The position numbers and the translations under genes are program-made. From Bacteroidota bacterium (GTDB lineage: Bacteria > Bacteroidota > Bacteroidia > Bacteroidales > UBA10428), in the NCBI GenBank assembly GCA_003252385.1, contig QKEH01000162.1, positions 1-39,870 of the forward strand: DNA of 39,870 nucleotides, read 5' to 3'. Below, one piece after another: positions 1-39,870 of this stretch (position 1 is its first letter; every line of letters starts with the position of its first letter). Under the pieces are notes generated by a model. That model saw nothing but the letters and a program-made list of their open reading frames with translations. It was not told the origin of the DNA and did no database searches.

Positions 1-1
1 A

Positions 2-94
2 GACTCCTTTGAGTATGTTCGCTATACCATTCCGGTGAAAGGAACCCGTAAAACCCCTAACCGACAAGAGCAGGGAAACAAAGGAAAAACCTGA
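2..94 (+). CDS. C-terminal end of an unknown protein (partial)
   Basis: An open frame runs in from the left edge and ends at a TGA at 92-94, giving about 30 residues. The tail is basic and polar, rich in Lys, Arg, Gln and Asn, with no recognisable motif. The gene is co-directional with kdsB, which starts 53 bp downstream, so the two could be cotranscribed. I do not recognise the family from this fragment. It is called a gene only because the frame is open to the edge and ends in a sensible place just before kdsB. Confidence 0.45.
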   Translation, partial: DSFEYVRYTIPVKGTRKTPNRQEQGNKGKT

Positions 95-147
95 ACCGGT
101 TTGTTGTTTTTTAGCTATTTTCGTGAGCAAAACCGACGCTGAAAAAA

Positions 148-900
148 ATGCAAAAAATACTCATCATCATTCCTGCCCGCTACGCCTCCAGTCGTTTTCC
201 GGGAAAGCCCCTGGCCGATATCGGGGGCAAGCCCATGATTCAACGGGTGTACGAGCAGGCCAAAAAGGCTTTTGACGATGTGGTGGTGGCCACCGACGAC
301 CACCGTATTCTTCAGGCGGTTAAAAGTTTTGGCGGTACGGTGGTCATGACCTCCCCCAATCATCAGAGCGGCACCGACCGCTGTGCCGAAGCTCTGGAAC
401 ACTACGAAAAAGAATTCTATACGCACATCGATATCATCATCAACCTGCAGGGTGACGAACCTTTTATACGTACCGACCAGGTACACCTGCTGGCTGAATG
501 TTTCCACGATGCGGCCACGCAAATTGCCACCCTGGTAAAACCTATCGACAACAACGAAGTGATTCAGGATCCGAACCGGCCCAAAGTGGTTGTGGATACC
601 CATCATTTTGCCTTGTATTTTAGCCGTTCGCCCATTCCCTTCCTCCGAAATGCCGATCCGCAGAACTGGGCCACTTCGCACCCGTTTTATCAGCACATTG
701 GCATGTACGGCTACCGGCGCGAGGTGCTCCGCGAAATCACCCGCCTGAAACCCGGAATATTGGAAAAAGCCGAGTCGTTGGAACAACTGCGCTGGCTGGA
801 AAACGGCTACCGGATCAAAACTGCCGTAACTCCCTATGAAACCTTTGGCATAGATACTCCGGAAGACCTGAAGCTGGCGCTACAATCCGGATTGCTGTAA
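148..900 (+). CDS. kdsB: 3-deoxy-manno-octulosonate cytidylyltransferase (CMP-Kdo synthetase)
   Basis: Activates Kdo with CTP to give CMP-Kdo and pyrophosphate, the sugar donor for the LPS inner core, in the cytoplasm. The 250-residue protein has the usual length. The nucleotide-binding loop is at residues 9-22 (PARYASSRFPGKPL), followed by the TDD motif near residue 50 and NLQGDEPF near residue 110, all diagnostic of KdsB. The ATG at 148 immediately precedes the conserved KILIIIPAR start. A box TATTTTCG at 116-123 resembles the Bacteroidetes -7 element with one mismatch, but no good -33 TTG is at the right distance. lpxK at 12616 belongs to the same LPS pathway. Confidence 0.97.
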   Translation: MQKILIIIPARYASSRFPGKPLADIGGKPMIQRVYEQAKKAFDDVVVATDDHRILQAVKSFGGTVVMTSPNHQSGTDRCAEALEHYEKEFYTHIDIIINLQGDEPFIRTDQVHLLAECFHDAATQIATLVKPIDNNEVIQDPNRPKVVVDTHHFALYFSRSPIPFLRNADPQNWATSHPFYQHIGMYGYRREVLREITRLKPGILEKAESLEQLRWLENGYRIKTAVTPYETFGIDTPEDLKLALQSGLL

Positions 901-1047
901 ATTTCCATTCTCTGCAAAAACTCATCAACGCACTACTCGGAAATTACCCTTCCATCCTGTTCAGGAACTGCAAGGAACACTTTCAGCGCTCCGGGAATTT
1001 TAACAATTCATCATTAATCAGTATTTTCGCAGCAAAACAAATCAAGT

Positions 1048-1644
1048 ATGTTTACAGGAATTGTCGAAGAAGCCGCCAAAGTGGTTGCCCTGGAAAAAGA
1101 CCAGGAGAACCTCCACATAACCATGGAATGTTCGTTTACTGACGAATTGAAAATTGACCAAAGCATTGCCCATAACGGAGTGTGCCTTACCGTGGTAAAG
1201 AAGCAAGGAAAAACCTACACCGTAACCGCCATTAAGGAAACCCTCATTAAATCGAACCTGGGAAAGTTGGAAATAGGCAGTAAGGTGAATCTGGAGCGCA
1301 GTGCCAAGCTCGACGGGCGGCTCGACGGGCATATCGTACAGGGCCATGTAGATCAGACTGCCACCTGCACCCGGGTGGAAGAATCGGAAGGCAGTTGGTA
1401 CTATACCTTCGAATACGAACCGCTTCAGGCCGATTATGTAACCGTGGAAAAAGGATCGGTTACCGTGAACGGGGTTAGCCTGACCGTGGTAAACTCCAAG
1501 CTGAAATCGTTTCAGGTAGCGATTATTCCATTTACCTACGAAGCGACCAACTTTCACCAAATCAAACCCGGAACCCTGGTGAACCTCGAATTTGACATTA
1601 TTGGAAAATACATTGCGCGTATCCTGGAACAACGGGGAGCCTAA
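1048..1644 (+). CDS. ribE: riboflavin synthase, alpha subunit
   Basis: Dismutates two molecules of 6,7-dimethyl-8-ribityllumazine into riboflavin and a pyrimidinedione, the last step of riboflavin synthesis. The 198-residue protein starts with the signature MFTGIVEE and has the internal duplication of the family: two lumazine-binding halves (about 1-90 and 97-190), each with an NGV(C/S)LTVV motif. The segment LDGRLDGHIVQGHVD sits at the junction. No other rib gene is nearby. A TATTTTCG box at 1022-1029 lies 18 nt before the ATG and may be a variant -7 element. Downstream it is convergent with an outer-membrane protein gene; I see no clear terminator in the 85 bp between them. Confidence 0.96.
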   Translation: MFTGIVEEAAKVVALEKDQENLHITMECSFTDELKIDQSIAHNGVCLTVVKKQGKTYTVTAIKETLIKSNLGKLEIGSKVNLERSAKLDGRLDGHIVQGHVDQTATCTRVEESEGSWYYTFEYEPLQADYVTVEKGSVTVNGVSLTVVNSKLKSFQVAIIPFTYEATNFHQIKPGTLVNLEFDIIGKYIARILEQRGA

Positions 1645-1729
1645 ATCCGGCTGTCAGTTTCTCATGGGGAGTATGTCAGAATATCAGGTAGTTCGTGTGG
1701 ATGAACAGAATATTTTATCTTCTTTATCA

Positions 1730-2494
1730 CTAAAAGAGCACCCCAAGCTGTAAACTGAAACTGGTGGTATTCGAAGTTTTCAAAAAGTGGCTGCCATATT
1801 TGGCTTCATAGAGTCCATCGCCTTTTTCCACAAGAAGTTCAATGGTAAAATCGGCCAGGAAGTAATCCACTTCTAGCCCGGCACCCAGTAATACCGAATT
1901 CTGATACTTCGAATAGTTAAACTGATGCGACTCGAACTGATCCCAACGGTGCTGTGTAGCCACCTTACTGTTAAAATAGGCTTCGGTATCGATAAAAAAC
2001 GCAAACGCACCACCGACTTTCACAAATGGCTTGAACGAATGTTTACTATTAAAGGAATAGCGCACCGAAACCGGAAAACGCAAGGCTTCCATGTCAATAT
2101 CGGCCGAAGCGAAAATAGTATCTGTATACTGCCCTTTAAGGTTGCCATACGAATATTTTGAAAACGAAGGATCAAACTCAAATTCCAACGGAGCAGTAAA
2201 CCCGGGGTCAACCACTACCATGGCTCCCGCGTACACACAAAAATCGTAACCAAACTTCAGATACTCACTGGTAATGTACCTGGGTAAAATGGCATCGTTC
2301 AGATAGAGTTTCGAAAAGCCCACCCCGCACGAAAGGCCCGACCGTACAGATAATCGGGAAGCCAAGCTATCCTCATTGCCTTGCACCGTGAACAGAACGC
2401 TTAAAAACATAAAGAAGCTCAATAGCCAACGAAGAATCTGGCGATGCATCCCTGTCCAATCGGAGAACCGTGAATAAAGAAAGGTTCTTTTCAT
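1730..2494 (-). CDS. predicted outer-membrane beta-barrel protein
   Basis: A 254-residue protein with a hydrophobic signal segment near residues 18-39 and alternating polar/aromatic strands typical of an 8-10 strand outer-membrane barrel. It resembles the PorT/OMP_b-brl family in style (for example FKPFVKVGGAF, then a valine- and phenylalanine-rich C-terminal strand ending LGVLF). No enzymatic motif is visible. The start is ATG at 2494; an ATG at residue 16 would give a more usual signal peptide, but a perfect -7 box at 2517-2524 lies just upstream of 2494. It is 185 bp downstream of the LytTR regulator on the same strand, so it may have its own promoter. Function is unknown. Confidence 0.7.
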   Translation of the reverse strand: MKRTFLYSRFSDWTGMHRQILRWLLSFFMFLSVLFTVQGNEDSLASRLSVRSGLSCGVGFSKLYLNDAILPRYITSEYLKFGYDFCVYAGAMVVVDPGFTAPLEFEFDPSFSKYSYGNLKGQYTDTIFASADIDMEALRFPVSVRYSFNSKHSFKPFVKVGGAFAFFIDTEAYFNSKVATQHRWDQFESHQFNYSKYQNSVLLGAGLEVDYFLADFTIELLVEKGDGLYEAKYGSHFLKTSNTTSFSLQLGVLF

Positions 2495-2516
2495 TTCTTC
2501 TCATTCAAGTGAAAGG

Positions 2517-2524
2517 CAAAAGTA
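2517..2524 (-). promoter_or_regulatory. candidate -7 promoter box for the outer-membrane protein
   Basis: On the minus strand the bases read TACTTTTG, a full match to TAnnTTTG, and lie 22 nt upstream of the ATG at 2494. The -33 TTG is not well placed: the nearest is 23 bp away. Support is therefore from the -7 box only. Confidence 0.4.
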
Positions 2525-2679
2525 GCGATTGAATTATAGAATCAGTTCAATACATGATAAAACAGGGATCTTCTTTAGCCGTTTTTTTAGATTGAGCCCG
2601 TAACCCCAAGCCCCCAACTGCGCAGAGGATATGTAATACCGGCAGATGAAGAGTGTTCAGTAACCTGTATATATCCTGT

Positions 2680-3432
2680 CTATTTATCAATCCACTCCCT
2701 GAATGCCGGGGTTTTTGCAGTGCTTACCAGGCAAGGCTCCGGACAACCGGCAAGCCAAAGTTGCAGGCGACTTTTGGACAACACATCGATTTTATCCAAT
2801 GCCGATATACTAACGATGTGTTGCCGGCTGATACGAAAAAAGATCTGCGGATCAAGCAGGGTTTCGAGTCGGTCAAGCGAGAAATCCAGGGCATATTCGT
2901 GCCCATCCCTGGTGCCCAGAAACGTTGCCCTTTCCACCGACCGGAAGTAACTTATTTCACCGGTTTCAATACTGTGTATTTTGGATCCGCAGCGCACGGC
3001 AAAGCGTTTCTTATAACGGTTGCCCGCTTCCAAACTCTTTAAGAGAGCTTCCACCGGAAAAGCGGTCGGTGACTTTCGGAGCCGGTGAAATTTCTGAATG
3101 CCAACCCTTAATTTCTCTTCTTGTACTGGCTTCAGTAAATAGTCGACACTGTTGAGTTCAAAGGCTTGCAGAGCATATTCATCAAAGGCAGTGGTAAAAA
3201 TGATGAAACTCTCCACCCTCACCTCCCTGAAGATACTAAAACTCAGTCCATCGGCCAGTTGAATATCCAGCAGAATTAAATCGGGATGCTCGTGGGTTCG
3301 CAGCCAGCGCACTGCCCATTCCACCGTATCGATACACTCCAGTACTTCCACATCGGGCTCCACCGCCTTAAGCAATTTTTCTATCCGGGCTGCTGCCGGT
3401 GCTTCATCCTCTATGATAAGGGTACGAATCAT
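2680..3432 (-). CDS. LytTR-family response regulator
   Basis: Cytoplasmic DNA-binding response regulator of 250 residues. The receiver domain (about 3-120) has the acidic pocket E8, D9, phospho-acceptor D56 (LLDIQ), T80/T81 and K101 (LLKP). The LytTR DNA-binding domain spans about 145-245, with the typical ends YFRSVERATFL and FFRISRQHIV. The ATG overlaps the stop of the upstream sensor kinase by 4 bp (ATGA), which implies translational coupling and a cognate pair. Together with the upstream TonB receptor it forms a three-gene minus-strand unit. The outer-membrane barrel gene downstream could be a target, but no binding site was identified. Confidence 0.93.
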   Translation of the reverse strand: MIRTLIIEDEAPAAARIEKLLKAVEPDVEVLECIDTVEWAVRWLRTHEHPDLILLDIQLADGLSFSIFREVRVESFIIFTTAFDEYALQAFELNSVDYLLKPVQEEKLRVGIQKFHRLRKSPTAFPVEALLKSLEAGNRYKKRFAVRCGSKIHSIETGEISYFRSVERATFLGTRDGHEYALDFSLDRLETLLDPQIFFRISRQHIVSISALDKIDVLSKSRLQLWLAGCPEPCLVSTAKTPAFREWIDK

Positions 3433-4457
3433 AAATCAACCTTAAGTAAAGGTACCGAAACTTTAAATTCCGACTCGGACTGATGGATACACACCTGTTC
3501 GGTAGTAAAGAATCGATACCGCTCCGAAATATTTTGCAAACCATGTCCGGTCGAACAATCGCTTTGTCGGGGCTGTAAAGTATTGGCTACATACAATCGT
3601 TCCCCATCAGCCCAAATCTGAATATACAAGGGTTTCTCCTTAGAAAGTACGTTGTGTTTAATACAATTCTCAACCAACATTTGCAGTACCATAGGAGGTG
3701 TGGCATAGTGCCAATGCATTTCTCCCAGCCGGATGTCTACCTTCAGATTCGAGCCAAAGCGCGTCTGTTGCAATGCCACGTACTGTTCCAGCACCTGCTG
3801 CTCTTCCCGCAGCAACACTACCTGCCGGTCGCGGCTTTTTAACATGTATCGTAAAAACCCCGACAGGTTCTCAATATAACTAACCGCTTGCTTGTTGTCC
3901 TCAACCAGCGCAACCAGACTGTTTAAACTATTGAATAAAAAGTGCGGGTTAATCTGATTGCGCAACATTTCGTATCGAGCCTCAATGTTGTCTTTTTCAA
4001 GGCGCACCGATTTTGAAAAATTGTATTTCCACTGTCTGTAAAACTCTACCGCCTCATGAATACCGGTAATAATAATGGTGATCAGATTGGTTATCAGAAT
4101 ACTTAAATACAGGTCTTCTTCTGGTGGAAATAACTCCATGTGTTGCTCGAAGGTGTATATACCCCACGAAAATAAATTGGTGAATCCCAGGATAAGCAGG
4201 ATTTCCAGAACCAGATGCTTCCCGGGCATCTGTTCCCAGGGAAATTTTAACCACAGATACCTGACAATCAGAGTACAACCAGTCCAAATACCGCTGGTCA
4301 TTACTAGGGTATGGAGAATGTATTTAAAGCGTTGGCCAAAAGCCATGGGTTCCATCGCCGTGAAAAACAGTGCCAATAAAACCCCAACCAAAGGCACCAA
4401 CAGATACACCCCACTCTTACGGTAGCCGAAAGACTTTATATGCCAATTTTTTTTCAA
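3429..4457 (-). CDS. LytS/YehU-type sensor histidine kinase
   Basis: Inner-membrane kinase of 342 residues with four predicted membrane segments (about 16-34, 46-67, 82-102, 117-135), a short linker, and a His_kinase domain with the phospho-acceptor H172 in NQINPHFLFNSLN. The ATP-binding N-box (VENCIKHN, 262-269) and G-box (GHGLQNI, 304-310) follow. There is no extracytoplasmic sensor domain, so the signal is probably sensed within the membrane or via a partner. No ATG is available: the start must be TTG at 4457, or GTG at 4409, which would cut into the first membrane segment. It is in the same frame as the preceding receptor gene, six codons after its stop. Confidence 0.93.
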   Translation of the reverse strand: MKKNWHIKSFGYRKSGVYLLVPLVGVLLALFFTAMEPMAFGQRFKYILHTLVMTSGIWTGCTLIVRYLWLKFPWEQMPGKHLVLEILLILGFTNLFSWGIYTFEQHMELFPPEEDLYLSILITNLITIIITGIHEAVEFYRQWKYNFSKSVRLEKDNIEARYEMLRNQINPHFLFNSLNSLVALVEDNKQAVSYIENLSGFLRYMLKSRDRQVVLLREEQQVLEQYVALQQTRFGSNLKVDIRLGEMHWHYATPPMVLQMLVENCIKHNVLSKEKPLYIQIWADGERLYVANTLQPRQSDCSTGHGLQNISERYRFFTTEQVCIHQSESEFKVSVPLLKVDL

Positions 4458-4475
4458 GTTTTGGTGATTTTCGGG

Positions 4476-6857
4476 TTAAAAATTAATCCTGTAGAGCATC
4501 ATGGGCATAAAGCCCTGCTGATAAATGTAAGATGTTTTCTTTTCTCGCCAGTCGTAACTGTCCGAGAAATAATTTTGATGATTGCTGATATTCTGAAGGT
4601 CAAGCCCCCACTCCTGGCTTACCTTTTTACCATTGAGTTTAAATCCCAGACGCAGGTCGGTGCGGAAATAATCCTTGTATCGGGGTTCGTATGCCTGACC
4701 CCAGTCTCTCACTTCTTCCTGTAACCGTATCGATTGTTCGGTATCTATTGGCACATAGTGTTTTCCTCCGGCCCAAACCATTTTCAGATCTACGGTTAAC
4801 AACGCTCGCTCGCTTACATGAAACTCATAGCCTCCCAGAGCATTGAACACATAATTTCCGTTGAAGGCGGTGTTTCGGACCTCCTTATTATAATCGGTGT
4901 ATTGTGAATTAAAAATCGAAGACGTAACCAGGAAATAAAAATTCCGGCTCAGAAACTTTTCCAGGGTCAGTTCCATCCCATAGTTGGTTCCGGTTCCGGT
5001 ATTCTCCAAACTGTCAATTTTGGGAATTCCAAAAAAATCACCGGCGTTCAGCAGAGAGTATTCCGGTTCAGTTCTTGATACCGGTACCCGATACAAATAC
5101 TGATAGTACGTTTCCACACGCAAGCGGAAATCGCTTGCAATGGAATAGTTATACCCCAACACATAATGTACGCTCCGGGTAAATTTCACCGCTTCGTTGG
5201 TGCGGCTATAGGTTTTGCTTATTGAGTCGTATTGTTGTGCGTAATACACCACACGGGGTTGCAACTGGCTGTGAAGCCCAAAACCGGCGTTGAGGGAATG
5301 TCTGGGCCGAAACTGCCATTCGGCTGACAGGCGGGGTTCCAATGCCACCTCCGGATTGATACTGGCCTTTTGCAAATGTAAACCGGCATAGGTGGTTATT
5401 TGATCGTTGATACGATGTTGCCATTGCCCATACGCCCGAAGAAGGTACAAGCTGCTGTTAACATCCGTCAGCGTCAGAAACTGCCGATAATCCACACTAT
5501 GAACGCTGTCCACATAGTTAAAATCGTAATAATCGGCAATATACCCCACACTGTAGTTGTTCCGTGCATTGAGTTTGTACCGGAAACGGGTACTTATGGA
5601 CGTTTTATTCTCGGTTTGAAACGAACGGTACCACGGATTCTGCATATCCAAGGCATAATTCATTGAATCTACCTTGGTATCTGCTCCGGTTTGTTGGTAG
5701 GAGAGTGTGGTTCGCACCTGCATCTTTTCGTTAATAAAATAGGTATGCGTTAATCCGGTAACCTGAAGCCTGCTGCCAAAATCGGTGGCCGTTCCCTGCA
5801 TATTGTAGGAATTGCCGGTAGAGTCCTCAGCCTCATGTCCCAGAGCGATGAAACTGGTACCATACACTCCGAATACTTTCAGCCGACCCCATGTTGTACC
5901 CGGAACATCCACCAGAAAGGTCAAATCCTGATACTCGGGTATGGCGGCTCCGGTTCCCAGATCCAAACCCAGCTTATGGGCTACATCTAACGTGGAATAG
6001 CGATAGTTGACCAGGAAGGATGGATTTACCCCTTCTTCCCTACGGTACAAGGGGCCTTCCATTCCCATTTCGAAGCCGTTGAAGCCCACCTGGCCCACAT
6101 ACTCCATTTTTTCGTTATTGCCCGAACGCATGTTCAGGTCGAAAGCACCGGCAACGGCATTTCCGTACTCCGCCGGAAAGGCTCCGGTCAGAAAATCGGA
6201 ATTGGCTAACAGGTTATTATTAATCATACTCACCGGGCCTCCGGTAGTTCCTAAGGCACCAAAGTGATTGGGGTTGGCAATTTCAACGCCTTCCAAACGC
6301 CACAACACACCCATGGGCGAATTTCCCCGGATAATAATATCGTTGCGCGAGTCGTTCTGGGTCATCACCCCGGCATAGTTGGCCACCATGCGAGCCGGGT
6401 CGCCCAGGCTTCCGGCAAAACGTTCGGTTTCCTCCACGGAAAAAGTACGGGCAGATACCATGGCCATTTCGTTTTGAGCCCCTTTCTTATCCCTTCCGGC
6501 ATACACGGCCACTTCTTCCACCTTCTGGGTACTTTCCTGAAGCTTCACCTCAACCACCATTTCCTTGGCACTGGTAAGCAACAGGTTTTCGACACTGCGA
6601 GTCAGATAACCTACATAGCTAATCGTAATTGACTGTCGACCCAAAGGAAGCTCGGAAATCAGAAAACGTCCCTCGGTATCGGTAATAGTCCCCCGAACCG
6701 GTTCTGAGCCGGTCATTATCACGGTTGCCCCAATAAGCGGGTAACCCGTTACCGCATCCACCACGGTCCCCCGCAGGGTTTGAGTATATCCCCCTTCGGA
6801 AGCTGACAAAGTACCAACCAGGGTAGCCAACCAAAAAACTAATGCCAATCGTTTCAT
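4476..6857 (-). CDS. TonB-dependent outer-membrane receptor with CarboxypepD_reg-like domain
   Basis: Outer-membrane active-transport channel of 793 residues. A signal peptide (MKRLALVFWLATLVG onward) is followed by a CarboxypepD_reg-like domain (about 28-110, with LRGTVVDAVTGYPLIGATV), a plug domain (about 130-260, with DIIIRGNSPMGVLWRLEGVE and FPAEYGNAVAGAFD) and a 22-strand type barrel ending in Phe, the usual assembly signal. ATG at 6857 was preferred over a longer frame because the signal peptide begins there and a full promoter lies just upstream. There is no SusD-like partner, so this is not a classical polysaccharide-utilisation pair. It heads an operon with a LytS/LytTR pair; the substrate is unknown. 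Confidence 0.92.
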   Translation of the reverse strand: MKRLALVFWLATLVGTLSASEGGYTQTLRGTVVDAVTGYPLIGATVIMTGSEPVRGTITDTEGRFLISELPLGRQSITISYVGYLTRSVENLLLTSAKEMVVEVKLQESTQKVEEVAVYAGRDKKGAQNEMAMVSARTFSVEETERFAGSLGDPARMVANYAGVMTQNDSRNDIIIRGNSPMGVLWRLEGVEIANPNHFGALGTTGGPVSMINNNLLANSDFLTGAFPAEYGNAVAGAFDLNMRSGNNEKMEYVGQVGFNGFEMGMEGPLYRREEGVNPSFLVNYRYSTLDVAHKLGLDLGTGAAIPEYQDLTFLVDVPGTTWGRLKVFGVYGTSFIALGHEAEDSTGNSYNMQGTATDFGSRLQVTGLTHTYFINEKMQVRTTLSYQQTGADTKVDSMNYALDMQNPWYRSFQTENKTSISTRFRYKLNARNNYSVGYIADYYDFNYVDSVHSVDYRQFLTLTDVNSSLYLLRAYGQWQHRINDQITTYAGLHLQKASINPEVALEPRLSAEWQFRPRHSLNAGFGLHSQLQPRVVYYAQQYDSISKTYSRTNEAVKFTRSVHYVLGYNYSIASDFRLRVETYYQYLYRVPVSRTEPEYSLLNAGDFFGIPKIDSLENTGTGTNYGMELTLEKFLSRNFYFLVTSSIFNSQYTDYNKEVRNTAFNGNYVFNALGGYEFHVSERALLTVDLKMVWAGGKHYVPIDTEQSIRLQEEVRDWGQAYEPRYKDYFRTDLRLGFKLNGKKVSQEWGLDLQNISNHQNYFSDSYDWREKKTSYIYQQGFMPMMLYRINF

Positions 6858-6884
6858 CGTAAATACAGGTGTTGTTTGTGGTAT

Positions 6885-6915
6885 CAAAATTACCACCCCC
6901 ACAGGCACTATTCAA
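6885..6915 (-). promoter_or_regulatory. promoter of the TonB receptor-kinase-regulator operon
   Basis: On the minus strand there is TTG (6915-6913), a 20 bp spacer, then TAATTTTG (6892-6885), a full match to the Bacteroidetes -33/-7 consensus. Transcription would start near 6880, giving a leader of about 20 nt before the ATG at 6857. This excludes most of the 309 bp upstream gap from the transcript. Confidence 0.65.
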
Positions 6916-7060
6916 ATAAAAGTTACCCAATGAAGAAATTCATGGCACCAACCCCGATTTTTCGCTACAAAACATAACAGCCCTCGGCGTTTAACCTTCA
7001 TATAGCTCCTTAAATCGATCCATAAGCCTGCGCTCTTCCCAAAACCGCACAAAAGCAATA

Positions 7061-7103
7061 AAGGGTAGAACAACCAACATGTAACTTGGCATGCCCTACC
7101 CTT
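7061..7103 (-). terminator. possible terminator of the rhodanese gene
   Basis: Arms AAGGGTAG (7061-7068) and CTACCCTT (7096-7103) form an 8 bp stem, with an inner CCAA/TTGG pairing. Read on the minus strand it is followed by TTATTGCTTTT, a weak U-rich run. It lies 63 bp past the rhodanese stop. The rest of the gap from 6916 to 7166 holds nothing else I can name. Confidence 0.35.
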
Positions 7104-7166
7104 CAACCATTGGGTAAAAGTATTCGGGATATGAACTCCGTTCCGAACTACTACTTTATACCCTTC

Positions 7167-7562
7167 TCAATTAACCAACGAAAAACCAGCTTTTTGCCAT
7201 TCAATTAGCCCTCCTTCCAGATTAACAATTTCCACAAAACCAAGTTCCTTTAAAAGCGCCACGGTCTTCCCGCTTCGGTTACCCGACCGGCAGTAAATAT
7301 AAACAGGTACATTTTTATCCAATTGTGCCAGCCGATCACGGTAATCCGTTCCATAAAAATCAATAAGCGAAGCACCCGCTATATGTCCTGTTTCAAATTC
7401 ACCCGAGGTACGCACATCAATCAACTGACCGTTGCCCTTTGCCACCCGTTCGCTGAAATCGGGCGCGGATACCTGCTGCACACCCTCCCTGTCGGAAGCC
7501 TGCCCCACCGAACAGGTTACCAATAGTAACATGATCGTCCATGTTGATATAAATATCTTCAT
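7167..7562 (-). CDS. secreted single-domain rhodanese-like protein
   Basis: A 131-residue protein with an N-terminal export signal (residues 1-22) and one rhodanese domain. The active-site loop is CRSGNRSG with the catalytic cysteine C91, and the LIDVRTSGEFETGHIAGA motif (48-65) is conserved. Such proteins carry sulfur as a cysteine persulfide or act in periplasmic sulfur or redox chemistry; the substrate is unknown. C17 follows LVT, not a convincing lipobox, so a type I signal peptide with cleavage near A22 is more likely. It is divergent from the GNAT-like gene, and an inverted repeat abuts its start codon. Confidence 0.88.
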   Translation of the reverse strand: MKIFISTWTIMLLLVTCSVGQASDREGVQQVSAPDFSERVAKGNGQLIDVRTSGEFETGHIAGASLIDFYGTDYRDRLAQLDKNVPVYIYCRSGNRSGKTVALLKELGFVEIVNLEGGLIEWQKAGFSLVN

Positions 7563-7579
7563 ATGTATTTTTATACATA
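7562..7579. repeat. inverted repeat at the rhodanese start
   Basis: Perfect 7 bp arms TATGTAT and ATACATA are separated by TTTT. The repeat begins on the rhodanese start codon and lies in the divergent gap with the GNAT-like gene. It could be an operator or a hairpin in the rhodanese leader; the AT-rich composition makes chance occurrence possible. Confidence 0.3.
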
Positions 7580-7601
7580 CAACAGATAGCCTTCAAAAAG
7601 G

Positions 7602-7632
7602 TTCAGAATATCAGGCCAGGCACCTACCTTTG
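7602..7632 (+). promoter_or_regulatory. promoter of the GNAT-like gene
   Basis: TACCTTTG (7625-7632) fully matches the -7 consensus. Twenty bp upstream is TTC (7602-7604) in place of TTG. The predicted start of transcription is near 7637, about 17 nt before the ATG at 7654, which supports that start over longer frames. Confidence 0.5.
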
Positions 7633-7653
7633 CTCCTACCCATACGGAACTTT

Positions 7654-8763
7654 ATGATACATTCTCTTCCTGGACAGATAACCTTGAGCCTCGAAACCAG
7701 CATGTCTCCCGATGTTGCGGAAGCCATCGGGCAAACCGTCTTAGGCCAGCCGGGAGGCATACGCTACAAGCTGGCAGATGCGGTGTCCAAAGCACGAACC
7801 ATTAAGCCCCTGCATTTCTTGACCATCCGGCGGCGCCAAACGCTGCTCGCGGTCATGGCTGTGGCGGAACGAGTTACCCAATGTCTCAAAGCCGATTATC
7901 CGACCTATTATGTCCGGTATGTTACCTTTCACACGGGCTACTATGTAAAGCAGCTGCCGCATGCTCCTGCCAAAGAACCCTTGCGTTCCCAGGGGAACTC
8001 CCTCCTAAAAAAACTGATGCAGGAGTATGCCAGTCAATTACCATGGACACTGCCCCAGCCCACCGATACCACGAAAAGACTTTTTTATGCCTATGTGGAA
8101 GAAAGCAACTGGCGTTCCATGCAGTTTACCCAATTTTTCTTCGAGCAAATCCGAACTGTGAAGGTGACCACTTTCAGCCGGCTCTTTCCCAAAACGGCGA
8201 AGGGCTTTCAACCCCTCCAACCCGGCGATCTCGATCCGATGATGCAACTTCTTAAGGAACACTATTGCAACCACAGTTTCTTTTTCATTTCGCACGGCGA
8301 CCTGGCTGGAAATTATTACGTACTTAAGGATGGCGATAAAATAGTAGCCGGAGTTAAAGCCGGTGTCGGAAGCTGGAAGCTGGAACAGATTCCCGGGTTT
8401 GCCGGAACGTTTATACAACGAATACTGCCCCGGCTGCCTATATTGAGCCGTTTGTTTACCCATCGACTTTTTCGCTTCCTAACTTTTGATACCCTCTTTT
8501 TAAAAAGCGGCTACGAGCACCTGCTCCCTGTGCTACTGGAGTCCGTATGCGCCCATCGTAAAATCTATGCCGGCATGCTTTATACCGATGCCACAGATCC
8601 ACTCTATACGCCGATTAGCCAATGTAAAAACATGGGGTTCCTGAATAAAATGCACCAGGGAGCCAATGTGGCCCTCCTGGTGCGTTTTGTCAACTTTGAT
8701 AGTGGTGAGAAAAGGAACTTAAGCAGGCAACCTGCTTACATTTCAGGGTTTGACTTATGTTAA
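7654..8763 (+). CDS. GNAT-like acyltransferase fold protein, function unknown
   Basis: A soluble protein of 369 residues. The C-terminal half (about 150-350) has the pattern of a GNAT N-acyltransferase: a FQPLQPGDLDPMMQLLKEHY entry helix, a central strand pair NYYVLKDGDKIVAGVKAGV, and later strand-helix elements ending in a YTPISQCKNMGFLNK loop. The N-terminal half, with HFLTIRRRQTLLAVMAVAERV, is a second alpha/beta region that may be a degenerate GNAT domain. No membrane segment or signal is visible. The open frame extends upstream, but the promoter at 7602-7632 selects ATG 7654. The acyl acceptor is unknown. It is divergent from the rhodanese gene. Confidence 0.6.
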   Translation: MIHSLPGQITLSLETSMSPDVAEAIGQTVLGQPGGIRYKLADAVSKARTIKPLHFLTIRRRQTLLAVMAVAERVTQCLKADYPTYYVRYVTFHTGYYVKQLPHAPAKEPLRSQGNSLLKKLMQEYASQLPWTLPQPTDTTKRLFYAYVEESNWRSMQFTQFFFEQIRTVKVTTFSRLFPKTAKGFQPLQPGDLDPMMQLLKEHYCNHSFFFISHGDLAGNYYVLKDGDKIVAGVKAGVGSWKLEQIPGFAGTFIQRILPRLPILSRLFTHRLFRFLTFDTLFLKSGYEHLLPVLLESVCAHRKIYAGMLYTDATDPLYTPISQCKNMGFLNKMHQGANVALLVRFVNFDSGEKRNLSRQPAYISGFDLC

Positions 8764-8777
8764 TCAAACTGAAAAAG

Positions 8778-8804
8778 GATCCGCAGTGGGTCAAACTGCG
8801 GATC
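8778..8804 (-). terminator. intrinsic terminator between convergent genes
   Basis: A perfect 10 bp stem GATCCGCAGT/ACTGCGGATC with a 7 nt loop. On the minus strand it is followed at once by CTTTTTC, so it best serves the small secreted protein gene at 8821-9156. It may also slow transcription from the GNAT-like gene ending at 8763. Confidence 0.75.
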
Positions 8805-8820
8805 GGAGCTTAGGGTTGAA

Positions 8821-9156
8821 CTATTTATTTGAGTACAAGGGAATTTCTTTTCGCAGCGTGTTTTCGGGGTCGTTCACTTCCTGATTCAACACGGCTAATT
8901 TTTCATCGAGCATCTTTTTGTTGGAAAGATCAAGTTCTCCATATTGGTACAAGTGGTAGATCAGTTTCATATCCCCGGCAGAATACGCCTCCTTCAGCTG
9001 TTGATAGATCAGGTTATTTTCGTCATACTGCACCTGATTGAAACGCTCAATCCGAGTTTGATTAATTAACACTTTGCAGGCATTCTCAACAGGCTGTTCA
9101 CCAAATCCTGATAGAAAAAACAGCATCAGTACTCCCATCCCTATCCATCGCTTCAT
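8821..9156 (-). CDS. small secreted protein of unknown function
   Basis: A 111-residue protein. It begins MKRWIGMGVLMLFFLSGFG, a clear signal peptide, followed by a helical, charged mature region (QTRIERFNQVQYDENNLIYQQLKEAY) without recognised motif. One cysteine is seen in the mature part. I preferred ATG 9156 over an in-frame GTG at 9165. A good terminator follows the gene, which supports it being transcribed alone. No promoter match was found upstream. It looks like a short periplasmic or surface helical protein; function cannot be assigned. Confidence 0.65.
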   Translation of the reverse strand: MKRWIGMGVLMLFFLSGFGEQPVENACKVLINQTRIERFNQVQYDENNLIYQQLKEAYSAGDMKLIYHLYQYGELDLSNKKMLDEKLAVLNQEVNDPENTLRKEIPLYSNK

Positions 9157-9433
9157 AATCTTCACTGTTAGGTTATCTTCAAGGGGGTATACTCATCGGC
9201 AGAGCCCCTTGTTAGTTATACTTGACCGGCAGGATAAGTAGATGTTTAAACAATTCTATTTTGATGACGAATGTCACCGGTTACTTATAACAATTGTCAT
9301 CGCTTGTAGTTCCCTTATTTAAGATGCTATTGGCTTAAAATCCCCGCTTCGAAGTGCCTGAACCCCAATTAACGCCTGACCACTCACCATTACAGAGAAC
9401 CTGAAAAAGTGGCAGATCCAATGGCTGGTACAA

Positions 9434-9964
9434 ATGTTGAACTACTCAGAAAACATTTACCAAAGCAAGCGGTTACTAATGACAGAAAATGCACCCTATA
9501 TGGACGATGCCTTCCCAAGTAACGATTCGCGCAATATTCCTTGGTACAAGCGGCTGGTTGCCTGGCGGGAGGCACGCCGGTTTGCGCGAAAGACCAAAAG
9601 AGCGATTAAATCCACCCTTCGAAATTTCGGTCAGGAAGCCATGGAAACCCGCGAAATGGCACAGTTGTTTTTTCGCCTGCTCGATTCCAAACTGGAACTA
9701 TCAAAGCGCAGCACTCCGCCAAGCGATGAAGAAGTAAAAGCTGCTGTTGAGCAACTCATCGATGTGGCACGTATATCCGTATTTGCCTCCATTTCGCTTT
9801 TACCGGGTGGTGGATTTTCGCTTATCGGACTCGAAATACTGGCTCGTAAATTTGGCATTCGTAACTTCACCTTCCTGCCTTCATCGTTCCGTAAAAAAGA
9901 GAATGACAACTCCAATATACAACAGCCTGTTGCCCCCATTGACGAAAAAAAGCAGACGAGCTAG
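9434..9964 (+). CDS. LETM1-like membrane-associated protein
   Basis: A 176-residue protein with a basic N-terminal helix (RLVAWREARRFARKTKRAIK, 42-61), an amphipathic region and one hydrophobic segment (about 115-135: ISVFASISLLPGGGFSLIGL) followed by FTFLPSSFRKK. The order of a hydrophobic segment with LPGG and then a LPSSF motif resembles bacterial LETM1-domain proteins, but the match is by eye and short. The tail is polar. ATG 9434 gives the longest frame; ATG 9479 is an equally possible start. It is convergent with folK. LETM1 in mitochondria is linked to cation exchange and ribosome binding; a like role here is conjecture. Confidence 0.55.
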   Translation: MLNYSENIYQSKRLLMTENAPYMDDAFPSNDSRNIPWYKRLVAWREARRFARKTKRAIKSTLRNFGQEAMETREMAQLFFRLLDSKLELSKRSTPPSDEEVKAAVEQLIDVARISVFASISLLPGGGFSLIGLEILARKFGIRNFTFLPSSFRKKENDNSNIQQPVAPIDEKKQTS

Positions 9965-10013
9965 CCTGTTAACCTGGCTCCGCGAAAGAATCCAAACCTG
10001 GCATCACGATCGA

Positions 10014-10511
10014 TCAGAAACCGGCTTCGACTTTGCGCACCCAACAGCGATCTTCACACTCCGTCAACAATTGTTGCATGGATTTATGTAACACCGGGTG
10101 AGAAAAACAGGGAGCCAGTTCGTTCATGGGTTCCAGGCAAAACTTCCGCAAGTGCATCCTGGGATGCGGTATCTGGAGTCCGGTCTCTTGAACTACCTCC
10201 TGGTTATAAAACAGAATATCGATATCCATGGTGCGTGAAGCATACCCGCTAACAGAACGTTCCCGCCCCAGACACATTTCAATATCCAGACAACGCGCAA
10301 GTAACTCGGCAGGTGCCAGCCGGCAATCTACATCCAGCACCCGGTTGTAAAAGGTTGCCTCAGTTTCGAAGCCCCAAGCTTCGGTTTCGTAACAGGACGA
10401 CCGAAGCTGTACCACACCCACACGCAAGTTGATCAGTTCTTCGGCTCGGGCGAGCAGCATCCGCTTATCGCCCTGGTTGCTTCCTATTATGAGGTAAACC
10501 CGGTTTTCCAT
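10014..10511 (-). CDS. folK: 2-amino-4-hydroxy-6-hydroxymethyldihydropteridine pyrophosphokinase
   Basis: Transfers pyrophosphate from ATP to 6-hydroxymethyl-dihydropterin in folate synthesis. The 165-residue protein shows the HPPK signatures: VYLIIGSNQGDK at the start, ATFYNRVLDVDC in the middle, RTMDIDILFY with the Mg-binding Asp pair, and PHPRMHLRKFCLEPMNELAP. The longer frame has ATG at 10538, but ATG 10511 (MENRVYLIIGSN) fits the family start better. It is divergent from sppA and convergent with the LETM1-like gene. folP, folB and folE are not in the window. Confidence 0.95.
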   Translation of the reverse strand: MENRVYLIIGSNQGDKRMLLARAEELINLRVGVVQLRSSCYETEAWGFETEATFYNRVLDVDCRLAPAELLARCLDIEMCLGRERSVSGYASRTMDIDILFYNQEVVQETGLQIPHPRMHLRKFCLEPMNELAPCFSHPVLHKSMQQLLTECEDRCWVRKVEAGF

Positions 10512-10647
10512 TTCAGTTTGTCGGTGTAAAGTTACCAATTACCGCCTGTCAGCGGGCAGATATCGATTCGGCTTCGAAATTTGTTTTAAAATTAGCGTAA
10601 TTTTATGCCCGAATCATTAAAGATAAATCCTCTGTAAACGAAACGCT

Positions 10648-12408
10648 ATGAAAGGTTTCTTCAAATATGTATTGGCCACTTTTACGGCCATCATCTTGTC
10701 GACTGTAATTCTGTTTTTTCTGTTTTTTGGAATTATTGGAGCCCTTATTGCCCATCAGGAAAAGCCGGTTGAAGTACCCGCCAAAAGCATCCTGCTGCTT
10801 AAGCTCAACCAACCCATTATCGACCGGAAACCCGTATTGCCTTTCGATATACGAACCTTTTCGCGTGCTCAGCGCATGGGGCTCAACGATCTTTTAGCCA
10901 ATATTCAGAAGGCGAAGAAGGACCCGAATATTGAGGGTATTCACCTCAATGTGAAATTTATTCCCACCGGGCTGGCCACCCTGGAAGAAATACGCACCGC
11001 CCTGCTTGATTTTCGGACGTCGGGTAAATTTGTAACGGTGTACAGTGAAGTATATTCGCAGAACGCCTATTACCTTGCCAGCGCCGCCGATGAGATCTAT
11101 TACAATCCCACCGGATTTTTGGAGTTTGTCGGACTGCGGACCCAAAGCCCATTTTTCAGGGAAGCTCTTGAAAAACTCGATATTGAACCCACGGTGATTC
11201 GACATGGCAAATACAAAAGTGCCGGTGAACGATTCTCTGAAAAAGGCTACAGTCCGGAAAGCCGGGAGCAACTCAATAAAATGATCCATAGCTTTTGGAA
11301 CGTAATGCGAAAGGACATTGCCGCCCAACGCAACCTGACTCCCGAGAAACTGAACCAGGTTGCTGAAGAGTTGTTAATAAGCAGCCCACAGGCTGCCTTG
11401 CAGCTGGGCTTCGTAGACAGCCTGCTTTACGAAGACCAGGTACTGGATCTACTCAAAGTGAAAGCCGGACTGGAACCCTCGCAGGAACTACATTTAATTG
11501 ACTTGAACGATTACAGCGCCACTCCGGCCAAACGCGAATACAAGGGGCTGGCAGAGGATAAAATTGCCGTAATTTATGCCAGTGGCGAAATACGGGATGG
11601 GGAAGCAGATGATCAGATGATTGGAGCCGAGCATTTCACTAAAGAAATACGTAAAGCGCGCAAGGATTCGACCATTAAGGCCATTGTACTCCGGGTGAAC
11701 TCTCCGGGCGGTGGCAGTATTGCATCGGATGTACTGTGGCGCGAGTTGTACCTTGCCAAACAGGCCAAGCCCCTTATTGTTTCTATGGGCGACATGGCCG
11801 CATCAGGGGGATACTATATTTCCTGTATGGCCGACAGCATTTACGCACAGCCCACCACCATTACCGGCTCCATTGGTGTTATTGGCATGTACATCAATAC
11901 CCGGGGCTTGTTTACTAAAATCGGCATTAGCTGGGACACCGAAAAAACCAACTCCTACTCCGACTTTCTTTCCGGGGTTCGTTCGGCTACTCCCTACGAA
12001 TTAAACTACTGGCAAAGTATGGTCGATTCCATGTATAGCACCTTTGTGCGACGGGTTAGTTCCGGCCGCAACATGAGCTACGCCCAAGTAGATGCCCTCG
12101 CACAAGGGCGTGTGTGGTCGGGTACCGATGCCTTGGAACTGGGATTGGTTGACCGACTGGGAGGCTTGAACGATGCCATTGAAACGGCCCGCCATATGGC
12201 AGGCCTTAGCGAAAAATACCGTATTGTCGAACTCCCGGCTCAGGATGAACCGTTTCAAAAAATTGTCAAAGATCTCACGCGGGGCATACACGCCAAATAT
12301 CTGGAACAACGGCTTGGCATACAGGCCGAATACCTGAACACCTTGCAGCAATTATTCGAAAACCAGGGTATTATGGCACGTTTACCTTACGATATAACCG
12401 TGTATTAG
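10648..12408 (+). CDS. sppA: signal peptide peptidase SppA, 67K type
   Basis: Inner-membrane serine protease with its active site in the periplasm that degrades cleaved signal peptides. The 586-residue protein has one N-terminal membrane segment (about 10-32) and two tandem S49 domains, as in the long E. coli form. The catalytic dyad is K190 (KYKSAGERF) from the first domain and S386 (MAASGGYY) from the second. VNSPGGGSIASD (350-361) is the conserved loop before the Ser. It lies between folK and lpxK; the lpxK promoter downstream suggests separate transcription. The hairpin arms AGCCTGGT/ACCAGGCT at 12407-12450 overlap the stop but have no U-run. Confidence 0.96.
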   Translation: MKGFFKYVLATFTAIILSTVILFFLFFGIIGALIAHQEKPVEVPAKSILLLKLNQPIIDRKPVLPFDIRTFSRAQRMGLNDLLANIQKAKKDPNIEGIHLNVKFIPTGLATLEEIRTALLDFRTSGKFVTVYSEVYSQNAYYLASAADEIYYNPTGFLEFVGLRTQSPFFREALEKLDIEPTVIRHGKYKSAGERFSEKGYSPESREQLNKMIHSFWNVMRKDIAAQRNLTPEKLNQVAEELLISSPQAALQLGFVDSLLYEDQVLDLLKVKAGLEPSQELHLIDLNDYSATPAKREYKGLAEDKIAVIYASGEIRDGEADDQMIGAEHFTKEIRKARKDSTIKAIVLRVNSPGGGSIASDVLWRELYLAKQAKPLIVSMGDMAASGGYYISCMADSIYAQPTTITGSIGVIGMYINTRGLFTKIGISWDTEKTNSYSDFLSGVRSATPYELNYWQSMVDSMYSTFVRRVSSGRNMSYAQVDALAQGRVWSGTDALELGLVDRLGGLNDAIETARHMAGLSEKYRIVELPAQDEPFQKIVKDLTRGIHAKYLEQRLGIQAEYLNTLQQLFENQGIMARLPYDITVY

Positions 12409-12530
12409 CCTGGTATGCCATGAGACGAAATCATTTTATAGAACCAGGCTTAGACTATTTGGAATGAATATAAAATTACACCCCGTTGGACCAAAAGCCT
12501 GAAAATAATGTAAGTACATCCTACTTTCTG

Positions 12531-12560
12531 TTGGTGCCTGTCTATTTTATTGTATATTTA
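12531..12560 (+). promoter_or_regulatory. promoter of the lpxK-PNP operon
   Basis: TTG (12531-12533), a 19 bp spacer and TATATTTA (12553-12560), seven of eight core bases of the Bacteroidetes consensus counting the free positions. Predicted transcription starts near 12565, about 50 nt before the lpxK ATG at 12616. Confidence 0.5.
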
Positions 12561-12615
12561 TGCCGAAAGTCTGCTTTGCTTAAGCAGTAGTAACCCTGCC
12601 AAATTCATTACCCGT

Positions 12616-13722
12616 ATGGTATCTCAGAATTTACGAACAGCACTGGCACCCCTTCTTTTACCTGTTTCTGCCCTCTATGGTTTGGTTACTTCGGCACGCA
12701 ACAAGCTGTTCGACTGGCACATTCTAAAATCCCAACAATTTGATCTTCCGGTAATTTGCGTTGGCAACATTACGGTGGGAGGTACCGGAAAAACCCCACA
12801 TGTTGAATACCTGATCCGCCTGCTTTCCGATCGATTTAAAACTGCTGTTTTAAGCCGAGGCTATCGACGCAATACACGCGGCTACCTCCTTGCATGCAAT
12901 GGCGTATCGCCCGGAAGCATTGGCGATGAACCCTACCAGATGTACCGTAAATTTTCTTCGACCAGCATCGCCGTAGCGGAAAACAGGGTTCGTGGAATCC
13001 AATCGCTGCAGGTAGACAAGCACGACCTGCAATGCGTTATTCTCGACGATGCGTTTCAGCACCGCCATGTACATCCCGGGGTATCCATAGTTCTGGTGGA
13101 TTACCATCGCCCCCTGAAGGACGATTTTATGCTCCCAATGGGCAACCTGAGGGAGAAACGCCACGGCATACACCGCGCTAATATTGTACTTGTAACCAAA
13201 GTGCCCCACGAGGTTAAACCCATCGAAAAACGGCTCTGGATTAAGGAACTTAATCTATACCCCTATCAATTTCTTTTCTTCACCAGCTTCCACTATGGTA
13301 TGCTCACGCCGGTAATTCAAAAAAAATTACCCACAAAAAACCTTTCCGACCTGAAAACCTCGTCATACAGCCTCTTGTTGCTCTCGGGCATTGCCAATCC
13401 AAAACCATTTTTCAACCAGCTAACCCCTTATGCGAGCCATTGTCGCACCCTGCAATTTTCCGATCATCACGAATACACCTCCACCGATATACAAACCCTT
13501 TATGAGGCCTACAAAACCTTACCGGGCTCCAATAAACTGGTAATAACCACCGAAAAAGATTCGGTTAAGCTGGAAAATATGGCTTTCCCGAAGGATATGG
13601 CTCAAAACTTATACTACCTGCCCATTGAAGTTGTCTTTCTGGATAACAAACAAGAAGAATTCGATAACCTGATACTGAGTTATGTTGAAGAGGATAAAGC
13701 AATCAGTCGATTACGTAAATAG
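12616..13722 (+). CDS. lpxK: tetraacyldisaccharide 4'-kinase (lipid A kinase)
   Basis: Phosphorylates the 4' position of tetraacyldisaccharide-1-phosphate to give lipid IVA, on the cytoplasmic face of the inner membrane. The 368-residue protein has the N-terminal membrane-binding segment (ALAPLLLPVSALYGLVTSAR) and the unusual Walker A loop VGGTGKTP (about 54-61). The DDAFQHR motif and the ILVDYHRPL region are typical of LpxK. ATG 12616 was chosen; an upstream TTG frame start at 12550 lies within the promoter region. It overlaps the next gene by 41 bp, with the same order (lpxK then PNP) that I know from other Bacteroidia. Confidence 0.96.
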   Translation: MVSQNLRTALAPLLLPVSALYGLVTSARNKLFDWHILKSQQFDLPVICVGNITVGGTGKTPHVEYLIRLLSDRFKTAVLSRGYRRNTRGYLLACNGVSPGSIGDEPYQMYRKFSSTSIAVAENRVRGIQSLQVDKHDLQCVILDDAFQHRHVHPGVSIVLVDYHRPLKDDFMLPMGNLREKRHGIHRANIVLVTKVPHEVKPIEKRLWIKELNLYPYQFLFFTSFHYGMLTPVIQKKLPTKNLSDLKTSSYSLLLLSGIANPKPFFNQLTPYASHCRTLQFSDHHEYTSTDIQTLYEAYKTLPGSNKLVITTEKDSVKLENMAFPKDMAQNLYYLPIEVVFLDNKQEEFDNLILSYVEEDKAISRLRK

Positions 13723-14506
13723 TAAAACCCTCTCCCAACCCCGTATTGGTTTGATTTTGGGCAGCGGACTGGGTAATTTCTGCCGATCGATACAAGTGGA
13801 GTGTGAACTGCCCTACGAATCCATACCCCACTTTCCACAATCGGGGATCGAAGGGCATCAAGGTGCCTTGGTGTTTGGAACCCACCGTGGCATCCCCCTG
13901 GTAGTTATGCAAGGCCGGGTGCATTTCTACGAAGGTTATTCCATGGAAGATATCACGTATCCCATACGGGTATTAAAACACCTGGGTATAGAGGCTCTAC
14001 TGGTTACCAATGCAGCCGGAGGTATGAACCCCGCTTTTAGGGTGGGCGACCTGATGCTCATCACCGATCACATCAATATGATGCCCAACCCGTTGATTGG
14101 CCCAAACCACGAAGCTCTTGGCCCAAGATTCCCGGATATGAGTAAGGCATATGACCCCGGCCTTCTTGCTTCCTGTAAAGGTATTGCCCGCGAATTGGCC
14201 GTAGAGGTTCAGCAAGGCATTTATGTTGCAGTAAGCGGGCCTACCTACGAAACACCTGCCGAATACCATTTTTTCCGAGTTATAGGTGGCGATGCCGTAG
14301 GTATGTCAACCGTTCCGGAAGTTATCATAGCCCGGCACATGAACCTGCGTTGCTTTGCCATGAGTGTCATTACCGACCTGGGCATTCCCGGACAGTTGGA
14401 ACCCATTACACACCAAATGGTGCAAGAGGCGGCTGCCAAAGCCGAACCCCGCATGACGGATCTGTTGCTGCAACTTATCGAGCGTAATTTTCGACACTCC
14501 GCGTAA
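13682..14506 (+). CDS. punA: purine nucleoside phosphorylase, trimeric type (first copy)
   Basis: Splits purine nucleosides with phosphate to free base and ribose-1-phosphate. The 274-residue protein aligns along its length with mammalian-type PNPs: phosphate loop GSGLG with S28, R79 and H81 in QGRVHFYEGY, Y189-E190 in the base site (GPTYETPAEY), M208-S209 in VGMSTVPE. The base-site Asn of the human enzyme (N243) is D232 here (VITDLG), and the ribose 5'-contact His (H257) is retained as H244. The ATG lies inside the lpxK end, 41 bp before its stop, suggesting coupled translation. It has 269-residue homology to a second copy at 18923. Confidence 0.93.
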   Translation: MLKRIKQSVDYVNSKTLSQPRIGLILGSGLGNFCRSIQVECELPYESIPHFPQSGIEGHQGALVFGTHRGIPLVVMQGRVHFYEGYSMEDITYPIRVLKHLGIEALLVTNAAGGMNPAFRVGDLMLITDHINMMPNPLIGPNHEALGPRFPDMSKAYDPGLLASCKGIARELAVEVQQGIYVAVSGPTYETPAEYHFFRVIGGDAVGMSTVPEVIIARHMNLRCFAMSVITDLGIPGQLEPITHQMVQEAAAKAEPRMTDLLLQLIERNFRHSA

Positions 14507-14666
14507 AGGTACAAACTACCCGCTATTTCCATTTGATAGTCGAACCCCTTCACAAGCCCTCTTCTTCGCCTGCACTATAAAGCTTCATCATCGCTGTATC
14601 CAAGTTTTTAATATGGAACAGGTGATTATCTTGGTCTTCTATTTTTCCATATTTCAGCACATTTGC

Positions 14667-14674
14667 TAGTTTTG
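14667..14674 (+). promoter_or_regulatory. -7 promoter box of trpS
   Basis: TAGTTTTG fully matches the -7 consensus and lies 31 nt before the ATG. A T-rich run at 14642-14646 sits 20 bp upstream where the -33 TTG would be. No tryptophan-rich leader peptide, T-box or attenuator was seen between 14507 and 14705. Confidence 0.5.
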
Positions 14675-14705
14675 TGGCCAGTATCAATTTCAAGAACCGC
14701 ATAGC

Positions 14706-15722
14706 ATGACAAAAAAACGCGTACTTTCCTGCATTCAGCCCACTGGCGAAATACATCTTGGGAATTATTTCGGAGCCGTAAAAAACTGGGTGGCCATCCA
14801 GGATACGTACGAATGTTTTTACGGGGTGGTTGATTTACACGCCATGACCATGCCCTATGACCCCAAAGCTCTTAAGCAGAACACCCTGCAAATGATGGCA
14901 GAACTGCTGGCCTGCGGTATCGACCCCGAAAAATCAACCCTGTTTATCCAATCGCTCGTACCTCAGCACACCGAGTTGGCCTGGATTTTCAACTGTGTAG
15001 CATCTTATGGCGAACTGTCGCGAATGACACAATTCAAAGACAAATCGGATCAGATTGAAGGAGGCGGCAAAGGCAATTTCATTTCTGCCGGCTTGTTTAC
15101 CTACCCCGTGTTGCAGGCGGCAGATATTTTGGTGTATATGGCCAATCTGGTTCCGGTTGGCAAAGACCAGGTACAGCATCTGGAGCTGTCACGCAATATT
15201 GCCATACGTTTTAACAAGCAGTTTGGTGAAGACTTTTTCCCGGAACCACAGCCTCTGCTCACCGAGATTCCTAAACTGGTATCCCTGGCCGATCCCTCCA
15301 AAAAGATGAGCAAGAGCCTGGGCGAAAAGCACTATGTGAGCCTTTTTGAGGATGAAAACCGGCTGCGGAAAAAAGTGCGTTCGGCGGTAACCGATACCGG
15401 CGAAGAGCAAAGGGATGGCATGAGCCCGGGAGTGGAAAACCTGTTCAACCTGATAAAAGCTTGCGAAAAATCAGAAGCCTACGACCTTCTCATAAAGGAT
15501 TATCATAACGGCGAATTGAAATACAAGGAGCTGAAAGATACCGTTGCCGAAGCCTTGGTAGAACTCACCACTCCCTTCCGCCAGAAAAAAGAGGAGTTGC
15601 TGAAAGATAAAAAACAAATTGAAAGCCTGGCACTTCGACTTTCGGAAAAAGCACAGGATGTAGCTGCCGACACCATCCGCAAGGTACGTTCCCTGACCGG
15701 TTTACCGCGGTATGCTAAATAA
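14706..15722 (+). CDS. trpS: tryptophanyl-tRNA synthetase
   Basis: Charges tRNA-Trp with tryptophan in the cytoplasm. The 338-residue class I synthetase has the ATP-binding HIGH variant HLGN (17-20) and the KMSKS loop (200-204), both in the usual places for a bacterial enzyme. Further family motifs are QPTGEIHLGNY at the start and the GRGKGNF-like region GGGKGNFISAG (119-129) of the tryptophan pocket. It has its own promoter and a strong terminator, so it is a single-gene transcript. Confidence 0.97.
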   Translation: MTKKRVLSCIQPTGEIHLGNYFGAVKNWVAIQDTYECFYGVVDLHAMTMPYDPKALKQNTLQMMAELLACGIDPEKSTLFIQSLVPQHTELAWIFNCVASYGELSRMTQFKDKSDQIEGGGKGNFISAGLFTYPVLQAADILVYMANLVPVGKDQVQHLELSRNIAIRFNKQFGEDFFPEPQPLLTEIPKLVSLADPSKKMSKSLGEKHYVSLFEDENRLRKKVRSAVTDTGEEQRDGMSPGVENLFNLIKACEKSEAYDLLIKDYHNGELKYKELKDTVAEALVELTTPFRQKKEELLKDKKQIESLALRLSEKAQDVAADTIRKVRSLTGLPRYAK

Positions 15723-15746
15723 AAAGCCCCGCGCAAGCGAGGCTTT
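15723..15746 (+). terminator. intrinsic terminator of trpS
   Basis: Stem AAAGCCCCGC/GCGAGGCTTT with one C-A mismatch and a GCAA tetraloop, then TTTCCTGTT. It begins right after the stop codon at 15720-15722. Confidence 0.8.
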
Positions 15747-15812
15747 CCTGTTGTAACAGGGATATTGAGGAAGAACTGTTGACGATACGATTTCAATTAT
15801 CATGCCAATTCC

Positions 15813-16526
15813 TCATTCCGCTTCCTGCACACCGAAGCCATAAGCTTTAGCTTCCATTAGAACGTAGGGATAGTCGCCATACGGCCGGGTAAAGCGTTTA
15901 TCGCTGATTACCATGTGGGTGCCCCCGAGGTTGGCAGTTCGTTTTTTAAGTACGATAATCCCGCTTTTCTCCAGCATTTGGTTGGGCGTGTTGATGCGAT
16001 CGCCATCGTAGCGGGTGTCCAGTACTTTTATCAGGGTCAGGTTATCGGGAATATCGCTCTCCGACTCCACCAGAATAATATCTTCCCAGGCCTTGTTGCT
16101 ACGAAAAACCAGACGCCCCGAATCCAAACTGTCACTTCTGCCCGGTTTTTCCAGCGGATAAAAAACTTCGCGTTTACCCCCTGCATAAAGAATCTGACTG
16201 GTTTTATCGCGTTGCACCGTTTGTATTTCGGTATTAAACGGATACAAGAATTCAATACCCTCCGGGGTAATGTCCTTCACCCGAACAACTTTAACTCCCC
16301 AGTTGCGTGTGATTAAAATATCGTATTGTTCCATCACGGCTTGTTGCGCACTGTCCGTTGGATTGATGAGTTGCCGCAACTTTTGGACCTGTTGTATCAG
16401 ACTGTCTTCCGGAGTGCGTACAGGCGTGCTTTGACCCTGAAGGAGCATTACCGAATCGGGGTTCTGTGCCAACATCGTAAGGGAAAACGCAGCAATAACC
16501 GGAAGTACCGATAAAATTTTCTTCAT
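15813..16526 (-). CDS. secreted protein of unknown function
   Basis: A 237-residue protein with a signal peptide (MKKILSVLPVIAAFSLTMLAQ). The middle part has a recurrent Bacteroidetes pattern: YDILITRNWGVKVVRVKDITPEG, then a run of strands, then ILYAGGKREVF. Such modules (a D-x-I-hydrophobic-T-x-G-x-(K/E) start and an IxYxxGxxexF end) occur in many secreted proteins of the phylum whose function is not established. The start is ATG 16526; the longer frame begins with an unlikely upstream ATG at 16559. It is convergent with trpS and downstream of a kinase gene on the same strand. Confidence 0.7.
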   Translation of the reverse strand: MKKILSVLPVIAAFSLTMLAQNPDSVMLLQGQSTPVRTPEDSLIQQVQKLRQLINPTDSAQQAVMEQYDILITRNWGVKVVRVKDITPEGIEFLYPFNTEIQTVQRDKTSQILYAGGKREVFYPLEKPGRSDSLDSGRLVFRSNKAWEDIILVESESDIPDNLTLIKVLDTRYDGDRINTPNQMLEKSGIIVLKKRTANLGGTHMVISDKRFTRPYGDYPYVLMEAKAYGFGVQEAE

Positions 16527-16624
16527 GCTAACTGCTTTAATGCTTGCTAAATCTGACACTACTATCCATAGTGCATTTTGGGAGATGCGACCGGCTAAGA
16601 TCCGAAAGGATCACTGATTCCCGA

Positions 16625-17809
16625 TCAGGACTTTTTCAGGTGAATAACCACCGAAGCTCCTGTTGAAGTATTTCGTATGTTAATTTTGCCTCCTAACAAA
16701 TCGATGATGCGTTTGGCTGTGGCCAGGCCAATTCCAAAACCATGGCTGCGATGATCGAGATTGTCGGCGGTAAACAAATCGAACAGGTTGCTCAGCGAGC
16801 TAGATGAGAACCCGGGTCCATCGTCGGATATGTCAAAGGTAAAGAAGGGGGCATTATCGCGACCCGATATGCGAATTTTACCATTAAGAGGAGAATATTT
16901 TATGGAATTATCCAGTATGATACCCAAACAAATCGTCAGAAGTCGGGGTTCCGCTTTCACCAACAAACTCTCTCCAATGCCATCTACCGTTAATGTGATA
17001 TTCTTTTTCTCCAGTTCATCATAGGGTTTGGCGCGCTCCAGAGCATCGCAAAGCAATACATCGCGGATACTGATTTTATCATCCACCGTGCGCAATTCGG
17101 TAAGTATAAGGGAAATCTCGGAAACCTTTATCAAACGGGAAACCAATCCGTTGATGGACTCTAAATGCGCGGAATCGCCCTTGGGGATCGCCTCACTTAA
17201 TAATGCAGTATAGCCCAAAATTCCATTCAAAGGGGTGCGCAACTCATGGTTGATATGGGAAATAAAATCGTTCTTGGCGTGATCGAGTGCAGAAAGCTCG
17301 TCGTACATCTTTGAGAGTTTCTCGTTGGCTTCCGAAAGGTCATCGTTGGCCTTCACCAGTTGAAGGGTTCGTTCCTTAACCTTCTCTTCCAAATGTATGT
17401 TCATCTCCTGAAGTTCTCGGGTTTTATGCCCCAACTCCAGATGGGTTTTTACCCGCGAAAGCAATTCACTTAGGTTAAATGGTTTCGAGATGTAATCCAC
17501 GGCTCCCAGTTCAAATCCCTTAACAATGTCCTCCTTTTGCACTCGGGCAGTGAGAAAAATGATTGGAATGTCCTTAAATCGGTTATTGGTTTTCAGCTTT
17601 TGACATACCTCAAAACCATCCATCATGGGCATGGAAACATCCAGCAATATTAAATCGGGCTTTCGCTCTTCTACCTTTTTTAAAGTGGCAGGGCCATCGT
17701 AAACACCCTCTACCTCAATATTATCCATAGAGGAAAGAATGTCCACAATGAATTCCACATTGGAATGAATGTCATCTACAATTAAAACCAGCGATTTCCG
17801 GTTATTCAT
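16625..17809 (-). CDS. soluble receiver-histidine kinase protein
   Basis: A 394-residue protein with an N-terminal receiver domain (about 6-120; D12-D13, phospho-acceptor D57, T87, K109 in SKP) and a C-terminal histidine kinase. A coiled-coil linker (about 125-178) leads into the H-box NHELRTPLNG with H188. The ATP-binding domain shows the N-box ILDNSIKYSPLNG, G1 DDGPGF and G2 GFGIGLA. It has no membrane segment, so it acts in the cytoplasm and takes a phosphate or binding signal from another kinase. No cognate regulator gene is adjacent. Receiver-first kinases often act as relay or check-point proteins; the input here is unknown. Confidence 0.92.
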   Translation of the reverse strand: MNNRKSLVLIVDDIHSNVEFIVDILSSMDNIEVEGVYDGPATLKKVEERKPDLILLDVSMPMMDGFEVCQKLKTNNRFKDIPIIFLTARVQKEDIVKGFELGAVDYISKPFNLSELLSRVKTHLELGHKTRELQEMNIHLEEKVKERTLQLVKANDDLSEANEKLSKMYDELSALDHAKNDFISHINHELRTPLNGILGYTALLSEAIPKGDSAHLESINGLVSRLIKVSEISLILTELRTVDDKISIRDVLLCDALERAKPYDELEKKNITLTVDGIGESLLVKAEPRLLTICLGIILDNSIKYSPLNGKIRISGRDNAPFFTFDISDDGPGFSSSSLSNLFDLFTADNLDHRSHGFGIGLATAKRIIDLLGGKINIRNTSTGASVVIHLKKS

Positions 17810-18145
17810 TTCTACAAAATAGTACTAAGCCCGAATTCTAATATACAACTTTCTTCATACGTCCCACACTTTCCGAATCATTTTTTTTACGATTCTTCAT
17901 TGCCGGCGACACCTTGCGACCCACAGCAATTTCAGCTTCTATGGGCATCTGTTGTTAACCAAGTCCTTAAGCATTGGTTGCCTGAATCGTCATGATGGTT
18001 CGCATGACTATTAAAGTTAAACAAGTTCAGGAATAGTTTGTTATTAAACCAGAGAATTTCATTCCTGTGCCGTCCTAAAGTAGGATTTGCTGGACAAGTG
18101 AGGAAATTTCCGGGGAAGGTCTCCGGTTAAAATATAGACAGAAAC
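17810..18145. other. 336 bp divergent intergenic region
   Basis: This gap separates the receiver-kinase (minus) from the pirin gene (plus). I see no gene and no full promoter match in it. One near-palindrome, AACCAA (17957-17962) and TTGGTT (17974-17979) around a central CTTAAG, could be an operator. The remaining sequence is AT-rich and unremarkable. Confidence 0.4.
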
Positions 18146-18844
18146 ATGGAAATTATTCGATCCGAAGAACGCGGATATGCCCATCATGGCTGGCTGGAGG
18201 CCCGGCACACCTTTAGCTTTGCCGAGTATTACCATCCCCATCGAATGGCATTTGGCGCCATTCGCGTATTGAACGACGATTGGATTGAGGCACAAACCGG
18301 ATTTGGCATGCATCCGCACAGCAATATGGAAATCATCACCATTCCTTTGGAGGGTAGCCTGGAACATCGCGATTCTATGGGGCGAAATGGAGTTATACAG
18401 CCCGGCGAGGTGCAGGTGATGTCGGCGGGAAGCGGAGTTTTTCATTCCGAAAGAAATTCCGGAACCGTTCCAGTAAATCTGTTTCAGATCTGGATTCTTC
18501 CCAACCAACAGCAGGTAACTCCACGATACGAACAGACCCATTTTGGCAGGATTTCTTCCAATTCCCTACAATTGCTGGTCTCGCCCGATGGGCGTCAAAA
18601 CAGTCTTTTTATTTATCAGGATGCGTTTATTTCCAAAATACAACTCGATGCCGATACCCCTTTTACCTACCCCCGCTACCAACCGACCCATGGAGTTCTA
18701 CTGATGGTGATTGAAGGTGAAATCAAGGTCAATGAACTGCCAGTTCACCGGCGCGACACCCTGCTATATGCTCCGGATGAAACCATTGCCTTGCGAAGCC
18801 GGAAGACCAGTCTCTTAGTATGTATTGAAACCCCGATGGAATAA
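18146..18844 (+). CDS. pirin family protein
   Basis: A 232-residue bicupin of the pirin family (E. coli YhhW type). The metal site is H56, H58, H100 and E102 (HPHSNME and VFHSERN), complete for an iron or other divalent ion. Some pirins oxidise quercetin; others act as redox-sensing regulators. The natural substrate of this one is unknown. The start at ATG 18146 gives the family's usual RSEERG opening. It is followed 78 bp later by a PNP gene with its own -7 box, so cotranscription is possible but not required. Confidence 0.93.
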   Translation: MEIIRSEERGYAHHGWLEARHTFSFAEYYHPHRMAFGAIRVLNDDWIEAQTGFGMHPHSNMEIITIPLEGSLEHRDSMGRNGVIQPGEVQVMSAGSGVFHSERNSGTVPVNLFQIWILPNQQQVTPRYEQTHFGRISSNSLQLLVSPDGRQNSLFIYQDAFISKIQLDADTPFTYPRYQPTHGVLLMVIEGEIKVNELPVHRRDTLLYAPDETIALRSRKTSLLVCIETPME

Positions 18845-18891
18845 AACATCCGCATTCAATATACCCATGCCGGAGTTACAATCATAATTTA

Positions 18892-18899
18892 TACATTTG
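18892..18899 (+). promoter_or_regulatory. -7 promoter box of the second PNP gene
   Basis: TACATTTG is a full match to TAnnTTTG, 23 nt before the ATG. No TTG lies at the right distance, so the promoter may need an activator or may be weak. Confidence 0.4.
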
Positions 18900-18922
18900 G
18901 CTTTCACAATTCCAATGCACTT

Positions 18923-19732
18923 ATGCTTACCAAACTGAACGAAACGCTTACCTACCTTAAGTCGAAAACTAACTTGCAACCCGAAATTGGCATGGTGCTA
19001 GGCACCGGCCTGGGAAAAATTATCGAACACATTCAGATTGATGTCCGACTGGACTATACGGATATTCCACATTTTCCGGTATCTACCGTAGAGTCGCACA
19101 AGGGGCATCTGATTTTTGGAACCCTCGAAGGCAAATCTATTGTGGCCATGCAGGGGCGATTCCACTACTATGAGGGCTATTCGCTGCAGGAAGTCACTTT
19201 CCCTATCCGGGTCATGAAACTGATGGGCATACGACACCTGCTGCTCTCCAATGCCGCCGGATCGTTAAACCGCAATTACCGGAAAGGATCCCTGGTGCTG
19301 CTTGACGACCATATCAACTTTTTACCCGACAACCCGCTGCGCGGCCTGAATCATACTGAACTGGGACCGCGTTTCCCGGATATGAGCCAACCCTATTCCA
19401 TAGCACTGAACGCACTTTTCAAGCAGGTAGCCCAGGAACAGAACATTTCACTCCCCAAAGGAATTTATGTGGCAGTTCCCGGCCCCAATCTCGAAACCCG
19501 TGCCGAGTACCGTATGTTTAGCAATTATGCCGATATGGTAGGTATGTCGACCGTGCCTGAAGTTATCGTAGCCAACCACATGGGGTTGCCCTGTGCCGCC
19601 GTATCGGTAATAACGGACGAATGCGATCCGGATCATCTGGAAGTGGCTCAACTTAGCGAAATACTGGCTGCAGCCGCCGAAGCAGAGCCTATGTTGATTA
19701 CGCTCTTTAAAGGGGTGATCGGCAGATTGTAG
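18923..19732 (+). CDS. purine nucleoside phosphorylase paralogue (second copy, altered specificity residues)
   Basis: A 269-residue trimeric-type PNP, clearly paralogous to the copy at 13682. The core is conserved: R79 and H81 (QGRFHYYEGY), E191, M208-S209 (VGMSTVPE). Differences sit at substrate contacts: the phosphate loop is GTGLG (T28 instead of Ser); the Phe200-type stacking residue is L190; the base-site Asn is D232 (VITDEC); and the ribose 5'-OH contact, His in PNP, is L244. Thr in the phosphate loop, Asp at the base and a hydrophobic residue at the 5' site are all features of methylthioadenosine phosphorylase. I infer, but cannot prove, a 5'-deoxy or 5'-methylthio adenosine substrate. 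Confidence 0.9.
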   Translation: MLTKLNETLTYLKSKTNLQPEIGMVLGTGLGKIIEHIQIDVRLDYTDIPHFPVSTVESHKGHLIFGTLEGKSIVAMQGRFHYYEGYSLQEVTFPIRVMKLMGIRHLLLSNAAGSLNRNYRKGSLVLLDDHINFLPDNPLRGLNHTELGPRFPDMSQPYSIALNALFKQVAQEQNISLPKGIYVAVPGPNLETRAEYRMFSNYADMVGMSTVPEVIVANHMGLPCAAVSVITDECDPDHLEVAQLSEILAAAAEAEPMLITLFKGVIGRL

Positions 19733-19764
19733 CGCTTTGGACCTGATCGCTGAGTAGAACCGTC

Positions 19765-20451
19765 TTAGATTAAACCTTCGTCACTAAAGCTGTAATAGCC
19801 ATGGTCGGTCACTATCAGGTGATCCAGGAGTTTAATATCCATTTGGGCTGCTGCCTGTTTTAGTTTTTGGGTAATTTGCTCGTCCTGTTTACTGGGTTGC
19901 AAATTACCCGATGGATGGTTGTGCGCAATAACCAGCGATGAGGCCAATAGTTCCAAGGCCTTCTTCAGTATCAACCGAATATCCATAACTGTACCGGATA
20001 CGCCTCCCTGACTTACCTTGTTATGCCCCAGTACCTTATTGGCTGTATTCAGGAAAACGACCCAGAATTCTTCGTGCTGCAGGCCGGTTAAAAAAGACTG
20101 GCAGTATTCGTAGGCAGCCGCACTGGAGCAAATCTGATCCTGTTGGGGGGCATCGCCCAGTTTACGACGCTTACCCAATTCAAGAGCGGCCATAATGGTA
20201 ATGGCTTTGGCTTGCCCAATGCCTTTGGTTTGGGTGAGTTCGGCAATCCCCATGCGTCCAAGGTTGCTCAGGTTATTACCCGCCAACGAAAGAATATTCC
20301 GCCCCAATTCAACGGCCGACAGATTCTGCAAGCCACTCCCTAAAAGAATGCCCAGTAATTCGGCATCGGACAGGCTGCTTACGCCTTTGGACACCAATTT
20401 TTCGCGTGGTCGGTCATCGGCAGCCCATTGTTTAATGCTCAGATACCCCAT
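19765..20451 (-). CDS. radC: RadC family JAB-domain protein
   Basis: A 228-residue protein of the RadC family, historically tied to DNA repair though its actual role is unsettled. An N-terminal helix-hairpin-helix region (about 40-95; TKGIGQAKA) precedes a JAB/MPN metal-hydrolase-like domain. The metal motif is complete: AHNHPSG with H177 and H179, and D190 (SKQDEQ), with E127/E128 upstream. ATG 20451 is the start; the longer frame begins with a TTG placed inside the U-run of the upstream terminator. That terminator stands only 10 bp before the start codon. It is convergent with the second PNP gene. Confidence 0.94.
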   Translation of the reverse strand: MGYLSIKQWAADDRPREKLVSKGVSSLSDAELLGILLGSGLQNLSAVELGRNILSLAGNNLSNLGRMGIAELTQTKGIGQAKAITIMAALELGKRRKLGDAPQQDQICSSAAAYEYCQSFLTGLQHEEFWVVFLNTANKVLGHNKVSQGGVSGTVMDIRLILKKALELLASSLVIAHNHPSGNLQPSKQDEQITQKLKQAAAQMDIKLLDHLIVTDHGYYSFSDEGLI

Positions 20452-20468
20452 TGAATTGTGCAAATAAA

Positions 20469-20498
20469 AAAAGCTGTAGTTAAGTTACTACAGCTTTT
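20469..20498 (-). terminator. intrinsic terminator of the TPR protein gene
   Basis: A perfect 12 bp stem AAAAGCTGTAGT/ACTACAGCTTTT with a 6 nt loop. On the minus strand it runs into TTTTTTTATTTG. It is 25 bp after the TPR stop and just ahead of radC. Confidence 0.88.
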
Positions 20499-20523
20499 CT
20501 ATATCTACAAGGAGAGTTTCACG

Positions 20524-21507
20524 TTACTGGCACTTCACCACATGTTCCATTTCGTAATTGGCATTGGCGGCATAATCGGTGTTTTGAGCTGCTTTCGAAT
20601 AGGCTTCGCAGGCACCGGCGGTGTCGCCCTTTCCAAATTTTGCTTTACCCAGTTCAAAATAGAAACGCGCTTTATTCGCTTCCGTTTCAAACGACAATCC
20701 TTTTTGCGCCATTTCAATAGCCTGATCCCAATTGTTCTGGCTGTTGTAGATGGAAGTAAGCAGGTAGTAAGCTGTAACATTTTCTGCCTCAATCTCAATA
20801 GCCCGGTTTAAACTTACCATTGCAGCGTCGTACTGCGAAGCGGCTTTCTGATCGTTTCCTTTTTTCAGGAAATACCCTCCGGTCAGTTTCACCATTTTAT
20901 CTTCGGTTTGGAAATCGTTTCCGGCTTTAGCTGCCGCCACACCTTTACGGGTGCTTTCCAGCAACAGGTCATCGTTTTCCTGAGTTTTATAGATCGCACA
21001 TTTTAAATAGTAGGCATCGGTATAATTCGCATCCACAGCTAGGGCTTTATCCAGCTCTGACAGGGCTTCATCCATTTGGTTCTGCTTGTAGAAACCGGCT
21101 GCAACTTTATAGTGAACCTGAGGAATAAGTTTGCTGGTTTTATCCAGAATATCCTGATTGCCGTAATCCTGAGCCACTTGTTTGGCTTTATAGGCAGTAG
21201 CCAATCCTTCGCTGGTTTGTTTCGCTTTCAATTGTTCCATACACAGCTTATAGATCAGGGTGGGAATGGTTCCTTTCAGTTGTTCCAAAAGTGTACCGGC
21301 TTCTTCATCTTCTTCCTGTTCGTAAAGGGTTTCGCACATTTCGGCACAAGCGGTGAATTTCTCAATAGCCAATGGCAGATCTTCCGACTGAGAAGCGGTC
21401 CCCCCTTCGTTATACAACGAACGTACTTCTTCAATTGACTGGGCATTAACGCCACCCATCATCACTAACAATACTCCGGTAACCAGAATTTTAAGGAAAT
21501 TTTGCAT
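20524..21507 (-). CDS. secreted TPR-repeat protein
   Basis: A 327-residue exported protein: signal peptide MQNFLKILVTGVLLVMMGGVNAQ, then a helical repeat protein. Several TPR units are visible, for example GFYKQNQMDEALSELDKAL, DAYYLKCAIYKTQEN and ARFYFELGKAKFGKGDTAGA, so it probably works as a periplasmic scaffold. The N-terminal part is acidic (YEQEEDEEAG). No partner is identifiable. ATG 21507 was preferred to 21516, as the signal peptide begins there. It has a strong promoter and a strong terminator, so it is a single-gene unit and probably well expressed. Confidence 0.87.
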   Translation of the reverse strand: MQNFLKILVTGVLLVMMGGVNAQSIEEVRSLYNEGGTASQSEDLPLAIEKFTACAEMCETLYEQEEDEEAGTLLEQLKGTIPTLIYKLCMEQLKAKQTSEGLATAYKAKQVAQDYGNQDILDKTSKLIPQVHYKVAAGFYKQNQMDEALSELDKALAVDANYTDAYYLKCAIYKTQENDDLLLESTRKGVAAAKAGNDFQTEDKMVKLTGGYFLKKGNDQKAASQYDAAMVSLNRAIEIEAENVTAYYLLTSIYNSQNNWDQAIEMAQKGLSFETEANKARFYFELGKAKFGKGDTAGACEAYSKAAQNTDYAANANYEMEHVVKCQ

Positions 21508-21552
21508 GCCTCGCATAATAATCAGACTTTTAATAGTTTACAATTAGATAGG

Positions 21553-21582
21553 CAAAGATAATGATTGAGAGCAAAAATGCAA
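21553..21582 (-). promoter_or_regulatory. promoter of the TPR protein gene
   Basis: Minus strand TTG (21582-21580), 19 bp, TATCTTTG (21560-21553): a perfect Bacteroidetes promoter. Predicted start near 21548, with a leader of about 40 nt. Confidence 0.75.
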
Positions 21583-21719
21583 CCCATTACAGAGCGGATA
21601 TCCAACAAAGTAGCCAGCACGTACTTAAATTCCAAAAAGGTTATGCAAAGTGTATTACCAGCTATGAAAGTTCGCACCGACCGACAACAAGTACTCTGCA
21701 ACCGGCATATGCTTGATCG

Positions 21720-22433
21720 TTACCCGTTTGATTCCATTTTCTGACAAAAGTACTTGAAACACAGCAACAAAAACAACCCATTGTACAGCAGGCCGGTCGA
21801 TCCCATAACAAAAAAATGCGATGCCTCTTCCACATGCATAAATGCACAGTAAATCCAATAAAAAGGAATGACTCCAAAAAGATGACTGTAGGGCTGAGCC
21901 AGAAACAGCCCGGCTATGGGCATGGCAAGAATTACATTGAAAAGTTTAAAATAGGTTACTCCCTCAATCTTATTTTGTGCCAGCAATACCAGCAGCAAAG
22001 TAGCTGTGGGGCCAGCCAACGAACAACAAAAAGCTAAAACCAGTGCCTGTAATACCGTAAGGTCTATGAGGTGGCTCCACAGGATCAGCACCAGACAAAA
22101 TATAAAACCCAGACACAAAATAAAGAACGTGCGCAACGCTATTAATCTGGAGTAGGGAAAGGGCATCACTCGAAAAACCGGTTGAAGTTGCAGATCTTTT
22201 TCATCAAGCAGGATAAAGGCCATCAGAAATCCAGCCAATGCACTCACTACCAGGCAGAACATAGCCAACAGCAACGGCCGGAACAAAATCATTTCCGGAA
22301 GCAGAGGTTCGTATAAAGGCGGAGCAATTCGCAGAAGTGCCAGAATAATGAATGGAAGGAAAAAGATCACCACCAGGGAACGATCGCGCACTATGTTTAA
22401 CATATCGGTTTTCAGCAGGCGAATCAGTCTCAT
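21720..22433 (-). CDS. ABC exporter membrane subunit (second permease)
   Basis: A 237-residue polytopic membrane protein with about six hydrophobic segments. It overlaps the upstream permease by 4 bp (ATGA), and its first residues (MRLIRLLKTDMLNIVRDRSL) are typical of ABC-2 type permeases, which open with a short cytoplasmic helix. No nucleotide-binding motif is present. It should pair with the 229-residue permease and the ATPase upstream to form an exporter resembling the three-gene fluoroquinolone or antibiotic efflux systems. The substrate is unknown. Confidence 0.8.
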   Translation of the reverse strand: MRLIRLLKTDMLNIVRDRSLVVIFFLPFIILALLRIAPPLYEPLLPEMILFRPLLLAMFCLVVSALAGFLMAFILLDEKDLQLQPVFRVMPFPYSRLIALRTFFILCLGFIFCLVLILWSHLIDLTVLQALVLAFCCSLAGPTATLLLVLLAQNKIEGVTYFKLFNVILAMPIAGLFLAQPYSHLFGVIPFYWIYCAFMHVEEASHFFVMGSTGLLYNGLFLLLCFKYFCQKMESNG

Positions 22434-23119
22434 TGGTACAACTCTTTTTCAAAAAAAACTTTAGCCAGATACACAGACAGCACCACCCACCCAGCCAGAT
22501 AGAACACATCGCCCCCCCGGGTGTTGTAACCCTCCAAAGCAAATGCACTGCCAAACAAATTGAGGGTAGCCTGTGTTGGAAGCACCGCCAGAAAGTTCCA
22601 GCGGGTAAGTCCGAAGAAGTTTAAGCAGGGCAGAAATGAAGGAGCTAAAAAAGCAGGGATCACCATAAAGTACTGATTCAAAGTTTTTACCCGTATTGCA
22701 CCGGCTATACCCAAAGCGGTAAATAGCATCGAACTTAAAATCAGGCCTGCCAGAAAAGGGAACCATTTAATTTGCCATCCATAGGAAATAAGACCAACAG
22801 CGATTCCTCCCATTAAGGCTGGTAAGGTTAAAGCAAGTACTTTGGCGAAGATATATTGCCAACTGCTCATGGGAGTCATCACCTGAGCCTCCAGAGTATT
22901 GTCGCCCCGTTCAAAAAGCAGCATTGCCCCTACAAAAATAAATCCTATGGCCACCGGATCGGTAAAAATAATTGTGATAGCCACATAATGGTTCTGAAAC
23001 GATGGGAAACCATACAACACCGCAGCATAGGCAACCGCTATAACGAGCGCAACGCTAAGTATCTGATACCTGGCCAGCAGGCGTATTTGCCATCCGATGA
23101 GTCGCAGAAGTTTCGTCAT
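22430..23119 (-). CDS. ABC exporter membrane subunit (first permease)
   Basis: A 229-residue integral membrane protein with about six membrane segments (for example ILSVALVIAVAYAAVLYGF and LAGLILSSMLFTALGIAGAI). The central MTPMSSWQYIFAKVLALTLPAL segment is the usual ABC-2 coupling region, where P and a Trp-Gln-Tyr pair precede a helix. It starts 2 bp after the ATPase stop and overlaps the next permease by 4 bp, so the three genes are one operon. Transport direction and substrate are not shown by sequence. Confidence 0.82.
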   Translation of the reverse strand: MTKLLRLIGWQIRLLARYQILSVALVIAVAYAAVLYGFPSFQNHYVAITIIFTDPVAIGFIFVGAMLLFERGDNTLEAQVMTPMSSWQYIFAKVLALTLPALMGGIAVGLISYGWQIKWFPFLAGLILSSMLFTALGIAGAIRVKTLNQYFMVIPAFLAPSFLPCLNFFGLTRWNFLAVLPTQATLNLFGSAFALEGYNTRGGDVFYLAGWVVLSVYLAKVFFEKELYQ

Positions 23120-23121
23120 AA

Positions 23122-23973
23122 TCAGTTTAAACGAGTTCCGGTAAGTTGAATAAACAGATCGTCGAGCCGCGCTTCCTTGCTGTGAATGGACTGCACGTAT
23201 TCTTTTTGCAGCAATTCTAAAAAATCGGGATTACTGCCCAGTGTATCCATGGGAAAAACCCGGCTGTGTGGAACATCCTTCCCATAATCGACCTCTACCA
23301 CCCTTGTACCATGCTGCAATTTAAGGTTGCGCGGGGTATCCATTACCTTGAGCTCCCCTTCTACCATAAAGGCTACGCGATCGCAAAGTTCTTCGGCATC
23401 GTGCATATTGTGTGTAGTAAGAAAAATGGTTGTCCCTTTGGCCTTTTGGTCGAGAATAATATTTTTAAGTATACGTGCGTTGGCCGGATCAAGCCCGGAG
23501 GTAGGCTCATCCAGAAACAAAATCTCCGGTCGATGCATCAGTGCCCGAATAAAATTGAGCCTCATTTTCATGCCTTTGGAGAACGATTCGGTTTTCTTGT
23601 CGCCCTCCTCCTGCAACCCCACCCAATCAAGCAATTCGGTAGGAGGAATCACTTCCTTATCAAAAAAGGTGGCGAAGAATTTAAGATTCTCAATGGCGGT
23701 TAGTTTGGCATAGTGATTGGGCAGCTCGAAGCCCACCCCAATATGATTGTAAAAATCGGAATCCCAAGCACTAAGGCTCTTTCCGGCAATATGAATTTGC
23801 CCCTGGTAATGGCGCAGCAGGCGGGTTAGTATTTTTTGAGTGGTACTTTTACCGGCCCCGCTTGGCCCTAAAAAGCCAAATATTTCACCGCTTCCTATGG
23901 CGAAATTAATATGGCGAACCGTTGGTTGCGCATTGCCAGGATAGGTATAGCTCAGATTTTCAACTTCAATCAT
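23122..23973 (-). CDS. ABC exporter ATP-binding subunit
   Basis: A 283-residue ABC ATPase. Walker A is GPSGAGKST (about 36-44), the Q-loop is in the VGFELPNHY region, the signature is SFSKGMKMRLN (a variant of LSGGQ), Walker B is ILFLDEPTSGLD, and the switch His is in LTTHNMHDAEEL. The C-terminal extension (about 215-283) is like those of drug and daunorubicin-type exporters. ATG 23973 was chosen over a TTG at 23979. A -7 box lies 23 nt upstream. It leads the operon with the two permeases. Confidence 0.93.
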   Translation of the reverse strand: MIEVENLSYTYPGNAQPTVRHINFAIGSGEIFGFLGPSGAGKSTTQKILTRLLRHYQGQIHIAGKSLSAWDSDFYNHIGVGFELPNHYAKLTAIENLKFFATFFDKEVIPPTELLDWVGLQEEGDKKTESFSKGMKMRLNFIRALMHRPEILFLDEPTSGLDPANARILKNIILDQKAKGTTIFLTTHNMHDAEELCDRVAFMVEGELKVMDTPRNLKLQHGTRVVEVDYGKDVPHSRVFPMDTLGSNPDFLELLQKEYVQSIHSKEARLDDLFIQLTGTRLN

Positions 23974-23995
23974 GATCAAAGGATTATAAAGTATC

Positions 23996-24003
23996 CAAAT
24001 GTA
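23996..24003 (-). promoter_or_regulatory. -7 promoter box of the ABC exporter operon
   Basis: Minus strand TACATTTG, a full match to the -7 consensus, 22 nt before the ATG. The -33 position reads ATG rather than TTG. Confidence 0.4.
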
Positions 24004-24131
24004 AGGGTCGCCTATGCTATGGCATTAAATTTTTCGGCAAATGCCCAGGTTATATCGGTAAAGAAACCTGGGAAATTTCGTGCCCCGTGCAACCCTCTTT
24101 CCAAAAAGTGTTCTTTGTCCGTGAAGACGAG

Positions 24132-25328
24132 ATGAAAACCAAAATCATGAAAACAAAAAGTACGTTTATACTGGGATTTTTGATTAGCATGACACTTTGT
24201 CTGGCCCAGGAGGATTCCCTGCGAATCCTCCCCGGTCAGGTGTCGTTCATCTACCCCTTGAGCACTTCCGGGGTACAATCAATGAACAACCGCTTCCTGG
24301 TATCCATCAACATTTTAGCCGGTGCCACCGCTGCCAACGAGGGGTTTGAAGTGGGTGGCCTAGCTAATGTTAACCGTTTTTACAACCGGGGGTCACAGTT
24401 TGCCGGTATCTGTAATGTAAACGGCACCTCGAATTACGGTGCTCAGTTTGCAGGAATATGCAACTGTACAGGATCGTCGTCGGAGGGCATTCAATGTGCC
24501 GGAATTTGCAATTTAACCAACGGCGACCTGAAAGGTATTCAGGCAGGGGGCATTGCCAATACCTGCGGCCGTGTAAAAGGCTTCCAGGCGGCCGGAATTG
24601 CCAATGTTTCCGATAGTGTCGAGGGCTTCCAGGTGGCAGGCATCTGCAACACTGCATCCAATGTGGATGGAATTCAGGCAGCCGGTATCGCCAATCAGTC
24701 GGGAGGTTTTGCCCGGGTGCAGGCCGGTGGTATTGCCAATGTCGCCCGGAATATTGATGGTGCTCAGCTGGCGGGCATTGCCAACGTGGCTGGCTATGTT
24801 AAAGGGGTTCAGGTAGCAGGCATTGTCAACCTTTGCGACTCCATCGACGGGTTGCCCGTAGCTCTTATAAGCATTGTGCGCCACGGAGGTTATCGGAAAT
24901 GGGAAGCCTGGGGCAGTGAGGCTTTTCAGGCAAACCTTTCGTACAAAATTGGAGTGAATGCGCTGTACACCATTATCAGCCTGGGCTATAAAACCGGCGA
25001 GCGCGACAACAACATGGGGCTGGGAATGGGACTGGGTAGCCAACGAGCGTTGGGTAGCAATTCGAGTCTGGATCTCGAAGGCCATGTTTACCACATCAGC
25101 CGTAACCTGTACATGAACGAGGATAATTTTATGTATACCCTGCGTCTGAACTATGTGCAGCACATGGGGGATCACTTGGCGGTATTTGCCGGCCCGAGTT
25201 TCAACATGTTGCACGCGGTAGCCGGTTCCGATGCCATACATATAGCACCGGGTTACGGCATGAGTACCTCTACAACCAGCTACAACTGGAAATACTGGGT
25301 TGGATTTAATGCGGGCGTACGATTTTAA
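24132..25328 (+). CDS. surface repeat protein (LA_2272-like), predicted beta-solenoid plus C-terminal domain
   Basis: A 398-residue protein. Signal peptide (to about residue 26, ending LCLAQ), a short linker, then twelve tandem units of 15-16 residues at residues 71-249. The unit is G-x-Q-(V/A/F)-(A/G)-G-I-(A/C)-N followed by a variable six-residue turn; one face carries the repeated Gln, Gly and Asn. This looks like a beta-solenoid or beta-helix. The last third (about 250-398) is rich in short strands and ends GFNAGVRF, like an outer-membrane barrel or surface domain. It matches the pattern I associate with LA_2272 surface repeats. Function is unknown; an adhesin or a structural surface role is possible. 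Confidence 0.8.
   Translation: MKTKIMKTKSTFILGFLISMTLCLAQEDSLRILPGQVSFIYPLSTSGVQSMNNRFLVSINILAGATAANEGFEVGGLANVNRFYNRGSQFAGICNVNGTSNYGAQFAGICNCTGSSSEGIQCAGICNLTNGDLKGIQAGGIANTCGRVKGFQAAGIANVSDSVEGFQVAGICNTASNVDGIQAAGIANQSGGFARVQAGGIANVARNIDGAQLAGIANVAGYVKGVQVAGIVNLCDSIDGLPVALISIVRHGGYRKWEAWGSEAFQANLSYKIGVNALYTIISLGYKTGERDNNMGLGMGLGSQRALGSNSSLDLEGHVYHISRNLYMNEDNFMYTLRLNYVQHMGDHLAVFAGPSFNMLHAVAGSDAIHIAPGYGMSTSTTSYNWKYWVGFNAGVRF
24342..24878 (+). repeat. twelve tandem 45-48 bp coding repeats
   Basis: The coding sequence of the solenoid: first four spacings are 16 codons, the remaining seven are 15 codons, measured between the leading Gly positions. The protein consensus is well kept (GxQxAGIxN) while codons differ between units, so the array is old rather than recently expanded. 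Confidence 0.85.
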
Positions 25329-25485
25329 ATGCGGCTGATAAGTGGTTTAAAAAGTTGCGTGGTGTAAATGCTTTCAGGGGGATATAGTGAAAAGTGGAGA
25401 CACCTCAACACCGGACGACACTGATCTTTACCACAAACCGAGGAACCCTGTTTTTGAGTATCCCGATACTTATAGCACGCATCGG

Positions 25486-26163
25486 CTATACCGACCAGTC
25501 GATGGGTTCCAGCCCCTGCTGCTTCAGCAACCTATTGGTTTTTGAAAAGTGCCCACACCCAAAGAAACCATTATATGCCGACAAGGGCGAAGGATGTGCC
25601 GCCTTCAGCACATGGTGTTTGGTGGTATCAATAAGGCTTTCTTTGGCCTGGGCATAGCGCCCCCAAAGCAGGAAAACCACTCCGCTGCGTTCCTTCGAAA
25701 TCTTCCGGATCACAGCATCGGTAAACTGTTCCCAACCTCTTTTCTGGTGCGACCCTGCTGTATGCGCCCGCACCGTAAGCGTGGCATTAAGAAGCAGCAC
25801 ACCTTGGGCAGCCCACTTACCAAGATTGCCATGAGCCGGAATGGGCACCTGCAAGTCGCGATGAATCTCTTTAAAAATGTTCACCAGCGAAGGGGGTTGT
25901 TTTATGCCCTCGGGTACCGAAAAACATAATCCGTGAGCCTGACCCGGCCCGTGGTAGGGATCCTGTCCGAGAATGACCACTTTAACTGCTTCGAACGGAG
26001 TATGTTCGAAAGCGTTAAAGATCAGATGGCCGGGAGGATAAACTGCATGCTTGCGTTTTTCTTCTATCAAAAATGTTTTCAGGGCACTGAAATAGGGTGC
26101 TTCAAACTCGCTATGCAGAGCCTCCTTCCAACTGGTTTCGAGGGTTGGGTTAACGGGGTTCAT
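25486..26163 (-). CDS. ung: uracil-DNA glycosylase, family 1
   Basis: Removes uracil from DNA in base excision repair. The 225-residue protein has the family 1 signature GQDPYHG with catalytic D68, the uracil-recognising N126 in LLLNATLTV, and the HPSPLSA loop with H190. All active residues are intact and length is normal. The ATG overlaps the stop of the upstream Na/Pi cotransporter by 4 bp, so it is translated as part of that transcript. Convergent with the surface repeat gene; in the 157 bp between them I see no terminator. Confidence 0.97.
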
Positions 26164-28244
26164 TCGTTCTTCCTTTTGCGGCCACCGGTACGCCGATAAA
26201 TGAGGATGCGCGATGTGGTAGTGGCGTGATTGCTGATTACGCGAAGCAGGGTGATGATTTCCAAATGCGTTTTACTGCTCGATTGGCTTTGTTCATCGTG
26301 CTCCCGCAGGCGAAGGTAGTGCAGGCGCTCGAATTCAAAGAAATCGTCGCGAAATCGTTTGTACCGTGATTTCAGTTTACGAGCCGCAGCGGGGTCGTTG
26401 GTTTCGTACACTTTAAGTGCCTGAATCAAAATTTTAAGCGTATTCTCATGGTAGGCTTTCAATTCGGCACGTCCCTCATCCGAGAACTCGTAATTATTGG
26501 CACACCAACGGTTTGCTTTGTCGTATAACTGCCCCGAAACCACATCGGCAATTTGTTCAAACTCCCGTATGGCATTCATCAGAATAAACGCTTCCTCGGC
26601 AAGTTCTGGAGCAATATCGTTCTGACTGAGTTTTAGCAGGTAATCCACCATCTGATCTCGCAGGTAGTTAATCTCTTCCTCGGAACGCTCCATCCCTTTC
26701 AGGGCGGCCGGATTTTTATCGAGAAACGGATGTAGAATTTTTTCGGTCATGAAATACACCTTCTTCATCATGCGCACCAGTTCCAGGCGGGCGCCATCGA
26801 GCGCAAATGCCGGTGTAATTAGCAAGCCCTCATTGATGTATCTGAGCGTGAATGCCTTTTCGGGTTCCTCGCGGTACGGAAACATCCACTGTATAAAGCG
26901 GGCATAGGCATTGGTAAACGGAAGGAAGATACCACACAATATGAGGTTGTACACGGTATGGGCATTTGCTATTTGCCGGGGAGTGGCCACGGAATGTAGC
27001 ATATTGCTTGTATCGGAAAGTGCCGATACATGAAATATCAGCTTGTAGAACCAGGGTAGCAGTGCCAAAACCAGAATAGCTCCAATGATCTTAAAAACCG
27101 TATGCGACAGTGCCACCTGCTTGGCTTCGCGGCTACCCTTCAACGCCGCCAGTATAGCGGTAATAGAGGTTCCCACGTTAGCCCCAATAAGGAGTGGAAT
27201 AGCAACATTCAGGCTTAACAAACCCTGCATGGACAAAATAATCAGTATTCCGATAAATGCACTACTGCTCTGTATGAGTGCGGTAAGCAGGGCTCCGACC
27301 AGAATGCCCAAAGCCGGATTTTGCAAGTTGGTAATCGCTTTCAGAAAGGGTTCGTAGCTTCGTAACGGATACATCGACTCGGACATGATGTGCATTCCGA
27401 AAAACAGAATACCAAATCCCAACAAGGCCTTGCCCAACTCTTTAGCCGCCATCTTAGGCATAAAATATTGCACCGACAGCCCTAACGCAATAAAAAGAAG
27501 CGAATAATCGGTAAGCTTAAAGGCAATAATTTGTGCGGTGATAGTGGTTCCAATGGCGGCTCCCAACATCACTCCAATGGTTTGCCGGAAACGCATCAAA
27601 CGGGAGTTCACAAAACTTACCAACATCACATTGGTAGCGCTACTGCTCTGTATAACCATGGTTATGAGGGCTCCCAGGCTGAGAGCCACAAACCGGTTGT
27701 GGGTAAGTTTGGCCAAAACAGTGCGCATGCGTTCACCGGCTGAATTTTGCATGCCCTCGCTCATCATACCCATGCCCAGCAGAAACAAGCCCAAGCCTCC
27801 CAATAAACCGCTAATCAGGAAGAAAACCCAATGGGCATCGCGCACATGGACCATACATAACTCTGGAGCCAACTGGCCTTGGGAAGGAACGCTTACCACA
27901 AAAGCATAATCGCCTTTCTTATAGGCCTCACCCAGCGACAGATAAGCCATACCCGCCGAATCGGTAACGACTGTTGCCATTTCGGGGAACGCCAGGGCCT
28001 TTTCCATATCCGAATTTTCGGGGGTAAACCGAACGAGCACCCCCTCAACAGGCTGCTGCAGGGAATCCATACACCGCACCGCAAGCGGATCACGAAAAGT
28101 TTTGCCTTCGCGGGCATATTGTTCATGCCCCGATACCACTTCCATGCGGCACATCCGGTTGCCTTCACAGCCCGGAGCTCCCGAAGCAGTCTGAACCAGG
28201 AAGATTACATACCCTAAAAAAACGAATATCCATTTCACCGTCAC
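26160..28244 (-). CDS. Na/Pi cotransporter family protein with N-terminal Ig-like domain
   Basis: Sodium-coupled phosphate carrier of 694 residues. Order: signal peptide (1-22), an Ig-like domain of bacterial Big-1 style (about 50-120; PVEGVLVRF, then [11 protein letters not shown], then GDYAFVVSV), a membrane domain from about 137 with the paired motifs QSSSAT (199-204) and QSSSAF (325-330) and GANVGTSIT (354-362), and a PhoU-like helical C-terminus (about 490-690). Four cysteines (26, 32, 58, 130) flank the Ig-like part and may form disulfides. There is no ATG: GTG 28244 or, better for the signal peptide, GTG 28238. ung follows with a 4 bp overlap. Confidence 0.9.
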
Positions 28245-28361
28245 GAATTTGCCTTAAAAGTAGCAATTTTTCAACCAACAGCTACCCCTGCCTTACTGCC
28301 ACGACCATGTGAATTGGAGATTTTAACCTCCTTACAGGTTGATTGCCATTGCCGGTAAAAG

Positions 28362-28395
28362 CAAAAGTCCGTTACTCGGCAGAAACGGACTTTTG
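28362..28395 (-). terminator. intrinsic terminator of the GH2 gene
   Basis: A perfect 12 bp stem CAAAAGTCCGTT/AACGGACTTTTG with a 10 nt loop, 16 bp past the GH2 stop. On the minus strand the arm ends TTTTG then CTTTTACC. Confidence 0.8.
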
Positions 28396-28411
28396 GTATG
28401 CGGGTGTTAAA

Positions 28412-31657
<3,246 letters not shown>

Positions 31658-31658
31658 C

Positions 31659-31689
31659 TAAATATACACGATTTTCAATACGTCTCCAA
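31659..31689 (-). promoter_or_regulatory. promoter of the GH2 gene
   Basis: Minus strand TTG (31689-31687), 20 bp, TATATTTA (31666-31659). The box ends only 4 nt before the ATG, so transcription would begin at or next to the start codon. Confidence 0.5.
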
Positions 31690-32141
31690 TGAATAGCCGC
31701 CTGGAAGTGATGAACTTGATCATCGAAAAATTACCTGCATATCATAGTCAGTTAGGTATTTACCACTCGTTTTACCACCCATTCGGAATTATATTATCGC
31801 CATCCTGTTCGTTTGAATCCTGTTTTCCATGCCACCTCAAGGTTTCCAGATAGTAAACTGCTATGGCATGGTAGCATACAAGCCTGTTATTGGCGGCTCC
31901 GGAGAAAAATAAAACAAGCCCGCTTTTGAGTGCCGGCTCGTTCTATAAAACCTGATAAAAACAATAGTGTAGGTGCTCGAAGGAAAAACGTTGCGCTCCC
32001 GGCACCCGTTAACGTGATCTTTGGAAATGATTAGAGGTTTAGCTCCGGCTGTGGCCTATCAATAATCAAGCCAAAATACCGTCAACAGAGTTCTTTTATA
32101 CATTGTTAGTAATTCGAATTTTAACTCCACCGGGATATTTT

Positions 32142-32149
32142 TATTTTTG
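32142..32149 (+). promoter_or_regulatory. -7 promoter box of the envelope operon
   Basis: TATTTTTG is a full match to the -7 consensus, 26 nt before the ATG at 32176. The -33 region is a TTTT run (32119-32122) in place of TTG, with 19-20 bp spacing. Confidence 0.45.
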
Positions 32150-32175
32150 AATGAACGACCCCATAAAAAACTAGT

Positions 32176-34941
32176 ATGTCGAAGCGAATTGTATTATTTG
32201 GAGTGGTGCTGTTACTAGCCCTGGTGGTTATAATTGGTTTCATTGTTCTGCAGAAAAAAACAGGTTCCTCATCCAACCCGGTAAAGGCCATCCCCACCGA
32301 TGCGTGTGTGGTGGTTCAGATCAACGATTTCAGAAGTTTCCGGATGAACCTGTTGGAAGAAAACCGGGTTATACAGGATGCAATGGTATTGAAGAATATC
32401 CGTCAGCTTAAGGATCAGCTTGCATTTTTGGACTCCCTGGCGCTTCAACACGCCCGGCTTGGAAAACTGCTTTTTAACAGCCGGCATCTGATTTCTGCCC
32501 ACCTCATCGGAGGACGTAAACTGGACTATTTATTCATCAGTCAACCCATCGAAAGTATCGGACTCAAACCCATACTTGAAGTACTATCGGAGCTGGTCGA
32601 ACCGCATATTCTTTGCAGCGAAAAAAAGTACGAAGGCACCTCCATCTATATCTTCAGAATTAACGAGGGCACCACCTACTATTTCTCCGAACTGGAAGGA
32701 AATATTCTCATCAGCTCATCGGTTATACTGATTGAGAATGCGTTACGCCAATACAGCATGTCGCAATCGCTGCTTAACGATAGCGACTTTGCCGAGATGC
32801 TGGCAACCGCCGGAAAAAGTAAGGATGCCAATGTATTTGTCAATCTGAAGCGCTTTCCGGGCTTGCTTTCGGTTTTGGCTAGTGACGCCTTTGCCCAAAA
32901 ACTAAGAAGTTACGATAACTTTGGCCACTGGCTCGAACTGGATCTAAATGCCCGTGCCGATCATGTGATGCTGAATGGCTTTGTTTCGGTAGCCAACCAA
33001 CAGCACACCTTCCAGGAAATTTTCCGCGACAACGCCCCGATCACCCTATCCGCTGACATGATCCTCCCAGCTTTCGTTTCGTCCTTTTTTACTTTTGGAG
33101 CCGAAGACCTCCTGCAACTGCACCAAGGCTTTCAGAACTACCTGGGGGCATTGGGCAAAAAAGAAGGACGTATGAATCAGATTCAGGCTTTCGATCAAAA
33201 ATACGGGTTCCGTCTCGATGAACTTTTTCTGGCCCTACTCGACAACGAAATTACTCTGGCGCACGGATCCATACCGGGCGATAACCTAGTCAGCACAACA
33301 TTTGTAGTATTGAAATGTAAAAGTGGGCATCAGGCGCAACAAAGTGTGGGGGAACTCAGCCGAAAGGTGGCAACCAAACAGGGTATTAATCCGGCCTCTT
33401 TACAACACCGTTATGAGGTGGATCAGGATACAAAGTTCCTAATTGGTGAACTCCCGCTTAAGGATGTTACCGGTTTGGTATTTGGCAATCTGTTCTCGAT
33501 GGACTCGAAAAGTTTTTACGCCGTGTTGGGCAATTACCTGATCCTATCCGATTCGAAAAAAGGACTTGAAGAATTCCTGTACAGCAATGTACTCAGCAAA
33601 ACCCTCACTACCAGCGAAGCCTATAAGACTTTTAAGAGCAACCTTGCCGAAAAGAGCTATTTCCTGTTCTATGGCAACCTGAGCAAAGCGGCTCCTGCCT
33701 TCTCCGGCTATCTGGATCCCCAAACCTATGCCGGTTGGGAACAAAACTTCGACCTGTTTCAGAAAATACAACCCTTGGGTATGCAAATTACCGAAGTCAG
33801 TCATCGGAATTACATCAACCTGTTAACCTGGTATCTGGAGGACACGCAGAGTAAACCTCAAACCGTATGGGAAAGCTTGCTGGACACCACCTTTAGTATG
33901 AAACCCCAACTGGTGGAAAACCACTATACCAAACAAAACGAAATATTTCTGCAGGACGATGGGAATACCATCTACCTCATTAACAAAGCCGGTCGCATCT
34001 TGTGGAAACAAAAAATTGCCGAGCCCATCAACTCCAATATATACCAGATTGATTACTACAGGAACGGCAAGCTGCAACTGCTTTTCAGCACCGAAAACTA
34101 CCTGCACCTGCTGGACCGAAACGGAAATTACATCGAGCGCTACCCGGTGCGTCTGCGCGAAAAAGCCACCGCAGGCCTGGCCTTGTTCGATTACGAGAAC
34201 AACGGGAACTATCGCATCTTTATTCCCTGTGCCGACAAAAAATTGTACGCCTACACTAAGGATGGCAGCCTGATCAGTGGCTGGCAGTTCCCGGGCAGCG
34301 AATACCCCGTGCACCAAACACCGGAACATTTTCAGGTCGACCAAAAGGATTTTATTGTCTTTGCCGACCGCTACCAGGCCTATATACTCGACCGGCAGGG
34401 CAATGTAAGGGTAGCGGTTAAGGAGTTGGTTTATAAGTCGGAGCACAACTCTTTTCTGCTCGACCATCAGGGAACCCTGGAACGTTCGCAACTGGTTACC
34501 ACCGATACCAGCGGAAATGTAGTGCGTATCAGTTTCAAAGGCGAGGTATCGCGTAAAAATCTGGGAACGTTTACATCGCAGCATTTCTTCGATTTTAAAG
34601 ATGTGGACGCCGATGGGCAGAAAGATTATATCTTCCTCGATGAAAACCGGCTCAGTGTGTACCGCCAGGATAAAACAGAAATTCTTAACTTTAGTCTGCC
34701 GAACGTCTCGGGGCAGGAACCCATCTACTTTAACTTCTCGGCCAACGACCGTAAAATAGGGCTGGTAGATACCCGCGATCAGAAGATTTACCTGCTGAAT
34801 TCCGATGGAAAACTCTATAAAGGCTTTCCGCTGGAAGGCACCACACTCTTCAGCATTGGCTATCTCGACAGCCCCGGAGGACGGTTTAACCTGCTGGTAG
34901 GCGGACGCAACAACTTTTTATACAACTACTCCGTACATTAG
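32176..34941 (+). CDS. inner-membrane anchored DUF3352-like protein with C-terminal beta-propeller
   Basis: A 921-residue protein, first of four co-directional genes. It has one N-terminal membrane anchor (about 6-26), short cytoplasmic tail and a large periplasmic part. Residues about 36-560 resemble DUF3352-type proteins (AIPTDACVVVQINDFRS opening, repeated alpha/beta blocks). Residues about 575-921 have propeller-like blades, each ending with a (D/G)G-type turn and a GFP or GWQFP motif (LLDRNGNYIERYP, YTKDGSLISGWQFP, LNSDGKLYKGFP), plus a calcium-like DVDADG loop (809-814). No enzyme motif is seen. It lies 20 bp before a lipoprotein gene. The function is unknown; a scaffold or sensor bridging the membranes is my inference. 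Confidence 0.75.
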   Translation: MSKRIVLFGVVLLLALVVIIGFIVLQKKTGSSSNPVKAIPTDACVVVQINDFRSFRMNLLEENRVIQDAMVLKNIRQLKDQLAFLDSLALQHARLGKLLFNSRHLISAHLIGGRKLDYLFISQPIESIGLKPILEVLSELVEPHILCSEKKYEGTSIYIFRINEGTTYYFSELEGNILISSSVILIENALRQYSMSQSLLNDSDFAEMLATAGKSKDANVFVNLKRFPGLLSVLASDAFAQKLRSYDNFGHWLELDLNARADHVMLNGFVSVANQQHTFQEIFRDNAPITLSADMILPAFVSSFFTFGAEDLLQLHQGFQNYLGALGKKEGRMNQIQAFDQKYGFRLDELFLALLDNEITLAHGSIPGDNLVSTTFVVLKCKSGHQAQQSVGELSRKVATKQGINPASLQHRYEVDQDTKFLIGELPLKDVTGLVFGNLFSMDSKSFYAVLGNYLILSDSKKGLEEFLYSNVLSKTLTTSEAYKTFKSNLAEKSYFLFYGNLSKAAPAFSGYLDPQTYAGWEQNFDLFQKIQPLGMQITEVSHRNYINLLTWYLEDTQSKPQTVWESLLDTTFSMKPQLVENHYTKQNEIFLQDDGNTIYLINKAGRILWKQKIAEPINSNIYQIDYYRNGKLQLLFSTENYLHLLDRNGNYIERYPVRLREKATAGLALFDYENNGNYRIFIPCADKKLYAYTKDGSLISGWQFPGSEYPVHQTPEHFQVDQKDFIVFADRYQAYILDRQGNVRVAVKELVYKSEHNSFLLDHQGTLERSQLVTTDTSGNVVRISFKGEVSRKNLGTFTSQHFFDFKDVDADGQKDYIFLDENRLSVYRQDKTEILNFSLPNVSGQEPIYFNFSANDRKIGLVDTRDQKIYLLNSDGKLYKGFPLEGTTLFSIGYLDSPGGRFNLLVGGRNNFLYNYSVH

Positions 34942-34961
34942 GCGGAGCAAACGGTACAGCA

Positions 34962-35651
34962 ATGAAACAACCACATCTTTTATTTCTTCTTCTCGCCGTA
35001 AGCCTGCTGGCCTGCAAGAAGGAAACCATTCAAATGGACAACCTGTCCACCGATGTAAAAGTACCTCACCAAATTGCCATACCGCTGTTGCAAACTTCCA
35101 TGGTATTCGAGGAAGTTGCCGGGCGCCAGGCTGATTCCATAATTGAGTATCGGGGAGACTCCATCCTGCTGTTCTTCCCGGCCGATTTTTCGTTACGCGA
35201 CACCATGGAAATCCCCAAAACCGGACAAAATTTGCGTTTTGAACACTTTTACCTCTACCACGGAATTCAAAATATGTTCCCTATTGGTCTGGATATCGAT
35301 TTGGTGTTGCGTAACGATGATCTGAATGTCAATTTGGATACTTTTTCACTCAAAGGAAAGGACGCCGATGTGGACGTTCCGTTTATCGAACCTGCTCCGG
35401 TTGGCTCCAATAACCTGGTTGATGAATCGGCAGTTCACGAAAAAGAAGGGTACCTGGCACTGGACAGCACCTTTTTTAACCAGTACTATGGCGATGCCAC
35501 CCACCTGATTATTGTCTTCACCTTGCAGCAAACTGCCGATACCCTCCGGATTTTGGATCATTATAATATGGACATTCGCCTTTCCATTGATGCCTCCGGC
35601 TATTACATCAGAGAAGAAACGGCTGACAGCACCCAAACAACTACCCCATGA
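34962..35651 (+). CDS. predicted lipoprotein of unknown function
   Basis: A 229-residue lipoprotein: the signal MKQPHLLFLLLAVSLLACKK has a good lipobox (LLAC) with lipidated C18. The mature part is beta-rich (MEIPKTGQNLRFEHFYLY, IQNMFPIGLDIDLVLRNDDL) with few helices and no known motif. Its 3' end overlaps the next gene by 4 bp (ATGA), so translation is coupled. A basic pair KK follows the cysteine; the target membrane cannot be deduced from that. By position it should act with the barrel and the propeller protein. Confidence 0.8.
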   Translation: MKQPHLLFLLLAVSLLACKKETIQMDNLSTDVKVPHQIAIPLLQTSMVFEEVAGRQADSIIEYRGDSILLFFPADFSLRDTMEIPKTGQNLRFEHFYLYHGIQNMFPIGLDIDLVLRNDDLNVNLDTFSLKGKDADVDVPFIEPAPVGSNNLVDESAVHEKEGYLALDSTFFNQYYGDATHLIIVFTLQQTADTLRILDHYNMDIRLSIDASGYYIREETADSTQTTTP

Positions 35652-37111
35652 CAGAACGCGCGAAACGCTATTTGGCCATCATGGCCGGCATGCTGCTTGC
35701 ATTAGGCTCCTATGCACAAAGTAATACCATGTACTACATGACGGGTCAGCCCCAGGCTTACTATTTGAATCCGGCATCGCAACCCTATTGTGCCTTTTTC
35801 CTGAACATACCGCTTACTCCGGTATTCCTGGAAGGATCGAACAATTCCATTGGGTTTACCGACCTGGTATGGAACGACCCCAACTCCGATGCGGTCATCC
35901 ATCCCCTGCATCCCAATGCCTCACTGGACGATTTCTTTGCACAGATGGTGGATAAAAATACCGTGGGTCTAAGTTTCGATGCCACTCCCCTATCGTTTGG
36001 ATTTCGGGCAAAGGACATGTACTTTACCTTCGATGCCGGCCTGCACACCCGGGCCAGTATCAGCTACCCTACCGATTTGCTGGATTTTGTTATCCGCGGA
36101 AATGAGAATGGCCGCTTGTACGACTTTAGCGGACTGGGCTTCCACATGAGTTCCTATATGGAATATGCCCTGGGCATTTCGCGGAACTTCTACGATATGT
36201 TCACCGTAGGCGTTCGCCCCAAACTGCTGGTTGGGCTGGCGCATGTGGCGTCCGACGATAACCATATTCAACTCTACACATCGAACCGTGAGTGGCGCAT
36301 GAATTCGGAAATTGAATTGCAGATGGCTCTTGCCGGCATGAATATTCCTACCAAGGAGAACGGAACCTTCGATTTAAGCGGTAAGTTTACCTTCGATTCG
36401 ACAGCAAGTATTGGCCAGATACTCACCGCCAATAAGGGCTTTGGAATTGACCTGGGAACCCACCTGAAACCTACCGAATCGCTCACCCTTTCTTTTAGCG
36501 CAGTGGACATTGGTTTTATTAAATGGCAGAAATATACACAAAGCACCACCCTAACCGGAAATTTTAATTTCGAAGGCGTGGTGTATCACCCGGGCGATAC
36601 CACCAATATTATGCAAAGCTTTACGGATAGTTTGAAGTCGGAATTTAAAACCACCGGGTCGGAAGCTGCCTTCACTACCACATTGCCTACCAAATTATTT
36701 CTGGGTGGATCGTATGCGCTACTCCCTTCGGTAGATGCCGGCATACTGGCTCGTATGGATTTACCCTACATGAACGACCCGCTGAAAACCAACATTATGC
36801 TCCATGCCAACTGGCATCCTTCGCGGGCCCTGGCCTTTGCCTTTAACTACAGCCCTTTTAAAAACAGCGGTTCCACCCTGGGCGTTGGAGTCTTCACGCG
36901 AATTCTATTCCTAAGTTCCTACCTGTATTTCGATTACTTCCCCATGGAATACAACTCCTACAAATTTGGCAATCTGCCGGGAATACCTTTCCCTGCCAAT
37001 GGAGTCAAGCAGTTTAACATCCGGTTCGGAACCAGTATTATGATTGGCAACAACCAAATGAAAAAGTTAAAGAAAGATAAACCGATGTACTATTCGGATG
37101 AGAATGAGTAA
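35648..37111 (+). CDS. DUF5723-type outer-membrane protein
   Basis: A 487-residue protein with a signal peptide (to about residue 24, LALGSYAQ) and a large beta-barrel. It opens MYYMTGQPQAYYLNPASQPY, a pattern I associate with DUF5723 family members, which also have the FLNIPLTPVFLEGSNNS step and regular aromatic strands. The last part (FNIRFGTSIMIGNNQM) is basic and short of a barrel-closing Phe; it ends in a hydrophilic tail. DUF5723 proteins have no known function but resemble FadL-like or PorP-like barrels. It is coupled to the lipoprotein and is followed 33 bp later by the DUF4834 gene. Confidence 0.82.
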   Translation: MTERAKRYLAIMAGMLLALGSYAQSNTMYYMTGQPQAYYLNPASQPYCAFFLNIPLTPVFLEGSNNSIGFTDLVWNDPNSDAVIHPLHPNASLDDFFAQMVDKNTVGLSFDATPLSFGFRAKDMYFTFDAGLHTRASISYPTDLLDFVIRGNENGRLYDFSGLGFHMSSYMEYALGISRNFYDMFTVGVRPKLLVGLAHVASDDNHIQLYTSNREWRMNSEIELQMALAGMNIPTKENGTFDLSGKFTFDSTASIGQILTANKGFGIDLGTHLKPTESLTLSFSAVDIGFIKWQKYTQSTTLTGNFNFEGVVYHPGDTTNIMQSFTDSLKSEFKTTGSEAAFTTTLPTKLFLGGSYALLPSVDAGILARMDLPYMNDPLKTNIMLHANWHPSRALAFAFNYSPFKNSGSTLGVGVFTRILFLSSYLYFDYFPMEYNSYKFGNLPGIPFPANGVKQFNIRFGTSIMIGNNQMKKLKKDKPMYYSDENE

Positions 37112-37144
37112 CTTTATCCCCTCATCTTTTGAATTACGTGCACT

Positions 37145-37384
37145 ATGTTTATTTTCAGGTTAATCCTGCTTTTTATCTTGTTCTACCTGCTGCTCCGTTT
37201 TCTGGGCCGTTTGCTTTTCAGTTTCACGTTTAGCAGACAACATCGCACCAGCAATCCATACCAGCACTACCACACATCGTCAAAAAAGGAGGGCGAGGTT
37301 TCAGTAAGCCGTCAGGCCGATCCTCAGACCAAACGTTTTTCTAAAAACGACGGAGAATACATCCGGTTTGAGGAGGTGGAATAA
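37145..37384 (+). CDS. small DUF4834-type membrane protein
   Basis: A 79-residue protein with one membrane segment (about 3-30: IFRLILLFILFYLLLRFLGRLL) and a basic, polar tail that ends with the family-like KNDGEYIRFEEVE. Such short proteins occur in many Bacteroidota and have no assigned function. ATG 37145 is the only reasonable start. It is the last gene of the operon; no terminator is visible after it. Confidence 0.8.
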   Translation: MFIFRLILLFILFYLLLRFLGRLLFSFTFSRQHRTSNPYQHYHTSSKKEGEVSVSRQADPQTKRFSKNDGEYIRFEEVE

Positions 37385-37854
37385 ACTTTCATCGCTAAAC
37401 GCTTTTACTTACGTGGATTAGGTACCCGCTGGTTTTTCAGGCAGAGAAATATCCCGGATTACGCGACATTTCTGTTGAAGTGGCTGGTCAGGTGTACTTA
37501 CCGGTGCTGCAAATTTGGATACTTCCGGGAGAAAGCACTCCTTCAGATAGTTCTGTTACGCCAGACCCGCATTTCTCGCGAGGCCGGAAGCAAAATCAAA
37601 CTCATTCCGGTATTCATCCTGTGCCTGAAAAAATTCCTGTTTTGTGCCTTCTCCCTGCTTACGTCCACAGTATATGAACCTGATTTATGAGGGATCACAC
37701 CCCAATGAGGAACTTGCAAAACGAAAATGTGTAGAATTAGGGGAAGTGCCAATGGTTTCATCCGGGAAAGGGGATTATCTATCAAAATAATCCTCGATTG
37801 TATCACGTTTTTACTAATTTCGGTGCAACTAAAACGAAAAATTTTACAGTGATC
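37385..37854. other. 470 bp intergenic region
   Basis: Between the DUF4834 gene and the guanylyltransferase. No recognised protein or RNA is present. Short frames overlap it on both strands without motifs; one at 37674-37790 (listed separately) has sensible codons. A box TAATTTCG at 37815-37822 may be a variant -7 element for the downstream gene. Confidence 0.4.
37674..37790 (+). CDS. possible small ORF, unproven
   Basis: An ATG-started frame of 38 residues ending in TAA. It is hydrophilic and charged (EGSHPNEELAKRKCVELGE) with codon use like the neighbours. There is no promoter or homologue to support it. It may be chance or a remnant of a broken gene, as the region upstream reads as short frames in two phases. 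Confidence 0.2.
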   Translation: MNLIYEGSHPNEELAKRKCVELGEVPMVSSGKGDYLSK

Positions 37855-38949
37855 ATGAATAGCAAGAACTATTGTGTCATCATGGCCGGAGGCATTGGAA
37901 GCCGGTTCTGGCCTTTAAGCCGAACACGAAAACCCAAACAATTTCTCGATATTTTAGGAACCGGCAAATCCCTGTTGCAACAAACCTTCGACCGTTTTGC
38001 CCAAATCATCCCCAAGGAAAACATACTCATCGTTTCCAACGAAGAATACAACGATCTGATCCTTAAACAACTTCCCGGAATTGGTCAGGATCAGATTCTG
38101 CTTGAACCGATGCGAAGAAATACAGCACCCTGTATTGCCTATGCCAATTACAAGATACGCGAGCGCGAACCCGAAGCCAATATTGTAGTAGCCCCATCGG
38201 ATCACCTGATTCTGAAAGAACAGGATTTCCTGAATGTGGTATCCAAAGGGCTCGATTTTGTAGCCACAAACAATGCCTTGCTTACCTTGGGCATACAGCC
38301 CAGCCGGCCCGAAACCGGCTATGGTTACATTCAAATTAATGGCGAGAACAAAGAAATTACAGTTAACCAAAGTCTTCGAAAAGTAAAAACCTTCACCGAG
38401 AAACCCAACCTCGAAATGGCCAAAGTATTTCTCGAAAGTGGCGACTTCTTCTGGAATTCGGGAATTTTCTTCTGGTCGCTACCTGCCATTAACCATGCAT
38501 TTGCCACCTATCTGCCCGATGTGGACACCCTCTTCAGCGAAGGTGCCGGACTCTACAACACCGCCGGGGAACGCGATTTTATCAGCGACACCTATCCCCG
38601 TTGCAAGAACATTTCCATTGATTATGGCATTATGGAGAAAGCCGATAATGTATATACCCTTTGTTCGGATTTTGGATGGTCCGACCTGGGTACCTGGGGT
38701 TCGCTCTATGATATGTCGTCGAAGGACGAGCAGCTGAATGCCGTGCAGGGCGAGAATGTGTTCCTGTACGAATCCTCCAACAGCATTATCAACCTGCCCA
38801 ACAACAAATTGGCGGTGATACAGGGACTCGATGATTATATTGTGGTCGATTCGGACAACATCCTTCTCATTTGCAAGAAAAAGGACGAGCAAAAGATCAA
38901 GAATTTTGTGAACGATGTTAAACTTGAGAAAGGGGAAGACTATATATAG
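37855..38949 (+). CDS. manC: mannose-1-phosphate guanylyltransferase
   Basis: Makes GDP-mannose from mannose-1-phosphate and GTP for capsule, LPS or glycoprotein sugars. The 364-residue protein opens with the nucleotide-binding motif AGGIGSRFWPLSR (11-23) and the KPKQF motif (26-30). FTEKPN in the middle and WNSGIFFW are typical of the family. It lacks the phosphomannose isomerase (cupin) domain of the longer bifunctional enzymes. ATG 37855 was preferred; the longer frame begins with a TTG at 37798. A strong terminator follows. Confidence 0.94.
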   Translation: MNSKNYCVIMAGGIGSRFWPLSRTRKPKQFLDILGTGKSLLQQTFDRFAQIIPKENILIVSNEEYNDLILKQLPGIGQDQILLEPMRRNTAPCIAYANYKIREREPEANIVVAPSDHLILKEQDFLNVVSKGLDFVATNNALLTLGIQPSRPETGYGYIQINGENKEITVNQSLRKVKTFTEKPNLEMAKVFLESGDFFWNSGIFFWSLPAINHAFATYLPDVDTLFSEGAGLYNTAGERDFISDTYPRCKNISIDYGIMEKADNVYTLCSDFGWSDLGTWGSLYDMSSKDEQLNAVQGENVFLYESSNSIINLPNNKLAVIQGLDDYIVVDSDNILLICKKKDEQKIKNFVNDVKLEKGEDYI

Positions 38950-38964
38950 ATAGTGTTTGCAACA

Positions 38965-39014
38965 AAAACATAAAAGGGCTTCAATCCACTGGATTGCAAG
39001 CCCTTTTATGTTTT
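38965..39014. terminator. bidirectional terminator between manC and apt
   Basis: A long stem: 17 bp AAAACATAAAAGGGCTT with its complement, then a C bulge, then CAATCC/GGATTG and a 3 nt loop. A-rich and T-rich flanks serve both convergent genes. Confidence 0.92.
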
Positions 39015-39027
39015 GTGCAGCAACTGC

Positions 39028-39561
39028 CTAAAAATGGATCAGGCTGGTTACTTCATAATTTCCCAGGTATTTTCTTCCATTCAAAAACCCCAGCTCAATA
39101 AAAAAGCAGGGATAAATTGCAACGGGATTAAACACCTTCAGCAGGTCGATAGCGGCATTGGCGGTGCCTCCGGTTGCCAGCAGGTCGTCGTGAAGGAGTA
39201 TCCGGTCGGAGGAGGTGATTGCATCCTTATGGATCTCGATAGAGTCGGTGCCGTATTCCAGTTGATAATCCTTGGCGTAAGTTTCGGCCGGCAACTTACC
39301 AGGCTTTCGGATGGGAACAAAACCGGCACCCAGCTTATGTGCAACAGCCCCTCCTAGAATAAACCCGCGCGATTCGATACAAACCACCTTGGTAATCCCT
39401 TTGTGCTGATAATGCTCAGCAATGGTATCGGCCACAAACGAAAACAATTCGGGCTTTTGCAATACGGTAGTTATGTCTTTAAATTGAATGCCGGGTATGG
39501 GAAAATCCGGCACATTCCGTATATGCTCCTTAACGGATTCAAGGGTAAGGGTTTCTGTCAT
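39028..39561 (-). CDS. apt: adenine phosphoribosyltransferase
   Basis: Converts adenine and PRPP to AMP in purine salvage. The 177-residue protein has the APRT features: FPIPGIQFKDIT (20-31), ESRGFILGGAVAH (63-75), and the PRPP-binding loop ILLHDDLLATGGTANA (121-136). In this loop the usual VDD is HDD. Length and order are normal. It has a promoter upstream and a shared terminator with manC. The two PNPs in the window feed free purine bases into this type of enzyme. Confidence 0.96.
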   Translation of the reverse strand: MTETLTLESVKEHIRNVPDFPIPGIQFKDITTVLQKPELFSFVADTIAEHYQHKGITKVVCIESRGFILGGAVAHKLGAGFVPIRKPGKLPAETYAKDYQLEYGTDSIEIHKDAITSSDRILLHDDLLATGGTANAAIDLLKVFNPVAIYPCFFIELGFLNGRKYLGNYEVTSLIHF

Positions 39562-39593
39562 GGGTATCGTTTTTAGATGATTTATAACGGTTA

Positions 39594-39623
39594 CTAAAGT
39601 AGTTGAATTGATTGGTATTGCAA
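39594..39623 (-). promoter_or_regulatory. promoter of apt
   Basis: Minus strand TTG (39623-39621), 19 bp, TACTTTAG (39601-39594), one mismatch from the -7 consensus. Predicted leader is about 27 nt. Confidence 0.5.
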
Positions 39624-39787
39624 AGCAGGGTACCCGGATTAACAGACAACTTCAGGTGCTGTTAACCATCGCGTACAGTTTTTTTCTAAACCAGATATCG
39701 CTTAGCACAAACCCTCCGGTTCAATCCATGCACACGAAGAATAGCTGATTGTGTAAAGCGGGTAATCAGGGTAAAATTACCCATGTC

Positions 39788-39870
39788 CTACATAGCACTA
39801 ACCGGTAATAAAATCCGAACCGTCGTACCCTCCTGATCGTTGGATACTATCTTAAATTCGCCGCCCATCA
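39788..39870 (-). CDS. C-terminal end of a sensor histidine kinase (partial)
   Basis: A frame open to the right edge ends at TAG 39788-39790. Its last 27 residues, MGGEFKIVSNDQ then EGTTVRILLP, match the G2-box and last strand of the HATPase_c domain of histidine kinases. The rest of the protein lies beyond the window. It is upstream of apt on the same strand, 226 bp away; apt has its own promoter. Confidence 0.75.
   Translation of the reverse strand, partial: MGGEFKIVSNDQEGTTVRILLPVSAM

Follow-up and report, generated by a model that had tools for sequence, protein, structure and literature searches.

A conserved gene pair for a lipoprotein and a DUF5723 barrel in Bacteroidales, a probable outer-membrane complex with looser neighbours

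We analyzed a window of 39,870 nucleotides, the whole stretch of Bacteroidales DNA under study, in which four consecutive genes encode the proteins P1 to P4. The four genes are not one indivisible unit; their core is the middle pair, P2 (a lipoprotein) and P3 (a DUF5723 barrel). We estimate at about two in three the probability that P2 and P3 make up an outer-membrane lipoprotein-barrel complex built like BamG-BamH, in which, as described in excerpts of PMC12611786 and PMC12578637, a FadL-family barrel (BamG) retains the lipidated tail of BamH, a lipoprotein at the cell surface. This reading draws on that precedent, on the pairing of the genes, on relations among the protein families, on acid-rich lipoprotein tails, on fusions of the barrel to OmpA and on its FadL likeness. 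The analysis brings together a lipoprotein family, a DUF with an unexplained crystal structure (4h3w) and a DUF barrel as one unit open to testing, and the combination of a conserved tail with freely varying cargo length provides a way to study how such lipoproteins reach the cell surface or stay attached to it.

Locus layout and gene pairing

The sequence-only reading of this DNA had proposed four co-directional genes with gaps of 20, -4 and 33 bp, and the ORF calls agree, placing all four on the + strand (Table 1). Its assignments for three of the products were also upheld: the LLAC lipobox is present in P2, P3 matches DUF5723 (PF18990) with 253 bits against a cut-off of 26.8 (E 9e-75, profile positions 1-371 of 376), and P4 matches DUF4834 (PF16118) with 29.3 bits against a cut-off of 27.8. 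Other Bacteroidales genomes show this order of genes too, so the arrangement is more than chance. Promoter and terminator scans returned 15 sites (8.9 in shuffles) and 9 sites (6.3 in shuffles), respectively, and an Rfam scan gave no match; neither these scans nor a search for repeats gave an interpretable signal.

Table 1. Coordinates of the four genes and their features in the window
Feature	Position	Strand	Basis
P1, DUF3352 plus C-terminal beta-propeller, 921 aa	32176..34941	+	ORF, Pfam, fold search
P1 hydrophobic anchor, about residues 5-26	32188..32253	+	sequence, judged by eye
P1 DUF3352 match, residues 150-395	32623..33360	+	Pfam
P1 beta-propeller half, about residues 560-920	33853..34938	+	Pfam, fold search
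P2 lipoprotein, 229 aa, internally shortened member of DUF5723-paired family	34962..35651	+	ORF, profiles
P2 lipobox LLAC, residues 15-18	35004..35015	+	sequence
P2 C-terminal domain common to long family members, residues 72-218	35175..35615	+	hhalign 96.7% (P2 plus L033)
P3 DUF5723 outer-membrane barrel, FadL-like, 487 aa	35648..37111	+	Pfam, hhalign
P3 NPA motif, residues 41-43	35768..35776	+	motif scan
P4 DUF4834 small membrane protein, 79 aa, loosely linked	37145..37384	+	ORF, Pfam

In 39 of the 41 contexts read, the gene immediately upstream of DUF5723 encodes a lipoprotein of the P2 family; these comprise all 21 P1-linked loci, 17 of 18 other loci and one of two plasmid records, and the 40 genome loci were chosen for spread, not randomly. 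The exceptions are L098, which has no lipoprotein, and B. finegoldii, and L084 is truncated by a contig end. The two genes are separated by -23 to +34 bp, with P2 overlapping P3 by 4 bp. The matches listed comprise 150 DUF5723 places and, second fragments of a gene being discounted, 147 lipoprotein places. Among them, at least 103 of the 150 DUF5723 genes are preceded by a lipoprotein found with the A2 profile, and 13 of 14 loci inspected from the remaining 47 had an upstream lipoprotein as well. Conversely, at most 44 of the 147 lipoprotein places, contig ends included, have no listed DUF5723 gene within 3.5 kb downstream. The pair also occurs without an adjoining P1, for instance as the second pair in one genome (L089). 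It is widespread in Bacteroidales, and we found no published description of it: in the full-text literature searched (main texts of published open-licence papers) DUF5723, DUF3352 and DUF4834 are unnamed, and the same open-licence scope yielded no literature on DUF4834/DUF6427, nothing relevant on DUF4621 and, for a combined search, known lipoprotein or BAM papers.

The lipoprotein family and the DUF5723 barrels

P2 is a member of the DUF5723-paired lipoprotein family by its lipobox, its shared C-terminal domain and its position directly upstream of P3, and a family profile built without P2 matches it with an E-value of 1.1e-14. Members usually measure 542-740 aa at this locus and 199-1279 aa overall, a roughly six-fold range. 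P2 matches no Pfam family (no DUF4621 up to E 1), and no DUF4621 was found in the source genome up to E 0.001. Profile comparison indicates that the family, most of which is not covered by any Pfam model, has a remote relationship to DUF4621 (PF15414; structure 4h3w) and is chained together through its long forms. With hhalign, the main lipoprotein profile aligns with gut-type lipoproteins at 99.5% (99.4% without three weakly supported rows), with short lipoproteins at 99.4% and with P2 plus L033 at 96.7%, against values of at most 3.3% for barrel controls. Direct comparisons that bypass the main profile are weak, at 10.6-26.1% for short versus gut-type lipoproteins and 19.5-48.7% for gut-type lipoproteins versus P2 plus L033. 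DUF4621 alone (two rows) reaches only 76.0% against the main profile, and wider gut sets 99.4-99.5%; a gut-type profile built without L087 and L088 finds both (5.8e-38 and 2.8e-31). A lipoprotein of 1001 aa had no PDB match by sequence.

The lipid tail of the family is acid-rich in sequence, resembling surface-export signals, and P2's own tail is less so. At least two acidic residues occupy positions +2 to +7 after the lipid cysteine in 33 of 41 family members versus 9 of 52 control lipoproteins, with p = 1e-9, a value that is overstated since family members are not independent and some of the controls, among them three DUF5723 barrels, do not belong to the lipoproteins. This test applied the same looser lipobox rule to both sets; under a strict rule no more than 6 of 43 family members qualified, together with 10 controls (4 of them acidic) and one lipobox-bearing P1 (L039). 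The surface-export signal given in excerpts of PMC5080379 is C-X-K-(D/E)2-X, and the strict X-K-(D/E)2 form is found in 3 of 43 family members. Positions +2 to +7 of P2 read KKETIQ, with one acidic residue, so that exposure at the surface is less certain for P2 than for its family. We take P2 to be a lipid-anchored protein that probably faces the outside of the cell.

DUF5723 was detected in 169 of 198 Bacteroidales genomes and not found in the other 29 (G042 and 28 more), and all three of its long forms that were scanned carry a fusion to TSP_3 plus OmpA. At the profile level, DUF5723 resembles FadL-type barrels: hhalign values against FadL profiles are, by set, 65.0, 94.5, 84.1, 68.7 and 71.6%, rising to 95.1% with BamG-like proteins added, against at most 0.7% for reversed controls, and the likeness is partial, covering 109-200 aligned columns and varying with the set. 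P3 has no match to the Pfam FadL model (Toluene_X, PF03349) over the cut-off, and one DUF5723 protein matched Toluene_X below it. An NP[ASG] motif near the N-terminus occurs in 34 of 39 DUF5723 proteins versus 17 of 346 other ORFs, and is common in BamG-like proteins too. DUF5723 gave no PDB match by sequence, and the structure predicted for P3 from 3 sequences (mean pLDDT 35) is too low in confidence for use.

P1, P4 and other readings of the locus

P1 had been described as an inner-membrane anchored, propeller-like protein. The propeller is confined to the C-terminal half, the N-terminal half being DUF3352 (PF11832; 35.6 bits against a cut-off of 26.8, profile positions 156-395 of 536), a family matched by 18 of 33 relatives at E 0.01. 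Pfam propeller models score below their cut-offs (Beta-prop_ACSF4, 35.7 against 133; FG-GAP_3, 25.7 against 26.9), and in a fold search with the predicted structure (mean pLDDT 59) matches are dominated by the propeller half, with designed propellers on top and the DUF3352 half barely covered. The reported DVDADG loop is present at residues 809-814, but the repeated G(F/W)P turn reduces to one exact instance (GFP at 883) and one loose one (GWQFP at 702). P1 itself carries a hydrophobic anchor, but a lipobox and an acid-rich tail take its place in 5 of 49 homologous ORFs, pointing to an outer-membrane location there.

P1 was matched in 134 genomes, of which 124 were used, the other 10 having the N-terminal part only or being absent from the matches listed. 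It precedes the pair in at least 52 of these 124 Bacteroidales genomes, and for at most 72 of the P1 genes no pair is listed downstream. Across 198 genomes, P1 and the lipoprotein occur together in 96, P1 only in 28, the lipoprotein only in 31 and neither in 43, counts that ignore shared ancestry. A P4 scoring over the cut-off lies near P1 (up to 12.5 kb) in 13 of 38 genomes with both, which supersedes a looser count of 24 of 51 based on a hand-chosen list, in which weak DUF4834 places were retained only if close to P1 and G070 was overlooked. The full four-gene order is found in 7 of 48 loci read, or 8 with the weak P4 in L060, and P1 and P4 also stand adjacent without the pair (L041, L053, L063). 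P1 and P4 are looser, facultative neighbours of the pair, P4 the looser of the two.

These counts bear on the proposal that all four proteins form one trans-envelope machine, in which P1 would sit in the inner membrane, its propeller would bridge the periplasm, P2 and P3 would lie in the outer membrane and P4 would contribute a small membrane subunit. The recurrence of the four-gene order and the linkages of P1 to the pair and of P4 to P1 favour it, but the genes are often scattered in relatives, and G042, a genome 94% complete and of the same family as the source genome, keeps P1 directly followed by P4 with neither the lipoprotein nor DUF5723 found genome-wide. The lipobox and acid-rich tail of some P1 homologues also argue against this view, and we consider a single machine unlikely. 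Somewhat less improbable, though still a tentative alternative, is that the pair imports or exports a hydrophobic small molecule in the manner of FadL, with the lipoprotein as a lid and P1 merely sharing the transcript. P1 is indeed often away from the pair, and the FadL likeness of DUF5723 suits this role, canonical FadL proteins moving hydrophobic molecules according to excerpts of PMC12611786; however, no recurrent metabolic gene family lies beside the pair among the gene clusters identified, the length range of the lipoproteins better fits display or scaffolding than one conserved ligand, and BamG shows that a FadL-like barrel can serve as a scaffold.

P3 and P2 might also be BamG and BamH themselves, extra subunits of the Bacteroidota BAM complex, since they are the same kind of parts, a FadL-like barrel and a lipoprotein with a conserved tail. 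Excerpts of PMC12578637 assign BamG to FadL/Toluene_X and report that its deletion failed, whereas DUF5723 was not found in G042 or in 28 more of the 198 genomes. The source genome carries a separate BamG candidate (G000:C23:76413-77861), so designated from its spread and FadL family, not from a locus tag, whose family occurs in 57 of 60 Bacteroidales genomes; a relative of it had no PDB match by sequence in a PDB set that may lack BAM structures. P3 is not a member of this near-universal, single-copy FadL-like family (hhalign 3.8% for DUF5723 versus the BamG-like family), and we regard the identity as highly improbable.

Proposed arrangement and comparison with known systems

In the lipoprotein-barrel complex that we favour, P3 would be an outer-membrane barrel of FadL-like type, and we infer that the short conserved tail behind the lipid cysteine of P2 docks on it, with the C-terminal domain of P2 on the outer face of the barrel, in the manner of BamH on BamG. 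The surface part would be longer in relatives, where extra domains separate the tail from the C-terminal domain; in the source lineage these would have been lost. P1, a membrane-anchored propeller protein that is here most likely periplasmic, may have a part in delivering, assembling or holding the pair. A further and doubtful idea is that DUF5723 barrels are dedicated translocators, each bringing its own neighbouring lipoprotein to the surface and tolerating cargo of 199 to 1279 aa, while P1, periplasmic or lipid-anchored, would act as a handover factor. If real, such translocators would be a Bacteroidota counterpart of Slam and would give access to surface-lipoprotein flipping, a step that is still unsolved.

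Several known systems resemble parts of the locus. The C-terminal half of P1 resembles the beta-propeller fold of BamB in model-based comparison (VIA Z 13.3 for 7ttc_B), but P1 here lacks a lipobox and has a DUF3352 half, and many unrelated or designed propellers score equally well or better. PorV and PorP/SprF of type IX secretion are likewise outer-membrane partner barrels, PorV a FadL homologue (excerpts of PMC12578637) and SprF a barrel of 14 strands (excerpts of PMC12611786); DUF5723, in contrast, has a lipoprotein as its partner and matches their profiles poorly (PorV 2.5-3.4%, PorP 16.2-20.8% by hhalign, from small sets with at least one wrong PorP ORF by eye, L103). In Parabacteroides, a DUF4621 lipoprotein whose C-terminal part relates to the family profile sits upstream of DUF5723, and 4h3w is nearly identical to the one in Parabacteroides distasonis; P2, however, has no DUF4621 match and compares weakly with gut sets, and DUF4621 occurs in only 8 of 198 genomes. 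Bt1927-Bt1926, an S-layer surface lipoprotein and its partner barrel from one locus, is similar by description, Bt1926 being predicted as an 8-stranded barrel in excerpts of PMC12578637, a paper that regards complexes between barrels and surface lipoproteins as a hallmark of the Bacteroidota. BamG-BamH likewise combines a FadL-family barrel with a lipoprotein at the surface, and the conserved, lipidated N-terminus of that lipoprotein packs against the barrel; the profile families differ, however, and here the P2 and P3 genes are adjacent and the P2 family varies widely in length.

The four-gene run and its genomic neighborhoods

The one-direction run of four genes with gaps of 20, -4 and 33 bp noted in the sequence-only reading is confirmed by ORF coordinates, and Pfam models uphold the assignment of P3 as DUF5723-type and P4 as DUF4834-type and give propeller-like matches in P1. 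P2 obtained only two chance-level Pfam matches (E 0.13 and 0.21), and an NCBIfam scan of P1-P4 returned nothing over cut-off for any of them. The DVDADG loop of P1 is present (residues 809-814), but the G(F/W)P turn described as repeated is limited to one exact and one loose copy, with no clear repeat.

Genes of the run and neighboring genes in the window
Feature	Position	Strand	Assignment
P1	32176-34941	+	DUF3352; C-terminal half with propeller-like models (Pfam)
P2	34962-35651	+	Lipoprotein, 229 aa
P3	35648-37111	+	DUF5723 (Pfam)
P4	37145-37384	+	DUF4834 (Pfam)
GH2 beta-galactosidase	28412-31654	-	Ordinary neighbor
Na/Pi cotransporter with PhoU domains	26160-28244	-	Ordinary neighbor

P1 is present in 134 of 198 Bacteroidales genomes (E 1e-5), 124 of which are used in later P1 counts. 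Among 198 genomes sampled across the phylum, its profile hits 45 (E 1e-10), many in part only. We read 48 loci, comprising the window, seven related loci and 40 picked for spread among P1-bearing genomes. A DUF5723 gene lies downstream of P1 in 21 of these, a few with intervening ORFs, and a family lipoprotein gene stands directly upstream of DUF5723 in all 21. Neighborhood conservation, proposed earlier as the check on the four genes, holds for the lipoprotein and barrel. The full order P1, lipoprotein, DUF5723, DUF4834 occurs in seven of the 48 loci (eight counting a weak DUF4834 in L060). Among the matches listed, 52 of 124 genomes have one of the two partners downstream of P1 (up to 7 kb away for the lipoprotein, up to 9 kb for DUF5723) and 72 have neither there, with the lipoprotein located elsewhere in 41 of the latter. 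P1 and the lipoprotein co-occur in 96 genomes, P1 is alone in 28, the lipoprotein in 31 and both are missing from 43, a count that ignores ancestry. DUF4834 scores over cut-off near P1 in 13 of the 38 genomes carrying both; in G042, which shares its family with the genome of the window, P1 adjoins DUF4834, and a search of that genome found neither lipoprotein nor DUF5723.

In a second frequent setting, P1 lies downstream of a gene string interpreted by eye as purD, a gene for a membrane protein, and rnhB. This string, whole or partial, is seen near P1 in L064-L067, L072, L074-L076 and L079; its membrane protein spans about 333 aa, with no Pfam match in L066. L076 combines both settings. In Bacteroides finegoldii, DUF5723 comes after a gene annotated as ribonuclease HII, and no P1 or listed lipoprotein intervenes. 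A B. finegoldii record labelled as a plasmid (L135, NZ_OY725904.1) looks like a chromosome piece instead, because it carries gyrB, rpsT, sufD and ribonuclease HII genes.

The lipoprotein family and its pairing with DUF5723

Away from P1, a lipoprotein of 199 to 1279 aa lies upstream of DUF5723 in 17 of 18 loci (L084 is truncated by a contig end, and L098 lacks such a lipoprotein). With one of two plasmid records, the lipoprotein directly precedes DUF5723 in 39 of the 41 contexts read. The window's genome harbors a second pair (215 aa and 473 aa; G000:C1, L089), and G023 carries two family lipoproteins in tandem (L139 and L145) ahead of one DUF5723 gene.

At the P1 locus the lipoprotein usually measures 542-740 aa (385 aa in L078), and P2 is a short form, as is L033 (220 aa), the protein closest to it; in the alignment both lack the middle and retain the C-terminal domain and the end with the lipobox. 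A profile built without these two recovers both L033 (E 5e-27) and P2 (E 1.1e-14). In profile comparisons, the main long set matches the gut-type set at 99.4-99.5%, the short set at 99.4% and P2 plus L033 at 96.7%, versus at most 3.3% for barrel controls. Short versus gut-type sets reach 10.6-26.1%, and gut-type versus P2 plus L033 19.5-48.7%; as judged from these profiles, the family link is one that passes through the long forms. L087 and L088, missed by the profile based on A2 (the family lipoprotein profile), are both recovered by a gut-type profile from which they were left out. In a tree built from 39 DUF5723 proteins, the window groups with L033, apart from the other short-lipoprotein group (L089 and L091-L095), a pattern suggesting more than one origin of the short forms.

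In the PDB the family profile has a single match, 4h3w, which is weak when taken alone (E 0.021) and nearly identical to the DUF4621 lipoprotein that precedes DUF5723 in Parabacteroides distasonis. DUF4621-like genes occupy nine places in eight of 198 genomes; a DUF5723 gene, recognized by profile, comes after eight of them, and after the ninth come another lipoprotein of this kind and then DUF5723.

Lipid anchors and barrel relatives

Similar residues follow the lipid cysteine in 43 family lipoproteins: K or D at +3 in 32, D or E at +4 in 26, Y or F at +6 in 22, D or N at +7 in 26 and L at +8 in 16. At least two acidic residues occur at +2 to +7 in 33 of the 41 members passing the lipobox rule, versus 9 of 52 other predicted lipoproteins from the same loci; P2 has only one. 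The Capnocytophaga export signal, given as C-X-K-(D/E)2-X in an excerpt of PMC5080379, is strictly matched by 3 of the 43.

All three long DUF5723 proteins scanned end in thrombospondin type 3 repeats and an OmpA domain, and such C-termini fit a barrel of the outer membrane that has one end in the periplasm. Compared with FadL profiles, DUF5723 yields, depending on the set, 65.0, 94.5, 84.1, 68.7 and 71.6%; with FadL plus BamG-like the value is 95.1%, and with reversed profiles it is at most 0.7%. Values are 2.5-3.4% for PorV and 16.2-20.8% for PorP, the positive control, FadL versus PorV, giving 96.5-97.0%. NP[ASG] appears near the N-terminus in 34 of 39 DUF5723 and 12 of 15 BamG-like proteins, versus 17 of 346 other ORFs.

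The propeller half of P1 aligns with many propellers, BamB included (Z 13.3, tied with others), a likeness that is uninformative about function. The membrane anchor attributed to P1 recurs as a hydrophobic N-terminus in most relatives read, but is replaced in five loci (L034, L035, L037-L039; four named as goat or sheep gut samples) by a lipobox and acid-rich tail under a looser rule, only L039 passing the strict one. In these loci P1 may be an outer-membrane protein, perhaps even one displayed at the surface. Several Bacteroidales genomes have, beside the propeller form, a paralogue of the N-terminal half of P1 (about 735 aa; L096:3197-5407 and L097:3566-5767); that of L096, the only one scanned, contains DUF3352 and MORN repeats.

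A proposed lipoprotein-barrel module compared with BamG-BamH

The four-gene run stands as an observation, but its interpretation should narrow to the middle pair, P2-P3. We assign a probability of roughly 0.65 to the lipoprotein and barrel forming a physical surface complex, a reading that overlaps with two others. A single trans-envelope machine of all four proteins is unlikely. The bolder idea that the DUF5723 barrel translocates its own lipoprotein is more doubtful still. Beyond the window, the interpretation should widen to a lipoprotein-barrel module that recurs broadly: its barrel is FadL-like, and its lipoprotein keeps the same tail and C-terminal domain but differs strongly in length in the part that joins them.

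On two tests P3 is not BamG itself: DUF5723 fails to match the profile of the BamG candidate family (3.8%), and the window's genome encodes this FadL-family candidate, which 57 of 60 genomes have, as a gene of its own. In PMC12578637, data are read as suggesting that the BAM dome is dispensable for surface lipoprotein flipping. As described in excerpts of PMC12611786 and PMC12578637, the Bacteroidota BAM complex contains a FadL-family barrel, BamG, which keeps hold of BamH, a surface lipoprotein, by its lipidated tail; the pair would work likewise, with the DUF5723 barrel holding the lipidated tail of its lipoprotein.
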